A DNA stretch of 64,000 nt from Aliidiomarina iranensis (lineage in GTDB: Bacteria; Pseudomonadota; Gammaproteobacteria; Enterobacterales; Alteromonadaceae), in assembly GCF_003987135.1 (NCBI RefSeq), contig NZ_PIPJ01000001.1, forward strand, positions 248,001-312,000. Direction: 5' to 3'. A program made the translations under genes and the position numbers. A model generated the notes under the pieces. The model was not told the origin of the DNA and did not search any database. It saw only the letters and a program-made list of their open reading frames with translations. Of this stretch, positions 1 through 64,000 are shown piece after piece; positions within the stretch are counted from its first letter, which is position 1; the number at the start of each line of letters is the position of its first letter.

Positions 1-1900
1 ACTGCTCACGTTCGCGTTCATACAGCGAAATGCCGCGGCTTGTGGTAATCCACAGGCGATCGACGGCTTCTGCCTCAATGCCCGGGGCCTTTGTTAAACC
101 GAGAACGCGATCGGAGGGTAAGCCATTCGCTCGAGTATAGTTTTTGATTTGTTTTTCATTTAAATCCAGTTTTATCAAACCATTTTCAGAACATAGCCAA
201 AGCTCGTTATCTCGGTGCAAAAATAGGCATAGAAGGCCATCACTAGGCAGATCGCCGCGCCAATTATCTTGCTTAGCTATCTCCTGAAAAGGATGCCATT
301 TTTCACTATTTAGGGGCTTGAACCAAAGCCCAGAAAATCGGGTAACTAGCCAAAGGCCGATATCTTTTTGCTCTACCAAATCATAAACAAGGTCGCCGCG
401 TAAATCGTTGAGGGCCGTGAAGTGCCAGCCAACTTGAGGCTCCTCTGAGGCCGGAGTAATATCGTAATAAGCGAGGCCTTGGCCCCAAAACCCAAGCCAG
501 AGCCGTTGCTTTGAATCCTGAAAAATTTTTGTCACTGCAGTTGATTGAATACCCAGAGCATCGAGTATTTCGGTGGCTTCTGTTAATTGGTCGGTATCTT
601 CGTCGATAAAATACAAAGATGAATTAGTTGCAACCCAAGTACGCCCCGTGTGGTCGGTTTCAACACTCTCAACGCGCCGCGATGCTTCATCGGCTGGAAA
701 AAGCCAATATTGCCAATTTTTCTCAGTTACCTGCCAACGAGCCACACCATTTGGAATTCCGAACCAAACATCATCATTAATTTCTACGTGTACGGTACTG
801 ATGGTGCGTTGTAAAAGTGCGCGAAGTGGTTCGGGTGCACTCTCTGCCGTTAATTGGAAATCATTAGTAACGGGTAAGCTGTGGAAAATACCCTGATCGC
901 GGGCACCGAGCCATAATGTACCGCTATTATCGGTGGCAATCCGCCGAATATCCACATCGGTGGCGAGCACGAAAGTATCATTAGTTGTTGGTATATATTC
1001 ATGTGTTTCGGTATTAACTTGCCATAAGCCGTTCTCAGCGCCTACCCAAAGCTGATTGCTCCCTTTCGGATATAAGGTATTTACCCGCGGAGGCGTTTCA
1101 CTGTTGTGTGCTGGCGAAAATTGCACTGGGATAAACTGTTCAGTTGCTGGGTTAAATTCGAGTACCCCGCTATCCACACCCACCCAGACGCGGCCATCAA
1201 TAATTCGTAAAGCACGAATTTCGTTTATTCGGTTGTTACCATAGCGTTCGGGAAAGGGTAGATATTGTTGCCATTCGCCGCCATCTTGATTGGTGCGGTA
1301 AAGGCCAGAAGTAGTTGCGAACCATAGATACGCCTGCTGCTGGCTATCTGGTTCGTTTGTCTGTTCGGCGATACGCCAAATTCGTTCTTGGTATAGTGGG
1401 TTATCTGTTTCTAAGGCGCGAGCTTGATAATCTTCCACTACCGCTAAACCATTCAAAGTGCCAGCCCAAATACGGCCTTGGCTATCTTCGAAAAGGGTTT
1501 GCACGCGGTTATCAGGTAGGGGGCTGTTTTCCGTATTGTATACGCGGAAGCGGTTTTCGTTATGTTGCCAGAATAGCAAACCGGAACCCCAAGCTGCAGC
1601 CCAAAGTTCATCGTTCTGTGTCATCACTACTGCGGAATAACTTACCCGGCCGAGCTCATCATTTTCGGCACTTGCTGCCCACCGCGTGAGCTGGTAACCA
1701 TCGTAGCGCAGCAAGCCGTCGGTATCGCCGGCGAACCATAAAAAGCCACGGGGATCTTGAAAGATATCGTAAACGGAGGATTGCCGGCCGCCTAATTCAT
1801 CGGCAAACCGTTCAAACGAATGTTGCTGAGCCCATGCTGAAGAGATAGCGCATGCAACAATAACCCAAGTTGCAAGCAAGAATCGGGCAACAAAAACCAT
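1..1900 (-). CDS. Propeller-type (Reg_prop) sensor protein, N-terminal part
   Basis: A reading frame stays open from an ATG at 1900 to the left edge, giving about 633 codons with the C-terminus outside the window. The N-terminus is a signal peptide ending near SSAWAQQ. What follows has repeated short beta-propeller motifs, such as GFLWFAGDTDGLLRYDG near the start and RLWITTSRGISLY near the edge. These are typical of two-component regulator propeller repeats of periplasmic sensors. In this family the propellers are usually followed by a Y_Y_Y domain, a membrane helix and a histidine kinase or GGDEF output, but that part cannot be seen here. The ligand is unknown. It is the last gene of a leftward group, 90 bases from the TVP38-like gene. 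Confidence 0.85.
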   Translation of the reverse strand, partial: MVFVARFLLATWVIVACAISSAWAQQHSFERFADELGGRQSSVYDIFQDPRGFLWFAGDTDGLLRYDGYQLTRWAASAENDELGRVSYSAVVMTQNDELWAAAWGSGLLFWQHNENRFRVYNTENSPLPDNRVQTLFEDSQGRIWAGTLNGLAVVEDYQARALETDNPLYQERIWRIAEQTNEPDSQQQAYLWFATTSGLYRTNQDGGEWQQYLPFPERYGNNRINEIRALRIIDGRVWVGVDSGVLEFNPATEQFIPVQFSPAHNSETPPRVNTLYPKGSNQLWVGAENGLWQVNTETHEYIPTTNDTFVLATDVDIRRIATDNSGTLWLGARDQGIFHSLPVTNDFQLTAESAPEPLRALLQRTISTVHVEINDDVWFGIPNGVARWQVTEKNWQYWLFPADEASRRVESVETDHTGRTWVATNSSLYFIDEDTDQLTEATEILDALGIQSTAVTKIFQDSKQRLWLGFWGQGLAYYDITPASEEPQVGWHFTALNDLRGDLVYDLVEQKDIGLWLVTRFSGLWFKPLNSEKWHPFQEIAKQDNWRGDLPSDGLLCLFLHRDNELWLCSENGLIKLDLNEKQIKNYTRANGLPSDRVLGLTKAPGIEAEAVDRLWITTSRGISLYEREREQ

Positions 1901-1990
1901 ATACTGTGCTCATTTAAAATGTACGTTCCTATACTAAAGCATTTTAATGGAAATAGGCACAGACCGAGATGATTTCAACACGTATTTGGC

Positions 1991-2725
1991 CTACGGTTTA
2001 TTTTTGGGTGGCTTAAATTTTTCCTTCTCGTTTTGCTGAAGTTTACGCCGTAGCCAGCGCGGGCCGAAAATGATGATGAACGTAATGGCCGCAAGAATAA
2101 AAATACTTAGTGCAATACTTCGCCCGTCAGTGCCTTGCATTACTTTACTTAATTCACTACCAGCAAAATTTACCAGTGCTAAGCCAGGGATGATGCCAAT
2201 AGCCGAGCCGAGTAAATATGGCCGAAAACGAATATGTGAAGCGCCGGCCATTACATTGGTGAGGGTGAATGGTGCTATTGGTAACAAATTGATTATGATC
2301 ATGGTACGAACCCCTCGTTCCCCCATAAATCGGGAAATACTTTGCAGGCGTTTACCACCAAACCGCAGCAACACGCGCTGGCCACTAAGCCGGCCTACTT
2401 CATAACTTACTATTGATGAGGCTAGGGTGCCCAAAGTGGCGTAGCAAAACCCCCACCAAGGGCCGTAAAGGAAACCGGTTAACACTACTAAAATGGTGAG
2501 TGGAAACATAACGAGCAAGAGCACTACGAACACAGCTGTAATGAGCGGCCATAACCAAAGTTCGCCGTGCCAACTACTAGCCATAGCAAGTGCTGATTGC
2601 GCCTGTTCAACGGATAACACATTGGTATTCCATGCAAAGCGCCATATGAGTGCTAGAAGCACTAATACACTGAGAAAACCAATAAATAACCAGAGCGCTG
2701 TTTTGCTATTTTCTTTCCGCTTCAT
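1991..2725 (-). CDS. TVP38/TMEM64 (DedA/VTT superfamily) membrane protein
   Basis: An inner-membrane protein of about 244 residues. The N-terminal helix (ALWLFIGFLSVLVLLALIW) is followed by several hydrophobic segments and the SNARE-associated/VTT core, with FLYGPWWGFCYATLGTLASS and the later LLPIAPFTLTNVMAGAS. Members of this superfamily are linked to membrane lipid scrambling or transport; the substrate here is unknown. The C-terminus is very basic and lysine-rich. A longer frame begins at 2776 and would overlap the upstream gene by 26 bases. I prefer the ATG at 2725, with AAGG about 11 bases upstream, because it keeps the genes separate and starts with a normal positive leader. Its place behind a glycosyltransferase gene suggests a shared envelope-lipid role, which is inference. 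Confidence 0.8.
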   Translation of the reverse strand: MKRKENSKTALWLFIGFLSVLVLLALIWRFAWNTNVLSVEQAQSALAMASSWHGELWLWPLITAVFVVLLLVMFPLTILVVLTGFLYGPWWGFCYATLGTLASSIVSYEVGRLSGQRVLLRFGGKRLQSISRFMGERGVRTMIIINLLPIAPFTLTNVMAGASHIRFRPYLLGSAIGIIPGLALVNFAGSELSKVMQGTDGRSIALSIFILAAITFIIIFGPRWLRRKLQQNEKEKFKPPKNKP

Positions 2726-2750
2726 CGTATTATGCGCCTTGTTGTAAACC

Positions 2751-5006
2751 TTACCTGAGCCAAGGTTGCCCCTCATGATGTTGCGCTAAAATGTAACCAT
2801 AAAACTCACGGATGCGTTTAGTTACAGGTGCAACATCATAATTTTGTGCAAATGCTTTTGCTTGTTTACCAAGAAGAGCTCGTTTGTCGTTATTTTCCAG
2901 TAATTCATTTATGCGGCGAACCCAAGCAATTTGGTTGTGGGGGGTTTTGTAACCGGTATTACCATCTTCGATTACATCATCAATGCCACTGGAACGCACA
3001 GCTACCACAGGAGTGCCTGCGGCCATGGCCTCTAGGATAACCATACCTTGTGTTTCCGATTGCGAGGCGAATACGAATAGATCAGCGAGTTCATAATATT
3101 GCGGCATAATTTGCGGTTCTACATGGCCGGTGAGAATCACGTTATTGCCTAAATCGAGCTTATCAATGCACTTTTGTAACCGATTTTTATATGGGCCATC
3201 GCCTACTAAAAGTAGCTTGTAATTGCTGTATGTATTCTCTCTCAACGCCAGCGCCTCGAGCATAAACTCAATATTCTTCTCTTTACTCAAACGAGCAACG
3301 CTCACTAAAACTTTGGTATCTTTTTCGATACCATACTTATCTTTTAACGCCTGAATTACACTAGGCTCTGCTGCTTCAAAGCGTTTAGCTTCAATGCCCG
3401 TGGGTTGCACTAAGGTGTTAGTGCGAACGCCAATGAGCCGCAAGTATTCTTCGGCGGAATGGGTAGGCACAATGACGCCTTGGCACTTATTTGAGAAGCG
3501 GCGAATTAACCAGTGCGAGATCAAATTACGGAATATCAATCCGGGTAAAGGCACAAAATGCGCGTAATGTTCTAAACGTGTGTGATAGGTGTAAACCACC
3601 GGTACGTTTAAGAGGCGGCCCATAAATTGCCCAAGCCAGCCTAGCCCAAAGGGGTGGTGAACATGAATAATATCGGGTTTGAAACGCCTCACCGCTGAAC
3701 TGAGCCGCCATGATAAAAAATTAGCAAAGCGAAATTCGCCCTTCGCGCCACTTGATATCAGCGTGGAGGCACGAACGATATCACTTTCATCATCCCATTT
3801 TTGACGATAGGTAGGCACAATGGCGAGCACCTGATCGCCGAGATCCTTGAGGCCAGTGCGCAAACGTTCGATAGAAATCGTAACGCCAGAAACAAACGGG
3901 AAATAGTTATTGGAGTACATCGCTACCCGCAAAGGTTTATCAAGATGCGGCGTTGCATCGATATCAAAATCCGGATAGTAATCTTGATCGCATATTACGT
4001 TGCGATAAATATAGGAGGCAAATATAAGAAGCACCCCCACTATCAAAAGTAGGCGCCAAATGCTCACATACACAAAACTATGAATAGCGCCCCAAAAGCT
4101 CACTATGGCGCGCCGCCACCAAGGCCATGCATTTTGAATATGCTCTGGCGTGATTGAAATTTGCCCAGATGCGATCTCTACACGTAAAAAATGATGGCGA
4201 TTATCGCTTTGATCGAGCATTAGGCCACCGGCACCGCCGGTGATCACATAGCGGACATCGTTTTCTTCAACTTCACTAAACAAGGCCAAGTTACTTGAAA
4301 ACACCACATCAACTTGGTGTGTTTCAAAACGCTGTTTTAGTGCCTCCGCAAACGTTGGCTCAGCGAAATAATCATCGATTTGAAAGAGTGCCGTATCTTC
4401 AAATTGCCGGTGCAAGGGTAAACCGATAAATACAATTCGATGTTGCGATTGTTGTTGAAATACGCGATCTAGCCAACTGAGTTGCCAGTTATATGGGGTT
4501 TTTCCAGTGCCATCAAGAAACACAAAATGAGTATCGCCAATTAAAACATCGTAAACATAGGGCCCGAATTGTTCGTAAAAGTTGAAGCTGCCGAAATCGC
4601 TTTCTTCATTTTCACCGAAAGTAAGTAAATAAGGTATTTCTAGTTGTGCGAATAGTTTATGTAAATTCCGATAACTTTCGGGCTGTCCGCCAGCAATGGC
4701 GTTCCCAGCCGATACCATAAACTCGAAATCACCATTATTTAATAGCGGAATAATTTCATCTCGAAAAATAGCGTGAGAGTTTTTAATGTTGCCCACTACG
4801 GCAAATGTAAGCCCCTGATCGCTATCAGTTTCATTGTTCGCGGTAATTGCTTCGATCTGGGCCTGGTGAACTGAGCGGATCTCGGGAGTTGCGAAATAGA
4901 TATACACCTGATAACCGATTAAGCCAATAATGAGCGCTAGATTGAGCCAGTAAATGATTTTCCAGATTAATCGTGTTTGCGAATGGCTTCGCGATGTTCG
5001 GCCCAT
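2751..5006 (-). CDS. Fusion: degenerate calcineurin-like phosphoesterase plus GT4 glycosyltransferase
   Basis: The 751-residue protein has an N-terminal membrane helix (about 17-35), a domain with the spacing of a metallophosphatase (about 65-280), a second hydrophobic stretch (about 310-330) and a C-terminal GT4 glycosyltransferase (about 355-745). The GT half has HVHHPFGLGW, VSVARLSKEKN, LLVGDGPY and the ETQGMVILEAMAAG nucleotide-sugar site, resembling PimB-like mannosyl- and glucosyl-transferases acting on lipids. In the phosphoesterase half the usual metal ligands look lost: VGNIKN, SAGNAI and FGENEE stand where D-x-H, GD and GNHE motifs are expected. It may therefore be a structural or sensory domain. 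It is the first gene before the TVP38 gene and lies 1 base from the LysR gene, suggesting co-transcription. The acceptor is unknown. Confidence 0.8.
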   Translation of the reverse strand: MGRTSRSHSQTRLIWKIIYWLNLALIIGLIGYQVYIYFATPEIRSVHQAQIEAITANNETDSDQGLTFAVVGNIKNSHAIFRDEIIPLLNNGDFEFMVSAGNAIAGGQPESYRNLHKLFAQLEIPYLLTFGENEESDFGSFNFYEQFGPYVYDVLIGDTHFVFLDGTGKTPYNWQLSWLDRVFQQQSQHRIVFIGLPLHRQFEDTALFQIDDYFAEPTFAEALKQRFETHQVDVVFSSNLALFSEVEENDVRYVITGGAGGLMLDQSDNRHHFLRVEIASGQISITPEHIQNAWPWWRRAIVSFWGAIHSFVYVSIWRLLLIVGVLLIFASYIYRNVICDQDYYPDFDIDATPHLDKPLRVAMYSNNYFPFVSGVTISIERLRTGLKDLGDQVLAIVPTYRQKWDDESDIVRASTLISSGAKGEFRFANFLSWRLSSAVRRFKPDIIHVHHPFGLGWLGQFMGRLLNVPVVYTYHTRLEHYAHFVPLPGLIFRNLISHWLIRRFSNKCQGVIVPTHSAEEYLRLIGVRTNTLVQPTGIEAKRFEAAEPSVIQALKDKYGIEKDTKVLVSVARLSKEKNIEFMLEALALRENTYSNYKLLLVGDGPYKNRLQKCIDKLDLGNNVILTGHVEPQIMPQYYELADLFVFASQSETQGMVILEAMAAGTPVVAVRSSGIDDVIEDGNTGYKTPHNQIAWVRRINELLENNDKRALLGKQAKAFAQNYDVAPVTKRIREFYGYILAQHHEGQPWLR

Positions 5007-5007
5007 C

Positions 5008-5895
5008 CTAGCCTCCTAAACTTTGCTGCAGAAGTTCTCGCACTACATCATTGTGCCGTTTATGTTGTAAGGTTAGCGCATAAAAATGCTCATAACCATG
5101 AGATAAATGTTGAAACACCTGCAGCAGATTGTTAGCGATTTCATCGCGTACTACAACTGGGGGTAGCACCGAGAGCGCGCCGCTATCGCGAGCAAGAAGC
5201 CGCAGCATAGCCATATCATCGGCTTCAGCTTGCACCTGAGGCTTAAATGAAAAGCTGGCGCACAAGGTATCGAATATATTGCGTATTTCTGTGCCTTGAG
5301 TTGGCAAAATCCAATGTGAATCAGCATAGCCGTTTGGAAACTCGCCATAGTTTTCGGGCTTATTTGTTGGGCCGATAATGGCTAATTGTTGCCGGGAAAC
5401 GAGCAGGCTATTCCAACGGCTTTTCTTTTTGCTTTGTGCCGGCAGTAAATTAGTTAGGGCGAGATCAAGAGTTTGGTTTGATAGCCCCTCAAGCAGTTGC
5501 TCCATACTCTGGGAATGTAATGTAAAAGTGGCCTGATTATTAGTTAACAGGGGCTCTACGAAACGTTCCACGAAATTTCTTGAAAGATTTGCCAATACAC
5601 CAATATTAATGTGCACTTTGTTGGCCGAAAAACCTGAGTTGATTAGGCTCTCTAAGGTTTCACCAATGCTAAAAATTTCACTGGCGTACTGCAAAATTCG
5701 TTCGCCCTCAGGGGTAAGCGTTAAAGAGCGCTTTTCGCGAATAAATAAGGGGATGCCTACCGATTCCTCCAGCTGTTTAATTTGCATGGATAGTGCCGAT
5801 TGGGAAACATGCAACTGCTGAGCAGTAGCAGTAAGGCTGCCGCTGGCGGCCACACGCCAAAAATAATAGAGGTGTTTGTAGTTTAACCGGCTCAT
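5008..5895 (-). CDS. LysR-family transcriptional regulator (NhaR-like), likely controls the dab operon
   Basis: A 295-residue protein with an N-terminal winged helix-turn-helix (about 5-63, with GSLTATAQQLHVSQSALSM) followed by a LysR substrate-binding domain. The opening MSRLNYKHLYYFWRVA resembles NhaR-type members. It is divergent from the dabB-dabA operon with about 114 bases between start codons, the usual arrangement for a LysR regulator and its target. Control of carbon accumulation, perhaps in response to inorganic carbon or ions, is inference from position. It is followed leftward after 1 base by the glycosyltransferase fusion gene, so those genes may share its transcript. Confidence 0.88.
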   Translation of the reverse strand: MSRLNYKHLYYFWRVAASGSLTATAQQLHVSQSALSMQIKQLEESVGIPLFIREKRSLTLTPEGERILQYASEIFSIGETLESLINSGFSANKVHINIGVLANLSRNFVERFVEPLLTNNQATFTLHSQSMEQLLEGLSNQTLDLALTNLLPAQSKKKSRWNSLLVSRQQLAIIGPTNKPENYGEFPNGYADSHWILPTQGTEIRNIFDTLCASFSFKPQVQAEADDMAMLRLLARDSGALSVLPPVVVRDEIANNLLQVFQHLSHGYEHFYALTLQHKRHNDVVRELLQQSLGG

Positions 5896-5937
5896 GGAGG
5901 CTTCGAGTAATTAGTTAAGAATAAAAGAACTATAACA

Positions 5938-5952
5938 TAAGATTAATCTATT
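5938..5952. promoter_or_regulatory. Candidate LysR operator in the dab divergent spacer
   Basis: The very AT-rich spacer between the LysR gene and dabB contains the perfect 10-base palindrome AGATTAATCT at 5940-5949. It sits in a T-N11-A context as LysR-type boxes do. It is centred about 65 bases before the dabB start. Short AT-rich palindromes occur by chance, so this is only a candidate. Confidence 0.35.
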
Positions 5953-6009
5953 TTATATATCATTGAAGATTTGCCACACTCCATAAAATTTTTTCAGAGT
6001 GGCAGGTTG

Positions 6010-7566
6010 ATGATCGCAAACGAGATATTTCTTTGGCTTAGCGTAGCGCTTTTGGCTTTGGCGGCTTGGCAGCAAACAGCGCGCCGATTACCCCTAGTTT
6101 TGGCCGGTGTTAGCGCTACCGTAGCCAGTGCCTTGACCCTTTTTCTCGATACCGACGCAACAGCTTTGTTGCAACTAACCCCCTTGCGAGTAGTTATTTT
6201 GGCCATGATTTTTGTTGTGGCATGGGCGGTTATTAATTATTCAAAACAAGCCATTGCTGAGGAGCAAAACGCGCACCGCTATTGGCGTTGGCTCTATGCC
6301 ACACTAGCCGCAGTTATTTTGGTGATTGTAAGTAATCACTTACTACTGCTTTGGGCCTCATGGGTGGCAATTTCACTATCGTTGCACCGTTTACTCGTAT
6401 TTTATCCAGAAAGGCCTAGAGCGAAACTTGCAGCTCATAAAAAATTCATCATTGCTCGCACCGCGGAATTTTGTTTGCTCACCGCCATTGTTTTATTAGC
6501 TATTCATTTCGATACGTTCTTGCTTGCCGACATACTTGCAGCTTGGAGTGAAGATCCTGTTTTAACCACTGAGCTAGAAGTTGCTGCGGTATTAATTGCC
6601 ATTACCGCATTACTCAAGTGCGCACAATTACCGGTGCATGGGTGGCTCATTCAAGTAGTAGAGGCGCCCACTCCGATTTCAGCTTTGTTGCATGCGGGCG
6701 TAGTGAATTTAGGCGGCTTTATTTTGCTGGTCACGGCACCAATCGTATTTGCTGTGCCCATGGCGCAATGGATAGTGCTTGTGGTGGCAGGCTTTACCGC
6801 GGTGTTAAGTGCATTGATCATGATTACTCGGGTGAGTATTAAGGTGAAGTTGGCCTGGTCGACAAGCGCGCAAATGGGCATGATGTTGGTTGAAATTGCG
6901 TTGGGGCTCTACGAGCTAGCAATTGTGCACTTACTCGCGCATTCCATTTACAAAGCTTATGCATTTTTAAGCGCGGGAAGTGCCGTAAACCAAACCCTGC
7001 AACGCCGGCTCGCCCAAGCAAAAAATGCACAATGGCACGATTGGCTGCTATCACTGGTTTTGGGCGCTGGGTTCGTAACTTTAGGTGCCACGGGATATGC
7101 ACTGTTTAGCGAAATGATGTTTGCTAAATCAGCGGAAAGCCCGCTGAGTGTGCTGCTGTTGTTCACTGCGGCCTTAACTATGTTGCTGGCTCAGCGCCAT
7201 AGTTTAGAAGTTAACGGCAGTATCTTGCGTTTTAGTGCACTGGCACTATTGCTCGTTTTTGCTTACTTTGGCTTAAAAATAGCCGCTACACCTTTTGTAC
7301 CAGCCCTCTACCCGAGTAGTGCAGCTTTTTTAAGCCTGCCTGACCTTTGGGTTTCACTACTCATTCTTTTGCTCGTGGTTGTGAGCATGTTGCTGCACAT
7401 ATTTCCGGAGCGAAACATTTCTCAGAAGCTCTCGATGATCTTGTTCGCGGGGTTGTATTTAGATGAATGGGCCACTCGTTTCACGCTAGCTATTTGGCCA
7501 ATCTATCCGCGTGCCAATGATAAGAGTAAACGCCATCAGAAGGAGAAAGCGAATGCTCACAGATAA
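6010..7566 (+). CDS. dabB: DabB: proton-conducting membrane subunit of a DAB inorganic carbon pump
   Basis: A polytopic protein of about 518 residues of the NADH-quinone/Mrp antiporter (NuoL-like) family. It shows KCAQLPVHGWLIQVVEAPTP with the lysine, histidine and glutamate of the proton channel, followed by SALLHAGVVNLGG. It is directly followed by dabA, and dabA-dabB pairs (DUF2309 plus proton-conducting membrane transporter) form DAB complexes that accumulate bicarbonate using the ion gradient. I chose the ATG at 6010, which has a purine-rich GAGTGGCAGG just upstream and gives a normal membrane start, over an in-frame ATG at 5971. The gene overlaps dabA by 14 bases, which suggests translational coupling. 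Transcription is divergent from a LysR regulator. Confidence 0.88.
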   Translation: MIANEIFLWLSVALLALAAWQQTARRLPLVLAGVSATVASALTLFLDTDATALLQLTPLRVVILAMIFVVAWAVINYSKQAIAEEQNAHRYWRWLYATLAAVILVIVSNHLLLLWASWVAISLSLHRLLVFYPERPRAKLAAHKKFIIARTAEFCLLTAIVLLAIHFDTFLLADILAAWSEDPVLTTELEVAAVLIAITALLKCAQLPVHGWLIQVVEAPTPISALLHAGVVNLGGFILLVTAPIVFAVPMAQWIVLVVAGFTAVLSALIMITRVSIKVKLAWSTSAQMGMMLVEIALGLYELAIVHLLAHSIYKAYAFLSAGSAVNQTLQRRLAQAKNAQWHDWLLSLVLGAGFVTLGATGYALFSEMMFAKSAESPLSVLLLFTAALTMLLAQRHSLEVNGSILRFSALALLLVFAYFGLKIAATPFVPALYPSSAAFLSLPDLWVSLLILLLVVVSMLLHIFPERNISQKLSMILFAGLYLDEWATRFTLAIWPIYPRANDKSKRHQKEKANAHR

Positions 7567-10015
7567 TGCAGAACACAAAGATGGTGAGGTTGAGCTGGCT
7601 GCTATTTCTAATGCTTGTCGGAGGATTGCCCCAACTTGGCCACTGGATCAGAGCATTGCGGTGAACCCCTGGTGGGAGTTTAGAGATCAAGGTTACGGTG
7701 AAACCGCGCAGCATTTGCAACATATTGCCGCCGTGGATGGCTTTGCGGCACCGGAATTTTATTTAGATGCTTACTCACGAGGTGAAATTAGTGATTGGGC
7801 GATTGCACGAGCAGCTGAACGTTTACAGGCAGCTTCGGGTAACACGGATCCCGCGCCATTTTTTCTGCAGAGTTTGAAGAACCAAGGCAAGCGTGATCAC
7901 CTCGCGCTATTCTCAGGCCAGGTTGATAAGTTTCGTGATAATCATTACATGCGCTGGCAAGAAGAAATTGTGCACCAAATAAGCCAGTTTTGTGCGGCCC
8001 ATTTTCAATCTTTACGGCCGATGTTGGGGAAAAGCAGTGCACGGGAGAAAAAATCGCTATACGCCCACTGGCTCGAAGTTAGCCGTGTTGATTATGGGTT
8101 ATCGATTGTGCTTTCTGCACCTAAGTTGCGGCCTTTATTTCGCGAGTTACCTGATAGTGCCGATGCGTTAATACAATTTGTTGTGGCGGAGCTTAATTTG
8201 AGCCCTGACGATGTGGAAGATTTCGCGCTCGCTTGCCTCTACGATGTCCACGGCTGGGCATCCTGGGTAGCTTATCGGCAGTGGCAAACCCATACGGCAA
8301 CAGGCGATGATTATTATTCGGCTGATGTTGAATCAGCAGAAATGCGTGAGTTGTTGGCGATTCGTATGGCTTGGGAATGGCTCGTGTTCACCTATGTGAA
8401 ACGTTACGACAACGGCTTGTGTGCGCTCGCTAGTGAAGCATGGCGAAAGCAATGGCGGCAACGCAAAGGCAAAGAAAATGATACCGAAACTGTGCGGGCC
8501 GAAGAGGTTTGGGGCTTAGCCTTAGAGCTAGAATATCAAAAACGCTTAGAGCAAAAACTACCGAAAGTAGCCACAGAGAAACAAGAACCAACGAAAACTT
8601 GGATGCAGGCGGTGTTTTGCATTGATGTGCGCTCTGAGGTGATACGCCGAGCGCTTGAGCAGCAGCATGATGGCATTGAAACTAAGGGGTTTGCCGGCTT
8701 CTTTGGAGTGCCATTGGCGTATCAGCCGAAAGGTAGCGCCCTTGTTCGTTCACAAACACCGGGCTTGTTGAGCCCCGCGTTGCGGGTTGAGGAATGGCTT
8801 ACCCAGCAAGAGTTACATGCGCGATTAACACGCTTAAACAACAAAGCACGCTTACAAACTTGGTCATCTGCGGCGCCAGCTGCCTTTTCTATGGTGGAGA
8901 GCATGGGCCTAATTTATGGCCCGAAATTGCTCAAAGGCGAAGTGCTTAGTAATTCGGTGAATGATTTAAGCCATGTACAAAATTGGCAAATCATTGCCGA
9001 GAGCGATGAGTTAGATGTTCAGGCGCTTACGGATGTTGCCGAAGCTGTTTTACAAGCAATGAGTTTCAAAAATTTTGCGCCCTTAGTTTTGTTGGTTGGC
9101 CATGGTAGTGAATCACGGAATAACTTACAGGCTTCGGCACTTGATTGTGGCGCCTGTTGCGGCCAAACCGGTGAGGTAAACTCGCGTGTGTTAGCCCAAA
9201 TTTTGAATCATCCGAAAGTGCGTGCTGAATTACCTAAGCGTGGCATTGATATTCCTGAGGAAACGCGTTTTGTGCCCGCGTTGCACAACACAACTACTGA
9301 TGATATCCGCCTTTTAGATACGTTGAAACTGCAAGATCTGCCCATGCCGCTAGAGGATGTTTTGGCGGGTGCGCGAAGCATTGCACAACGAGAGCGTTTA
9401 ACACGCTTTGAGCCAGCTAAAGCTGCGTTACCGCAGAAGGAACAAGATGGCTTGTTGCGCAAACGTGGGCGTGATTGGTCGCAGCAGCGCCCAGAGTGGG
9501 GCTTGGTGAATAACGCAGCGTTTATCATTGCACCGCGCAGCTGGACCCGACATGTAAATTTAGAGGGCCGCTCGTTTTTGCATGATTATTGCGAAGCAAA
9601 AGACCCCGACAAGAAAGTACTTACGCTGCTAATGACTGCGCCCATGATCGTAACCCACTGGATTAATATGCAATACAACATGTCGGTTTGCGAACCGCTC
9701 AAGTTTGGAAGTGGTAACAAAGTTCTACACAACGCGGTGGGCGGCAGTATCGGTGTATTTGAAGGTAATGGCGGTGATTTACGCATTGGTTTAGCAAGGC
9801 AATCAGTATTTGATGGCGAGAAATGGCTACATACGCCGCAAAGGCTAACTGTAGTAATAGCCGCGGAGCAGGATTCGATTGCTGATGTTGTAGCCGAGCA
9901 TAAGGTTCTTCAACAACTGATCGATAATGATTGGTTGCACATCTTGCAATGGCAAATTGGCCAGCCTCTCATGCGCTTTTATAAAGGCGAATGGCAGCAA
10001 AATATCGAAAACTAA
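7553..10015 (+). CDS. dabA: DabA: zinc-dependent subunit of the DAB inorganic carbon pump (DUF2309/UPF0753)
   Basis: An 820-residue cytoplasmic DUF2309 protein. The four residues known to form the carbonic-anhydrase-like zinc site can be placed: C356 and D358 in FCIDVRSE, H517 in GHGSESRNN and C532 in ALDCGACCG. The histidine-cysteine spacing of 15 matches characterised DabA. In the family this subunit is thought to hydrate CO2 in one direction, coupled to the DabB ion channel at the membrane. The start at 7553 has AGGAG seven bases upstream and overlaps the end of dabB; an in-frame GTG at 7511 lacks such a site. A third gene follows after 10 bases. The motif ends GACCG where GACGG is more usual, a small variation. 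Confidence 0.92.
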   Translation: MLTDNAEHKDGEVELAAISNACRRIAPTWPLDQSIAVNPWWEFRDQGYGETAQHLQHIAAVDGFAAPEFYLDAYSRGEISDWAIARAAERLQAASGNTDPAPFFLQSLKNQGKRDHLALFSGQVDKFRDNHYMRWQEEIVHQISQFCAAHFQSLRPMLGKSSAREKKSLYAHWLEVSRVDYGLSIVLSAPKLRPLFRELPDSADALIQFVVAELNLSPDDVEDFALACLYDVHGWASWVAYRQWQTHTATGDDYYSADVESAEMRELLAIRMAWEWLVFTYVKRYDNGLCALASEAWRKQWRQRKGKENDTETVRAEEVWGLALELEYQKRLEQKLPKVATEKQEPTKTWMQAVFCIDVRSEVIRRALEQQHDGIETKGFAGFFGVPLAYQPKGSALVRSQTPGLLSPALRVEEWLTQQELHARLTRLNNKARLQTWSSAAPAAFSMVESMGLIYGPKLLKGEVLSNSVNDLSHVQNWQIIAESDELDVQALTDVAEAVLQAMSFKNFAPLVLLVGHGSESRNNLQASALDCGACCGQTGEVNSRVLAQILNHPKVRAELPKRGIDIPEETRFVPALHNTTTDDIRLLDTLKLQDLPMPLEDVLAGARSIAQRERLTRFEPAKAALPQKEQDGLLRKRGRDWSQQRPEWGLVNNAAFIIAPRSWTRHVNLEGRSFLHDYCEAKDPDKKVLTLLMTAPMIVTHWINMQYNMSVCEPLKFGSGNKVLHNAVGGSIGVFEGNGGDLRIGLARQSVFDGEKWLHTPQRLTVVIAAEQDSIADVVAEHKVLQQLIDNDWLHILQWQIGQPLMRFYKGEWQQNIEN

Positions 10016-10025
10016 GGAGTACTTT

Positions 10026-10832
10026 GTGGCGTTTGCGATTTTGGTAACTCAACATGAAAAAGGTAAGTTGATTGCGCCCGTTCTTCAGGAAATCGGTATT
10101 CGAGTAGTGGAAAACTCATCGTGGGATACGGATCAGCTTGGTACTTTTGCGGGTGAAGTAGAGCGTAGATTAACACCACATGAATGTGCGTTAGAAAAAG
10201 CAAAACAGGCAATCAAGCTAACCGGTTTAGGTATTGGCTTGGGTAGTGAGGGAAGTTTTGGTGGCGGCCCATTACCCGGCGTAATCAATTGGAACGAGGA
10301 AATCTTGTGTTTTTACCAACCAGAACACGAACGAGTGATATATGCTCGAGCGAGTGGCGCGTTCCCAGGAAAAAGCTTTGTACTTGAGCAAATTAGTGAT
10401 TTAGAGCACGTTGAGGAGCTAAGCAACCAAGGCCTGCATTGGATTGTTAAAATCAACGATGAAATATTGAAAGGGCTGAACTTAGCCATGCTAACGGAGG
10501 CACTTACGATTGCTGATCAGCATGGGCTGTTAACATGGCCGATTAAAGTTGAACCCGATCTTCGCGCCATGTATTGCCCACCTCGGCAACAAATGATTAA
10601 AAAAGCGGCAGAAGATTTAGCCCGGCGGCTGCAAGCCCTGTGCCCAGAATGTTCCGAGCCTAATTTTGTTGTAAAACATCAGGAAAAAGGATTACCGTGC
10701 GAGCTATGTTCGCTCCCTACGCAATTGCCCAGCCATGAAGTTTTACACTGTGAAGCCTGCGAGCACACAGAGAAACTTGGGGTTGCTGCTACAAGTGCAG
10801 ATTCGCAACATTGCCAATGGTGCAACCCCTAA
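10026..10832 (+). CDS. Third gene of the dab operon, DUF6671-like with C-terminal zinc-ribbon cysteines
   Basis: A protein of about 268 residues starting at a GTG with AGGAG six bases upstream; a longer frame from 9927 would run through dabA and is not believable. The N-terminal two thirds are a mixed fold with GSEGSFGGGP and a conserved-looking start AFAILVTQHEKGKLIAPVL. The last 60 residues hold paired cysteines (CPEC, CELC, CEAC, CQWC) that could form two small zinc ribbons. It resembles what I recall as DUF6671, a family without known function. The 10-base gap to dabA and lack of a terminator place it in the same transcript, so a role in assembly or zinc supply of DabA is possible but unproven. 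Confidence 0.75.
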   Translation: MAFAILVTQHEKGKLIAPVLQEIGIRVVENSSWDTDQLGTFAGEVERRLTPHECALEKAKQAIKLTGLGIGLGSEGSFGGGPLPGVINWNEEILCFYQPEHERVIYARASGAFPGKSFVLEQISDLEHVEELSNQGLHWIVKINDEILKGLNLAMLTEALTIADQHGLLTWPIKVEPDLRAMYCPPRQQMIKKAAEDLARRLQALCPECSEPNFVVKHQEKGLPCELCSLPTQLPSHEVLHCEACEHTEKLGVAATSADSQHCQWCNP

Positions 10833-10842
10833 GCCTCAGTGC

Positions 10843-11268
10843 TTATTCTCCAGCTACTCGAACCCCAGTGGGGCGCAATTGAAATAAAGTACGTGGATTC
10901 TCACTACCTTCTTCAGGTGCCAATTCAACTGTTTCTATCGCACCATAGGCCCAAGCAGTTTTGCCACGAGCAGCTATTGGAAATACCATTTCACCATCGT
11001 TCACTTTGATACGAAATAGCTCATGGTCCGCTGTGGTTTTTAAACTCATCCAACATCCCATGCGTTCGCACGAGTTGGTGACAACGCCTTCTATCAAAAT
11101 GTTTTTACCGATATAACTTTCCGGGTTTTCAAAGAAAGTTTCTAAACTTGTTGTCTCGATGTTCGGGATAGTTTCACCGAAAGATAGGCCGTTGCTGTTG
11201 TTTGCCTGTGCGGAAGTAACAAATACTGTTAATGCAAACAAAAGGGTAGTAATCAGAGAAGTTCTCAT
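10843..11268 (-). CDS. Exported DUF4920-like protein
   Basis: A 141-residue protein with a signal peptide ending near TSAQANN, so it is probably periplasmic. The mature part has an OB-fold-like pattern, GKNILIEGVVTNSCERMGCW followed by LFRIKVNDGEMVFP, matching DUF4920 proteins. The cysteines in SCERMGCW could bind a metal or form a disulfide. It is convergent with the dab operon (10 bases between stops). Upstream on the same strand lie a 53-residue ORF and a Fur-type box, so it may be the second gene of an iron-regulated transcript. Its function is unknown. Confidence 0.8.
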   Translation of the reverse strand: MRTSLITTLLFALTVFVTSAQANNSNGLSFGETIPNIETTSLETFFENPESYIGKNILIEGVVTNSCERMGCWMSLKTTADHELFRIKVNDGEMVFPIAARGKTAWAYGAIETVELAPEEGSENPRTLFQLRPTGVRVAGE

Positions 11269-11300
11269 TTTTAAGTATCCTATTAACGATTGATATTTGC

Positions 11301-11462
11301 CTACAGATTTTTCTTGTACTCACGAATTTTGAATTTCTTCTCACCAGATAAGGGTAGTTCCGCTTTTTCTTTTAAGGTACAAGAAATCGGAATTTGCTTG
11401 TCAGTTTGTTGCTCGTTCAGTAAACCTCTCGTGAACATAGCAGGAAGTTGTAATGTAATCAT
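11301..11462 (-). CDS. Unrecognised 53-residue ORF behind a Fur box
   Basis: A short frame starting at an ATG at 11462 with AGGAG nine bases upstream, and ending with TAG at 11301-11303. The product begins MITLQLPAMFTRGLL, contains a single cysteine (PISCTLKEKAELPLSGEKK) and ends with a basic tail. I do not recognise it. The position resembles that of hemP, a small gene often found behind Fur boxes, but the conserved HemP C-terminus is not present. The start lies 64 bases from a near-perfect Fur box, and the DUF4920 gene follows after 32 bases. Codon use cannot decide whether such a short frame is real; the ribosome site and operator are the main support. Confidence 0.5.
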   Translation of the reverse strand: MITLQLPAMFTRGLLNEQQTDKQIPISCTLKEKAELPLSGEKKFKIREYKKNL

Positions 11463-11789
11463 TTAGTTTTCGCTCCTAATCCTACAGAGCATATCTAAAA
11501 GCACATGCTCAATAAAACGAACGATAATGAGAATAATTCTCATTATAGAAAAGATCAAGTGCTAGAGTGAAAATTTAGCCTTCCGAACAATTTTCTCATC
11601 TGAGTAACATAATCTGCTTTTCAGCAAAGTGAGTTTTGCGCGGTTCTAGTTTCTAAGTGCCAAATAGTTGTAAGACTCAAACGCTCAAATGTAAAGCCTC
11701 AGTAAAATCAGGCACCTTCAGTGGGCAAAATCTGTGAAATAGCGTTTACTTACTACGAATCTTTACACTTTTACGCAGGAAACCTATTT
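11463..11789. other. Divergent spacer between the Fur-regulated unit and pgsB
   Basis: This spacer of about 327 bases holds the Fur box at 11526-11544 and otherwise only AT-rich sequence that must carry the pgsB promoter. I see no convincing -35/-10 pair, tRNA or further ORF. An in-frame upstream start for pgsB at 11721 is possible but would add 23 residues before the membrane helix. Confidence 0.5.
11526..11544. promoter_or_regulatory. Fur box
   Basis: The 19-base sequence AATGAGAATAATTCTCATT is an inverted repeat symmetrical at every position around the central base. It fits the AATGANAATNATTNTCATT consensus of gammaproteobacterial Fur sites. It lies 64 bases upstream of the leftward 53-residue ORF and about 246 bases upstream of pgsB, so the leftward unit is the likelier target. 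Confidence 0.8.
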
Positions 11790-12995
11790 ATGGTGATTCC
11801 AAATACAGTAGGTATTGTTCTGGCATTGTGGTGTTTTTTAGTGCTAGTGGGGTTGTTTGAGGCTTGGCGTCATCGAGCGCTAGTTCGCAAAATCCCTGTT
11901 CGCATCCATGTGAATGGCACTCGCGGAAAAACCAGTGTGACACGGTTAATCACGGCAGGGCTGAGAGGTGGTGGAAAGCGCGTATGTGCGAAAACTACTG
12001 GCTCGGCCGCGGCACTTACAGATCCCGAAGGTATCGAGTTCCCTATTTATCGCATAAGTGGTGCCAACATTATTGAGCAGATGCGCACAATGAAGCGCAT
12101 GGCATCGCTGCAACCAGAGATCGTTGTTATCGAGTGTATGGCTTTGCAGCCGCATTACCAATCACTCTCTGAATTACGCATGATCCGTTCAACTATTGGT
12201 GTTATCACCAACGCCCGGCCGGACCATTTAGAAGTAATGGGGCCAGGTGAGCGGGATGTAGCCTTAGCGTTAGCGGGCAGTGTGCCGGTAAAAGGGGATT
12301 TTTTCACGGCGGAGCGCGATCTATTGGATGTATTTGAACATGCAACGCAAGATCGCGGCACCACCTTGCACCCGGTAAAGCTTGAGCAGGTAGAGGCGAT
12401 TAGCGAAGAAACGATGGCAAAGTTTACTTATGCGGAGCATGCGGAAAATGTTGAGTTAGCGCTGCAAGTTTGCGAGCACGTTGGCGTGGAGCGGGAAGCC
12501 GCATTGAAGGGAATGCTGGCGCTCGAACCTGAAGCTGGCGCAATGCAGGTGTTGAAAGTGAATTATTTCCAACGGGATATCACTTTTGTAAATGCTTTTG
12601 CGGCCAACGACCCGGAATCAACTGGGCGCATTTGGGAACAAATGGTGGAAAAACATGGTAATGAACGCCGGCGAATTCTACTTATTAATTGCCGAGCCGA
12701 TCGGCCTCATCGCTCGCAACAACTAGCCCAAGCGGCACCAGATTGGCCCCCCGCCGATAAGTATATTTTGATGGGGTCTGGAACATTGCTGTTTGTGCGT
12801 GAAGCGGTGAAACGAGGAATACCCGCGGACAAATTACTAATAATGGAGAACGCCGCAATGGTAGATATCACCGAAAGTTTGCTTGAGGAAAGCGGCAACC
12901 GAGCGTTAGTGGTTGGCGTTTGTAATATACACGGCGGAGGCGAGGATGTTGCACGTTTCTTCCAAAACCGAGCCATCAGTAAGGATGATTTATGA
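11790..12995 (+). CDS. pgsB: PgsB/CapB-type poly-gamma-glutamate synthase, ATP-dependent ligase subunit
   Basis: A protein of about 401 residues with an N-terminal membrane helix (about 3-23) and an ATP-grasping Mur-ligase-like core. The P-loop HVNGTRGKTSVTRL lies at about 40-53, followed by VVIECMALQPHYQ and TNARPDHLEVMGPGE, all typical of CapB/PgsB. The family adds glutamate units to a growing gamma-linked chain at the inner face of the membrane together with PgsC. The ATG at 11790 has AGGA nine bases upstream and gives the usual family length; 11721 is an alternative. The gene overlaps pgsC by four bases. Which amino acid is polymerised cannot be told from the sequence. Confidence 0.9.
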   Translation: MVIPNTVGIVLALWCFLVLVGLFEAWRHRALVRKIPVRIHVNGTRGKTSVTRLITAGLRGGGKRVCAKTTGSAAALTDPEGIEFPIYRISGANIIEQMRTMKRMASLQPEIVVIECMALQPHYQSLSELRMIRSTIGVITNARPDHLEVMGPGERDVALALAGSVPVKGDFFTAERDLLDVFEHATQDRGTTLHPVKLEQVEAISEETMAKFTYAEHAENVELALQVCEHVGVEREAALKGMLALEPEAGAMQVLKVNYFQRDITFVNAFAANDPESTGRIWEQMVEKHGNERRRILLINCRADRPHRSQQLAQAAPDWPPADKYILMGSGTLLFVREAVKRGIPADKLLIMENAAMVDITESLLEESGNRALVVGVCNIHGGGEDVARFFQNRAISKDDL

Positions 12996-13567
12996 TTGCA
13001 TTAAATATTTTAGCTGTATCTATTGGCATAGGTTTGTTCTTCACCTTGCTGTTAACTCAAACCATGGGCTTAGCGGCAGGCGGCCTAGTTGTTCCTGGTT
13101 ATATGGCTCTGCAACTAACAAACCCATTGAACATTGCGGTAACCATTGTTGCTGCGCTCATAACCTATTTTATTGTGCGGTTGATCGCAAGTTACGTCAT
13201 TATTTATGGCCGCCGACAAACGATTATTATGATTTTAACGGGGTACTTAATTGCCGGTGTATTAGATGTTTTTCTGGGCAGCATGATTACCTGGATAGAT
13301 TTAGACATGATCGGTGATGGTGCAGATGGTGAGGCAAAAATTGCAACCTTAGAATCTTCGATGCTGATGTCGGTAATGGAAACCGATATTGTTGGCTACA
13401 TTATTCCAGGATTAATTGCTATTTGGTTTGATCGCCAAGGCGTGTTGCAAACTTTGTGCGGCCTTGCAGTAACCGCTGTTCTCGTGCGCTTAGCGCTAAT
13501 CGTGTTGATGCCTGAAGCGTTACAGGTATATGAAGCACAACAACAATTTTCTATTCCCGGCTGGTAA
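12992..13567 (+). CDS. pgsC: PgsC/CapC-type poly-gamma-glutamate synthesis membrane protein
   Basis: A 191-residue, highly hydrophobic protein with about five membrane helices. It has the family pattern TMGLAAGGLVVPGYMALQL near the start and TDIVGYIIPGLIAIWFDRQG later. It partners the PgsB ligase in the membrane. It is somewhat longer than the roughly 150-residue Bacillus protein, mainly because of the region around residues 100-125. It overlaps pgsB by the ATGA junction and is followed by pgsW after 13 bases. Confidence 0.88.
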   Translation: MIALNILAVSIGIGLFFTLLLTQTMGLAAGGLVVPGYMALQLTNPLNIAVTIVAALITYFIVRLIASYVIIYGRRQTIIMILTGYLIAGVLDVFLGSMITWIDLDMIGDGADGEAKIATLESSMLMSVMETDIVGYIIPGLIAIWFDRQGVLQTLCGLAVTAVLVRLALIVLMPEALQVYEAQQQFSIPGW

Positions 13568-13580
13568 AGGAGCACCTGAT

Positions 13581-14732
13581 ATGAGTAGCTTTTCGAAAAT
13601 GTATTGGCGGTCCTCTGGCGTTCCAGTTTGGGGCCTGATTTTTTTAACCGTTGCCGCAATCGGTGCGCTCCTTGCAGCTGAGAATCTGCGCGCAAGAGAT
13701 CAAGTGGTGGTTGATAATTATGCCACTATGGTTGCTGCTGCGAGCAAAATGCGAGAGGGGATGGAGCTATTACAGCCCCTTCGGGCGCAAATACATCCTA
13801 TTAGCCCAGAATCTGATCCACAGCGCTCAGGTATTATTGGCCTAACTAATAGCGATATCACCACTACGCGTGGCGGTTTAGAATCGAAACAAACCAGCAT
13901 TAACCCAAATTGGGCAGCCGTAGGGGTTAAATTACTCGCGGATGCTGGGGTTGGTGAGGGTGATTTAGTGGCCATGACGATTTCAAGTTCGTTTCCGGGA
14001 ATTAATTTGGCGATGTATTCAGCGCTTGAGGCTATGGGTGCCGATGCCATAATTGTTGCCTCAGGCTCATCATCGCAATATGGTGCAAACGTACCCGGGT
14101 TAACGTGGATCGATATGGAGCGTGAACTACGAAACGCAGGCGTTTTAAACTTAAAAAGCCTCACCGCTTCGATTGGTGGTGTAGAGGACCGTGGCGCAGA
14201 TATATCGCCAGAAGGCATTGCATCGATTGAACGGAGTATCGAACGTGCCGGCATTCCTTTATTAGCCCCCACCAGCTATGAAGAAGCGGTTGCTAAACGT
14301 ATTGCTATTTTTCGGGAAAATTCAGCCGATAGGCCCATCAAAGCTTTTGTTAACGTGGGCGGAGGCGCAACTATCGTGGGCCCTCCGGGTATTGATAATT
14401 ATTTTTCATCAGGCTTGATCACCAGTGTATCGGCACGTGCATTCGCAGTAGAAACCGTGATGGGTTACTTTCTCCGTGAAAATATTCCATCAATTCATAT
14501 GATCGGAATTAAAAATATGGCTGAACGGCACGGCTTACCGATCGCGCCAATAGCTGAGGTGCCTGTTGGTAACGGTGGCATTTATAGTGCAACTTCTTAT
14601 CGCAGGGGCCTAGCTTTAGCTTTAGCAATCGGATTATTTGGCCTAACTTGGTTAATTGTTCGTTCAGCTCGAATTACCAGTATTTGGCGCCGTACTAGTG
14701 AAACCGCGAAGGGTGTTCGGCCAATGGTGTGA
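13581..14732 (+). CDS. pgsW: PgsW-type poly-gamma-glutamate system protein
   Basis: A protein of about 383 residues with an N-terminal membrane helix (about 14-32), a large presumably periplasmic domain and a second helix near the C-terminus (ALALAIGLFGLTWLIV), followed by a basic tail. It matches the poly-gamma-glutamate system protein family that accompanies pgsB and pgsC in Gram-negative bacteria. The exact role is unknown; polymer transfer or export is a guess. I chose the ATG at 13581, with AAAGGAG eight bases upstream, over an in-frame ATG at 13530 inside pgsC. No pgsA gene follows: the next gene is convergent, after a hairpin. Confidence 0.82.
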   Translation: MSSFSKMYWRSSGVPVWGLIFLTVAAIGALLAAENLRARDQVVVDNYATMVAAASKMREGMELLQPLRAQIHPISPESDPQRSGIIGLTNSDITTTRGGLESKQTSINPNWAAVGVKLLADAGVGEGDLVAMTISSSFPGINLAMYSALEAMGADAIIVASGSSSQYGANVPGLTWIDMERELRNAGVLNLKSLTASIGGVEDRGADISPEGIASIERSIERAGIPLLAPTSYEEAVAKRIAIFRENSADRPIKAFVNVGGGATIVGPPGIDNYFSSGLITSVSARAFAVETVMGYFLRENIPSIHMIGIKNMAERHGLPIAPIAEVPVGNGGIYSATSYRRGLALALAIGLFGLTWLIVRSARITSIWRRTSETAKGVRPMV

Positions 14733-14765
14733 TACGGCGAAGTGATTTAGTAAGGCATAATCTAT

Positions 14766-14789
14766 GAGGCGCCTCTAGTTAGGCGCCTC
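14766..14789. terminator. Terminator-like hairpin between pgsW and the convergent amidohydrolase
   Basis: GAGGCGCCT at 14766-14774 and AGGCGCCTC at 14781-14789 form a perfect nine-base stem with a six-base loop. It sits between two convergent genes. The following TACTTTA is only weakly T-rich, so it may act on both strands but poorly, or depend on other factors. Confidence 0.5.
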
Positions 14790-14844
14790 TACTTTATGAG
14801 CGAAATTATTACCCTGTGTAAGCGAGTGAAAACGATTTGCCAGG

Positions 14845-16212
14845 CTAGTTGTAGCGTTCGCTAATCTCGCTCAACTTTGCATCGATAGCTTCCCGGCTCA
14901 ACCATTGGCCTCTAACCAAAACACCTTGTAGATTTTTCAATGCGTGCGCAGATTCGAGTGGGTTGTCTTTCAAAAGCATAAAATCAGCGCGCTGATCGGC
15001 TTTGATGTGGCCGAAATTATCGTTATCCGCAAAATAATCACCGGCGGCAACAGTAGCTGAGTAATAGATCGCTTCTAGTGGCATGCCGGCTGCTTGCATT
15101 TTTTCGATTTCGTGGTGAATTGAGAATCCCGGAACGCTAAAGAGCTGTGGCGCATCTGTACCGAAAATGATGTTTGCATTGGCATCGTGCAGTGCTTTGA
15201 GCAAAAGCTGGCGATTTTGTTGTTGAATTTCCGCATGGCTTTGATTGAAATACGCCATGCTTGGTCGGTTATAATAGTTGAGCCAGTTTTGACGAACCGA
15301 TTGGGGCACGAACATGAGCTCAGGATATTGTGCTAATTCAGCGGGATCTTCTGCGCCAATTAAGGTCGACCATAATGCTTGTGTTGGCACTATAGCGGTT
15401 TCATGGGTAAGCGTAAGATTAACTAGAATTTGCAATTCCTCATCGCTGATAGGGCGGTTCAGTGCATCCACATATTCAAGATAACCATCAAGATGATCAA
15501 TGGTGCGTTGGCCTTCAGCGAGCGCATTTATGAGGCCAACATCGGCCGGAACATGGCCCGCAAAATCCATGCTTGCTTCCCGAGCTGTGCGCGCTAGAGC
15601 CTGGTACTCGGCAAGTGTTAAACCTGGGTGGATTTTTAGCAGATCCCAGCCATCGTTGTTCTGAGTTAACACGCGCCGAGTTGCATCCTCCGCTGATTCA
15701 ATACTATTGCCATTAAAACTGGGCCCAGCCAGATAAAGAGTAGGGCCCATGCGCGTGCCATCGGCAATATCTGATTTTAACTGCAACTGATGTGGATAAC
15801 CGAGCATGCCGCGAACGGTTGTTACGCCGTTGGCGATATATAAAAAGAGCATGTCATCAGCATAAGTGGCTGGCAGGTCACCGAAATCAGTGGCCGGTGG
15901 CACGTGGCCATGCATTTCTGTGAAACCAGGCAGGATATAGCTGTTATTACCATCGATTCGCTGAGTGCCTGTGGTAAGCGAAGGTAGTGATTGAGAGTCT
16001 ATTACTAGAGCAATTCTATCACCTTGAATGACCACAGCTTGATTGCTGGAGATACGCGCATCACGCCCGTCCCATTCGATGACATTTACATTCGTGATCA
16101 CCAAACTCGCATCCAGTGGTGTTTCACTTGCAGTATTCTGCGAAACACTCTGACAACCCACCAGAAACGAAGCAATAATTAGAAAAAAGAGAGAGCTAAG
16201 AAATCTATTCAT
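14845..16212 (-). CDS. Amidohydrolase-family lipoprotein
   Basis: A 455-residue member of the metal-dependent amidohydrolase superfamily (imidazolonepropionase-like). A lipoprotein signal with the lipobox LVGC at about 16-19 suggests membrane anchoring in the periplasm. The first metal motif is MHGHVP near 100. The likely metal lysine and histidines follow in LLKIHPG and FAGHVPAD, and the late catalytic aspartate is in FGTDAPQL. The C-terminal ADFMLLKDNPLE is typical of the beta-sandwich end of this family. The substrate is unknown; some relatives hydrolyse peptides such as Xaa-Pro dipeptides. A second family member lies at 18005-19270. Confidence 0.88.
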   Translation of the reverse strand: MNRFLSSLFFLIIASFLVGCQSVSQNTASETPLDASLVITNVNVIEWDGRDARISSNQAVVIQGDRIALVIDSQSLPSLTTGTQRIDGNNSYILPGFTEMHGHVPPATDFGDLPATYADDMLFLYIANGVTTVRGMLGYPHQLQLKSDIADGTRMGPTLYLAGPSFNGNSIESAEDATRRVLTQNNDGWDLLKIHPGLTLAEYQALARTAREASMDFAGHVPADVGLINALAEGQRTIDHLDGYLEYVDALNRPISDEELQILVNLTLTHETAIVPTQALWSTLIGAEDPAELAQYPELMFVPQSVRQNWLNYYNRPSMAYFNQSHAEIQQQNRQLLLKALHDANANIIFGTDAPQLFSVPGFSIHHEIEKMQAAGMPLEAIYYSATVAAGDYFADNDNFGHIKADQRADFMLLKDNPLESAHALKNLQGVLVRGQWLSREAIDAKLSEISERYN

Positions 16213-16292
16213 TCAGAACACCGGTGCAGTTAACAAATTAGATTCAATTATCTTAGACTGCTGGCCCCTTATAAGCCAAACAAAAATCAGCT

Positions 16293-16331
16293 AAACACTG
16301 CACGGCAAAACACTGCACGGCAAAACATTGC
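16293..16331. repeat. Period-15 tandem repeat, 2.6 copies
   Basis: The unit AAACACTGCACGGCA occurs perfectly at 16293-16307 and 16308-16322, then a partial third copy AAACATTGC follows. It is one of three small tandem arrays in this spacer. Confidence 0.9.
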
Positions 16332-16354
16332 GCTGCTACACAAATACCCGCCAC

Positions 16355-16383
16355 ACACATATCTGCTACACACATATCTGCTA
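16355..16383. repeat. Second period-15 tandem repeat, 2 copies
   Basis: The unit ACACATATCTGCTAC at 16355-16369 is followed by ACACATATCTGCTA at 16370-16383. It has the same period as the array 24 bases before it, though the unit sequence differs. Confidence 0.88.
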
Positions 16384-16578
16384 GAGAACGCCTGATTTAA
16401 TGTTGAAGTCGAGCTGATGGCGCAAGGAATGAGGTTGCAACTAGCTAGTTGCCATTATTACAACCATTGTGCTTTTTGCTTGCAGTAATGTAATGATGAT
16501 ACTCCCGTGCCGCATGCATGCCCTATAAATGCCGTAGCGCAAATTCTTAGTTGTGGTAAGTTGCAGTTAATCAATTGC

Positions 16579-16618
16579 ACTCAAGTACTCAAGTACTCAA
16601 GTACTCAAACACTCAAGC
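16579..16618. repeat. Period-8 tandem repeat, 5 copies
   Basis: Three perfect copies of ACTCAAGT begin at 16579, followed by ACTCAAAC and ACTCAAGC. The array ends about 50 bases before the start of the XRE-DUF805 gene, so changes in copy number would alter promoter or leader spacing there. Confidence 0.9.
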
Positions 16619-16667
16619 AATTAAGCGAGCAAGTGAGTGAGTAAGCACAACAAGGAGTTGCTGCGGC

Positions 16668-17186
16668 ATGAATATTAATAGCGAAAAAGTAAAACAATTA
16701 CGCACGCAAAAGGGCTGGTCGCAAGAGCAGCTCAGTGAGTTTTGCGGTGTCAATTTAAGAACCATTCAGCGTTTAGAGAAAAGGGGCACGGCGTCACAAG
16801 AAACAGTGAAAGCCTTGGCCGCCGTATTTGCAGTCGATGCGCAAACATTTACGGCTTCAGACCAACCAGCTCCGAAGCGCGCGTTTACAATTATATTGAA
16901 TACTCTGAAAGACTTTGATGATTTTCAAAGCCGCGCAGAGCGCTATGAATTTTGGTGGTTCTTTATTTTCTTTGTACTTGCTTTAGCGCTCGCTGAAACC
17001 ATTCACTTGGCAGTGGCAAGCGCAGTAGCCATTATTCTTCTAATTCCCTTCCTTGCTGTTTCGACCCGCAGGCTCCGAGATGCCGGCCAAAGCGTCTGGT
17101 GGCAGCTCATGTACCTCGTGCCGTTTGGCGTGCTGCTTGTTCTTTATTATTTGGCGATGCCCAGTTTAAGAACTAAGAATAATTGA
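16668..17186 (+). CDS. XRE helix-turn-helix protein fused to a DUF805-type membrane domain
   Basis: A 172-residue protein. Residues 1-60 are a Cro/XRE helix-turn-helix (RTQKGWSQEQLSEFCGVNLR, then TIQRLEKRG). Residues from about 75 to the end look like DUF805, with RAERYEFWWFFIFF, two or three helices and the basic STRRLRDAGQSVWW motif. A DNA-binding head on a small membrane domain suggests a membrane-tethered regulator; its signal is unknown. AAGGAG lies about ten bases before the ATG. It stands alone, 71 bases before an unrelated exported protein. Confidence 0.82.
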   Translation: MNINSEKVKQLRTQKGWSQEQLSEFCGVNLRTIQRLEKRGTASQETVKALAAVFAVDAQTFTASDQPAPKRAFTIILNTLKDFDDFQSRAERYEFWWFFIFFVLALALAETIHLAVASAVAIILLIPFLAVSTRRLRDAGQSVWWQLMYLVPFGVLLVLYYLAMPSLRTKNN

Positions 17187-17257
17187 TGCTCCTTGATTTC
17201 TAAAAAATCCAACCCTTGTGCTATATCTTTGTCATGGATATTCATGAGGGTAAAGAT

Positions 17258-17983
17258 ATGAAGGTGTTTCACCTGAGACTGAAAACTATAATTTGTGGAC
17301 TGCTATTCACGCTATTTTGTAATCCAGCATTGAGTACTGAAGACGTTATGAAGCAAGCTGGACGGTGTGCTGTGAATTATCTGCAGGTTTCTCACGCATC
17401 GGCAGCCAACCGGGTGATCGTCGACTATGAGCAAATTGATGTGAGAGAACGTGCTTGGCATTTAATTCGAACTTATCAACTCAATCCCTCAATATCTGGA
17501 AGTGGGAATAATTTTGCGGTGGATCTCAATCGATTCGTGCAAGGTAAATCGAATTCCTTGCAGTTAGGAGTGAATGGAAACGTTGTTTTGTTTCCTGAGG
17601 CCTCAATAAAGGACGACCTTGATTCACAAGATAGAAGTGCTCAACTAAGTGCTATCCAAACATTGGCAGCATGCGATGATCTTTACGGATTCACGCCAAA
17701 GATAACGGCCATCGATTTAACCAGTGACTTTGACTGTGCTGTCTCATACTGGTTATTAGGAGCATTCAATCCTGCGCAGCGCGCAATGGCGTCGGAGCGT
17801 ACGAGATTTGCTATGCGTAGACATATTCAAGTTAACCCTGATACGAATGCCGCGCAATTGGAACAACAGGTGTTGGCTGAAGGGCAAAGTCGTGGTCGCC
17901 GAATCCAGCAAGGGTTGGATTCAGCGAATGTTATTCAGGAAACGCTCGGCAGGTGCGAGTCACAATATGGGCTTGGACAATGA
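17258..17983 (+). CDS. Exported protein of unknown function
   Basis: A protein of about 241 residues beginning with a signal peptide (MKVFHLRLKTIICGLLF, cleavage probably after NPALS). The mature part is soluble and mixed alpha/beta. It has cysteines in AGRCAVNY, ACDDLYG, FDCAVSYW and GRCESQYG, which could pair in the periplasm. Two arginine-rich segments (RTRFAMRRHIQ and RGRRIQQ) may form helices. I do not recognise the family. The ATG at 17258 follows a GAGGGTAAAG ribosome site; in-frame starts at 17216 and 17234 would put extra residues before the signal peptide. It is convergent with the amidohydrolase at 18005. Confidence 0.7.
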   Translation: MKVFHLRLKTIICGLLFTLFCNPALSTEDVMKQAGRCAVNYLQVSHASAANRVIVDYEQIDVRERAWHLIRTYQLNPSISGSGNNFAVDLNRFVQGKSNSLQLGVNGNVVLFPEASIKDDLDSQDRSAQLSAIQTLAACDDLYGFTPKITAIDLTSDFDCAVSYWLLGAFNPAQRAMASERTRFAMRRHIQVNPDTNAAQLEQQVLAEGQSRGRRIQQGLDSANVIQETLGRCESQYGLGQ

Positions 17984-18004
17984 AGTGGTTGCTAGACTGG
18001 CGAG

Positions 18005-19270
18005 TCATTTCACTCTAAAGCCATTTTTCCAAATTCCTTTTGGTGTGAGCAGCGTATCAAGCTGTTCGAAAGGTGAGTCTTGTAGAAGCAGCATATCGGC
18101 GCGCATGCCGGGTGCTATCATGCCACGCTCCGGTAAGTTAAACGCCAGTGCCGGTTGTTGTGTTGCGGCGCTGAGCACTGTGCTCGCGGGTAACCCGGCT
18201 TCTTCAAGCAACATAAGCTCAATGATTAAAGACCAGCCGTGTGCGGTGTTCGGATTTGGCGCATCACTTCCCGCAAGCACTGAAATGCCGGCACTGTGGA
18301 GCTTTTTAGTCGTCTCGAGCAAGTTTGAATAAAAGTGCGCTGGGAACTCTGTGTTATTAAACGTTCGTGAGAGCGTTGCGCGGGCGGAGCGCTCTATATT
18401 TAAATCGTCGTTAGAGAATAAAGCACGTTCATTAATACTCCCGCGCAACATGCCCTCATAAACCACCATAGTAGGAATGACAAAAACGTGATTGTCCTGC
18501 ATGAGAGCCACCAGTTCGTCACTAATCACTTCATCGAAGAAGCTGTGAACAAGGCCGTCGGCGCCGGCTTGAACGGCATCCATTGCCGATTGCGCATCGG
18601 AGATGTGTACTACCGCCATCAAATTTTGAGCATGCGCGGCTTTAATGGATGCTTCCAACTCAGATTTTGATATCGAGGGCGCATGTGCATAGCCTGCACC
18701 TTCGTGGGTGTAAACAATTTTAATAAAATCTGAGCCGGTATTGATGCGTTCAGAGATAAGTGACATCGCCTGATCGGGGTGGCTGAGTGTACTGACTTGA
18801 ATGCCATATTGAGTACCATGACCTTGTGGAGCTGTTATAAGCAGACCCGCGCCAAATAGGTCTGCTTGGTTGGAAAACTCTCTATTGCTTCGTGTGGACT
18901 TATGTTGCGCAAGAAATCTCGGGTCGCCGAACATATCTAAAACGGTGGTGACGCCGCGTGCAAGGTTGTCCTCAAGCGCGCCTCCCCAAGCATGCACATG
19001 TGCATCGATAAGGCCGGGTATCACCCATTGATGGTTACCTTGGATGAACGCTAAGTCACTCTCGGGTTGAGCGTTATGGAGGGCAACAATCATGCCGTTT
19101 TGAACTTCAATGAATGAGGCTTCTACCACTTCTGTACCATCGAAGATCTGAACAGGTCCTAAAATAAAAGACTGCCCCTCTGTTTTGGGGTTATGAGCAG
19201 GCGTGGGTAGCAAGAGGAATACGGATATCACTGCAACCAACGGGAGTAAGAGAACGATTTTTTGTTTCAT
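18005..19270 (-). CDS. Exported amidohydrolase, next to an ABC-2 exporter
   Basis: A protein of about 421 residues starting at the ATG at 19270 (GAGGA eight bases upstream); a longer frame to 19408 is unlikely because it would overlap the permease gene. The N-terminal hydrophobic stretch is a signal peptide or anchor. The amidohydrolase metal motif is GLIDAHVHAWG, with IKIVYTHEGAG, VVHISD and the late AGSDAPNP aspartate. It is a paralogue of the lipoprotein at 14845. It follows the ABC permease by 28 bases on the same strand, so the three genes probably form one unit. The substrate is unknown. Confidence 0.87.
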   Translation of the reverse strand: MKQKIVLLLPLVAVISVFLLLPTPAHNPKTEGQSFILGPVQIFDGTEVVEASFIEVQNGMIVALHNAQPESDLAFIQGNHQWVIPGLIDAHVHAWGGALEDNLARGVTTVLDMFGDPRFLAQHKSTRSNREFSNQADLFGAGLLITAPQGHGTQYGIQVSTLSHPDQAMSLISERINTGSDFIKIVYTHEGAGYAHAPSISKSELEASIKAAHAQNLMAVVHISDAQSAMDAVQAGADGLVHSFFDEVISDELVALMQDNHVFVIPTMVVYEGMLRGSINERALFSNDDLNIERSARATLSRTFNNTEFPAHFYSNLLETTKKLHSAGISVLAGSDAPNPNTAHGWSLIIELMLLEEAGLPASTVLSAATQQPALAFNLPERGMIAPGMRADMLLLQDSPFEQLDTLLTPKGIWKNGFRVK

Positions 19271-19298
19271 GGTTAAGTTCCTCAAATCTGAAGCGTGA

Positions 19299-20054
19299 TT
19301 ATTTGCTGAGTCTATGAAAGCGATAACGGGCAATGGCGATGAATAAGGCGGTAAATCCGATAAGCAAAAGTAAATGTAACCACACCGGTTGCTGTAAATC
19401 GGTGCCAATCACCTTGTGAGAGAGCTGTGCATAGTGAAACGCCGGTAGGGCATAAGCGAGTTTGCCTACAAGGTCTGGTAAAAACTGAATCGGTATCCAA
19501 AGCCCCGAAAGAAAAGCCATCGGTAAATAGATGAGATTTACGATTGCTGGCGCTGCTTTGTCAGATAGGTATAAACCAAGAATAAGTCCTATAAGTGCAA
19601 ATGGAAGTGAGCCAACGATAAGCACTGCAAAAAGTATAATCCACTGCCATCGCCAAAGCTCAACATCGGCAAGCGTTGCGGCGACGACAAAAAGTATAAT
19701 TGCAATCATTGCAGCGAATACGGTGCTACTGAATAATTTTGCCACCAAGTAAGCGCTAAAAGGCATAGGTGAAATGCGCTTTAAAGTAAGCCAGCCATGT
19801 GCGCGATCGCTGGCAACAGCGGTTGCGAAGTTAAACATGGCAGGGCCCATCATGCCAAAGCATGCGTAGGAAACCAGCATGTATTCACTTTGGGCAGCGC
19901 TAAAGTTAAAAACCACACCAAAGAAAATATAGAAAACCACGGGAAATAGAATCGCCGGTAGAAAAAATGCGGGCGTTCGCCACAGGCTCAGTAAGTCATA
20001 AAGACTCTCTTTTAAATAAACTTTGTGAATTTGCATTGAATTAGCGTGAGCCAT
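19299..20054 (-). CDS. ABC-2 type transporter permease
   Basis: A 251-residue membrane protein with about six helices and the ABC-2 pattern. An N-terminal amphipathic region precedes the first helix (TPAFFLPAILFPVVFYIFFG). SDRAHGWLTLKRISPMPFSA lies in the cytoplasmic loop, and LPMAFLSGLWIPIQFLPDLV near the end. It pairs with the ATPase encoded just upstream, with a 14-base overlap. The chosen ATG has AAGGAG seven bases upstream. Exporters of this kind next to DesK/DesR-like regulators often handle lipids, peptides or drugs; the substrate is unknown. Confidence 0.88.
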   Translation of the reverse strand: MAHANSMQIHKVYLKESLYDLLSLWRTPAFFLPAILFPVVFYIFFGVVFNFSAAQSEYMLVSYACFGMMGPAMFNFATAVASDRAHGWLTLKRISPMPFSAYLVAKLFSSTVFAAMIAIILFVVAATLADVELWRWQWIILFAVLIVGSLPFALIGLILGLYLSDKAAPAIVNLIYLPMAFLSGLWIPIQFLPDLVGKLAYALPAFHYAQLSHKVIGTDLQQPVWLHLLLLIGFTALFIAIARYRFHRLSK

Positions 20055-20787
20055 GAGCTTGCTCCTTAATAAATGACAAATAGGCTTCTTCTAGGGATTG
20101 CTGATCGCCAATGACGGCGGCTAGGGTGTCTTCTTGCATGACTTTACCCTTGTGGATTATCGCGACGCGGTCTGCGAGTCGCTCGGCTTCCTCAATATAA
20201 TGGGTGGTCAGCACAATGGCGCACCCTTGCTCCTTGAGCGCGTTAATTTGGCGCCACAGTAGATGGCGCGCTTCAATGTCCATACCGACCGTTGGTTCAT
20301 CAAGGAAGAGTAAATCGGGCTTTCCGGCCAAGGCCAGTGCGAAAAGCACTTGTTGGCGTTGCCCTCCAGAGAGTTTGCCAAAGCGTTGATGAGCAATTTT
20401 TTGTAATGAAAAGATTTCTAGAAGTTCAGCGGGCGTATATCCGCCTGGATAATAACTGCAGAACAAATCGAGTTGCTCAAATACGGTGAGGTTGGCATTG
20501 GCCGAGCCGACTTGCATCATTACGCCGATTCGAGCCTTGAGTGACAAAGAGCGCTCTGAGTGCGTGGATACTTCGCCGAGAATTTCCATGTGTTCACAAT
20601 TGAACTCATGCAAGCCAAGTGCGCAATGAAGGGTGGTGGTTTTGCCCGCGCCATTCTTGCCTAATACCGCAATTACTTCGCCTGAATATGCGCGAAGACT
20701 CACTTGGTTAAGCGCTAATTTTTTCCCGTAATATTTGGTAAGCGACCGAATATAGAGAGCCGGTTTTTGTGTTACTTGAGAAGCCAT
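20041..20787 (-). CDS. ABC transporter ATP-binding protein
   Basis: A protein of about 248 residues with Walker A (GKNGAGKTTTLH), the Q-loop near MMQVGSANAN, the signature LSGGQRQQV, Walker B with LLFLDEPTVGMD and the switch histidine in LTTHYIEEAE. It is a CcmA/NatA-like ATPase that partners the ABC-2 permease. The ATG at 20787 is preferred over a far upstream start at 20889, which would run through the promoter region. A TGACA-NNN-GTCA palindrome sits about 100 bases upstream, in the spacer shared with the divergent kinase gene. Confidence 0.9.
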   Translation of the reverse strand: MASQVTQKPALYIRSLTKYYGKKLALNQVSLRAYSGEVIAVLGKNGAGKTTTLHCALGLHEFNCEHMEILGEVSTHSERSLSLKARIGVMMQVGSANANLTVFEQLDLFCSYYPGGYTPAELLEIFSLQKIAHQRFGKLSGGQRQQVLFALALAGKPDLLFLDEPTVGMDIEARHLLWRQINALKEQGCAIVLTTHYIEEAERLADRVAIIHKGKVMQEDTLAAVIGDQQSLEEAYLSFIKEQAHGSR

Positions 20788-20883
20788 CAGTTCACGCCTT
20801 TTATTTGTTAAACATACTTGGTTGAATGCCAGTTTAGGGAGGGCTAAGGGCTGCCGGCAGTTGCAAATGTCAGCAATTACACA

Positions 20884-20895
20884 TGACAACTGTCA
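20884..20895. promoter_or_regulatory. Palindrome TGACAACTGTCA, candidate operator
   Basis: A 12-base fully symmetrical sequence in the spacer between the ABC ATPase and the divergent kinase gene, immediately followed by a second palindrome, CACTAGTG. A matching TGACA-NNN-GTCA site occurs at 23605-23616, near the second kinase/regulator pair. NarL-type regulators bind such inverted repeats, so this may be the target of the response regulator at 22035. Confidence 0.45.
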
Positions 20896-20955
20896 CTAGT
20901 GTTTAGTTGGGGCAGATCGCATAATGAGAATAGAATTATTTAGAGTGAGGCAAAA

Positions 20956-22038
20956 ATGACCGCACAGAACACTCAAGATGAGCGCAAATACGCGTGGATT
21001 TATCTATTTAATTTAGGCTTCTACGTGTTGCCTCTGGTGCTTTTTCCTTATCCGCTCTGGGAAATTGCGGTGCTCGTTGTTGCGCTTATCGTTTTTGTGG
21101 GGCTGTATTTATATTGCTTTAATTTGCAGCCTGAGCAAATGCTGCTACCCATCCTCGCTATGTACTTTCTTGCTGTGGCTACCACGCCGCTGAATCCAGG
21201 TTCAGTCGCGCTATTCAGTTATGTTGGTTTTTTCGTGGGCTTCGCTTATCGATGGCCCATCGCACTTGCCAGTGTAATTGGTATTGTTGCAACTCTTGCA
21301 GTGTTTCAATTTGGTGTAGGTACACGTTGGGATTTGTTCTTCCATTATGGTGCTGTGATTGTAATTACGGTAGCCATTTTTGGGCGTGTAGAGCGTTTGC
21401 GGCAGCGCCATGCAGAGGCAGAGCGAAAAAGCCAAGAAGAAATAGAGCGCCTCGCAACGCGAGTGGAACGAGAGCGTATTGCTCGCGATTTGCATGATAT
21501 TTTGGGCCATACACTCTCAAGCATTGTTTTGAAGTCTGATCTAGCGCAAGCGCAGTTGGCTAAGCAACAGTATAAGCAGGCAGGTGTGCAATTAGCCGAA
21601 TTAAGTGAAATAGCGCGCGCAAGCCTCTCGCAAGTGAGGCAAAGTGTGTCTGGCTATAAGCATGGCGGATTGAATCTTGAGTTAAACCGGCTCGTACAGC
21701 GCCTCAAAGATGCAGGCTTTGACACTCAGATTTCGGGGCAACCGCCGGCTATGGATACAGAAAGAGAAACCGCGGTGGTGTTAGCATTAACGGAATTGGT
21801 CACCAATATTATTCGTCATAGCAAAGGGCAGCGCTGTGAGATTCACTTTGATGAAAGCGCCGATACCTACCAGATAAAGATTGAAGACAATGGCCCCTGC
21901 ACAGACATAAGCACTGGAAATGGTTTGCAGGGAGTTCAGTTACGAATGCATGAGCTCGGAGGTTCAGTGAAGGTGAATACCCAAACGGGGTGCGCGGTAT
22001 CGCTACTCTTTCCGAAGTTCATTGAGGGGCCGCTATGA
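20956..22038 (+). CDS. DesK-like sensor histidine kinase
   Basis: A 360-residue protein with about five membrane helices in the first 145 residues and a short coiled linker. The HisKA_3 phosphoacceptor motif RERIARDLHDILGHTL has H180 as the likely phosphorylated residue, and the HATPase domain shows ALTELVTNIIRHSKG and IEDNGPCTDISTGNGLQGV. DesK-type kinases sense membrane state through their helices. It overlaps its response regulator by the ATGA junction and is divergent from the ABC exporter operon, which it probably controls. Confidence 0.9.
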   Translation: MTAQNTQDERKYAWIYLFNLGFYVLPLVLFPYPLWEIAVLVVALIVFVGLYLYCFNLQPEQMLLPILAMYFLAVATTPLNPGSVALFSYVGFFVGFAYRWPIALASVIGIVATLAVFQFGVGTRWDLFFHYGAVIVITVAIFGRVERLRQRHAEAERKSQEEIERLATRVERERIARDLHDILGHTLSSIVLKSDLAQAQLAKQQYKQAGVQLAELSEIARASLSQVRQSVSGYKHGGLNLELNRLVQRLKDAGFDTQISGQPPAMDTERETAVVLALTELVTNIIRHSKGQRCEIHFDESADTYQIKIEDNGPCTDISTGNGLQGVQLRMHELGGSVKVNTQTGCAVSLLFPKFIEGPL

Positions 22039-22631
22039 AAATTCTATTAGCCGAAGACCAAGCCATGGTGCGTACCGCATTGGCCAGCCTGATGCAATTA
22101 GAAACCGACTACGAGGTAGATGAGGCGAGTGATGGCAGGGAAGCGAAAGAAAAGCTGCAACGTAATACTTATGATGTGTTACTCACCGACATTGAAATGC
22201 CACACCTCTCCGGTTTAGAACTTGTGCAATGGGTAAAACAAGCTCAGCCAGACGTGCGCTGCGTAATTATGACTACGTTTAATCGTGCGGGCTATATAAA
22301 AAGGGCTATTGACGCTGGCGTGAACGGTTTTTTGTTAAAAGATGCCCCGATAAAAGTGTTAATAAGCTCATTGCAGCAAGTGATTGCTGGGCAGCAAGTC
22401 ATCAGCAACGAGTTGTTAATGCAAGCCATTGGACACCAAGATCCGCTCACCGAGAGAGAGCGACAAGCGTTGCGCCTTGCCGGAGAAGGTTTAAGCACAC
22501 AAGTTATCGCGCAGAAGCTATTTATTGCCGAAGGTACAGCACGTAATTACCTCTCCGAAGCTATTAGTAAGATGCATGCGAGCAATAGAGTGGAGGCCGC
22601 CCGCATTGCGCATCAGAAAGGTTGGTTGTGA
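22035..22631 (+). CDS. NarL/DesR-like response regulator
   Basis: A 198-residue protein. The receiver domain (about 1-120) has the acidic pair in LLAEDQ, the phospho-acceptor aspartate in LLTDIEMPHLSG and the lysine in FLLKDAPI. The C-terminal LuxR helix-turn-helix (about 135-198) contains LTERERQALRLAGEGLSTQV. It is coupled to the upstream kinase by a four-base overlap. The likely target is the divergent ABC exporter operon through the palindrome at 20884. Confidence 0.9.
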   Translation: MKILLAEDQAMVRTALASLMQLETDYEVDEASDGREAKEKLQRNTYDVLLTDIEMPHLSGLELVQWVKQAQPDVRCVIMTTFNRAGYIKRAIDAGVNGFLLKDAPIKVLISSLQQVIAGQQVISNELLMQAIGHQDPLTERERQALRLAGEGLSTQVIAQKLFIAEGTARNYLSEAISKMHASNRVEAARIAHQKGWL

Positions 22632-22762
22632 GCCTTCGCGTTTAGCAATTCATACAGTGCTTTGTCGTTCTCCTGACCAAGCGGCTGTGCAAGTTGGCGA
22701 TGTGTTTCAACACCCGCAAGAGCGCACACGGCAAGCGTAAAAATAAGTACGATTTTCGTAAT
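22613..22762 (-). CDS. Possible small exported peptide with a non-ATG start
   Basis: Directly behind the stop of the membrane protein gene at 22769 there is a frame of 49 codons. It reads TKIVLIFTLAVCALAGVET after its first codon, a very good signal-peptide pattern, then a hydrophilic tail with ENDKALYELLNAKA. There is no ATG, GTG or TTG in front: the frame opens after the upstream TAA, and AAGGA precedes an ATT at 22762-22760 by three bases. ATT is a rare but known start codon. The frame overlaps the end of the convergent regulator gene by 19 bases. It may instead be a broken gene that has lost its start. Confidence 0.35.
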   Translation of the reverse strand: MTKIVLIFTLAVCALAGVETHRQLAQPLGQENDKALYELLNAKAHNQPF

Positions 22763-22768
22763 AAATCC

Positions 22769-23515
22769 TTATTTAGTGACTAAAGATTGAGCTTTACGTG
22801 GCGGGTCATATTTCTTTGAGAGTTTGGCGATGAAGAATGACCCAATAACTCCAGGCGCGAGCCAAAGGGCGGTTTGCATCCAGCCACTAGCGTTCAGTAA
22901 CAAATTTCCACCAAACACGATAAAAGCCGTGTAGGCACCAATTCCAGACCCGAGATAGGCCCCCAAATGTTCACGCAACCAAGCCGTTGGAGACACGTTT
23001 TTGCGATAGATATAAATCAAGTTAGACACACCAATTACGAGCCCAAGTGCGCCAAATACAATGAGTAGAATGAGGTTGTTTAGGAGCCCAAAAGCGCTGA
23101 GTGCTAAGCCATTGATTGCAAGCACTCCGTTGATGGCTAGAGGTAAGGGGGTTTTCAGGCCATCACGCTTGCGTTTGTGCTCAAGCACTTGATTTCCGTG
23201 GATAATGGCGCAGTGAATTAAAATGCCAAGATGAATCAGAAACCAAGCAAAAATATAGGTTTGTTGTAATCGCACTTCTGTGAGGTGGGGAACCGCCGCA
23301 AGTTCAGGTTTTACGGCCGTACTGAACAAAAGCACCATTACGGAAGCAAAAATGCCAGTGAACGCAACCACATGCATACTGGAGCCATAGATATTGCCGA
23401 ATTTTTTGTGATTTAAACCGCCTTTACGCGTAAGCACAGGCACCCAAAACAGGCAGAGAGCGAGTGCTCCAGCCAGTACGTGAATTGCTACAGTAAGTTG
23501 GTAGATGGTTAACAT
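22769..23515 (-). CDS. Multi-helix membrane protein, DUF2306-like
   Basis: A protein of about 248 residues with around seven membrane helices. It has an early histidine in VAIHVLAGALAL, a second in GSSMHVVAFTG and a third in LIHCAIIHGNQ. This arrangement resembles DUF2306-like membrane proteins. I chose the ATG at 23515, eight bases after GGAGGAG; a GTG at 23524 would sit almost on the ribosome site. It lies between two kinase/regulator pairs, divergent from the second one. Its function is unknown. Confidence 0.7.
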   Translation of the reverse strand: MLTIYQLTVAIHVLAGALALCLFWVPVLTRKGGLNHKKFGNIYGSSMHVVAFTGIFASVMVLLFSTAVKPELAAVPHLTEVRLQQTYIFAWFLIHLGILIHCAIIHGNQVLEHKRKRDGLKTPLPLAINGVLAINGLALSAFGLLNNLILLIVFGALGLVIGVSNLIYIYRKNVSPTAWLREHLGAYLGSGIGAYTAFIVFGGNLLLNASGWMQTALWLAPGVIGSFFIAKLSKKYDPPRKAQSLVTK

Positions 23516-23581
23516 AATTGCCACTCCTCCGAGAATATAGGGGTGAAGAGCAGGCCTCTTTCACCTTGGAGGAAATTTTAG

Positions 23582-24808
23582 GTGGCAATGAAAATGCACG
23601 TTAGTGACAGAAGTCACAACTTTAAAAATGACTTTTGGCCTATTGGTGATTTACACGCTTGCTTGCATACTGAAGCAATGGAATTGAAAAAATTACAACT
23701 AAATGCTGATCGATTAAGCGGGATTGGCACCGTGCTGGTGGTGGCCGCTTTCGACTTATGGCTGTTGCTCTCAACGACCAACGCAACTACCTCAAGGCTT
23801 GCTTTGTTGGCGTTACTGTATGCAACTTTTACGGTTACATTCTTCATCAATACAAGCGACGAATTACCGCGCTCGAGATGGCTCCGGCACTTAATAATTG
23901 GTGGTCAATTTGTAGTAATTTGTTCAGTAATGTACACCACACCCAATATGTTTAGTGCTATTTTATTAGTGGTGTGGTCGGCGCAGCTCCCTTATTTTAT
24001 GCCTGTTCGCTGGGCGCTTTGGCTCACGCCAATCTGGAGTTTTGTTGCGTGGAGCACGCATGCTTTGCGTTGGCAGCCCGACGGCATTGTCATTACTGGG
24101 GTGCTGTTCACTACGTTTAATGTGTTCGCGCTTATTATGATGGAGTCGCGGCGCAATGCAGAATTCCAAAAAGAACGGGCAGAGCAGGCGAATCGAGAGC
24201 TTATTGCCATGCAGTCACTGGTGAAAGAGGCGTCGCAACAGGAAGAGCGGTTGCGCATTGCCCGCGACATTCATGACCTTGTAGGCCATCATCTTACCGC
24301 GCTTTCCGTACAACTGCAGGTGCTGGCGCGCAAAGTACCTGAAGCACTGAACGTCGAAGTAGAGCGTTCTCGTACGATTTCGACATTACTGCTCGCAGAT
24401 GTGCGTGTTGCCGTAAGCGAAATGCGTGAACATGAACAACTAAATTTGCGCGAAGCACTTGAGGCTCTGGTCAAAAATTTACCGGGCATTGAGGTTTCAT
24501 TGGCATTTCCAAACAAAGTTGCGGTACTCAATTTAGAACAAGCGCTCGCAATTTTGCGCGGTGTTCAGGAAAGCGTGACTAATAGCGTGCGACATGGCAA
24601 AGCCACCCAGGTAGGAATTGAGGTGCAGCAATCCGAACGCGAACTTGTGGTGCGTGTTAAAGACAACGGTCAGAGCAGCAAACCGATCGAATTTGGCAAC
24701 GGCCTGAACGGCATGCAGGAGCGGCTAAAAAGCTTCAATGGCACTGTAACCGTTGAGCGCCAAACGCGCGGCGTTTTGATTTGCCTCAGAATCCCGGTGG
24801 GTTTATGA
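23582..24808 (+). CDS. Second DesK-like sensor histidine kinase
   Basis: A 408-residue kinase with about five helices (roughly 43-200) and a coiled linker. The HisKA_3 motif RLRIARDIHDLVGHHLTAL has H231 as phosphoacceptor, and the HATPase domain shows GVQESVTNSVRHGKA and VKDNGQSSKPIEFGNGLNGM. The start is uncertain. A GTG at 23582 has GGAGG nine bases upstream. An ATG at 23678 (protein beginning MELKKLQLN) would leave the palindrome at 23605 in the promoter region, but its ribosome site is weak. It overlaps its regulator by four bases. The target genes are not known. Confidence 0.87.
   Translation: MAMKMHVSDRSHNFKNDFWPIGDLHACLHTEAMELKKLQLNADRLSGIGTVLVVAAFDLWLLLSTTNATTSRLALLALLYATFTVTFFINTSDELPRSRWLRHLIIGGQFVVICSVMYTTPNMFSAILLVVWSAQLPYFMPVRWALWLTPIWSFVAWSTHALRWQPDGIVITGVLFTTFNVFALIMMESRRNAEFQKERAEQANRELIAMQSLVKEASQQEERLRIARDIHDLVGHHLTALSVQLQVLARKVPEALNVEVERSRTISTLLLADVRVAVSEMREHEQLNLREALEALVKNLPGIEVSLAFPNKVAVLNLEQALAILRGVQESVTNSVRHGKATQVGIEVQQSERELVVRVKDNGQSSKPIEFGNGLNGMQERLKSFNGTVTVERQTRGVLICLRIPVGL
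23604..23617. promoter_or_regulatory. Inverted repeat GTGACAGAAGTCAC, candidate operator
   Basis: A 14-base inverted repeat sharing the TGACA-NNN-GTCA pattern with the site at 20884-20895. It lies about 90 bases before the start of the divergent membrane protein gene and inside, or just upstream of, the second kinase gene depending on which start is used. Confidence 0.4.
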
Positions 24809-25485
24809 GAACTTTGCATTCACCCGAAAAGCACCGAGTTATGTTAGTCGATGACCAAAAATTAATTCGACAAGGCTTAGCGAGCTTACTGTCGCTTTCA
24901 GCTCACATTGAAGTAGCGCATGAAGCTGCAGATGGTGAAGAGGCGCTTGCGCGGGCCAAAGCCCATGGCAGCGATATTGATATAATTCTGCTCGACTTAA
25001 GAATGCCGAAAATGAATGGTATTGAGCTTCTACAAGCCATGCGTACAGACAATATAAAAATTCCGGTTTTGATTCTCACCACCTTTGACGACCACAATAT
25101 GCTTCTAGATGCGCTGAAAGCAGGAGCGCGAGGGTACCTACTTAAAGACGTAGAACTCGAAATGCTGGTGAGTGGTATTGAGCGAATAATCGCTGGCGAG
25201 TCAATGATTCAACCCACCATTACCACCTCGCTTTTAAACGGATTACAAGGTTTACATTCTGAATTTGAGGCATTTGACACACCAGAGGCGCTGTCCCCAA
25301 AAGAATTAGAAATACTGCGCCTCATTGCAGCAGGCTGTTCAAATAAGGAAATTGCGGAGGCCTTGTTTAAATCGGAAGGCACGGTGAAAAATCAAGTTAG
25401 TGCCATTATGTCGAAGCTTGGTGTACGAGACCGAACGCGCGCAGTTTTAAGGGCTATAGAGTTGGGGCTTATCGGGTTTTGTTAA
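24805..25485 (+). CDS. Second NarL-type response regulator
   Basis: A protein of about 226 residues. The receiver domain shows MLVDDQKLIRQGL, the phospho-acceptor aspartate in IILLDLRMPKMNG and the lysine in YLLKDVEL. The LuxR-type helix-turn-helix near the end contains LSPKELEILRLIAAGCSNKE. The ATG at 24805 overlaps the kinase stop by four bases; the longer frame to 24781 is not needed. It is a separate pair from the kinase/regulator at 20956-22631, though the two may share target sites. Confidence 0.9.
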   Translation: MRTLHSPEKHRVMLVDDQKLIRQGLASLLSLSAHIEVAHEAADGEEALARAKAHGSDIDIILLDLRMPKMNGIELLQAMRTDNIKIPVLILTTFDDHNMLLDALKAGARGYLLKDVELEMLVSGIERIIAGESMIQPTITTSLLNGLQGLHSEFEAFDTPEALSPKELEILRLIAAGCSNKEIAEALFKSEGTVKNQVSAIMSKLGVRDRTRAVLRAIELGLIGFC

Positions 25486-25564
25486 CGCTAAGGGAACTTT
25501 TTGCTGCTCTCTGTCACTAACTAGCTCCTCAGAATAACAAGTTCTAATCAGATGAAAGCTTAAG

Positions 25565-25590
25565 GTAGCTCGAATGAGGAAACGAGCTAC
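25565..25590. other. Hairpin downstream of the second response regulator
   Basis: GTAGCTCG at 25565-25572 and CGAGCTAC at 25583-25590 form a perfect eight-base stem with a ten-base loop. It is followed by AAAATATTAAATT rather than a T-run, so on the plus strand it is not a classical terminator. Confidence 0.4.
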
Positions 25591-25694
25591 AAAATATTAA
25601 ATTGAGCGATGGGCCCTTAGTTCTTGTGAGGTTTTTGGGCAGCTTCGAAACTCCCCAGAAAAATATTCCTATACCGGCCCCTATAAGAACTAAC

Positions 25695-25768
25695 TATACG
25701 CACTCGCGTATGAAAATTAACTTATATGCAAGTGCGTCTAAAATAAGATTTATATGAACTCACTTATA
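25695..25768. promoter_or_regulatory. Three operator-like boxes with an exact 28-base period
   Basis: Three 18-base near-palindromes precede the HipB-like gene: 25695-25712 (TATACGCACTCGCGTATG), 25723-25740 (TATATGCAAGTGCGTCTA, a better match when read in reverse) and 25751-25768 (TATATGAACTCACTTATA). Aligned on the central ACT they share the pattern TA-N-A-N-G-N-ACT with a mirrored right half. The starts are exactly 28 bases apart, and the last box ends 11 bases before the ATG. This fits cooperative binding of a HipB-like autorepressor. Confidence 0.65.
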
Positions 25769-25779
25769 AAAAGAGCGCA

Positions 25780-26055
25780 ATGAAAATTACTGATCCCAAA
25801 TCATTATCAAACTACATACGAGATAAACGAAGAACTCGCGGCCTTAGTCAAGCAAAGGTTGGTGATTTAGTTGGGCTTAGGCAAGGAACGGTTTCTAAAT
25901 TTGAATCAATGCCAGAGAAAATGCAGCTTGATACTTTGTTTCGTTTACTATCAGCTTTAGAGCTTGAGTTGTCAGTAAAACCTAAGAATAGCAATGACCT
26001 GAAGACTAATTCTAACTCTGTGTTGCCCGATGCCAAATGGAGTGAGGATTGGTAA
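25780..26055 (+). CDS. HipB-like XRE antitoxin/regulator
   Basis: A 91-residue protein with an XRE helix-turn-helix in residues 10-65 (RRTRGLSQAKVGDLVGLRQG, then TVSKFES) and a short polar C-terminal tail ending AKWSEDW. HipB proteins bind and neutralise the HipA kinase and repress their own operon through several operators. Here three boxes sit directly upstream. The stop codon overlaps the start of the hipA-derived gene by one base (TAATG). The protein appears complete even though its partner is not. Confidence 0.85.
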   Translation: MKITDPKSLSNYIRDKRRTRGLSQAKVGDLVGLRQGTVSKFESMPEKMQLDTLFRLLSALELELSVKPKNSNDLKTNSNSVLPDAKWSEDW

Positions 26056-26693
26056 TGAATACACTCGCTATTTATATGAACGGCTACCGCGTAGGCTACT
26101 TGAGCCGAAGTGATTCCGGCGCTCAGGAAAAAACAGCCCTTCTAAAAATAGACAACGTATGGTGTATTCCAAAAGGTAACACCCCAACTACACACATCAT
26201 CAAGCTTCCTGTTGGGAAGATTCAAAGCCATGATCACACGATTGACCTGACGGATAGCGTTGAGAATGAGATGTTGTGCCTAAGAATTGCAAAAGCATTT
26301 GGTTTTGATGCGCCCGCAAAGAACTTCTCTATACACATCGAGCCCCATGGTACCTACCGGTTAACACCGCTTTATGACATCATTTCTGCTCATACTGCAA
26401 TTGGTGGAAACGGCCTGAATATTCCTGATTTAAAACTTGCGATGAGCTTGCGAGGGTCGAGTGGAAAGAAATGGCGTATCTACCAAATTTTTCGGCGGCA
26501 TTTTTTAAATACCGCAAAAGAAGCTGAATTTAGCCCGAGCCGAATGAGCGAAATCATCACAACCCTATGCAATAAAGTGGATGATGTTATTGAACGAGTG
26601 AAAAATGATTTGCCGGATGATTTTCCGACGCGCGTTTCGACTCCTATTTTTGAGGGTATGCTTGAGCGTAAACGTCGACTTCTGATCGAATGA
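26055..26693 (+). pseudogene. Internally deleted HipA kinase gene, reading frame kept
   Basis: A frame of 212 residues against about 440 in a normal HipA. Its parts align in order with HipA but two large segments are missing. After the normal start (LAIYMNGYRVGYLSRSDSGA) the sequence jumps straight to QEKTALLKIDNVWCIPKG, the ATP-site loop region. After IAKAFGFDAP it jumps to AKNFSIHIEPHG and continues to a normal C-terminus. The segments normally between these, including VERFDRR with the catalytic aspartate and the N-T-D metal motif, are absent. Kinase activity is therefore not expected. Both joins keep frame, so a short protein may still be made and could bind the HipB-like partner. Confidence 0.8.
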
Positions 26694-26748
26694 ATCTACC
26701 CGATTGGTAACGTGAGTATTTTCAGCGAATAGAAGGTGTATAGAATAC

Positions 26749-27006
26749 TCAGGCCTTACCAAAACTCACAACAGGTTTTAAGATAAAGGGAGTTAGGGAT
26801 GAATACTTTACACGCCATTTATGAAACGTTGCGTTACCAATGCCGTACTTACGGCAGATATCTTTCACCGGCATTCCGGCCTCGGCTTCTTTTAAAATCG
26901 CCACAATCTGGCTTTCAGCCATGCGTTTGCTCATCGTAAAGCTCCTTTCTTTTAGTTTAAAAGAAATTCTACGAGTGAGCTGTACTATTTTTTTTGGGTA
27001 GTTACA
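26749..27006 (-). mobile_element. Remnant of an IS3-family insertion sequence (orfA start and left end)
   Basis: Residues 1-47 of a leftward frame (ATG at 26934) match the helix-turn-helix start of IS3-family OrfA proteins: RMAESQIVAILKEAEAGMPV, then KDICRKYGIGNATFHKW. After that the sequence becomes unrelated and the frame stops at 26749, well short of the usual length, and no orfB is present. Upstream, TGTAACTACCC at 27006-26996 could be the outer end of the element, only eight bases from the kdpE stop codon. The remnant marks the left border of the kdp region. Confidence 0.7.
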
Positions 27007-27013
27007 GAACAGC

Positions 27014-27700
27014 CTACCGTGCGAAGATAAGCCTGTAGCCTACCCCTGGGTCGGTGAGAATGTAGCGGGGCGTGGTGGGGGAGTCGCCCAGCTTTTGGCG
27101 CAGATGGCTAATCACAATGCGTAGATAGTGGGTATCGTGAACATGGGTTTCCCCCCAAATCACCTTTAAGATTTGCTCTTGGGTAACGACACGGTTACGT
27201 AGCCTGGCAAGCAGAGACAGCACGGCATATTCTTTTGGTGTCAACTCGACAGGTTCGCCGTTGATAATGACCTCCCGCGAGGCGAAATTGATATAGAGAT
27301 TGCCGTCGTTGATGTCCGTCACAACATCGTTCTTCTTGCGGTAATCGCGCAGGCACCCGCGCAATCGTGCGAGCAGCTCTTCAACACTGAAAGGCTTGGT
27401 CACGTAATCCTGGGCGCCATTGTCGAGACCTTTCACTTTTTCGGCGTCAGCATCGCGCACCGAAAGAATTAAAATGGGCACGTCGGTAAATTCTCTGAGC
27501 TTTAACAGCACCTCCTGACCATCAATGTCAGGTAGGCCAAGATCAAGAAGAATAGCTTCAGGCTGATGGCGGGCGGCGAGTTTGATCCCAGCGGTTCCAC
27601 TGTCAGCTTCGACCACCGTATAATTCTCGCTCTGCAGCGTAATACTGAGTAAACGACGAATTTTTGCTTCGTCATCAATGATTAAGACTTGTCCGTTCAT
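27014..27700 (-). CDS. kdpE: KdpE, response regulator of potassium uptake
   Basis: A 228-residue OmpR/PhoB-type regulator. The receiver domain has LIIDDEAKIRRLL, the phospho-acceptor aspartate in ILLDLGLPDIDG and the lysine in DYVTKPFSVEELLARL. The winged helix carries ELTPKEYAVLSLLA and ends with DPGVGYRLIF. The ATG at 27700 overlaps the end of kdpD by four bases (a longer frame to 27772 is not needed). It activates the kdp operon at low potassium or osmotic stress. An IS remnant starts eight bases after its stop. Confidence 0.93.
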   Translation of the reverse strand: MNGQVLIIDDEAKIRRLLSITLQSENYTVVEADSGTAGIKLAARHQPEAILLDLGLPDIDGQEVLLKLREFTDVPILILSVRDADAEKVKGLDNGAQDYVTKPFSVEELLARLRGCLRDYRKKNDVVTDINDGNLYINFASREVIINGEPVELTPKEYAVLSLLARLRNRVVTQEQILKVIWGETHVHDTHYLRIVISHLRQKLGDSPTTPRYILTDPGVGYRLIFAR

Positions 27701-30381
27701 GATATCGCCTTGTTTGATTGGCTGGTGTTGGGCTGGTTTCTTTGATCTAACGGCAACCGAATAACAAAGCACGTGCCCTGGTCGGTGATACGCTTGTTGT
27801 CGACGAACACTTCACCGCCGTGCGCACCAATCATCCCCCGGCAGATGGCTAAGCCCATCCCCGTATTATTTTTCTTAGAGTCGCCGTCGGCAACTACGTA
27901 AAACATATCAAACACTTTTTCTGCGACTTCGTCCGAAATCCCGGGGCCTGAATCTTTAATTTCGATTTCCAGATACTCATGAGTCCACAGATGCTCAATA
28001 CACACCGGAGCGTCAGGGGGCGAGAAGCGCGCGGCATTTTCGAGAATATTAAAAAGGCCCTGTTCTATCAATGCGCCGTGGACGTATATCGGTGCATGCT
28101 TGCCGGACACGCTGACCCGCAGTTCAATGTCAGGATAATAGCGCTTGAGTCGTTTGGTGGTGCTCGAAATGACATCATCCATCTCAACCCAGTCACGTTC
28201 AAGTTTTAGTTCGCCGTAACCCAGGCGTGTCATGTCGAGAAGGTTCTGAATGTAGTTTTCTAGCCGTTTGCTCTCACTGATAATGCCGTCGATCAGTTCT
28301 ATCCGGTCATTCTCGCTGATTTGCTGAAAACGAAAGCGCAGTAATTCTGCAGACCCCATCATCGAAGATAGCGGTGACTTAAGATCGTGAGATACAGATG
28401 ACAGCAAGGCGGTGCGAAGTTGCTCTACTTCCATTGATATCTTGGTGTTCTCCAGCGCGCTGGCCAGCTGAATACGCTGCAGGGCAGTACCGCACTGCTG
28501 CTGCATGGACTCGAGCAACTGTTGCTGAAACAGTGATAATTGACGTACCGAAGCCGGGACCTTGAGTACGGCTACTGCGTTAGGTCGGGACTGAGTGCCG
28601 AGTGGCAGCAAAACCTCATCGAGGGAAGACAGTGTATTTGAAAACCGTCCCGCGGTGTTGCCATTCGTAAACACCCAGTCGATGCCTGCTCGCAGCTTGT
28701 CATTGAGCTTCAGGTTTCCCTCGACACATTTCATCGCTCGGCTATTGTCACGAATGACCACTGCCGCCTCTACTTCGATCATGTTCTGACACACCCGGTG
28801 AAACGTTTCGAATACCTGCGCCTCGGTGGTGACCTTGGTGAGAGTCTCTGCGGAATCGCGGAGGGTGTCAGAGAAACGACTGGATTCGTTTAGTAGCATG
28901 AACTGGCGACGTAAGCGGGAAGCAGCGGGGCCGCTGATTAGGCCAATAAAAAGCAAGAACACCAGTGTGGCGACATCATTCTGCTCATCCACCGCAAAGG
29001 TATAAAAGGGTTCTGTAAGGAAAAAGTTGAACGCCAAGAACGCTAACAATGCCGTTGCGAGCGCTGGTCTGGAGCCGAATTTTAGTCCTGTGGTGACAAT
29101 CGCCGCCACGTAAATCAGTGCGACGTTGCCAGCACCGACCACCGGCAGTATGGCTAACGCTAAGACAGTGGCTACCACGGTGAGCAATGTACCAACCAGA
29201 TAACCCGGCTTTTGCCCAAGAATCGGCGTTTGTCTGAGTGTGCGGCGCGGACTCACGGACATTTGTGGGGGGTGATAAATTGACACCTCAATATTCAGGT
29301 TTGACTCAATGAGCTTGCGGTATAAAGGCTTTGACCAGACATTGAAACGCCAGCGGCGGCGGGCGCCGACGAGCACGTTACTAATGCGTTGCTCTTCCAG
29401 AAACTTCACTGCGGCGTCGTAGCTGGTGGCACCCTTTAGGGTCATGGTTTTTGCACCTAGCTCTTCAGCAAGTTCAAGATCACGACGTAACTGCATGCGC
29501 TGAGAGGTGCTTTGTGGCCTGCCCGTATCAATCCAGACCACGTACCAGGGCATATGACGACGATCAGCAATTTGCCGGCCCAGGCGCACCAGGTAGTCAT
29601 GTTGAGAGTTGGCACTAATCAGTACAACCAGTTTGTCCTGAATGGTGTAGGACGGCGTCTTATCTTTTAACACCAGCTCGTCTGATAAGTTAGTATCAAC
29701 CCGCACCAGAACTTCCCGAATCGCCATTTCGCGTAAGGCAATCAGGTTTTCCAGCGAAAAAAACTGCTCCAAAGCAGAGCGAGCATATTCGGGCAGATAG
29801 ACTTTACCTTCCTGCAATCGCTGCACCAATCCGTCAGGTGGCAAGTCTATCAGAATAATCTCATGGGCAAGGTCAAAAATATAATCCGGCACTAGTTCTG
29901 TGACTCGCACGCCAGTGACCTGACGAACGACATCATTCAGGCTGGCCATATGCTGAATATTGACCGTGGTATACACGTCAATGCCTGCAGCGAGCAGCTC
30001 CCCAACGTCCTGGTACCTGAACTTATTGCGGCTATTTGGTATGTTGGAATGGGCAAGCTCGTCGACGATGATCAGCGCTGGCTTTTGTTGCAGTGCGGCG
30101 TCGATGTCGAACTCAGTCAGTGGCGTCCCCTGGTATTCAACCTGGCGTAGAGGCAGTTGCTGAATACCTTCAATCATGGCCTGGGTTTCTTTGCGGCCAT
30201 GAGTTTCAACCACGCCCAGTGTCACCGAAATGCCCTGATTCAGACGCTCTTTCGCTGCGCTAAGCATCGCGTAGGTTTTACCTACACCTGGCGCGGCGCC
30301 CAGAAATATCGTGAGTTTGCCTGACTCTGAGGACTTCAATTTGCGCAGCAAACGCTCGGCTTTAGACTGGGCGCGCATCAT
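27697..30381 (-). CDS. kdpD: KdpD, sensor kinase for potassium limitation
   Basis: An 894-residue protein with the complete KdpD order. The N-terminal KdpD domain has the Walker A motif GAAPGVGKT at about 28-36 and VVDELAHSNIPNSR-type signatures; a USP-like region follows. Four close membrane helices lie at about 395-490 (DUF4118), then a GAF-like part, the HisKA box with VSHDLKSPLSSMMG, and HATPase motifs NILENAARFSPPD and DSGPGISDE. It abuts the end of the porin gene, with GGAG seven bases before its ATG. Unlike in Escherichia coli, the porin gene separates it from kdpC. Confidence 0.94.
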   Translation of the reverse strand: MMRAQSKAERLLRKLKSSESGKLTIFLGAAPGVGKTYAMLSAAKERLNQGISVTLGVVETHGRKETQAMIEGIQQLPLRQVEYQGTPLTEFDIDAALQQKPALIIVDELAHSNIPNSRNKFRYQDVGELLAAGIDVYTTVNIQHMASLNDVVRQVTGVRVTELVPDYIFDLAHEIILIDLPPDGLVQRLQEGKVYLPEYARSALEQFFSLENLIALREMAIREVLVRVDTNLSDELVLKDKTPSYTIQDKLVVLISANSQHDYLVRLGRQIADRRHMPWYVVWIDTGRPQSTSQRMQLRRDLELAEELGAKTMTLKGATSYDAAVKFLEEQRISNVLVGARRRWRFNVWSKPLYRKLIESNLNIEVSIYHPPQMSVSPRRTLRQTPILGQKPGYLVGTLLTVVATVLALAILPVVGAGNVALIYVAAIVTTGLKFGSRPALATALLAFLAFNFFLTEPFYTFAVDEQNDVATLVFLLFIGLISGPAASRLRRQFMLLNESSRFSDTLRDSAETLTKVTTEAQVFETFHRVCQNMIEVEAAVVIRDNSRAMKCVEGNLKLNDKLRAGIDWVFTNGNTAGRFSNTLSSLDEVLLPLGTQSRPNAVAVLKVPASVRQLSLFQQQLLESMQQQCGTALQRIQLASALENTKISMEVEQLRTALLSSVSHDLKSPLSSMMGSAELLRFRFQQISENDRIELIDGIISESKRLENYIQNLLDMTRLGYGELKLERDWVEMDDVISSTTKRLKRYYPDIELRVSVSGKHAPIYVHGALIEQGLFNILENAARFSPPDAPVCIEHLWTHEYLEIEIKDSGPGISDEVAEKVFDMFYVVADGDSKKNNTGMGLAICRGMIGAHGGEVFVDNKRITDQGTCFVIRLPLDQRNQPNTSQSNKAIS

Positions 30382-31116
30382 TTAAAAACTCCGGGATAGA
30401 TTCAACAGCCATTGGGAGCCACAGTCTGCGCCACACTGGGCAGATGACACCGAGGTGTTCACGTAGCTAATGCTGGATGACCAGCCATCGGCAAAATCAC
30501 GGCTCAAAGTTAGCTGCCCGTCCCAGTAATCCCGGTCATTATTGACAGGAGCCCCAAGAAAGCTGGCGTAATCGGAAGCCGATGAAAAGCGATTATAGCC
30601 TGCGCTAATACTCAGTTGCCATCCATCATAGTCAAAGATCGGTGCTGACAGGTAAAGATACTGGTAGCTACCCACGCCTGCACCAAAATAGTTATCGCTA
30701 TGATGCAGGCCAAAGGTGAACTGATAAATATCGAGGGCTGCGAAAATTTCCGCATAGTCATATTCATCGGCGCTTGCTTCCTCAGGGTAATGGTAATAGA
30801 TGACACCGGTATCCAAGCTTGTGGAAGCACTGAGTTGACCACGCCAACCAAGCGTCCCATCTACTTCAAGGCTACCCTCACCAAAATTCACATTAGAAGC
30901 CCATACGCTGGCGTAGAGCCCAGATGTGTGCTCGGTAGCAAAGGTGACCTGAACAGCGGGGCCGCGGCTGGTCTGAGAAATACCACGAAAAACATAATTT
31001 GTGGTTAGCGTGGCGTCACCGGAGACTTGCCATTTACTGGTCTCAACCGCCTGAGTAGCAGAACTGAACAAGCCTGCAAGCAGCGCGATTGTGATACTTA
31101 CTGTCTTAGTTTTCAT
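30382..31116 (-). CDS. TorF-family outer-membrane porin inside the kdp operon
   Basis: A protein of about 244 residues with a signal peptide (SATQAVETS cleavage region). Alternating beta-strand sequence and a terminal aromatic residue (LLNLSRSF) are typical of an outer-membrane barrel. The first strands, GDATLTTNYVFRGISQTSRG, match the TorF/TIGR02001 family of putative porins. The ATG at 31116 has GAGGA upstream; a longer frame to 31158 overlaps kdpC. It lies between kdpC (22 bases) and kdpD (0 bases), so it should be expressed with the potassium pump and may let potassium or counter-ions cross the outer membrane. That role is inference. Confidence 0.85.
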   Translation of the reverse strand: MKTKTVSITIALLAGLFSSATQAVETSKWQVSGDATLTTNYVFRGISQTSRGPAVQVTFATEHTSGLYASVWASNVNFGEGSLEVDGTLGWRGQLSASTSLDTGVIYYHYPEEASADEYDYAEIFAALDIYQFTFGLHHSDNYFGAGVGSYQYLYLSAPIFDYDGWQLSISAGYNRFSSASDYASFLGAPVNNDRDYWDGQLTLSRDFADGWSSSISYVNTSVSSAQCGADCGSQWLLNLSRSF

Positions 31117-31138
31117 TGAGTCTGTTCCTCGAAAATGT

Positions 31139-31741
31139 TTATTGATTATCAAGCGCAAGATTGAGCGTCAGCACGTTGACACGAGACTGACCCAGAACAC
31201 CGAAAGACGGTGTCGCCGTGTGCTGCGCTACCAGCGCGGCGATATTTTCTTGTGCGAGGCCACGGGCACGCGCGATACGTGGTATCTGTAGTGCCGCCGC
31301 CTGCTCAGAAATGTGTGGGTCAACGCCAGAACCGGACATTGAAATCATGTCCACGGGGATATCAGCGAGTGCAACGCCTTCCCGCGCGCTCACTGATTGA
31401 CTGAGCTGACGCGCGATCGCGCGCAGTTCCGGGTTACTCGGAGCCAGGTTGCTGCCGCCTGTGTCGGTAGGTAAATGCGCGACCGAGCTTGGCCGGGAAT
31501 GAAAATACGTATCGCCCGTGAATGGCTGGGCAATTAAGGTTGAACCTCTCAGTTCGTTGTCTTGATATATCAGACTGCCGCGCGCCTGTTCAGGAAACAC
31601 GCCGAGACCAGCTAAGGTCGCCACGGTGGTGTATAAACCGCCGCACAAAATTAATCCGGATAGCGCAAAGATCGCCGATTTTTTGAATTCGCCGGACATG
31701 CGCACGTTTTCCACAAAACCTGGTGAAGTGTGAGTATTCAT
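31139..31741 (-). CDS. kdpC: KdpC, small subunit of the potassium-transporting ATPase
   Basis: A 200-residue protein with one N-terminal membrane helix (about 23-43) and the periplasmic KdpC core. It has GSLIYQDNELRGSTLIAQPF, YFHSRPSSV and the conserved MSGSGVDPHIS. KdpC stabilises the complex and assists coupling. The ATG at 31741 has AGGAG nearby; the frame extends six codons further but overlaps kdpB. It lies ten bases behind kdpB. Confidence 0.94.
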   Translation of the reverse strand: MNTHTSPGFVENVRMSGEFKKSAIFALSGLILCGGLYTTVATLAGLGVFPEQARGSLIYQDNELRGSTLIAQPFTGDTYFHSRPSSVAHLPTDTGGSNLAPSNPELRAIARQLSQSVSAREGVALADIPVDMISMSGSGVDPHISEQAAALQIPRIARARGLAQENIAALVAQHTATPSFGVLGQSRVNVLTLNLALDNQ

Positions 31742-31751
31742 AATGTATCTC

Positions 31752-33749
31752 CTAAACAATAGTAGCGAGGATCATGTCGATGAATTTAATCGCGACAAAG
31801 GGAACAACTAGGCCGCCTAAGCCGAACATCAGCATGTTGTTGCGTAGTAGCGTCTCGGCGTTAACGTTACCCATCTTGACGCCTCGGGTGGCAAGCGGTA
31901 TTAGCACAGGAATAATCAGGGCATTGAAGATCAAAGCTGATAACACGGCGCTGGTGGGGCTATGGAGGTTCATGAAGTCTAAACCTGCGACCACTGGCAG
32001 GGCGCCGGCGAAGACCGCAGGGATAATCGCAAAGTATTTCGCGACATCATTGGCCAGCGAGAAGGTGGTCAGCGAGCCCCGAGTCACTAAAAGTTGCTTA
32101 CCAATTTCCACCACCGAGATTAACTTGGCAGGGTCTGAGTCGAGGTCGACCATGTTACCGGCTTCTTTGGCTGCCTGTGTTCCTGAGTTCATTGCCAGAC
32201 CGATATCAGCCTGGGCTAACGCTGGGGCGTCGTTGGTTCCGTCCCCGACCATGGCGACCAGCAGACCCTGGGCTTGATAGTCCTTAATCAGCGCAAGCTT
32301 GTCCTCAGGTTTGGCTTCTGCGATAAAATCATCGACACCCGCCTTAGCCGCTATGACACCCGCGGTCACTGGATTATCACCGGTAACCATCACGGTTTTT
32401 ACGCCGAGACTACGTAGCTTGGTGAAGCGCTCTTTGATATCTGGTTTAATCACATCTGACAGGGCAATCACACCCAAGATTTTGGATTGGTTAGCCACGA
32501 CCAGCGGGGTCGCGCCTTGCTTGGAGACACTTTCGGTAACAGGGTCCAGGTCTTTGGGAATGGCGAGATCTCTTGCTTTAGCCCAGTTGACAATGGCATC
32601 GCGCGCACCTTTCACTGAGATCTCATGCTCGGATAGCTGAATGCCCGACAAACGCGTTTCTGCGGAAAATGCAATGATCTCGTAGTCACCCTGCAGCACT
32701 GGCTTTTCAAACCGTGATTCATGTGCCAGCTTAACGATAGACTTGCCCTCAGCAGTCGAATCTTGTAGGGATGTCAGCACACTGGCGTCAACCAGCTCTT
32801 GCATTGTCGCTTTACCGACGGGGAGGAAATCAGTGGCCTGGCGGTCGCCGTATGTGATGGTGCCGGTTTTATCAAGTAACAGAACATCAATGTCACCGGC
32901 AACCTCTACCGCTTTACCTGATTTGGCAATAATGTTCGCTTTAAACGCGCGGTTCATACCGGCAATACCGATAGCAGGCAAAAGGCCACCAATCGTAGTA
33001 GGAATTAGACATACCAGTAGTGCGATCAGCATCACCATATCCAGACTGACGCCGAGGAATCCAGCCATAGGAGGTAGGGTAACCACAACCAGCAGGAACA
33101 CTAACGTGAGGGCTGCAAGCAATACAGTCAGGGCGATCTCATTTGGTGTTTTCTGCCGCGAGGCACCTTCAACCAGAGCTATCATCCGGTCAAGAAAGGT
33201 TGCGCCAGGCTCGCTGGTAACCCGAATTACCAGGTTGCCGCTCAGCAGCGTGGTACCTCCGATTACACCGGAACGGTCGCCACCAGCCTCGCGGAGCACT
33301 GCGGCTGACTCACCGGTTACCGCTGACTCATTGACCGTGGCGATCCCTTCGACGATTTCTCCGTCGACCGGAATGACTTCGCCTTCCTTGACGGTAACCA
33401 GATCGTTCTTTTTCACCCTAGAGGCATCAACGAAGGTTTCCTGATCTTTGCGGATCAGTCGCGCTTTTAGCGCCGTGCGCGATTTCTTCAGGCTCTGTGC
33501 CTGGCCCTTGCCTTGCTCTTCAGCTACGGACTCTGAGTAATTTGAAAAACATAAGGTCGCAAACAGGATCAATGTCGTGGCTAACTGAAAGCCAAAATCC
33601 TGCCCGGTGACCAGACTCGTTAGGGTAAACGCAGCTGTGATTAGCGTGCTTACCCAGACCACAAACATCACTGGGTTGCGCATTGCTATGCGCGGATGCA
33701 GCTTACCCAGCGAGGTTTTTACAAGCGATAAACTTTTAGGGTTTAACAT
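31752..33749 (-). CDS. kdpB: KdpB, P-type ATPase subunit
   Basis: A 665-residue P-type ATPase. It has the TGES actuator motif in AVTGESAAV, the phosphorylation site LLDKTGTITYG, the hinge MVGDGTNDAPALAQAD and the membrane segments expected for KdpB, including LIPTTIGGLLPAIGIAGM with the conserved proline. It powers potassium entry through KdpA. It starts five bases after the kdpA stop. Confidence 0.96.
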   Translation of the reverse strand: MLNPKSLSLVKTSLGKLHPRIAMRNPVMFVVWVSTLITAAFTLTSLVTGQDFGFQLATTLILFATLCFSNYSESVAEEQGKGQAQSLKKSRTALKARLIRKDQETFVDASRVKKNDLVTVKEGEVIPVDGEIVEGIATVNESAVTGESAAVLREAGGDRSGVIGGTTLLSGNLVIRVTSEPGATFLDRMIALVEGASRQKTPNEIALTVLLAALTLVFLLVVVTLPPMAGFLGVSLDMVMLIALLVCLIPTTIGGLLPAIGIAGMNRAFKANIIAKSGKAVEVAGDIDVLLLDKTGTITYGDRQATDFLPVGKATMQELVDASVLTSLQDSTAEGKSIVKLAHESRFEKPVLQGDYEIIAFSAETRLSGIQLSEHEISVKGARDAIVNWAKARDLAIPKDLDPVTESVSKQGATPLVVANQSKILGVIALSDVIKPDIKERFTKLRSLGVKTVMVTGDNPVTAGVIAAKAGVDDFIAEAKPEDKLALIKDYQAQGLLVAMVGDGTNDAPALAQADIGLAMNSGTQAAKEAGNMVDLDSDPAKLISVVEIGKQLLVTRGSLTTFSLANDVAKYFAIIPAVFAGALPVVAGLDFMNLHSPTSAVLSALIFNALIIPVLIPLATRGVKMGNVNAETLLRNNMLMFGLGGLVVPFVAIKFIDMILATIV

Positions 33750-33754
33750 AGTTC

Positions 33755-35482
33755 TTACTCCACGAAAGCGTTGCCAGAGGCGATTTCAAGTCCTTCACCA
33801 ATCGGGCCGATGACCGCTGATGGTAAGAAAGACAGGAAGTTAATAATCAGGATGACGGCAATCACGGTGACGCAGAACGTAGCGCCGGATAGCTTGATGG
33901 CATTCTCTTTCGCTTTGGTTTCGCGCTTGCTTGCCATCCAGCCGGCGATAGCCAGCGGCAACAGAATAGGCAGGTAACGACCAAGTATGAGCGCAACCAC
34001 CGCTGTGACATTCCACCAGGGTGAGTCATCGTTGAGGCCCTCAAATCCTGAGCCGTTGTTGGCAAAGGCTGAGGTGTACTCGTAGAAGACCTGAGAAACT
34101 GCGTGAAAGCCCGGATTACTGTTTCCTGTCAGGGCAGGGAAGGCCACGGTAATCGCGGTGAGCCCCAGGATCACCATCGCGGGCAGAACAATAAGCATAC
34201 CAAGCGCCTTGATTTCCTTGGTTTCGACCTTGCGCCCAAAGAGTTCTGGGGTGCGCCCAATCATCAACCCGGCGATAAAAATGGCTATCCACAGGTAGAC
34301 AATAAAGTTAATAAAGCCACTGCCAATACCACCCCAGGTTGAGTTGATCAGCATGCCAGCTCTGGTCACTAAACCTGCCATCGGGTTGAGTGAATCGTGC
34401 ATGGAATTCACCGAACCATTGGACGTCTGTGTGGTAAGCGTGGCCCACAGCGCAGAGGGGTCAGTGCCAAACCGCACCTCTTTACCTTCCATATTGGGGC
34501 CGGCAGCGCTGAGCCCTGCAAGTGCTGCATTCTCTTGCCGCTCGCTGTAGACGCTTGCTGCGACCATGGTGACGCTGAATGTAGCCATGACGGTAAACGC
34601 CAGAGTGCTCAGGCTTTTTCTACCGATTAGTCGCCCGGCCATGAACACAATGGCGATGGGTACTAGGATCAAAGATATCGTTTGCAGCATGTTACTGATT
34701 GGCGTGGGATTCTCGTAAGGATTGGAGCTGTTCGGACCGAAGAAACCGCCGCCGTTAGTGCCCAGCTGTTTAATGGCAACCATCGCCGAAACCGGGCCAC
34801 GTGGGATTTCCTGCACTTCAAGCCCTGCTTGAGCATCGACTGGCGTTGCCATGGCGGCGCCTGAGAATGTACTAGGAACCCCTTGCGATGTGAGCAGCAA
34901 GGCGAGTAATAGCGCAAGCGGAATTAATACACGAAGGGTTCCGCGAATAACATCGGTATAGAAGTTACCAAGGTTACGGGCTTCGCCCTCTTTGGCGGTT
35001 TCGCTATTAAGACCGCCGACCATACCTCTGAGGATTGCGACGCAGGCTGCCAGACCAATCGCCGGGGTCAGAAACTGAAGGGTGACGATGAGCACACCCT
35101 GTGACAGGTACGTCAGCTGTGCCTGACCGCTGTAGTGCTGCTGGTTGGTATTGGTGAGGAATGATACCGCCGTATGTAAAGCTAAATCCCATGACAGAGG
35201 ACCAATATTGTCCGGGTTCATCGGTAATAGATGCTGAAACTTCAGTACCGCGAAAGCGATAACTCCGAGCACCAGGTTGAAAAGCACGAGTGACTTGGCG
35301 TAAGCCTTCCACCCCATGCCCTGATCTGGATTAATGCCCGTTACTTTATAAATAACGCGTTCGACGGGAGAAAATACAACATCTCCCCAGTGCGGACGAG
35401 CCGAGTATACGCTCGTCATGTAATGTCCCAGAGGCCATGCGAGAAGTACTGCAAGCCCCAGAATAATGGATATTTCTAACAT
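33755..35482 (-). CDS. kdpA: KdpA, potassium-channel-like subunit
   Basis: A 575-residue membrane protein with about ten helices and four pore-loop motifs, including TNTNQQHYSG, NGGGFFGPNSSNPYENPTP and AFANNGSGFEGL. These form the selectivity filter of the Kdp pump. The ATG at 35482 is preferred over the preceding GTG because GGAG lies six bases upstream. It follows kdpF by nine bases. Confidence 0.95.
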   Translation of the reverse strand: MLEISIILGLAVLLAWPLGHYMTSVYSARPHWGDVVFSPVERVIYKVTGINPDQGMGWKAYAKSLVLFNLVLGVIAFAVLKFQHLLPMNPDNIGPLSWDLALHTAVSFLTNTNQQHYSGQAQLTYLSQGVLIVTLQFLTPAIGLAACVAILRGMVGGLNSETAKEGEARNLGNFYTDVIRGTLRVLIPLALLLALLLTSQGVPSTFSGAAMATPVDAQAGLEVQEIPRGPVSAMVAIKQLGTNGGGFFGPNSSNPYENPTPISNMLQTISLILVPIAIVFMAGRLIGRKSLSTLAFTVMATFSVTMVAASVYSERQENAALAGLSAAGPNMEGKEVRFGTDPSALWATLTTQTSNGSVNSMHDSLNPMAGLVTRAGMLINSTWGGIGSGFINFIVYLWIAIFIAGLMIGRTPELFGRKVETKEIKALGMLIVLPAMVILGLTAITVAFPALTGNSNPGFHAVSQVFYEYTSAFANNGSGFEGLNDDSPWWNVTAVVALILGRYLPILLPLAIAGWMASKRETKAKENAIKLSGATFCVTVIAVILIINFLSFLPSAVIGPIGEGLEIASGNAFVE

Positions 35483-35491
35483 CACTGACTC

Positions 35492-35572
35492 CTAATATTT
35501 TTCAGGATTTTTAATGACATCAAGCAGATAGAGCATCAGCGCTACGGATATCAGAAGAAGTAAAATATGCAT
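35492..35572 (-). CDS. kdpF: KdpF, 26-residue stabilising subunit
   Basis: A tiny frame of 26 residues, beginning MHILLLLISVALMLYLLD and ending KNPEKY. A single membrane helix followed by a short polar end with an aromatic residue is the typical KdpF pattern. GGAG lies six bases before its ATG. Its position directly upstream of kdpA completes the kdpFABC order. KdpF stabilises the Kdp complex. Confidence 0.85.
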   Translation of the reverse strand: MHILLLLISVALMLYLLDVIKNPEKY

Positions 35573-35649
35573 GGGTAACTCCACGTGATTGAGAACAGAT
35601 ATAGTATCGGTAAGAGGTGTGTAAAATCGCTAGAGCGAAAATTGGAAAG

Positions 35650-35669
35650 GGCGTAAAGAAGTCATAAAA
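35650..35669 (-). promoter_or_regulatory. Candidate KdpE binding site upstream of kdpF
   Basis: Read on the minus strand the sequence is TTTTATGACTTCTTTACGCC. It resembles the Escherichia coli KdpE site (TTTATA, a T-rich spacer, then TTTACACC). It lies about 78 bases before the kdpF start, a suitable distance for activation. The match was judged by eye. Confidence 0.4.
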
Positions 35670-35691
35670 TCTGCGGAGGGATGAGCTGAAG

Positions 35692-35922
35692 GTGGTAAAC
35701 AACTCTTACGGGTTCTTTATGGCAGCTTTGCGCGCGATCGAGCCCTTAGCAGACCGTTTAACTCACACCGTCATTGCAGATACGACCGACGAGCGGGCAC
35801 TAAACGACCTGAACTTGCAGAGCTGTGACGGTATCATCGTCGCTATCGGTGAAGATCTGCGAGCCAACTTGATATGCCCCCTTAATTTGATCATCCTTTC
35901 ATCAAGATTATGCGATCATTGA
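35692..35922 (+). pseudogene. Fragment of a TrkA/KtrA-type potassium regulator
   Basis: Within this frame about 45 residues, LADRLTHTVIADTTDERALN, then DLNLQSCDGIIVAIGEDLRA, match the middle of the nucleotide-binding RCK domain of TrkA/KtrA proteins. The glycine-rich nucleotide motif that should precede it and the rest of the protein are missing, and the sequence after ICPLNL is unrelated. It is therefore a broken gene. It lies just upstream of kdpF in the opposite direction and may be left over from a potassium-transport module carried on the same island. Confidence 0.65.
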
Positions 35923-36016
35923 AAATTGAGCGAATATTGAACTTTACTATTGGATAGCTAACGTAGAGTAGAACAAAGGTCAAAAACCGTAGTATCAAAT
36001 ATCCGAGCAAAAATAT

Positions 36017-36046
36017 TTTGTCACGGATTTGTCACGTATGTGGCAC
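36017..36046. repeat. TTTGTCACG direct repeats with an 11-base period
   Basis: TTTGTCACG occurs at 36017-36025 and 36028-36036, with a diverged third unit (TGTGGCAC) from 36039. The 11-base spacing places the copies on the same face of the helix. Short direct repeats near a tRNA 3'-end copy are reminiscent of integrase arm sites, but no integrase gene is present. Confidence 0.55.
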
Positions 36047-36168
36047 AGGCTAATTTGAGGATGGTTTGAGTGATTTGGGGTAAATGTCATCAGTGAGTTG
36101 AATGTGAGCGCAGCTCATACAAAATAGAGTAATGGGGTTATAGGGGGGTATGTTTGGAAGCCTTTGAT

Positions 36169-36186
36169 GGCGCGCCCGAGAGGATT
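36169..36186 (-). repeat. Copy of the tRNA-Arg 3' end (possible att remnant)
   Basis: The 18 bases GGCGCGCCCGAGAGGATT are identical to 36340-36357, which form the 3' end of the tRNA-Arg gene including part of the encoded CCA and the T arm. The copies are 171 bases apart in the same orientation. Such duplications arise when elements integrate at a tRNA 3' end. Confidence 0.75.
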
Positions 36187-36191
36187 GATTT

Positions 36192-36283
36192 GCGCCATCC
36201 ATGGCGCTCACCCTGCGGGCGCACTCGCGATGCTCGCGCGTCCAAAATGGCTTCCTGCCATTTTGTCGAACCTGAAGAGGTTC
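36192..36283. repeat. Four consecutive short hairpins
   Basis: Four perfect small inverted repeats follow each other: GCGCCAT/ATGGCGC (36192-36207), CGCGA/TCGCG (36226-36238), AAAATGGC/GCCATTTT (36244-36264) and GAACCT/AGGTTC (36268-36283). Together they resemble a structured RNA or a repeat family rather than coding DNA. They lie between the tRNA terminator and the tRNA 3'-end copy. Confidence 0.6.
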
Positions 36284-36304
36284 TCACCTACGAACACACA
36301 AACA

Positions 36305-36333
36305 TAAAAAAACCACCGCGAGGGTGGTTTTCT
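36305..36333 (-). terminator. Rho-independent terminator of tRNA-Arg
   Basis: On the minus strand an eight-base stem AAACCACC/GGTGGTTT with a five-base loop is followed by a run of T. Further pairing of AACATAA with TTATGTT lengthens the stem almost to the tRNA 3' end. It is placed directly behind the CCA. Confidence 0.8.
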
Positions 36334-36338
36334 TATGT

Positions 36339-36415
<77 letters not shown>

Positions 36416-36443
36416 ATAATTGGTGCTTGTTGAGCAGGCGGGG

Positions 36444-36472
36444 ATTTTAGGGAATTTCGGTGCTTATGTCCA
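36444..36472 (-). promoter_or_regulatory. Promoter of tRNA-Arg
   Basis: Minus-strand TGGACA (36472-36467), a 17-base spacer and TAAAAT (36449-36444) form a good sigma-70 promoter. The following CCCCGCC is a GC-rich discriminator typical of stable-RNA promoters under growth-rate and stringent control. Confidence 0.7.
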
Positions 36473-36579
36473 GTGGTGTGGGGAATTAATCTAATTTATC
36501 CTAGATTGGTAAGAATCATTGCGTAAACTGGATTTAGTGTTAAATTGTGGCTTCTGTAATTTAATTTTGAGAATTTAGC

Positions 36580-39348
36580 TTGAGTGCCAAAGAAGCGGGT
36601 AAGCAGGCTCGTGAAGAGCCTGGGATTATTCCTCGATCGTCAGTAACACACTCTTACACGGGCTCGCTTCGGGCTGTGGTAAATGTTGCTGCGTGGGCTT
36701 TATTTGGCTTTTTTTTGGTGATTTGTGTTGGATTGTGGAATCGCTCGGTTACTGCGAGCCAGCATGAGTTGAAGCACTCAGTGGAAATGCTTGAGCAGGG
36801 AATTAAATCCTATTTTGCGAGCACTGAGTTATTTTTGGATACAGTTGGTAACGACCTTGTTTATAACGGCCTTTTTTCGGATAGAGCGCAAGCGCATCGG
36901 CATTTACAGCGAATTACTAAGCGTCAGGAAAATGTGCGAGGCCTTGCGTTTATAACGCCCGACGGTGAGTTTTGGGTTACGGATTTCGCACCATTAGATG
37001 AATCTTTACCTTCGTTGCTTGATACGGAGCTCGCTGCTGCTGATTTTGCAGAATTTTCAAGCAATCCCAAGTTTCATATGGGCAGACCCTACTATTTTGA
37101 GTTTTTCGACACTTGGATTATCCCTGTTCGAGCACCTATTTTTTCTGAAAGCGGTGAGTTTTTAGGATTCATGGCAATGGGGATAGAGCTTTTGGAAGGG
37201 CTTCCATTATGGTCGAATATTGTAATTCCCGCCGGTATTCAAGTTTCCCTTATTCGCTCAGATAACTATTTAGCTTACTTACATCCATTATTGCTTGAGC
37301 ACACGGCAGATTCGTTATCGAGCGTTTATAATGCAAAAATATCTCAGGAACTTCAGGTGCTCATGGGTGAACCGGAAGGTGTTTATCAATATCAACGGTA
37401 TCGATTGCATGATTCTGGTACTGAGCAAACTTATGCCTACCTGAAGCCGCTCAACGATTATGAACTTACGGTAATCGCGGTGCGAAATCGAACACAGGTT
37501 GTTTCTGATTGGTTTGATAGTTTAATCATTCCGTTTGCAGTACTTTTCGCTGCTTTTCTTGCGCTTTGGTTTGCAGCACGGCGAGCGCGCTTTTTTCTGG
37601 AAAACGCAGAACAGGAAATTCATGATAAGCAGGGAGCTCTGCTCCACAGCCTCGAGCAATATGGAAAACTAACCGCACTCACTCCAGCTGGTGTTTATCA
37701 GATCAAGGTACACGAAGATGGCACTCGGGAATTCATTTATTTAAGCCAGCGGGCTCGCGATTTGTTTGCTATACCACTCACCTTACCGCTTGCTGATGCC
37801 CTTGAACATGTAGTTGCATGTACCCACCCGGAAGACATTGAGAGCTTTGTGGTGGCGGAAGAAGAGGCAGTTAAAAATAGGCATACTTTGCACTGGGAAG
37901 GGCGATTTATTGTTCGCAATAAAGTGATTTGGGTGGCTATTGAATCAGAGCCTGGTGAACCAGGCGACTTAGCAGAAGTTTGGCATGGTGTGATGTTAGA
38001 TGTTACCAAGCGAAGAGAAACGCAAGAGCAAATAGAAGAGCTTGCGTATTATGATGTGCTCACCCACCTACCTAACCGAACGCTCCTGCAAAAAAGATTA
38101 CAAAAGAGCATTTGGGCTGCCCGCTATAAAAAACAATATTCAACTGTGCTATCAGTTGATTTAGATAACTTTAAAATATTGAATGATAGCTTGGGCCATG
38201 AAGAGGGCGATCGCGCTTTGTTATTGGTGGCGCAACGGTTGATGGGCTTGGTTAAAGAAGAAGATACGGTTGCACGAATGTCGGCAGATGAGTTTATTAT
38301 TCTGCTAACTGGTTTGGGTACCTCTGAAGGTAATGCAATTGCTCGTACTCAGGATTTTATTAGCCAATTAAATATTCAGATGCAAAATCCGTTGGCACTG
38401 GCAGGCGGCTCTTATTTGTTAACGGCAAGTGTTGGTATAGCACTGGTTGGCCCGCAATCAGAAAATATAGAATTTGTATTACAACAAGCTGATCAGGCCA
38501 TGTATGAAGCGAAAGATGCAGGCCGCAACACAAGTGTGTTCTTTGATGATGATTTGCAAACCCGATTAAATACACGTTTGGAAATGCAACGTGAATTACA
38601 TCGCGGTATTGTTGAAAACGAGCTTGAATTATTTTACCAAACAAAAGTAAATTGCCAGCAAACTTGCGTGGGAGTAGAGGCCTTGGTGCGCTGGTTTCAT
38701 CCCGTCAAGGGCATGATTAGCCCTGTTGATTTTATCTCCATAGCGGAGCAATCCGGTGATATTCTTCTGCTTGGTAAATGGGTAATGCACACCGCGTGCG
38801 AAACCCTGGTTGCTTGGTCGAATGATCCTATACGTTCTGATTGGACCATGTCAGTAAATGTTTCTGTAAGGCAGCTCAAAGCAGATAACTTTGTTGCCGA
38901 GGTAACCCAGTGCTTACAAGATACCGGTGCGCCGGCAAATAAACTAATTCTGGAAATAACCGAATCAATGCTGCTCGGCAATACCGAATCGATTATCGTG
39001 AAAATGCAGGCACTGAGAAGTATAGGCGTGCGTTTTGCGCTCGATGACTTTGGTACCGGCTATTCAAACTTGAGTTACCTGCAGCGGCTGCCCCTTGATC
39101 AGCTGAAAATTGATCGGTCATTTGTGTCTACCAATCAAGATCAAGCAACCGCAGGTTTGGCGCAACCACAGCTCACGCAAAGTATTATTTCACTCGGCAA
39201 GACCTTGGGCTTAATCGTGGTTGCTGAGGGGGTAGAAACGAAAGCGCAATTTGAAGCCTTAACTAGCCAAGGCTGTGATATTTTCCAAGGTTTTCATTTC
39301 AGCCAACCAACACGTTTAAACGCACTTCCGCAGCCGAACAAGAAATAA
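36580..39348 (+). CDS. Membrane c-di-GMP protein: sensor, PAS, degenerate GGDEF and intact EAL
   Basis: A 922-residue protein with a membrane helix at about 38-57, a periplasmic sensor region to about 310 and a second helix at about 315-332. A PAS-like part follows (about 365-475), then GGDEF (about 490-650) and EAL (about 665-915). The GGDEF signature is changed to SADEF at 568-572, so cyclase activity is unlikely. The EAL site is intact: EALVRW at E700, LEITESMLL, ALDDFGTGYSN and VVAEGVET. It should therefore be a phosphodiesterase. The start is a TTG at 36580 with a weak ribosome site; no ATG lies before the first helix, so the exact start is uncertain. Confidence 0.88.
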   Translation: MSAKEAGKQAREEPGIIPRSSVTHSYTGSLRAVVNVAAWALFGFFLVICVGLWNRSVTASQHELKHSVEMLEQGIKSYFASTELFLDTVGNDLVYNGLFSDRAQAHRHLQRITKRQENVRGLAFITPDGEFWVTDFAPLDESLPSLLDTELAAADFAEFSSNPKFHMGRPYYFEFFDTWIIPVRAPIFSESGEFLGFMAMGIELLEGLPLWSNIVIPAGIQVSLIRSDNYLAYLHPLLLEHTADSLSSVYNAKISQELQVLMGEPEGVYQYQRYRLHDSGTEQTYAYLKPLNDYELTVIAVRNRTQVVSDWFDSLIIPFAVLFAAFLALWFAARRARFFLENAEQEIHDKQGALLHSLEQYGKLTALTPAGVYQIKVHEDGTREFIYLSQRARDLFAIPLTLPLADALEHVVACTHPEDIESFVVAEEEAVKNRHTLHWEGRFIVRNKVIWVAIESEPGEPGDLAEVWHGVMLDVTKRRETQEQIEELAYYDVLTHLPNRTLLQKRLQKSIWAARYKKQYSTVLSVDLDNFKILNDSLGHEEGDRALLLVAQRLMGLVKEEDTVARMSADEFIILLTGLGTSEGNAIARTQDFISQLNIQMQNPLALAGGSYLLTASVGIALVGPQSENIEFVLQQADQAMYEAKDAGRNTSVFFDDDLQTRLNTRLEMQRELHRGIVENELELFYQTKVNCQQTCVGVEALVRWFHPVKGMISPVDFISIAEQSGDILLLGKWVMHTACETLVAWSNDPIRSDWTMSVNVSVRQLKADNFVAEVTQCLQDTGAPANKLILEITESMLLGNTESIIVKMQALRSIGVRFALDDFGTGYSNLSYLQRLPLDQLKIDRSFVSTNQDQATAGLAQPQLTQSIISLGKTLGLIVVAEGVETKAQFEALTSQGCDIFQGFHFSQPTRLNALPQPNKK

Positions 39349-39475
39349 CCCTCGCATAACTCGGTGCCCTTGCTATGCAACGGTTTATTCCTGCACTTTG
39401 TCGGCTTTTGCTTGCGTAAAAACCAGTTTTTTTGCACTCTAACCTTCGATTTTTTTGCAACATGGGATGTAACTA

Positions 39476-41020
39476 ATGAAAACTCTGAGCTGTTTTGCAG
39501 CAGCATTGATGCTGTTGGCGGCGCCTGTGGCGGCTTCCGCGGAATATCTACAAACAAAAACGAATTTTACTGAACGTGCAAGTGAAAGTGCAGAAACACT
39601 TGTAGTTTTGGTGCCTTCAGATACCCAAGAATTGAGCTTGGCTAATTGGAGCAATGAAACGGCCGCGCAGGTAAACCGCGCCATGCAAGTGCGTGAATTT
39701 GATGGCAGCGCGAAACAGCAGTTGGAAATCATTGCCCCTGTAGGCCTTCCGGTTGAGCGCTTGGTATTGATGGGTGTGGGTAGTGCTGCGGAATTACCGC
39801 GTGTTGATGCGGAAGAAATGGGTGCGGCTTTAGCGAACCACGTAAACGGTACCAAAGCAGGAATGATTCAGGTGGATACGCGCCTTATCACTGATGCTAC
39901 TGAGAATAGCCGTGTTACTGCTGCTATGGCCCATGGCGTTGATTTAAGAAACTATCGTTTTGATCGTTTCAAGAGCGAGCCGGAACCTCGCCCAAGCCAA
40001 GTTTTTGAATGGTTGGTTGCTGATGCCAATACAGCTGAGGCGCATTATGCAACGAAACGCAGCCTCGCCGATGGTGTGTTTTTAGCACGGGAACTAGTAA
40101 ATTTACCCGGTAGCACAGGCTACCCAGCCGCATTCGCGGAAATGGCTCGAGAAGCCTTAGAACCACTGGGTATTGAAGTGACCATTTTAGGCCCAGAGCA
40201 AATCTTAGAATTGGGCATGGGTTCCTTATATGGCGTGAGCCAGGGTAGCCAGCACAAAGCTCACTTACTGGTAGCGCATTGGAAGGGTAGTGATGATCAA
40301 CCAATTGCCTTAGTAGGAAAGGGAAATACGTTCGATACTGGCGGTTATAATTTAAAAACTTCCTCGGCCTCTATTCGCGCAATGACCACCGATAAGGCTG
40401 GGGCTGCTGCTGTGATTGGCGCAGTGGCTGCATTAGCGGCAGAGCAAGCACCGATTAATGTAGTGGCAGTTGCACCGTTATCACACAATTTGATTTCTGG
40501 CGAAGCGCAGTTACCAGGTGATGTAGTAACCACGGGCTCTGGCTCTACTATCGAAGTTGCAAACACGGATGCAGAGGGCCGATTAATATTGGCCGATGGC
40601 ATTTGGTATGCCCGTGAACATTTTAACCCACGTGTAATTGCCGATATTGCTACCTTAACAGGGGCTAAAGTGGGCGCATTAGGCACCGATTACTCAGCGA
40701 TTTTCAGCGAGCAGGACGACATTATTCGCACCTTACGCCAAGCTGGTGAGAATACTAACGAGTTAGTGTGGCAGCTTCCGTTAGGCCCTTATGCGAACAT
40801 TGTTAGCAGCGATATCGCTGATCTACGGAACACGGGTTCGCCCGGTGCTCAGGCTGGCGCACGCTTATTACAGCACTTTGCTGGTGATACCCCATGGGTT
40901 CACATTGATATGGCGGGCAACGCAAGAGTACAAAGTGCTACCGGTATTCACCCGCAAGGCGCAACAGGTTACGGTGTGCGCTTACTTACTGAGTGGGTAA
41001 AAATCTACGCTGCTGAGTAA
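39476..41020 (+). CDS. Exported M17-family leucyl aminopeptidase
   Basis: A 514-residue protein. A clear signal peptide (MLLAAPVAASAEY) distinguishes it from the usual cytoplasmic PepA. The catalytic part has the two-metal motifs VGKGNTFDTGGYNLK, MTTDKAGAAAVIGA and NTDAEGRLILADG, so the metal ligands appear present. It probably cleaves amino acids from peptides in the periplasm or outside the cell. It stands alone, followed by a strong terminator. Confidence 0.9.
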   Translation: MKTLSCFAAALMLLAAPVAASAEYLQTKTNFTERASESAETLVVLVPSDTQELSLANWSNETAAQVNRAMQVREFDGSAKQQLEIIAPVGLPVERLVLMGVGSAAELPRVDAEEMGAALANHVNGTKAGMIQVDTRLITDATENSRVTAAMAHGVDLRNYRFDRFKSEPEPRPSQVFEWLVADANTAEAHYATKRSLADGVFLARELVNLPGSTGYPAAFAEMAREALEPLGIEVTILGPEQILELGMGSLYGVSQGSQHKAHLLVAHWKGSDDQPIALVGKGNTFDTGGYNLKTSSASIRAMTTDKAGAAAVIGAVAALAAEQAPINVVAVAPLSHNLISGEAQLPGDVVTTGSGSTIEVANTDAEGRLILADGIWYAREHFNPRVIADIATLTGAKVGALGTDYSAIFSEQDDIIRTLRQAGENTNELVWQLPLGPYANIVSSDIADLRNTGSPGAQAGARLLQHFAGDTPWVHIDMAGNARVQSATGIHPQGATGYGVRLLTEWVKIYAAE

Positions 41021-41074
41021 ACCCGGTAAATACATGTGAAACCTCACATTATGCTTGAAATAATGTATTATCAA

Positions 41075-41100
41075 AGCCTCGGTTATCCGGGGCTTTTTTA
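41075..41100 (+). terminator. Rho-independent terminator
   Basis: AGCCTCGG and CCGGGGCT form an eight-base stem with one G-T pair and a TTAT loop, followed by six T. It ends transcription of the aminopeptidase gene 55 bases after its stop. Confidence 0.85.
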
Positions 41101-41136
41101 TAAAACTTCGGTTTGCAAAGTTATGTGGAGAGCATC

Positions 41137-41547
41137 ATGAGTAAAGAAGTAAGCGAAGGGTGTGTGCGCGTTGAAGAAAAAATGGCACCTTTTACCAATC
41201 AAGTAACCACATATAATCACCGTTGGTTAGCCGATGAACCAGAATCAGTAGGCGGCGCCGATGAGGGCCCTGCGCCAATGGAAATGGTGATGGCTGGTTT
41301 AGGTGCCTGCACTTCCATGACCTTACGTATGTACGCTGCCCGCAAAGAGTGGCCACTTGAGAAGGTAACGGTGGATCTGCGGCATGAAAAAGGCAATGAG
41401 GGCAACGAGGCAATTTCCCGAAGTATCAAACTTGAAGGAAACCTCTCGGATGAGCAGCGTGAACGGCTGCTGGAAATCGCCAATAAATGCCCTGTTCATA
41501 AAACATTGTTAAACACTGATTTAGAAATCCCCACCGAATTAAAATAA
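41137..41547 (+). CDS. OsmC-family protein
   Basis: A protein of about 136 residues starting at the ATG at 41137 (GGAG six bases upstream; a frame from 41113 is less likely). It has the two reactive cysteines of the family in MAGLGACTSMTLRMY and NKCPVHKTL. OsmC-like enzymes reduce organic peroxides. The pattern is closer to YhfA-like members than to classical OsmC. It is followed after 35 bases by an esterase gene. Confidence 0.88.
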   Translation: MSKEVSEGCVRVEEKMAPFTNQVTTYNHRWLADEPESVGGADEGPAPMEMVMAGLGACTSMTLRMYAARKEWPLEKVTVDLRHEKGNEGNEAISRSIKLEGNLSDEQRERLLEIANKCPVHKTLLNTDLEIPTELK

Positions 41548-41582
41548 CCATGTTGTTGAGAGTTTAAAAAATAGGACGAACC

Positions 41583-42242
41583 ATGAGTTTATTACCTTGC
41601 GTAGAAGTTGAACCGAAGGAATCCGCCAATGCAGCAGTGATCTGGTTGCATGGCTTAGGTGCCGATGGCCACGATTTTGAGCCTGTTGTGCCGCATATTC
41701 AGTTTGCAGCAGGTGTAAACACGCGGTTTATTTTTCCGCATGCACCGCGTATTCCGGTTACTGTGAATGGTGGCATGCAAATGCCAGCTTGGTACGATAT
41801 TTTAGAAATGTCGATCGAGCGTAGTGTTGATGAAACGCAACTGCGTGCATCGGCCGCTTCTACGATTGCGCTTATTGAACGCGAGATAGAACGTGGCATT
41901 CCGGCCGAACGAATTGTGTTAGCCGGCTTCTCTCAAGGTGGTGCCGTGGCTTATGAAGCTGCACTTAGCTACAACCAAAAGCTGGCAGGTGTAATGTGCC
42001 TTTCCACCTATCTAGCAACCAAAGATTCCGTGCAATGTAGCGAAGCGCAGAAAACAACGCCGATGTTGATTCAGCATGGTACTCAAGATCCAATTGTACC
42101 TGTTCAGCTTGGTGAGCAGGCAAAATCTTGGTTAACCGAGCGCGGGTATCCCGTTACCTATCAAACCTACCCAATGGCACATCAAGTTTGTGCAGAGCAG
42201 CTACAACACATCAGCCAATTTATGCAAAAAGTATTGCCTTAG
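41583..42242 (+). CDS. Alpha/beta-hydrolase carboxylesterase/phospholipase
   Basis: A 219-residue protein of the small carboxylesterase (acyl-protein thioesterase-like) family. It has WLHGLGADGHDFEP near the start, the nucleophile GFSQGG with S117, the acid in HGTQDPIVP and the histidine in MAHQVC. No signal peptide is seen, so it is cytoplasmic. It may be co-transcribed with the osmC gene. Confidence 0.9.
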   Translation: MSLLPCVEVEPKESANAAVIWLHGLGADGHDFEPVVPHIQFAAGVNTRFIFPHAPRIPVTVNGGMQMPAWYDILEMSIERSVDETQLRASAASTIALIEREIERGIPAERIVLAGFSQGGAVAYEAALSYNQKLAGVMCLSTYLATKDSVQCSEAQKTTPMLIQHGTQDPIVPVQLGEQAKSWLTERGYPVTYQTYPMAHQVCAEQLQHISQFMQKVLP

Positions 42243-42321
42243 TAGTGCGCTTTTACAATGGCATGTAAGGCTATGGGAACAATTAAAAAAGCTGAACGTA
42301 ACAATAATAGAGGAAGCTAAC

Positions 42322-44397
42322 ATGCAATTACGCTCAATTATCCGCTTTTTCGCGCTACTCGTTTTAGTGCTTGGCGGCACGGTTCATGTTGCGAGTGCAC
42401 AGAACGCGAATAGTGCACCCGAAGCCATGCAGCATCTCGCTGCGGAAGATATTTTTGCGCTTCAGCACGCCAATGATGTGCAAGTGAGCCCAAACGGTGA
42501 GTACATTGTGTATGTGCGCCACAGCAACGATATCATGCATGATTCTACTCGCCGCAGTTTATGGTTAGTGGATATTGCCAGTGGCACACAAAGCCCGTTA
42601 TTTGCCCATGAACATCAATACAGCAGCCCGCGCTGGTCGCCCGATGGCAAGCGCATTGCTTTTATTTCCAATCAATCTGGCAGCTCGCAAATTCATGTGC
42701 ATTGGTTAGCAGAAAACAAAACCGCCACTGTTTCGGATCTCCGTAATAGCCCGAGTAGCTTAACTTGGGCTCCGAATGGAAAGCACATTGCGTTTAGTAT
42801 GGAAGTGTTAGCACCATCTACGCCGTTCGCTCAGAGTGTCTACCGGCCGAAACGTCCAGAAGGCGCGAACTGGGCAGAACCCGCGATTATCTCTGAACGA
42901 GCTTATTATCAGGCTGATGGCCGCGGATTCTTAGAGAGTGCTTATCGGCACATCTTCGTGGTTAGCGCTGAGGGCGGTACAGCACGCCAGCTCACCGCGG
43001 GGAATTATAATCATGGTGGTAGGTTAGCTTGGTTGCCTGATAGCAGCGCAATTGTATTTTCAGCGAATCGCCGTGATGATTGGGAATATCAATCACTTGA
43101 AGCAAACCTATATCAAGTTGATGTAATCGATGGGCACTTAACCGAACTAACTAACGAAAGTGGCCGGCAAACTTCACCGGTATTTTCTCCCGATGGCACT
43201 CATTTAGCGTTCTTACATACTTCTGGTGAGAGAAAACCTTACCGCAATGCCAAGTTACGGGTTATGAGTTGGCGGAGTAAGGAAGTAACAGAGTTATTAA
43301 CCGATTTCGATCGCTCGGTGGAATCACCTGCTTGGATGAGTGCCAGCGCGATAGCTTTTCAATATGCTGATCGCGGCCGGTTAAAATTAGCAAGTGTTGC
43401 GTTGAATGGGAGCACTATTACTGATTTAACCAGCGATGTTGGCACCGGCAGCAATGGCCGCCCGTATTTGGGTGGTATGTTTAGCGCCGCCAGTAACGGC
43501 GTGTTGGCATTTACCCATGGTAACGCTGGGCAAATGGGCAATGTAGGCGTGTGGCAAAGTGGCAGTGTAGAGGTGCTTACAGAGCTAAATCATGATTTAT
43601 TTAGCCAGCGTAGTTTGGGTAAAGTGCACGAAATCAATTATCGCTCGAGCTTAGATAACGTTGAAATTCAAGGTTGGTATATTACGCCGCCGAACTTCGA
43701 TCCGGAAAAAGAATATCCGTTGTTAGTAGAAATTCATGGTGGCCCACATTTGGCGTACGGGCCATACTTTGCGGCTGAACTGCAGCGTTATGCCGCCGAA
43801 GGTTATGTGGTTTTCTACAATAACTATCGGGGAAGTAGCTCCTATGGTGAAGATTTCGCCATGTTGCTAGATGGTAAATATTCATCACCAGATGATTTTG
43901 CTGATCATATGTCGGGCGTTGATGCCATGCTCGAAAAGGGTTTTATTGATGAACAAAACCTATTTATTACCGGTGGTTCTGCTGGTGGTATCGCAACGGC
44001 TTACGCCGTGGGCTTAACGGATCGCTTTAACGCTGCAGTGGCTACGAATCCAGTGATTAACTGGGTATCAAAGGTGCTAACAGCGGATAGCTACTTGGGG
44101 CAGGTGGCGAACCAGTTTCCCGGTATGCCGTGGGATGAACTTGAGCATTATTGGCAACGCTCGCCGCTTTCGTTGGTGGCAAATGTAACCACACCAACAT
44201 TGATGTTTGTTGGCGAGGATGACCGGCGGACGCCGCTTTCAGATAGCCAACAGTTCTATCAAGCTCTGCAATTAAAGGGTGTCGATACGGCGTTAGTGCG
44301 AGTGCCGGGTGCTTCCCATGGGGTTTCGAGCCGGCCTTCGCGCATGATCATGAAAATTGAGCATGCGCTGGCTTGGTTCGAGCAGTATAAACAATAG
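42322..44397 (+). CDS. Exported S9-family prolyl oligopeptidase
   Basis: A protein of about 691 residues with a signal peptide (LGGTVHVASAQ). The N-terminal beta-propeller has repeats such as RWSPDGKRIAFISN and VFSPDGTHLAFLH. The C-terminal hydrolase domain has the catalytic serine in GGSAGG (S553), the acid in GEDDRRTP and the histidine in GASHGVS. The ATG at 42322 has GAGGA upstream; the long frame from 42190 runs into the esterase gene. It is likely to degrade peptides in the periplasm. Confidence 0.92.
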   Translation: MQLRSIIRFFALLVLVLGGTVHVASAQNANSAPEAMQHLAAEDIFALQHANDVQVSPNGEYIVYVRHSNDIMHDSTRRSLWLVDIASGTQSPLFAHEHQYSSPRWSPDGKRIAFISNQSGSSQIHVHWLAENKTATVSDLRNSPSSLTWAPNGKHIAFSMEVLAPSTPFAQSVYRPKRPEGANWAEPAIISERAYYQADGRGFLESAYRHIFVVSAEGGTARQLTAGNYNHGGRLAWLPDSSAIVFSANRRDDWEYQSLEANLYQVDVIDGHLTELTNESGRQTSPVFSPDGTHLAFLHTSGERKPYRNAKLRVMSWRSKEVTELLTDFDRSVESPAWMSASAIAFQYADRGRLKLASVALNGSTITDLTSDVGTGSNGRPYLGGMFSAASNGVLAFTHGNAGQMGNVGVWQSGSVEVLTELNHDLFSQRSLGKVHEINYRSSLDNVEIQGWYITPPNFDPEKEYPLLVEIHGGPHLAYGPYFAAELQRYAAEGYVVFYNNYRGSSSYGEDFAMLLDGKYSSPDDFADHMSGVDAMLEKGFIDEQNLFITGGSAGGIATAYAVGLTDRFNAAVATNPVINWVSKVLTADSYLGQVANQFPGMPWDELEHYWQRSPLSLVANVTTPTLMFVGEDDRRTPLSDSQQFYQALQLKGVDTALVRVPGASHGVSSRPSRMIMKIEHALAWFEQYKQ

Positions 44398-44407
44398 CCT
44401 TTGCCGG

Positions 44408-45652
44408 CTACTGGCGTGGTAGGAAACTCTCACCATAGTCAGTAGCCGGTAAACCGAGGTGGCTGGCGATGCTTTGGCCGATGTCGGCAAAGCTTGTGCG
44501 CAGGCCAATATTTGCCGAATCATACTCGGCTATATTCAAATCTGGGCCAAAACAAATTACCGGAATATATTCGCGCGTATGATCAGTGCCTGGCCAGGTT
44601 GGATCACAGCCATGATCAGCGGCGATAAATACCCGATCACCAGGTTGCAGAGCAGCAATTAATTCTGGTAAACGCTGATCAAAATCTTCTAAAGCCTTGG
44701 CATATCCGGCAACGTTGCGGCGATGGCCATATTCCATATCAAAATCTACAAAATTTGGAAAAATGATGCTTTGCTCTGGTGCCGTTTTAATGGCTTCTAA
44801 GGTGGCATCGAAGATTGCATCGTTACCACTGGCTTTCACTTTTTGCGTAATCCCTTGATGGGCGTAAATATCCGCAATTTTACCAATACTAATCACCTCG
44901 CCACCGGCGGAAACGAGCTTATCGAGCACTGTGGGTGCGGGTGGTAACACCGAATAATCTCTGCGATTCCCGGTGCGCTTAAAGTTTTCTGCATTGCTTC
45001 CCAAAAATGGCCGAGCAATTACGCGGCCCACTCGCAAACCATGATCATCGAGTTTTTGCCGAGCGAGCTCACAAAGCGCGAGTAATGGTTCTAACCCAAA
45101 GGTTTCCTCGTGCGCTGCGATTTGTAAAACGGAATCGGCTGAAGTGTAGAAAATAGGCTTGCCTGAAGCCATATGTTCTTCGCCAAGACGAGCGATAATT
45201 TCGGTGCCAGAGGCGTGACAATCACCCAAAATTCCGGGTAAGTTCGCTTCATTTATAATTTGCTCAATAAAATCAGCCGGGAATGTGGGCACAGTAGTTG
45301 GGAAGTAGTGCCAATCAAATAGCACAGGAACACCGGCAATTTCCCAATGGCCGCTAGGGGTGTCTTTGCCGCGGCTCTTTTCTTGTGCGTAACCGTATAG
45401 TGCCTGGCAAGGGCCGTTGAAAGAAAAGCCGGCTGGGCGTTCACCGCCGCTCTCTTCGGCCAACAAACCTAACCCCAGCTTCTCTAGATTTGGAAGCTTT
45501 AATGGCCCTTGCCGATCGATATTAGCTTTGCCAGCAGCACAAGCTTCGGCAATATGGCCAAAAGTGTTTGCACCCACATCACCAAAATCTTCAGCATCGG
45601 CAGAAGCGCCAACACCGAAAGAATCGAGCATTAGAATAATTGCACGGGCCAT
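44408..45652 (-). CDS. deoB: Phosphopentomutase
   Basis: A 414-residue metalloenzyme of the alkaline-phosphatase superfamily that interconverts ribose or deoxyribose 1- and 5-phosphates. Motifs include [20 protein letters not shown] at the start, [10 protein letters not shown] around the phosphorylated threonine, and late [20 protein letters not shown] with the metal ligands. It is the third gene of deoC-deoA-deoB, following deoA by ten bases, in the pathway from nucleosides to glycolytic intermediates. Confidence 0.96.
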
Positions 45653-45662
45653 TATTTACTCC

Positions 45663-46991
45663 TTACGCATCGTCTGCGGTAAGTGTCTCATAAACAACTG
45701 GATCAAGCTCAGGCAAAGTTTCGCTTAAGCCAATCGAAGCTTTCAACTCAACGGAAGCCGCTGCGGCACTCACCTCATCTTCAGCGTGAATCATGGCTAA
45801 AGGCCGATTGCTATCCACGAAGGTGCCAATCGGCGCAATTTCGCTCAAACCAACCGCATGGTTGATGCTATCGGCAGGGTTTGAACGCCCACCACCTAAT
45901 GTTACTACAACTAGGCCTAAATCACGGGTGGCTACTTCGGCTACATACCCCGGAGAATCAGCATATACCGGCATGATTACCGGCGCTTTCGGGAGATAAC
46001 CTTGCCAATTTTCTAAGAAATCAGCCGGGCCGCCTAATGCATGCACCATTTTACCAAAAATTTCAGCCGCACGGCCGGAATCAAGCGCATCATTCAGCTT
46101 AGCTTTTGCTTCATCTTTAGTGGCGGCAATGCCACTTAGTAATAGCATTTGCGTAGCCAATGTCATGGTTACCCGATGTAAACGCGGATTACGGCGTACA
46201 CCGGTTAAATATTCAATGGCTTCACGCATCTCGGTGGCGTTACCCGCAGTATCACCTAATGCTTCATTCATATCAGTAATCGTAGCTGATGTGCGCACAC
46301 CGGCGCCATTCGCTACCGCAACAATGCTGCTAGCGAGTGCTCGCGAATCTTCTAGGCTGGTCATAAACGCGCCATTACCGGTTTTTACATCCATCGCTAG
46401 GGCTTCTAAACCAGCCGAGAGCTTCTTAGAAAGAATAGAAGCAGTAATCAACGGGATAGAATCAACCGTAGCGGTAACATCACGAATGCTATAAAACCGC
46501 TTGTCCGCTGGCGCTAAATCGGCCGTTTGGCCTATGATTGCCACACCGATATCTTTCACGATACGTTGAAAATCGGCCAAATCGGGTTGAATGTTATAAC
46601 CGGGGATACTTTCGAATTTATCGAGGGTTCCGCCCGTATGGCCCAAACCGCGGCCTGCTATCATTGGCACATAACCGCCACAGGCTGCCACCATAGGGCC
46701 GAGCATTAAGCTTACCGAATCACTTACACCGCCGGTTGAGTGCTTATCAACAATAGGGCCGCCTAAATTAAAGGAATCCCAATTAAGCACCGTACCTGAA
46801 TTCATCATTTCTTCAGTTAGCGCAACTCGCTCCGGCATAGCCATGCCGTTAAAATAAACCGACATTGCGAATGCGGCTACCTGACCATCAGTAACATTTC
46901 CGTTGGAAATACCTTTTACGAAAAAGGCAATTTGTTCGCGAGTAAGGGTTTTCCCATCGCGTTTAGCTTTGATTATTTCTTGTGGCAACAT
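45663..46991 (-). CDS. deoA: Thymidine phosphorylase
   Basis: A 442-residue protein with the pyrimidine phosphorylase signature in [13 protein letters not shown] and [14 protein letters not shown]. It splits thymidine to thymine and deoxyribose 1-phosphate. The ATG at 46991 has AGGAGG eight bases upstream; an in-frame start at 47027 would overlap deoC. It begins directly after the deoC stop. Confidence 0.96.
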
Positions 46992-46992
46992 C

Positions 46993-47844
46993 TCAGTATC
47001 CTCCTGATGCCGTGTGTTCTTGACCACCTTCCAAAGTAGCCACTAAATTTGCGCGCACTGAGCTGACACCTAAGCGAAAACACCTTGGGTGAACTGCATC
47101 GGCACCTAAAATTTCTTCCGCGGCCTGCATGTAAACAAGTGCATCGCTTAGATTACGAATACCGCCAGCTGGTTTAAACCCAATCATGTGGGTGGCATGA
47201 GCGGCGCTTTTGTTCGCCTTCTGTTCTTGGATGTAGTTAGCAATAACTTGCAACATTATTTTAGCCTTTTCTGGCGTGGCGTTTTCCGCCACCTTACCGG
47301 TTGATGTTTTGATAAAATCAGCACCACCGGCGATAGCTATTTCAGCCGCTTTTGTTATGAGCTCTGGGGTTTTCAATTCACCTGTTTCGAGAATTACTTT
47401 AAGCCGCGTTTGCGAACCACATTCAGCTTTACAGGCCTGCACTAATTGCAGCGGTGTTGTGGTATCGCCGGCCAGTAATGCTCGATAGGGTAACACAACA
47501 TCTACTTCATCGGCGCCATAGGCAACGGCTGCGCGAGTTTCCTTCACAGCGATATCGATATCTGCATTGCCGTGAGGAAAATTAGTTACCGTAGCCAAGC
47601 GCACGGAATATAAATCACGCTCATCCAGTAGTTTGCGTGCAAGGGGTAAAAATCGAGGAAAAATACATAACGCGGCAACCTGCAAACGTTCAGTAATCTG
47701 AGGGTTGGCGCTTGTATCTTGCCAACTGGCATTGGCTACTAAAGCAGCGATATCGGCTTCAGTTTCTTGATCGGTAAGGCTGGTTAGATCAAGTAAAGCG
47801 AAGGCTTTGGCGGCATCAGCGGCGGCCAATTGAGCATCGTTCAT
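46993..47844 (-). CDS. deoC: Deoxyribose-phosphate aldolase
   Basis: A 283-residue aldolase, slightly longer than the Escherichia coli enzyme. The Schiff-base lysine is in [10 protein letters not shown], and [12 protein letters not shown]-type motifs are present. It cleaves deoxyribose 5-phosphate. It is the first deo gene, 66 bases behind cdd, with no terminator visible between them, so cdd-deoCAB may be one transcript. Confidence 0.95.
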
Positions 47845-47910
47845 GGTGTTGTTCCTTGCTGCTATTCTTTTTTAGGTTCGTGATTGTTTTTTTGCCTGTA
47901 TCGTTACGCA

Positions 47911-48336
47911 CTATTCATTTGCCGGTAACAATTGCTCAGGCCCAAACGAGTGGGGTAATAGTTCTTGAATTGTCATTACCGCACGAACCCCTTCCGGCCC
48001 GCAAATATGGATGCGGGTGTTGGCCGTTGCGAATTCACGTATTCGTTGGCGGCAACCACCGCAGGGTGAAACGAGCCCCTCACCATTGCCAATAACGTAC
48101 ATATCATTGATTTGGGTTACTCCAGCCATCACCATGGCGGCAATCGCACTGGTTTCAGCGCAGTTACCCTCAGGGTAAGAAGCATTCTCTACATTACAGC
48201 CAGAAAAAATCTCACCATTCGGGCCTACAATTGCGGCGCCCACGGGAAACTTTGAATAGGGCGCATAGGCCTTACTTTGCGCTGCTTTCACAGCTTCCAG
48301 CATTTGTGTATCGGATAAAGTATTTACTGAACTCAT
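47911..48336 (-). CDS. cdd: Cytidine deaminase
   Basis: A 141-residue zinc enzyme with GCNVENASYPEGNCAE and the zinc motif SPCGGCRQRI, plus the glutamate for catalysis. It turns cytidine into uridine. It leads the deo genes on the same strand, forming a complete nucleoside breakdown set. Confidence 0.95.
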   Translation of the reverse strand: MSSVNTLSDTQMLEAVKAAQSKAYAPYSKFPVGAAIVGPNGEIFSGCNVENASYPEGNCAETSAIAAMVMAGVTQINDMYVIGNGEGLVSPCGGCRQRIREFATANTRIHICGPEGVRAVMTIQELLPHSFGPEQLLPANE

Positions 48337-48410
48337 CTATGCAATTGCCTTAGGGTTGAAACGCGAAGGTGCAAACGCCAACGTATAAAATTTGAAAAAG
48401 GGCCGATATA

Positions 48411-49979
48411 TTACCTGACTTTTTCAATTGCCGCTAACCAACGTTGATGAAGCGCTTGGCGCTCTTGTTTGTTGGTTTTTGGGCTAAAGGTACCGGCACT
48501 TTTACAGAGCGGCGGTAAATCGGTAAGTGAACGAAAAATGTTTACTTCTAGGCCGGCCAAGAATGCCGCCCCACGCACACTGATTTCGGCTGTGTCCGCA
48601 CGCACTACCGTGTAGCCGGTAATATCTGCAAGGGCTTGCATGAACCAAGCGTTATCGGTCATGCCGCCATCAACTTTTATCGTGTCGATGGTTTGGCCAT
48701 CAGCCACCATGGCTTTGAATAAATCTCGACTTTGCAGTGCAACACTGCGCAATGCTGCCGCGGCTAACTGTTTTTTCCCTGTATCGCGTGTCATTCCGAA
48801 AATGGCGGCGCGAGCATTTGGCTGCCAGTAGGGCGCCCCCAATCCGGTAAAAGCAGGAATCAGTATTTCGCTTTGTTCCGCACCTATGCCTTCGGCTAAG
48901 GATTCAGTTTCAGCTGCGGTATCAATAATTCCTAATTTATCGCGCAACCACTGCACAATGGCGCCGGCCATAAAGATGCTGCCTTCGAGGGCGTAAGTGG
49001 CTTCGCCGTTAAGTTGATAACCAAGAGTACTGAGTAACCGATGATCGGACATTACAGGTTGCTCACCGGTATTTACTAACGCAAAACAACCGGTGCCATA
49101 CGTGCTCTTAATTTGCCCCGGCTCGATACAGGCTTGGCCTACTAGAGCCCCTTGTTGATCGCCAATTAGGGCGCCAACCGGTAAATCGGCGCTTTCATTT
49201 TTTTCAGAGGTTTGGCCGGCAAAGGTAATTTCAGTTTCTGCTTGAAATAGTGTGCGATCAACCATGGCAAACGAACTCGCGTTATCGCAAATTTCTGGCA
49301 ACATAGCGGTAGGTACACAAAATGTTGCACAGAGTTCTGGATCCCACTGGCGAGTGTGTAAATTCATCAGTAATGTGCGCGAGGCATTAGTTGCATCGGT
49401 AGCGTGCACTTGGCCGCCACTTAAGTGCCAAAGTAAGAAGCTATCAACAGTACCAAACGCCAACTCTCCCGCTTCGGCCCTTTGTCGGGCGCCTTCCACA
49501 TGATCGAGTACCCAAGCAATTTTGGTGGCCGAAAAATAAGGATCGAGAAGCAGCCCCGTGCGTTCTTGCACCCAATCTTCCAAATCGTTATCACGCAGCT
49601 CTTGGCAGTGATCTGCGGTGCGGCGATCCTGCCAAACGATGGCACGGTGAATGGGCTGCCCCGTAGCTTTATCCCAAACTATGGTGGTTTCTCGTTGGTT
49701 AGTGATTCCTAAAACGGCAAGCTTAGAAACGTCAACACCCGCATCTTTAATGGCTTGGCGGCAAGCTAAAATGGTGGTTTGCCAAATATCCATGGGCTCG
49801 TGTTCAACATGGCCGTTGGCAGGGAAATGTTGGGGAAATTCTTGTTGGCCGCGGCCTTTAGCTTCTAGCTTGGTGTTGTAAACCATGGCTCGGCTAGAGG
49901 TGGTGCCTTGGTCGATTGCCAAGATATATTGGCCTTGATGCTGGGCGGCAGAGCCGCCAGCAGAAGCATTCGTGCTCAT
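48411..49979 (-). CDS. glpK: Glycerol kinase
   Basis: A 522-residue FGGY-family kinase with LAIDQGTTSSRAMVY at the start, TNQRETTIVWD, the STYGTGCFALVNTGE region and VDGGMTDNAWFMQ. It phosphorylates glycerol to glycerol 3-phosphate. No glpF or glpD lies next to it, so it stands as a single gene here. Confidence 0.96.
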   Translation of the reverse strand: MSTNASAGGSAAQHQGQYILAIDQGTTSSRAMVYNTKLEAKGRGQQEFPQHFPANGHVEHEPMDIWQTTILACRQAIKDAGVDVSKLAVLGITNQRETTIVWDKATGQPIHRAIVWQDRRTADHCQELRDNDLEDWVQERTGLLLDPYFSATKIAWVLDHVEGARQRAEAGELAFGTVDSFLLWHLSGGQVHATDATNASRTLLMNLHTRQWDPELCATFCVPTAMLPEICDNASSFAMVDRTLFQAETEITFAGQTSEKNESADLPVGALIGDQQGALVGQACIEPGQIKSTYGTGCFALVNTGEQPVMSDHRLLSTLGYQLNGEATYALEGSIFMAGAIVQWLRDKLGIIDTAAETESLAEGIGAEQSEILIPAFTGLGAPYWQPNARAAIFGMTRDTGKKQLAAAALRSVALQSRDLFKAMVADGQTIDTIKVDGGMTDNAWFMQALADITGYTVVRADTAEISVRGAAFLAGLEVNIFRSLTDLPPLCKSAGTFSPKTNKQERQALHQRWLAAIEKVR

Positions 49980-50003
49980 AGTAAACTCCTGAAGGTCAGG
50001 CGA

Positions 50004-51104
50004 TTACGATAGCACTTGTAACGATGGTGTCCAGTTTTTGCTGAGCGCTTCGGCTTCCGCACGCTTTGCTATACGCAGATTCACATGGCCTACTTTACGG
50101 CCCGGGCGTGAATCTTTGCCATACCAGAAGGCTTGTACCCGCGAATCCTGCCATAGCTCTGTTGGAATTTCAGCGCATCCAATGGCGTTCAGCATGAGTG
50201 TAGGTTGCACGGCGAGCTTTGGAAAAGGCATGTTGGTAAGGCTTCGAATATGCAAATCAAACTGGCTCGCGTTACAACCTGTTAGCGACCAATGGCCGGA
50301 ATTGTGCACCCGTGGTGCAATTTCATTTACAAGCAACTCGGCTTCTTCGCCATCGCCTACCACAAAGAATTCGATGGCAAGTGTACCTACATAGCCCAAA
50401 TGTTCGGTGATTCGTTGAAAGGCTAATTCCGCCGCTTTTTGCAAGCGTAAATCGGGTGCTTCAAAACCAGCAAAGGTATGGCTGAGAATGCCTTTAGTGT
50501 GCACATTTTCAACCAGTGGGTAGCAGAGTATGCGGCCATCTTTGGCTCGAGCACCCACAATAGATACTTCTTTGGTAAATGGAATTAATGCTTCGATAAT
50601 ACCCGGTTGTAACCCGGCGGAATGTGCAAGGCTCTCCGCTTCAGCTGCGGCAGATGCACTCTCGGGGCTCCAACGCCATTGGCTTTTTCCATCGTAACCA
50701 CCAAAAGCGGCTTTGATAACCACAGGCTGTTGCCACGTGCGAAGCGTTTGGGTGAATTGATCGGCGGTTTGGAATGCTTGCCAGGGCGCCGTTGCGATAC
50801 CAAGATCATCACAAAGCTTTTTTTCTAGTTGGCGGTGTGTGAGCGGCCGAATTTTATCGGCATCGGTGAGTAATTTATTCGCGGCCAAGGCAACATGTTC
50901 GGGGTCGAGTTGTTCGTGTTCCCAGCTCACTACATCGGCCCATTGCATGGCTTCTTCAATGCTTTGCGAGAGTGCCACGTGGGCACCGGCAGGCATTACT
51001 TTATTGGTGCGTGTGTTAACTAATAAACATTCGTGCCCAAGTTGAATGCTGCTTTGTGCGAGCATTTGCCCAAGTTGGCCATTACCGAGTATCAGAAGTT
51101 TCAT
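50004..51104 (-). CDS. purK: N5-carboxyaminoimidazole ribonucleotide synthase
   Basis: A 366-residue ATP-grasp protein with [13 protein letters not shown] at the N-terminus, [15 protein letters not shown] and [16 protein letters not shown]. It carboxylates AIR in purine synthesis, feeding PurE. It overlaps purE by four bases. Confidence 0.95.
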
Positions 51105-51592
51105 GAATCAAGTTCCAATTTGCTATTCGCTAATACGGCTTCACGTTGCTTACTTCTGAATTCACGCACTTTATTTTGTACTTGGCTATCGGTTGTGCCA
51201 ATCACCTGAGCTGCTAGTAGGCCCGCATTGGCCGCGCCGGCTTCACCAACGGCTAAGGTGCCAACGGCAACACCCTTCGGCATTTGCACGATGGATAGTA
51301 GGCTATCAAGGCCTTTAAGTTGTTTACTAGCAACGGGCACGCCAAATACCGGAAGGCAGGTAAATGCGGCTAGCATTCCCGGTAAGTGTGCAGCGCCACC
51401 GGCGCCGGCAATAATAACGCGGGTATCGCCTTGTTCAGCTTCAGCCATGGTAGCGGCTAGTAAATCTGGTGTGCGGTGGGCGGAAACTACGCGGGCTTCC
51501 CAACTCACCCCAAAATCTTCCAGCATACGCGCAGCTGCCTGCATTGTTGGCCAATCGGAGGTGGATCCCATTAAGATAAGCACAGTGGCCAT
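51101..51592 (-). CDS. purE: N5-carboxyaminoimidazole ribonucleotide mutase
   Basis: A 163-residue protein with [14 protein letters not shown] and the signature SAHRTPD, followed by [15 protein letters not shown]. It is the partner of PurK. The upstream spacer is divergent with the S46 peptidase gene; a weak PurR-like sequence there was judged too poor to call. Confidence 0.95.
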
Positions 51593-51887
51593 TTACAGCT
51601 CCTGCTATTCTTGGCGAATAGATAAATATGAGGGTGCATTTATTGAAAGCCGCGGATTATAACAGAAAGTTGGTTACTTCGCATACGTTTAATGATGGCA
51701 TTGCAACGGCCTAACATTGCTTTAGATGGAAATCAGCAGAAGCTTAATTTGCGGTAAAGATAAAAGCTTCATTTGTAAACTAAGGTACACTGTTAGATTG
51801 CTCGGTAAGTTTATAGGTCTAAACCTTCATGTTTAACGTTATAAGTGCCACAGAGTTTGCAGCGCGATATATAGAGAGAACATAGAA

Positions 51888-54323
51888 TTGAAGCAAAACC
51901 TCGGTTTGCAGGCACAAGCGCACTTGAATAGCGCAACGCAGGGTTATAAAAGCGCAATTTGTGCGTGGTGCTTGCGGTTGCCTGTTGGAATCCCGCGGCT
52001 AAAGCATGGTCTCTTGCTTGTGTTTGTTTTCTTGCTGAGTAAATTTATTTTCTTTCCCGTGCACGGAGCTGAAGGTTTATGGCTCCCTGAGCAGCAGCCG
52101 GAGTGGCCAACTCAGCCGCATAGTTCGGCGGTATTGAAAGTAGGTGGCTGCACGGGCACCTTTGTTTCGCCCGATGGCCTAGTGCTTACTAACCACCATT
52201 GTATCTTAGATTTACTACAATATCGCTCCACGCTCGATAACAACTACCTTACCCAAGGCTTTTTAGCAATCAATCGAGATCTTGAATTACTTGCACCGCC
52301 AGATTTCGTTGTTGCGCAAACACTGGAACGTACTGATGTAACCAATTTGGTAATGCAGGGCGTTTCGAATAGAACAACAGGAAGCGCTCGGTTTAACCTT
52401 ATTGCCAGTAACCGAAATGCACTACTGCGCAACTGTGAAGTTGCTGAGGGCATCAGTTGCCGAGTTGTGGAGCATTACGATGGCCAAGGTTACTTGCTCG
52501 TTCGTGATCAAATTTTTCCTCGCGTAAAACTGGTATGGGCACCACCGGTTAATGTAGGCCACTTTGGTGGTATCGAAGATAACTGGCAGTGGCCCCGGCA
52601 TAGCGCTGATTTAGCATTGTTGCGGATTTACAATGCCGATGGCTCCGCCTACGAGCCAAGCCATTGGCTGCCGCTTTCTCCGGCCGCTCCAGCGGATGGC
52701 GAGCCGGTTTATGTGGCTGGATTTCCCGGAATCACCCAGCGTTATCGGTTACAGCAAGAAGCGAGCATGGCGTTTAATGATTTTTATCCGCAAGTGATTC
52801 GCTATTCAGAACGCTGGCTAAGCTTGATTGAAAAAGCGATGGCAAATAATCCTGAGATAGCGCTCCGCTACATCCCGATGCTAGTTAGGCAAGGTAACCG
52901 CCTGCAAAATTTAGTGGGCATGCTAGAAGCGGAGGAGGAATATCACGCGCTTGATTTGATCGCGCAGGAAGAAAAAGCGGTGCGAGAGTGGATTGCCAGC
53001 TCAAACGATAGCGAGCGATATACGGCGGCAATACAACAAACAGAGCAGGCGTTAGCGCAGCGCCAAGGTTTTCTGCAGCGGCAATTATGGTGGAATTTCT
53101 TTCAAGAGCTGCAATTACCCTTTATTGCCCAACGCTTATATCGTTTAGCACAGGAATCGGAACGTAGTGATGCGAATCGAACCCGGGGCTTTCAAGCCCA
53201 GCAAGTACCTGCTATTCGCTCGGAGCTGGTGAGTAAAGTACGCCAGTATGCGCCTGAAGTGGAAACTGAATTATTGATTGAATTGCTGCTGCTGTATCAA
53301 AAACTACCTAGCGAGCAAGCGATACCTTTTGTTGAAGAATTTTTTGCCTTGGCAGAGAACACAACTGAAGAGGCGATTCGAACAAAGGTTGCAGCGATTT
53401 ACGCCGAAACACGGCTAGGCCAGATTGAAATAGTGGATGCTCTAGTTGCCCTGCCGATAGCTGATTTGCGTCAAAGCGAAGATCCATGGATACAATTTGC
53501 AGTGGCTTCTGCAGATGCAAGATTACAATGGGATTTGCAGGAACGAGAATTACGTGGCATCGAGCAACAAGGGCGCTCAGTGCTAATGGAAGCCTTTCGG
53601 CGGCAAGCACTTAGCGTGGGTGAGCGTTTACCCGATAACGCCAACCGAACATTGCGTTTGAGTGCGGGCATAGTGGCACCGCAGCAAAACTCGGAAACTC
53701 AGCTTGCACAGCCAACGCAAGGGCTTGAAAACGCGATACAAAAAAATGCAGAGCAGGCGAGTGCAGCGCAAGAAAACGCATTGCGAAAAAATTCTCAGCA
53801 AATAAGCGCTCCGCAGGAAATAGAGGCTCTGCTCACAAAGGCTCCAAGCGAAAATGCAATGGGAACCTCGCGAACCACTTTAGAAACTTTGTTAGCGATA
53901 GCCGGAAGTGAACCTCGTTACGAGCTGCCATTTAATATGCATGCGGCGGTTGCGGTGCACGGTGCCGGCTGCCTTGCGGAAAACGCAAATCAACTTACCC
54001 TTAATTTTCTCTCTACGGCCGATGGTACCGGAGGCAGCTCCGGTAGCCCTACGGTAAACAAACGCGGCGAACTGATTGGCTTAGTTTTCGATTCCACTAC
54101 TGATGCAATTTTAAGTGATTGGCATTTCGATGAAACGCGCCATCGTTTGATTCATGCCGATGTGCGTTATCTTCTTTGGTTGCTGCGTTATGTTTATCAA
54201 GCTCATGAACTTATGGCAGAGTTAGGTTTTGAAGAGAACGGCGCAACCTGTACTTTGAATGGTCAGCCGGTTATTCCAAGGCCAGCTCGAGTTGACGATT
54301 TTCATCAGGATCCGGCAGAGTAA
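51888..54323 (+). CDS. Exported S46-family dipeptidyl peptidase with an internal insertion
   Basis: An 811-residue protein, longer than the usual S46 length of about 720. A hydrophobic signal region lies at about 40-60 (HGLLLVFVFLLSKFIFFPVHG). The catalytic histidine is in TNHHC (102-105), the family motif DNWQWPRHSADLALLRIY follows, and the serine is S718 in GTGGSSGSP. Around residues 595-665 there is a glutamine- and asparagine-rich stretch with repeated ENA and KN-like units that relatives usually lack. The residue 18 after the serine, which sets P1 specificity, is S736 rather than the glycine or arginine I recall. The start is a TTG and is uncertain. The end overlaps dinB. Confidence 0.85.
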   Translation: MKQNLGLQAQAHLNSATQGYKSAICAWCLRLPVGIPRLKHGLLLVFVFLLSKFIFFPVHGAEGLWLPEQQPEWPTQPHSSAVLKVGGCTGTFVSPDGLVLTNHHCILDLLQYRSTLDNNYLTQGFLAINRDLELLAPPDFVVAQTLERTDVTNLVMQGVSNRTTGSARFNLIASNRNALLRNCEVAEGISCRVVEHYDGQGYLLVRDQIFPRVKLVWAPPVNVGHFGGIEDNWQWPRHSADLALLRIYNADGSAYEPSHWLPLSPAAPADGEPVYVAGFPGITQRYRLQQEASMAFNDFYPQVIRYSERWLSLIEKAMANNPEIALRYIPMLVRQGNRLQNLVGMLEAEEEYHALDLIAQEEKAVREWIASSNDSERYTAAIQQTEQALAQRQGFLQRQLWWNFFQELQLPFIAQRLYRLAQESERSDANRTRGFQAQQVPAIRSELVSKVRQYAPEVETELLIELLLLYQKLPSEQAIPFVEEFFALAENTTEEAIRTKVAAIYAETRLGQIEIVDALVALPIADLRQSEDPWIQFAVASADARLQWDLQERELRGIEQQGRSVLMEAFRRQALSVGERLPDNANRTLRLSAGIVAPQQNSETQLAQPTQGLENAIQKNAEQASAAQENALRKNSQQISAPQEIEALLTKAPSENAMGTSRTTLETLLAIAGSEPRYELPFNMHAAVAVHGAGCLAENANQLTLNFLSTADGTGGSSGSPTVNKRGELIGLVFDSTTDAILSDWHFDETRHRLIHADVRYLLWLLRYVYQAHELMAELGFEENGATCTLNGQPVIPRPARVDDFHQDPAE

Positions 54324-55347
54324 AGCCAATGCCAATTAATCTTACTGGCCGTTGCTTGGCGCGAGGCCACGCTTCGCTTAGAAGTTGATAGTAAAGTGAG
54401 GGTGAAACACGGTTGCTCACACGGCTTACCGTTGTTTGCGTGAAATCATTAAATTTCAACTTTACCGTTTGCCCTTTGGCGTGCAGATCTTGCCAACGCT
54501 CGCCCCCTGCTCGGCGCTGCAAAGATGGTAACAGAGTATTCTCCAAGAAACGCTCCGCATCTTTTAATTGTGTAAAATCGCGATGCAGTGTTTCCTCTAC
54601 ACTCACTTGCTTGCGCAAACGCGTGGTTTGCACTGGCCGATCATCAACACCCAAGCAGCGCTGAAATAAGAGCATGCCGGAGTGTTCACCGAGTAAGCGT
54701 TGCAGTTTCATTGGATCCGCGGCTTGAATATCACCTACTAAACGGTAGCCTGCGGCATTTAAACGCTCTTGGCTTTTTGGGCCAACGCCAGGAATGCGTT
54801 TCAATGGTAAGTTTGCCAGGTATTGAATAACCTTTTCTGGTGGTACAACAAATTGCCCATCGGGCTTTAATTCTTCCGATGCAATTTTAGCTACCATTTT
54901 TTGGCAAGATATCCCCGCTGATGCGGATACGCCGAGCTCGCGAAGTTCTTTACGAATCGCCTCTAATGTTAAACTTGCACTGCCTTGAAAGTGTTCGTTT
55001 TCGCTGAGGTCGAGATAAAACTCATCAATAGAGGCAGGCTCAATGCGATCGGTGTAACGAAGTAATACGGCCAAAACTTCTTTCGACATTGCTTTGTAAC
55101 TGGCCATATCCGGCTTTACAAAAACTAAATCAGGGCACAGGCGGCGAGCTTGATGGCCCGGCATAGCACTGCGTACGCCGAATTTTCGCGCTAAATAATT
55201 GGCCGTAGCCACCACACCCCGATCACCACCGCCACCCACGGCAAAGGGCCGATGGGCAAGCTTTGGCTCTTTCAGCACCTCAACTGCGGCAAAAAAGGCA
55301 TCGAGGTCGAGCAGTGCTATTTTTCGAGTGTTTACTGATTCTGGCAA
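54271..55347 (-). CDS. dinB: DNA polymerase IV
   Basis: A 358-residue Y-family polymerase with DLDAFFAAVE, the second catalytic motif SIDEFYLDL, RIPGVGPKSQERL helix-hairpin-helix and the little-finger region with QTTRLRKQVSVEETL. It performs translesion synthesis. Its 3' end overlaps the convergent S46 peptidase gene by 53 bases. The C-terminus lacks a clear beta-clamp motif by eye. Confidence 0.93.
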   Translation of the reverse strand: MPESVNTRKIALLDLDAFFAAVEVLKEPKLAHRPFAVGGGGDRGVVATANYLARKFGVRSAMPGHQARRLCPDLVFVKPDMASYKAMSKEVLAVLLRYTDRIEPASIDEFYLDLSENEHFQGSASLTLEAIRKELRELGVSASAGISCQKMVAKIASEELKPDGQFVVPPEKVIQYLANLPLKRIPGVGPKSQERLNAAGYRLVGDIQAADPMKLQRLLGEHSGMLLFQRCLGVDDRPVQTTRLRKQVSVEETLHRDFTQLKDAERFLENTLLPSLQRRAGGERWQDLHAKGQTVKLKFNDFTQTTVSRVSNRVSPSLYYQLLSEAWPRAKQRPVRLIGIGFTLPDPDENRQLELALE

Positions 55348-55668
55348 TAGGCGCTCATTCTGATGATATCAGCCTGCGGAAGGCTGAATTTCTAAAGTAA
55401 TTAATCTAAATCACGGTTACTGCGTATATACAGTTGTACGCTTTACCTGCTGAGAGTGTACCACAGCGAAGAAAAGCAGCGCACAGGCTGTAAGAAAGAG
55501 CAGCTAAATTGGATAATTAGTGTGCAAGGTAGTTTCACCATAGGAATTTTCCCGTTATAATCGCTGTACGTATTCAGCAATCGAATTATTTTTTGCTCTA
55601 GTTGTGAATCAATAAACCATTGAATTGCGCTAGGTGCCAATCGCATAAACTGCGAACAGGAGAAAGCC
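55348..55668. other. Spacer between dinB and the cytochrome gene
   Basis: About 321 bases containing both divergent promoters. I see no clear -35/-10 pair, no RNA gene and no short ORF with a good ribosome site. The last part provides AGGAG for the cytochrome start. An antisense frame across 55443-56093 lies mainly over the cytochrome gene and is not real. Confidence 0.5.
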
Positions 55669-56109
55669 GTGAAGTTTTTAAACCAAATCAAGTGGAAACA
55701 AGTTTTGGCCGTGTTTGCCGGTGTAGCTATTGCCGGTAGTGTAATGGCCGTTTCTGTGGATATGTCACGCGAGGCGATAGCCGACCGTATCAAACCAAGC
55801 GCTAAAGTACGTTTGGCAGGTGATGAAACTGCGCAAGCGAATAGCAGCCCAGCAGCGATGCAAGAGGGCTCGCGCTCCGGTGAAGCGGTATATAACCAAG
55901 CATGTGCTGCGTGCCATGCGGGTGGTGTATTGAACGCACCGCGCACAGGTAACGCTGAAGATTGGGAACCGCGTATCGCAAAAGGTATGGATACGTTGTT
56001 AGAGCATTCAATTAATGGGTTTAACGCAATGCCTCCTCGCGGAACTTGCATGAACTGTTCTGATGACGAAATTCTAGCTGCTATTGAATACATGATTGAA
56101 GATATCTAA
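55669..56109 (+). CDS. Cytochrome c5-type protein
   Basis: A 146-residue protein starting at GTG (AGGAG six bases before). It has an N-terminal hydrophobic export or anchor region, then a class I cytochrome c domain. Haem attaches at CAACH (C79, C82, H83), the methionine ligand is in FNAMPPRG, and a second cysteine pair (CMNC) is typical of cytochrome c5. It carries electrons in the periplasm. It is followed by a strong bidirectional terminator. Confidence 0.92.
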   Translation: MKFLNQIKWKQVLAVFAGVAIAGSVMAVSVDMSREAIADRIKPSAKVRLAGDETAQANSSPAAMQEGSRSGEAVYNQACAACHAGGVLNAPRTGNAEDWEPRIAKGMDTLLEHSINGFNAMPPRGTCMNCSDDEILAAIEYMIEDI

Positions 56110-56131
56110 CAGCCCGATATTCGCTAAAAAC

Positions 56132-56163
56132 AAAAAAAGCTGCCCATTCGGGCAGCTTTTTTT
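56132..56163. terminator. Bidirectional rho-independent terminator
   Basis: Fourteen bases, AAAAAAAGCTGCCC, pair with GGGCAGCTTTTTTT around an ATTC loop. The GC-rich core with A and T runs on both sides would end transcription from either direction. It lies 23 bases after the cytochrome stop. Confidence 0.92.
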
Positions 56164-56301
56164 GTTTTAAGTCAATGTACTTATAAGAATAGCTTTTGAT
56201 GTCTTTCTATTCTTTGAAAGTAGTAATATACTGCCGAATATATACATTAAAATAACATTTCTTATTTGAAGTGTTAGATAGCTGGGTGAGGTTGCTCAAG
56301 G

Positions 56302-58950
56302 GTGAGCGTAAAGTACCAAGATGCTCCAAAACTAGAACCGGAGGTACAAATACGCCGATTAGAGCGTGTTGTAGCAAGGCTGAAGGTTTTAACACAGAAG
56401 TATCGGCAAGCTGAAGTTATTCAGCAGGCTCTTTTTCGTATTTCCGAATCCGCATCCTCCGCGCAAAACATGGAACAAATATATCGTGATGTGCACCGCA
56501 TCATAGGTCAGCTGATGACCGCCAAGAATTTTTATATTTGTTTGTACACCGAAGATCGCGAATCATTCACTTTTCCCTATTTTGTGGATCAATACGATGA
56601 TGCCCGTATGGTTGCAGAAGTGCCTGCTGAAGCATTAATGCGTGGTATGACCGGGTATGTATTGCGTGGTGGCGAGCCTATTCTGTGCACGAAAGAGGAT
56701 ATCGAGGCTTTAGTTGAGGCGGGTGAGGTTAATTTCCTTGGTTCATTACCGGTAGATTGGCTTGGAGTACCACTCATCGCGAACGATGAGTTTATTGGCG
56801 CTATGGTGGTACAAAGTTATGCCGAGGAAATGCGCTATAAAACGGAAGATCTTGAGCTGTTAATGTTCGTTTCTCAGCACGTGGTGAATGCGCTCGAGCG
56901 CTTCCGTCACCGCGAATACTTGGAATCTGAAGTAGCCAAGCGTACTTCTGAATTACAGCAAACTAACGTTGATTTGCGTAGTGAAATTGTAGAGCGAGAG
57001 AAAGCCGAACTGCAAACTGCAGTGCTCTTCTCAATTTCAGAATTAACCAACACAGCCGAAGACATGCCTACCTTCTACAAGCAGCTGCACGTTGAAGTTT
57101 CTCGCTTGATTCAAGCAGAGAACTTTTATATTGCGTTGTTAACTGAAAACCGGCAACAGGTGTATTTTCCCTATTATACCGATGAAAATAGTAGCCAAGC
57201 ACGGCAACGGAATTTGCAAAAAGGCCTTACCGAATATGTGCTGCGTACTCGCAAACCTGCGTATGTAGATAACAAAATCCGTGATGCTCTTATTGCCAAG
57301 GGAGAGGTTGCTCTTTCGGAATCTCGGGGCACTTTAGCGCATCAATGGTTGGGTTCGCCGTTAATGCTTGATGGCCGCATTTTTGGGGTAATTGCCACCC
57401 AAACCTATGCCATAGATAAACCCTTCTCCCGGGAAGATTTAGAGCTGCTAAACTTTGTTGCCCACCATGTTTCAGTGGCTATTGATAGGCGTAGAGCGGC
57501 TGAGCAACTCGCCAAGGCGAATAGCTTTTTGGAAAAGCGAATTGCTGAACGAACTGAAGAATTAGTAGAAGAAATTGAGCGGAGAAAAGAAATCGAGGCA
57601 AAGCTTTATCATGATGCTCACCACGATAACTTAACCGGCTTGCCGAACCGAGCGATGTTTGCTGAACGAGTGAATCAAGCATTGGCGCGGCAAAAACGAA
57701 ACCCAAAAGATAATTTTGCATTGTTATTCGTAGATCTCGATCGCTTTAAGAATATCAATGACACCTTAGGCCACTCGGCGGGCGATGAGTTTTTATTAGA
57801 AGTATCAAAACGAATTTATGGCGCCATTCGGGAGCCCGATTTCTTGGCGCGCCTAGGCGGTGATGAGTTTGTTATTTTGCTGGAGCCCGTAAGAACAGTA
57901 GATGATACAAAAGATGTAGCGAGCCGCATTATCGAGGTGATGAAAGCGCCATTCACGTTAAACGGGCAGGAACATTTTTCTGGTGCCAGTATTGGTATTG
58001 CTACTTGCAGAGGGCCGGATGACACCACTGATAGATTACTACGGGATGCCGATGCGGCAATGTATGAAGCGAAGAATCTAGGGCGCGGCCGTTATGTAGT
58101 ATTTGATGAGGCGATTCGCAGTGGCTTGGTAGATGCACTCAATCAGGAAGCGGCTCTTCGCCATGCGAAGGCCAAAGAAGATTTTCTGCTTTGGTATCAG
58201 CCTATCTATTCCTTACAAGGCGACACCATCAAGGGTTATGAAATGTTGCTGCGTTGGAAGCGTGGCAAACAAATTGTGCTTCCAGGTGAATTCATGGCCT
58301 TGGCGGAACGCTCTGGGGCTATTATTGAAATTGACCAATGGGTGTTATCAGAAGCGTGTAACTTGATTAAAGCTCGTAAGGCAAGAGATTACAAATCATT
58401 GCCTGTGCATGTGAATCTTTGTGTACAACACTTGTTGCGGCCCCGCCATGTGCAAACCTTGATTGATTCAGTATCTCGTTTGCAGGTGCCGCACAATTTG
58501 ATTGTCTTAGAGTTCGATGAGGATTCATTACAAAAAGAAGATTCTCGGCGAATTTTATCGAGTTTGCGGAAGTTAAAAGAAGCAGGTTTCACTCTAGCTT
58601 TAGATGATTTCGGAAGAGTGACTGGGCCACTGCATTTTATTTACAACTATCCTTTCGACATCATTAAGCTTGATAGAAATTTTGTGGCCCAAGTTGATCG
58701 TAAAGAGCGCGCTCAAGCTATGGTTCGGCATATCGTAACCCTCTGTAAAGAGCTGGGTATTGAGCTCAGTGCCGAGGGTATTGAGAGTGCCTCGCAGCGC
58801 CGCGAACTTGAGCAACTCGGAGTAACTAGGGGGCAGGGAAATCTGTTGAGTGCGGCACAAACCATTGAGGGCGTGCACGGTCATGGCAGAGCACCGCAAG
58901 AAGCAAAAGCTCAAGATGAGAAAAGTACTCGAGCGGAACACTCGAAGTAG
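56302..58950 (+). CDS. c-di-GMP protein: two GAF domains, intact GGDEF and degenerate EAL
   Basis: An 882-residue soluble protein with two GAF domains (about 45-200 and 240-395), each followed by coiled-coil sequence, then GGDEF (about 430-600) and EAL (about 610-855). The GGDEF site is complete at 519-523 (LGGDEFVILL). The EAL site is changed: EMLLRW at E647, LEFDEDSLQ in place of the E-x-T-E-S region, and LDDFGRVTGPL. Cyclase activity is therefore likely and phosphodiesterase activity is not. This is the mirror image of the protein at 36580. The start is GTG with GAGG about ten bases upstream. It is convergent with rep. Confidence 0.88.
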   Translation: MSVKYQDAPKLEPEVQIRRLERVVARLKVLTQKYRQAEVIQQALFRISESASSAQNMEQIYRDVHRIIGQLMTAKNFYICLYTEDRESFTFPYFVDQYDDARMVAEVPAEALMRGMTGYVLRGGEPILCTKEDIEALVEAGEVNFLGSLPVDWLGVPLIANDEFIGAMVVQSYAEEMRYKTEDLELLMFVSQHVVNALERFRHREYLESEVAKRTSELQQTNVDLRSEIVEREKAELQTAVLFSISELTNTAEDMPTFYKQLHVEVSRLIQAENFYIALLTENRQQVYFPYYTDENSSQARQRNLQKGLTEYVLRTRKPAYVDNKIRDALIAKGEVALSESRGTLAHQWLGSPLMLDGRIFGVIATQTYAIDKPFSREDLELLNFVAHHVSVAIDRRRAAEQLAKANSFLEKRIAERTEELVEEIERRKEIEAKLYHDAHHDNLTGLPNRAMFAERVNQALARQKRNPKDNFALLFVDLDRFKNINDTLGHSAGDEFLLEVSKRIYGAIREPDFLARLGGDEFVILLEPVRTVDDTKDVASRIIEVMKAPFTLNGQEHFSGASIGIATCRGPDDTTDRLLRDADAAMYEAKNLGRGRYVVFDEAIRSGLVDALNQEAALRHAKAKEDFLLWYQPIYSLQGDTIKGYEMLLRWKRGKQIVLPGEFMALAERSGAIIEIDQWVLSEACNLIKARKARDYKSLPVHVNLCVQHLLRPRHVQTLIDSVSRLQVPHNLIVLEFDEDSLQKEDSRRILSSLRKLKEAGFTLALDDFGRVTGPLHFIYNYPFDIIKLDRNFVAQVDRKERAQAMVRHIVTLCKELGIELSAEGIESASQRRELEQLGVTRGQGNLLSAAQTIEGVHGHGRAPQEAKAQDEKSTRAEHSK

Positions 58951-58952
58951 TT

Positions 58953-60971
58953 CTATTTCCGTAACATTTCTCGCAAACGCGCCACATTCGATTCGGTTTT
59001 CGCCTGTTGCTCCTCTTTGCTTACCGGTTTTCGTTGATCTTCCCAATCGATATCATCTTGCGGTAGTTCCATTAGAAAGCGGCTTACTTCGGGGCGCACC
59101 GTTTCGCCGTATTGGCGCCGTTGTTTGGCTAACGTAAAGGTTAACTTGCGCTGAGCTCGTGTAACCCCCACGTAAGCTAAGCGGCGCTCTTCCTCGATAT
59201 CATCATTATCAATGCTGGTTTGATGCGGGAGTAAGCCTTCTTCCATGCCTACTAAAAATACATAGGGGAACTCTAACCCCTTCGAGGAATGTAGAGTCAT
59301 CAGCTGAACCTGATCGGAATCATCTTCCTCATCTTGGCGCGAGAGCATATCGCGTAGCACTAACTTAGCAACCACTTGGTCGATCGAAAGCGGGTCGTTT
59401 TCAGGGCTCCCCATCAACATATCGCTCACCCACCGAAATAATTCATTCACGTTTTTAATGCGCATTTCCGCAGCAGCGGGACTGCCACTACTCTCAAACA
59501 GCCAATCTTCATAGTGAATACTTTGAATCATTGCTTTTACTGCTTGCGTGGCATGTTGCTCGCCGGAATCGCTTTCTCTGGCGGTATGTAAAATCAGTTG
59601 AGTGAATTCTTGCACATCTTGGAATGCGCGGGTGGCTAACAAGGTTTTCAAGCCTGAATGCTGGCAGGTTGCGAACAAGCTAAGATTCTCTTGATGAGCG
59701 AGCTGGCCGATTCGTTCAATAGTTTGCGGGCCAATCCCCCTGCGCGGCGTGTTGATGATGCGTAAAAAAGCATTATCATCGTTGGGGTTAACCACTAGCC
59801 GTAGGTAGGCCAAGATATCCTTCACTTCCGCGCGGGCAAAGAATGATTGTCCGCCCGTAATTTTGTAGGGAATACGGTTGTTCATTAAGGCTTTTTCAAA
59901 AATTCGCGCTTGGTGATTACCCCGATATAATATGGCGTAATCGCCATAGCGGGTGCTATCCATAAAGCGCTCGCGAATAATTTCCGCAACAACACGCTCA
60001 GCCTCATTCTCTTCATTCTTGCCAAAAATCACGCGTAAAGGCTGGCCATATTCCATGGCGGAAAAGAGCTCTTTTTCAAACACATGTGGGTTATTGGCAA
60101 TGAGAATATTGGCGCTTTTTAAAATACGGCCTACGGAACGATAGTTTTGCTCAAGCTTTATTACTTTAAGGCTTGGAAAATGCTGTTGTAGTAGCGCTAG
60201 ATTTTCCGGTTGTGCGCCGCGCCAAGAGTAAATACTTTGGTCATCATCACCTACAACGGTAAAGCGGCCGCGCTCACCCACAAGCAAGCGCACTAATTCG
60301 TATTGGCTGGTGTTGGTATCTTGATACTCATCTACCAACAAATAGCGAATGCGTTGCTGCCAGCGTTGGCGAACCTCAGGTACTTGTTTTAGCAATAAGG
60401 TGGGGAGCAAAATGAGATCATCAAAATCAAGAGCGTTGCAGGCTTTTAAATGCCGTTGATACGCCGTGTAAAGCTCCGCGAATACGGCATCATCTGGATG
60501 TTTGTCATCGGGTTGCACGTGCTCGGGGAGCAGCATGGCATTTTTCCAGTGGCTAATGCGCTGTTGTAGGCGTTGTATTACAGCCTTATCGGCATCAATG
60601 GTATCTTCACAGAGCGCACTAAGTAACGCAAAGCTATCTTGATCATCGAACAGCGAGAAACCTGGCTTAAAGCCAAGCATAGCCGCTTCTCGGCGAATCA
60701 TATCGAGGCCTAAGGTATGAAAAGTAGATACTCGTAAACCGCGGCAATTTTTACGGCCTAAGCGTTGCGATATACGTTCTCGCATTTCTCGCGCCGCTTT
60801 GTTGGTAAAGGTAACCGCAGCAATATGATTAGCTTTGTAACCGGCTTGGGTGATCAGATAAGCAATTTTCTCGGTTATAACTCGAGTTTTCCCACTACCC
60901 GCGCCAGCGAGCACCAACGTAGGGCCGCTAATATATTCAACTGCCCCTTGTTGTTGTGGATTTAATTGCAT
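58953..60971 (-). CDS. rep: ATP-dependent DNA helicase Rep
   Basis: A 672-residue superfamily 1 helicase with Walker A LAGAGSGKTRVITEK, Walker B VDEYQDTN, DDDQSIYSWRGA, and motifs LMTLHSSKGLEFP and YVGVTRAQRKL. It moves 3' to 5' and helps replication forks pass obstacles. Its stop lies two bases from the convergent GAF-GGDEF gene, and it is divergent from ubiK. Confidence 0.95.
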   Translation of the reverse strand: MQLNPQQQGAVEYISGPTLVLAGAGSGKTRVITEKIAYLITQAGYKANHIAAVTFTNKAAREMRERISQRLGRKNCRGLRVSTFHTLGLDMIRREAAMLGFKPGFSLFDDQDSFALLSALCEDTIDADKAVIQRLQQRISHWKNAMLLPEHVQPDDKHPDDAVFAELYTAYQRHLKACNALDFDDLILLPTLLLKQVPEVRQRWQQRIRYLLVDEYQDTNTSQYELVRLLVGERGRFTVVGDDDQSIYSWRGAQPENLALLQQHFPSLKVIKLEQNYRSVGRILKSANILIANNPHVFEKELFSAMEYGQPLRVIFGKNEENEAERVVAEIIRERFMDSTRYGDYAILYRGNHQARIFEKALMNNRIPYKITGGQSFFARAEVKDILAYLRLVVNPNDDNAFLRIINTPRRGIGPQTIERIGQLAHQENLSLFATCQHSGLKTLLATRAFQDVQEFTQLILHTARESDSGEQHATQAVKAMIQSIHYEDWLFESSGSPAAAEMRIKNVNELFRWVSDMLMGSPENDPLSIDQVVAKLVLRDMLSRQDEEDDSDQVQLMTLHSSKGLEFPYVFLVGMEEGLLPHQTSIDNDDIEEERRLAYVGVTRAQRKLTFTLAKQRRQYGETVRPEVSRFLMELPQDDIDWEDQRKPVSKEEQQAKTESNVARLREMLRK

Positions 60972-61130
60972 GCTTTTGCCACCGCTACACTAAATGCTGA
61001 TACAAATGGTAAGGCGCGCATTGTAACCGAATTCGGCCATATGCCATAACTTGAATTTGCGGTATGCTGTGATTAGTGAAAGGTATAAATGCTTGGCAAT
61101 TGAGCCAATTAACTCGCTAAGGAAAAACCA

Positions 61131-61370
61131 ATGATTGATGCAAAAAAAATTGAACAAATCGCAAAGCAAATTACCGAGAGCATCCCACCGGGTGTGCGAG
61201 GCATGGCCGATAATATGGAACAAAAGGTAAAGCAAGCTGTACAAGGGCAGTTGAGCAAGCTAGATGTTGTTACCCGTGAGGAAATGGAAATACAGCAACA
61301 CCTTATTCTGCGCTTGCGCCAACGAATTGAAGCCCTCGAAGCAAAATTAGATGAACAGGATAAAGCTTAA
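61131..61370 (+). CDS. ubiK: Ubiquinone biosynthesis accessory factor UbiK
   Basis: A 79-residue protein beginning MIDAKKIEQIAKQI, with an amphipathic N-terminus and a C-terminal coiled coil (LILRLRQRIEALEAKLDEQ). It matches UbiK/YqiC of the BMFP family, which aids aerobic ubiquinone synthesis with UbiJ. Confidence 0.9.
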   Translation: MIDAKKIEQIAKQITESIPPGVRGMADNMEQKVKQAVQGQLSKLDVVTREEMEIQQHLILRLRQRIEALEAKLDEQDKA

Positions 61371-61437
61371 GCCGGCTCACGGTATATCGAAACTGGGATT
61401 TTTGCTACTGAAGTTCAAAATCCTTTGGAGTTTGTGA

Positions 61438-62913
61438 GTGCTCGCTTCATGGTTACAACGGTTTAGCACACGTACGCAATTTTTTATTGCCATTGCTGGC
61501 ACTGGAATTTTTCTAGTTGCTGTGGTTTTGCTCGGTGTGCGTAGCTATTTTTTGAATAATTTTTCGCGCTATATTGCCGAGCAAGAACAGCAACGCTTGC
61601 AGCCGGTGGCTGCCGTGTTTGCCGAATATTACACGCAAACCGTTGAAGAATTGGGCGCTCAAGGCATTAATGAAATTGCCGAAGATAACTTATGGCGAAG
61701 AATAGTAGCCGCAATTCAACGTGATTTATTGCTAAATCCAAGCCGCGTAAATTTTGCGCCGGAACTTAGTTTTACCGAGCTAAATTTAGAAACCCTTTCC
61801 GGTTATCGTGTGTTTGGTGTTGATATCGACGATCCCGTATCAGTAGCCATTCTTAATAACGGCGAGCTTATCGCGACGCTCAGTACCACCATGCCTCGCG
61901 AGCAAATGTTACCTATCGATTTAGTGTTTCGTGAGCAACAAGAAAAGGCACTGTTGTGGGCTGGTGCAGTAGCACTTACCGTGGCTGCCATAGTTGCTTG
62001 GTTACTCGCCACGCAACTGCGAAAAAGACTCCTGCGATTACGGCAAACAACTCAGCAAATTGCATCCGGTGATTATCGGGATGCCTCGAATGAAGCGATG
62101 CTTACTCGACAAACAGGCGCAAAGGATGATATCGCTGAGCTCTCTGAAGCCATTCATCGATTAGCTGAAACCTTAGCCAATACGGAAAATCAACGTCGGC
62201 AATTTATGGCTGATTTAGCTCACGAGTTGCGTACGCCATTAACTATTTTAAAAGGTGAATTAGAAGCGGTTGAGGATAATATTCGGCAGCCCGATAAAGC
62301 ATTTTGTAAGTTGTTGTTGGCGCAAACTGAGCACTTAAATCATCTTGTGGAAGATTTTCATTCTTTGGCCCAAGCTGAGGCTTTGCAATACCAGTGGCAA
62401 AGCATTGATTTAAAGGCACTGTTAGCGCGCTCTGTAGAGCAAATAGCCACCCAAACCGCAACTGTGGGGCTCAACATTAAATATGTTGCGGCAGAGCATC
62501 CAATTTGGCTTCAGGCCGATGATCACCGCCTCCAACAAGCAATTATGAACTTACTACAAAATAGTGTTCGCTATACTAAAGCGCCAGGACAAATTTTTGT
62601 TCGATTAGGGGTGGATAAGATTACCCGCATGGCTTGGATAAGCATAGAAGATAGTGCGCCTAGTGTTGCTGAAGAGCATATTCCGCAGTTATTTACGCGA
62701 TTTTATCGAGTGGACCAAGATCGTCAGCGCGCCACAGGTGGTAGTGGCTTGGGATTAGCTATCGTTGCGCAAATTGTGCATGCGCATCATGGTACTGTGA
62801 GTGCACAACCAAGTTCGTTGGGTGGGTTACGTGTTGATATCAACTTACCTTATGCACCCAACTCGCATAATAATTTGGCGCGAAAGGGTGCTATGAGAGG
62901 TAAAGCTCCATGA
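61438..62913 (+). CDS. BaeS-like sensor histidine kinase
   Basis: A 491-residue kinase with two membrane helices (about 15-38 and 173-193) around a periplasmic sensor. A HAMP region follows, then the HisKA box HELRTPLTILKGE with H262, and HATPase motifs LLQNSVRYTKAPG and GGSGLGLAIV. The GTG start has GGAG seven bases upstream. It overlaps its regulator by four bases. BaeS-type kinases respond to envelope stress; the signal here is unknown, but an EF-hand protein gene follows the regulator. Confidence 0.9.
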   Translation: MLASWLQRFSTRTQFFIAIAGTGIFLVAVVLLGVRSYFLNNFSRYIAEQEQQRLQPVAAVFAEYYTQTVEELGAQGINEIAEDNLWRRIVAAIQRDLLLNPSRVNFAPELSFTELNLETLSGYRVFGVDIDDPVSVAILNNGELIATLSTTMPREQMLPIDLVFREQQEKALLWAGAVALTVAAIVAWLLATQLRKRLLRLRQTTQQIASGDYRDASNEAMLTRQTGAKDDIAELSEAIHRLAETLANTENQRRQFMADLAHELRTPLTILKGELEAVEDNIRQPDKAFCKLLLAQTEHLNHLVEDFHSLAQAEALQYQWQSIDLKALLARSVEQIATQTATVGLNIKYVAAEHPIWLQADDHRLQQAIMNLLQNSVRYTKAPGQIFVRLGVDKITRMAWISIEDSAPSVAEEHIPQLFTRFYRVDQDRQRATGGSGLGLAIVAQIVHAHHGTVSAQPSSLGGLRVDINLPYAPNSHNNLARKGAMRGKAP

Positions 62914-63584
62914 CCGATATCTTAATCGTTGAAGATGAAGCGGCAATACAACAGTTGCTAGTTGATTATCTGCAACAAGCTGGGTACAAGGTGAAGGCGG
63001 TTAAGCGAGGCGATGATGCGCTCGAATGCATTCGCGAAAGCGCGCCTGATTTAGTGCTACTAGATGTTATGCTTCCAGGTATTGATGGCCTTGAAGTGTG
63101 CAGGCAAGTGCGCGAATTTAGCCATGTTCCGATTGTTTTCCTAACGGCGAGGCACGATGAAATCGACCGTATCGTTGGTTTACGGCTCGGAGCCGATGAT
63201 TATATTGTAAAGCCATTTAGCCCGCGCGAAGTAGTGGCAAGGGTTGATGCCATGCTGCGGCGGAGCCGATGGTATTCTGAGTTGGCCGAAAAAGGCGAAA
63301 GCACAGGTTTGCATATCAATAATCGTGATTATCAGGCTTTTTGGGGTGATCAGCTTCTTGATTTAACACCGGTAGAGTTTCGTTTATTGAGTGCATTACA
63401 CGCTCATCCGGGTAGAGTGTATCGCCGCGATGAATTGATCAACATTGCTTACGATGATCACCGTATCGTGAGTGATCGCACCGTGGATAGCCACATTAAA
63501 AATTTACGGCAAAAGCTGCATGCTGCTGGTGCCGGCGATATTATTCAGGCGGTGTACGGTGTTGGTTACCGCTATCTGTTATGA
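62910..63584 (+). CDS. BaeR-like OmpR-family response regulator
   Basis: A 224-residue protein. The receiver domain has LIVEDEAAIQQLL, the phospho-acceptor aspartate in VLLDVMLPGIDG and the lysine in DYIVKPFSPREVVARV. The winged-helix output domain shows LTPVEFRLLSALHAHPGRVY and DSHIKNLRQKL. It is coupled to the upstream kinase. Confidence 0.93.
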   Translation: MTDILIVEDEAAIQQLLVDYLQQAGYKVKAVKRGDDALECIRESAPDLVLLDVMLPGIDGLEVCRQVREFSHVPIVFLTARHDEIDRIVGLRLGADDYIVKPFSPREVVARVDAMLRRSRWYSELAEKGESTGLHINNRDYQAFWGDQLLDLTPVEFRLLSALHAHPGRVYRRDELINIAYDDHRIVSDRTVDSHIKNLRQKLHAAGAGDIIQAVYGVGYRYLL

Positions 63585-63697
63585 AAGTGAATGCTAAAGC
63601 TCCACAATTTCTCCATATTTAGCGCATATTTACTGCATCTTTTTTGGCGATACTGGCGGTGAGTGATGAAGCCATCCCGGCTTTTAAGGAGTGAATA

Positions 63698-64000
63698 ATG
63701 AGAACATTAAACAAATTTAGCGCAATGATTATATGTCTTTTACCCTCGGTAATAATGGTAAATGCGTTTGCTACTGATAACACCGCAACAATCACAACAG
63801 CGATGGTTCGAGGGGATGCGCCGCCCGCACCGCCCAAGGCTCCTAAGCCACCGCAAGCCAACCGTATGACGTGGGTGGAACATATCAATGTTGATGGCGA
63901 GGTTGATCCTGAGACTCTTCGCGAGCGCGCAAGCGAAATGCGCACAGAGGCGATGCGTGAACGCTTTCAAGAGTTTGATTTGGATAGCGATGGATTTATC
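63698..64000 (+). CDS. Exported EF-hand protein, N-terminal part
   Basis: An ATG at 63698 with AAGGAG seven bases upstream opens a frame that runs to the right edge (101 codons). The product has a signal peptide (VIMVNAFAT) and a proline-rich linker (APPAPPKAPKPPQ). A helical region leads into the start of a calcium-binding loop, DLDSDGFI, where the window ends. It lies 113 bases behind the BaeSR-like pair and may be a target of that system. Confidence 0.82.
   Translation, partial: MRTLNKFSAMIICLLPSVIMVNAFATDNTATITTAMVRGDAPPAPPKAPKPPQANRMTWVEHINVDGEVDPETLRERASEMRTEAMRERFQEFDLDSDGFI

Follow-up and report, generated by a model that had tools for sequence, protein, structure and literature searches.

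A hipBA module in Aliidiomarina iranensis with an intact antitoxin gene and a toxin gene shortened by two in-frame deletions

Layout of the locus

The window, i.e. the whole stretch of 64 000 nucleotides of Aliidiomarina iranensis DNA that was analysed, contains a hipBA module in which an intact hipB (25780..26055, + strand; 91 amino acids, ending in Trp) lies directly upstream of a shortened hipA (26055..26693, + strand; 212 amino acids in a single open frame), the stop of the former and the start of the latter overlapping as TAATG with one base shared. HipB is identical in 84, 88 and 88 of its 91 residues to the proteins of three related loci (L026, L027 and L028, respectively), which bears out the earlier sequence-only reading of this DNA that HipB is intact. 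Its HTH domain is recognized (HTH_3, 31.7 bits versus a cut-off of 23), and its best NCBIfam match is HipB PRK09726.1 with 53.1 bits, under the cut-off of 79 for that model. A defence-system reading of the locus was rejected, with the short protein giving no PADLOC match and HipB only weak HTH matches.

Upstream of hipB, an operator-like palindrome, ATACGCACTCGCGTAT (25696..25711, no strand), forms the left edge of the similarity to the relatives, and a second operator-like repeat (25724–25739) overlaps a putative σ70-like promoter, TTAACT-16-TAAAAT (25717..25744, + strand), assigned by its likeness to the consensus. The −35 box reads TTAACT in the window versus TTGACT in L026, L027, L029 and L030 and CTGACT in L028; the third base is thus A in the window and G in five of the five aligned relatives. 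The operators had been described as intact, a description that needs qualification: similarity to the relatives starts only at 25695/25696, the region is shortened, lacks the repeat found further upstream in the relatives and has an altered −35 box.

Genomic context

The similarity to L026, L027 and L028 spans exactly 25696 to 26761, and its right edge coincides with the terminus of an IS3-family element (26709..26761, + strand) that directly follows hipA and of which a further copy is present in the same genome. Beyond this edge the sequence is different in all four places, and on the two sides of the module the window matches other genomes, G011 on the left up to 25480 and G010 on the right from 27008. 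The hipBA module is thus an acquired unit, and a same-locus comparison with a full hipA is impossible. The sequence-only reading had regarded full HipA at the same locus in relatives, with clear decay in this strain only, as telling against its proposals; the near relatives do have full HipA, but at other places in their genomes, so that decay of this strain only cannot be read from a same-locus comparison. The segment 25696–26761 has the appearance of a compact mobile unit, with its left edge at the operator and its right edge at the IS3-family end in four genomes. A palindrome 3′ of hipA was considered as an integron cassette feature and rejected, being the end of the IS3-family element. A fragment of a second IS3-like element (start of the transposase orfA, minus strand) lies at 26804–27008, and similar sequence occurs in G016, G012, G006 and others. 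L028 itself is a contig of 4596 bases filed as a Candidatus Campbellbacteria MAG that carries an Aliidiomarina-like hipBA with 91–95% DNA identity over the aligned pieces; this contig is probably misbinned.

Two deletions within hipA

With the HipA gene of A. shirensis (L026; 437 amino acids, 93–95% DNA identity) as the reference, the DNA alignment of the window falls into three pieces. The first and second pieces share the ten bases CCGGCGCTCA (26116..26125, + strand), a 10 bp repeat that flanks the deleted segment in the full-length relatives, and 396 bp (132 codons) are skipped between them. At the second join the strict overlap is a single base, situated within the imperfect repeat GATGCGCCCG (26307..26316, + strand)/GATGGGCATG, and 279 bp (93 codons) are skipped. 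Both 396 and 279 are divisible by three, and 26055–26693 reads through 212 codons with the frame never broken; the HipA N-terminus, GAQEKTALL and the part from KNFS to the C-terminus are kept in the right order. In these respects, and in the positions of the joins, the sequence-only reading was correct, whereas its estimate of two missing blocks of about 120–130 residues each fits the first block (132 codons) and is too large for the second (93 codons). In L026, L027 and L028, CCGGCGCTCA is among the two longest exact direct repeats of hipA, with a spacing that is a multiple of three; since this spacing is already in frame, no selection is required for the first deletion to be in frame.

The first deletion takes out most of the N-terminal subdomain. 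The second takes out the stretch from an N-lobe helix to the catalytic loop, and with it the conserved motifs LPQED and ATDGH; within this lost segment, residues 232–258 alone contain 11 positions that are invariant across 31 relatives.

What the shortened protein keeps

On the structures of Escherichia coli HipA (PDB entries 3tpd, 2wiu and others), residues 19–88 of the short protein align with residues 150–219 and residues 84–209 with residues 308–433. Pfam HipA_C (PF07804) matches with 72.1 bits versus a cut-off of 30.5, the best stretch spanning only profile positions 136–211 of 213, and the NCBIfam model of the HipA N-terminal domain (TIGR03071), which gives 105.8 bits with full L026, has no match in the 212-residue protein at E ≤ 0.01. 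Several functional residues remain in register with the full protein: Ser19 (Ser151), which is aligned with the autophosphorylated serine of full HipA, Lys50 (Lys182), Asp85 (Asp310), Asn90 (Asn315) and Asp108 (Asp333), the last being the Mg-binding Asp of the YDI motif, here within LYDII. The Gly-rich loop is present as Gly22-Ala-Gln-Glu-Lys (GAQEKT), preceded by residues that derive from the N-terminal side. What we take to be the activation loop, at about residues 185–195 of E. coli HipA, lies in a retained stretch. The catalytic motif D-G-H-x-K-N has changed from TDGHAKN to FDAPAKN, in which the Asp/Asn spacing is kept and Gly-His is gone. The earlier statement that the catalytic aspartate region is gone is consequently only partly right: TDGH and the preceding helix are lost, but the left side of the second join supplies Asp85, and Asp85-x4-Asn90 keeps the spacing of Asp310-x4-Asn315.

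The AlphaFold2 model of the short form has a mean pLDDT of 65.2, with blocks of 34–52 in residues 1–60, values of 84–95 over most of residues 151–210 and confident C-terminal helices at 145–210. In the control prediction for full A. shirensis HipA the mean pLDDT is 86.9 and the pTM 0.90, with 84–96 over most of residues 161–240. The short form gave no complete bilobal kinase fold, no confident N-lobe being predicted. As the kinase N-lobe is not predicted to form, we infer from the model that the 212-residue protein has no kinase activity, and it is probably unstable.

Search for the short form and for decayed hipA in relatives

Close matches that carry a name, among them L026 of A. shirensis and the Idiomarina MAG L027, point to a position of the genome near Aliidiomarina and Idiomarina. 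A scan of the genome contigs showed a HipA frame of at least 400 amino acids in 23 of 24 loci, the 24th (L049) being left out of the call. Searches for the short form with P0001 gave matches in 11 of 17 genomes of the genus and 88 of 295 of the family, and the C-terminal 124 residues matched in 77 of 394 genomes of the order; among the matches listed at these three levels, the 212-residue form was found in the genome of the window only, so that the same short form, which the sequence-only reading had proposed to look for in related genomes, was not seen there. The same query matched 1473 plasmid records (best places below 80% identity among the best 20 of the 1473), two phage records and none of the viral contigs. 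The genome of the window has two other HipA_C genes, at G000:C34:55751-56389 and G000:C31:101830-102468, with frames of 418 and 433 amino acids. Neither is matched by P0001 at E ≤ 0.001, and the cell thus has no close HipA partner; the idea that a mini-HipA acts as a decoy for another cellular HipA was rejected since these genes are not close.

Sixteen short or suspicious places were inspected, with G125, G578, G541, G648:C86:37079, G415:C54, G363, G546 and G526 lying outside this sample. In four family members an intact hipB is accompanied by a hipA deleted out of frame, the missing residues being about 52–152 in G087, 41–264 in G149, 155–304 in G229 and, in G280, those from close to the start up to about 307. 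Only C-terminal pieces of hipA are present in G082, G005:C1, G095, G010:C7, G462 and G410, and in G455 hipA starts at about residue 177. In G601 and G487 hipB is present and hipA is frameshifted, in G423 hipA is reduced to its last ~120 residues beside hipB, and in G415, where hipB has no match, residues 128–201 are lost in frame before the frame breaks. Independently decayed hipA genes adjoining an intact hipB in relatives are those of L082, L083, L084 and L087.

When the two deletions of the window are counted with those of G087, G149, G229 and G280, two of six are in frame, which is the chance level (P = 0.65 for at least two). With G389 (described below) and G415 added the share becomes four of eight (P = 0.26), which leaves room for some favour toward in-frame loss.

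Constraint on the retained codons

Over the 207 retained codons the window branch carries four replacements and seven synonymous changes (P = 0.009 under neutrality for four or fewer replacements in 11 changes). Two of the four replacements equal the outgroup state; one of the other two, specific to the window, changes Arg to Pro at retained codon 120, where six of the six relatives compared have Arg. On the other branches replacements make up two of nine changes in L026, five of 11 in L027 and eight of 12 in L028, where neutrality is not rejected (P = 0.38) even though the protein is full length. The counts thus weakly suggest that most of the window branch was constrained, and they fit constraint before or after the deletions alike. 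Constraint on the retained parts, for which the sequence-only reading had suggested a dN/dS analysis, is therefore seen, but is equally expected from a recent deletion; for hipB, with two synonymous and two replacement changes on the window branch, only the shared constraint is seen, which adds little to the idea that the module was kept for its regulator.

A kinase-dead HipA in another genus

In another genus, G389 has a HipA of 369 amino acids beside an intact hipB, and the same shortened form is found in three of the 61 genomes of that genus (G389, G658 and G707), which represent three species; among the matches listed at E ≤ 1e-60 in 296 relatives, these three alone have it. The loci lie at 766–1869 of L096 (minus strand), about 991–2103 of L117 and about 1056–2156 of L118. 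In all three proteins the Gly-rich loop is missing together with its lysine; TRVNAKH, TGGHAKQ and TSLDARH stand in place of TDGHAKN, and the Mg-binding Asp is changed to His, Pro and Cys. They are nonetheless encoded in frame (367–371 amino acids) beside hipB, with identities of 55–74% and dN/dS of 0.19–0.22; the corresponding values are 0.04–0.15 when full HipA proteins of the genus are compared in three pairs, and 0.06–0.22 for their hipB. The N-terminal subdomain of the shortened form is kept in its entirety (TIGR03071, 63.7 bits). On the upstream side, G389 and G707 have flanks like those of canonical hipBA loci in the genus, and the matches for G658 fall within hipB itself; the downstream flanks of the dead hipBA gave no match, and G389 and G658 have flanking sequence in common. 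That a HipA without kinase residues has been held by selection in the three species is well supported by these comparisons.

A published Hip kinase phylogeny was restricted to sequences in which the four kinase motifs are all present (PMC8262856), and dead HipA forms would on that description be absent from it. Our literature search, of partial coverage, returned no account of a dead HipA kept with HipB, which leaves the absence of such an account unproven.

Interpretation

We consider it probable that a hipBA module was recently disarmed, its toxin cut by two deletions while hipB stayed intact. According to this explanation, a mobile hipBA module came to lie between unrelated chromosomal genes; the first deletion joined two copies of CCGGCGCTCA, presumably by slippage or short-repeat recombination; HipB, still encoded and overlapping hipA, would continue to repress its own promoter; and the kept reading frame would reflect chance and recency. 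The part of the sequence-only reading that spoke of a detoxified module is favoured by the alignment, by the low-confidence kinase fold and by the four relatives with intact hipB and out-of-frame hipA. A low replacement count on the window branch is what a recent deletion predicts, and the change of the promoter from TTGACT to TTAACT points the same way. Against it, both independent deletions are in frame, for which random frames would give a probability of 1/9, and the gene has since acquired neither a stop nor a frameshift. Selection on the short protein itself would account equally well for the low replacement rate, and the accidental retention of D-x4-N in a nearly dead protein is a coincidence that has to be accepted.

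The frame is also what would be expected if the gene encoded a selected non-catalytic remnant, a mini-HipA whose C-terminal helical domain binds HipB as a co-repressor or stabilizer and tunes the operator. The confidently predicted C-terminal helices and the constraint on the retained codons agree with this, and the dead HipA kept in three of 61 genomes of another genus, with its dN/dS of 0.19–0.22, is a natural precedent that makes the idea possible for the window gene. We nevertheless regard it as rather unlikely: the form occurs in one genome only among the matches listed in the genus, family and order searches, the precedent keeps an N-terminal subdomain that the window protein lacks, HipB contacts both the N and the C domain of HipA (PMC3376134), and the window-specific Arg-to-Pro change falls within the retained codons. 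It is possible, by analogy, that the window gene is on the same route as the lineage of G389, G658 and G707.

Somewhat less probable still is the retention of hipB as an anti-addiction factor against hipBA modules of nearly the same sequence that travel between these genomes. HipB shares 84–88 of its 91 residues with its counterparts in three modules whose HipA is full length, and those modules occupy different genomic places; however, an intact hipB with a broken toxin also results from the order of loss alone, because an earlier loss of hipB would expose the cell to HipA, and the four hipB changes on the window branch are too few for a test. A fault of assembly or of sequencing at the two joins would explain the occurrence in one genome only, but would need two separate errors that each keep the frame, at repeats of at most 10 bp, a length far under usual assembly word sizes, and within a contig of 700 190 bases of a genome rated 99.93% complete, so that a fault is very improbable. 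That the gene encodes a minimal working kinase, HipT-like after the first deletion and with every catalytic residue from Ser19 and Gly22-Ala-Gln-Glu-Lys through Lys50 and Asp85-x4-Asn90 to Asp108 surviving in order, has a parallel in HipT, HipG, HipI, HipJ and HipM, which naturally have no N-subdomain, but is scarcely credible given the segment from N-lobe helix to catalytic loop lost with its 11 invariant residues between 232 and 258, the pLDDT of 34–52 in the predicted N-lobe and an average of 279–321 amino acids for the smallest kinases of those families (PMC8262856).

Disarming by two deletions would offer a base-level view of how a toxin–antitoxin module loses its toxin, which is cut at short repeats while the antitoxin stays. 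The dead HipA of three species makes the role of a toxin-free HipBA module directly testable, and if the mini-HipA idea were true for the window as well as for G389, G658 and G707, HipBA modules would repeatedly become toxin-free regulators.

Comparison with known systems

The locus resembles the E. coli HipBA type II toxin–antitoxin module in gene order, in the start/stop overlap, in an HTH antitoxin ending in Trp, and in a HipA_C domain with similarity over both retained blocks, and differs from it in a HipA of 212 rather than 437–440 amino acids, from which the N-terminal subdomain and the stretch ahead of the catalytic loop are missing. With the decayed hipBA loci of G087, G149, G229 and G280 it shares an intact hipB, a large internal or start-proximal hipA deletion and a recognizable C-terminal part, whereas those loci have one deletion each, out of frame. 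The absence of the N-terminal subdomain and the position of the Gly-rich loop near the N-terminus recall HipBST/HipT, HipG, HipI, HipJ and HipM; however, these kinases have a complete kinase core and form separate clades (PMC8262856, PMC6581861), whereas the gene in the window derives from a full hipA (93–95% DNA identity) and has a second deletion in the core, and no separate hipS gene lies between hipB and the kinase gene, the hipB stop overlapping the start of the short hipA. The HipA of G389, G658 and G707 is like that of the window in having an in-frame internal deletion beside an intact hipB, and unlike it in that the Gly-rich loop block rather than the N-terminal subdomain is deleted, the catalytic and Mg-binding Asp residues are replaced, and the form is present in three species under purifying selection.
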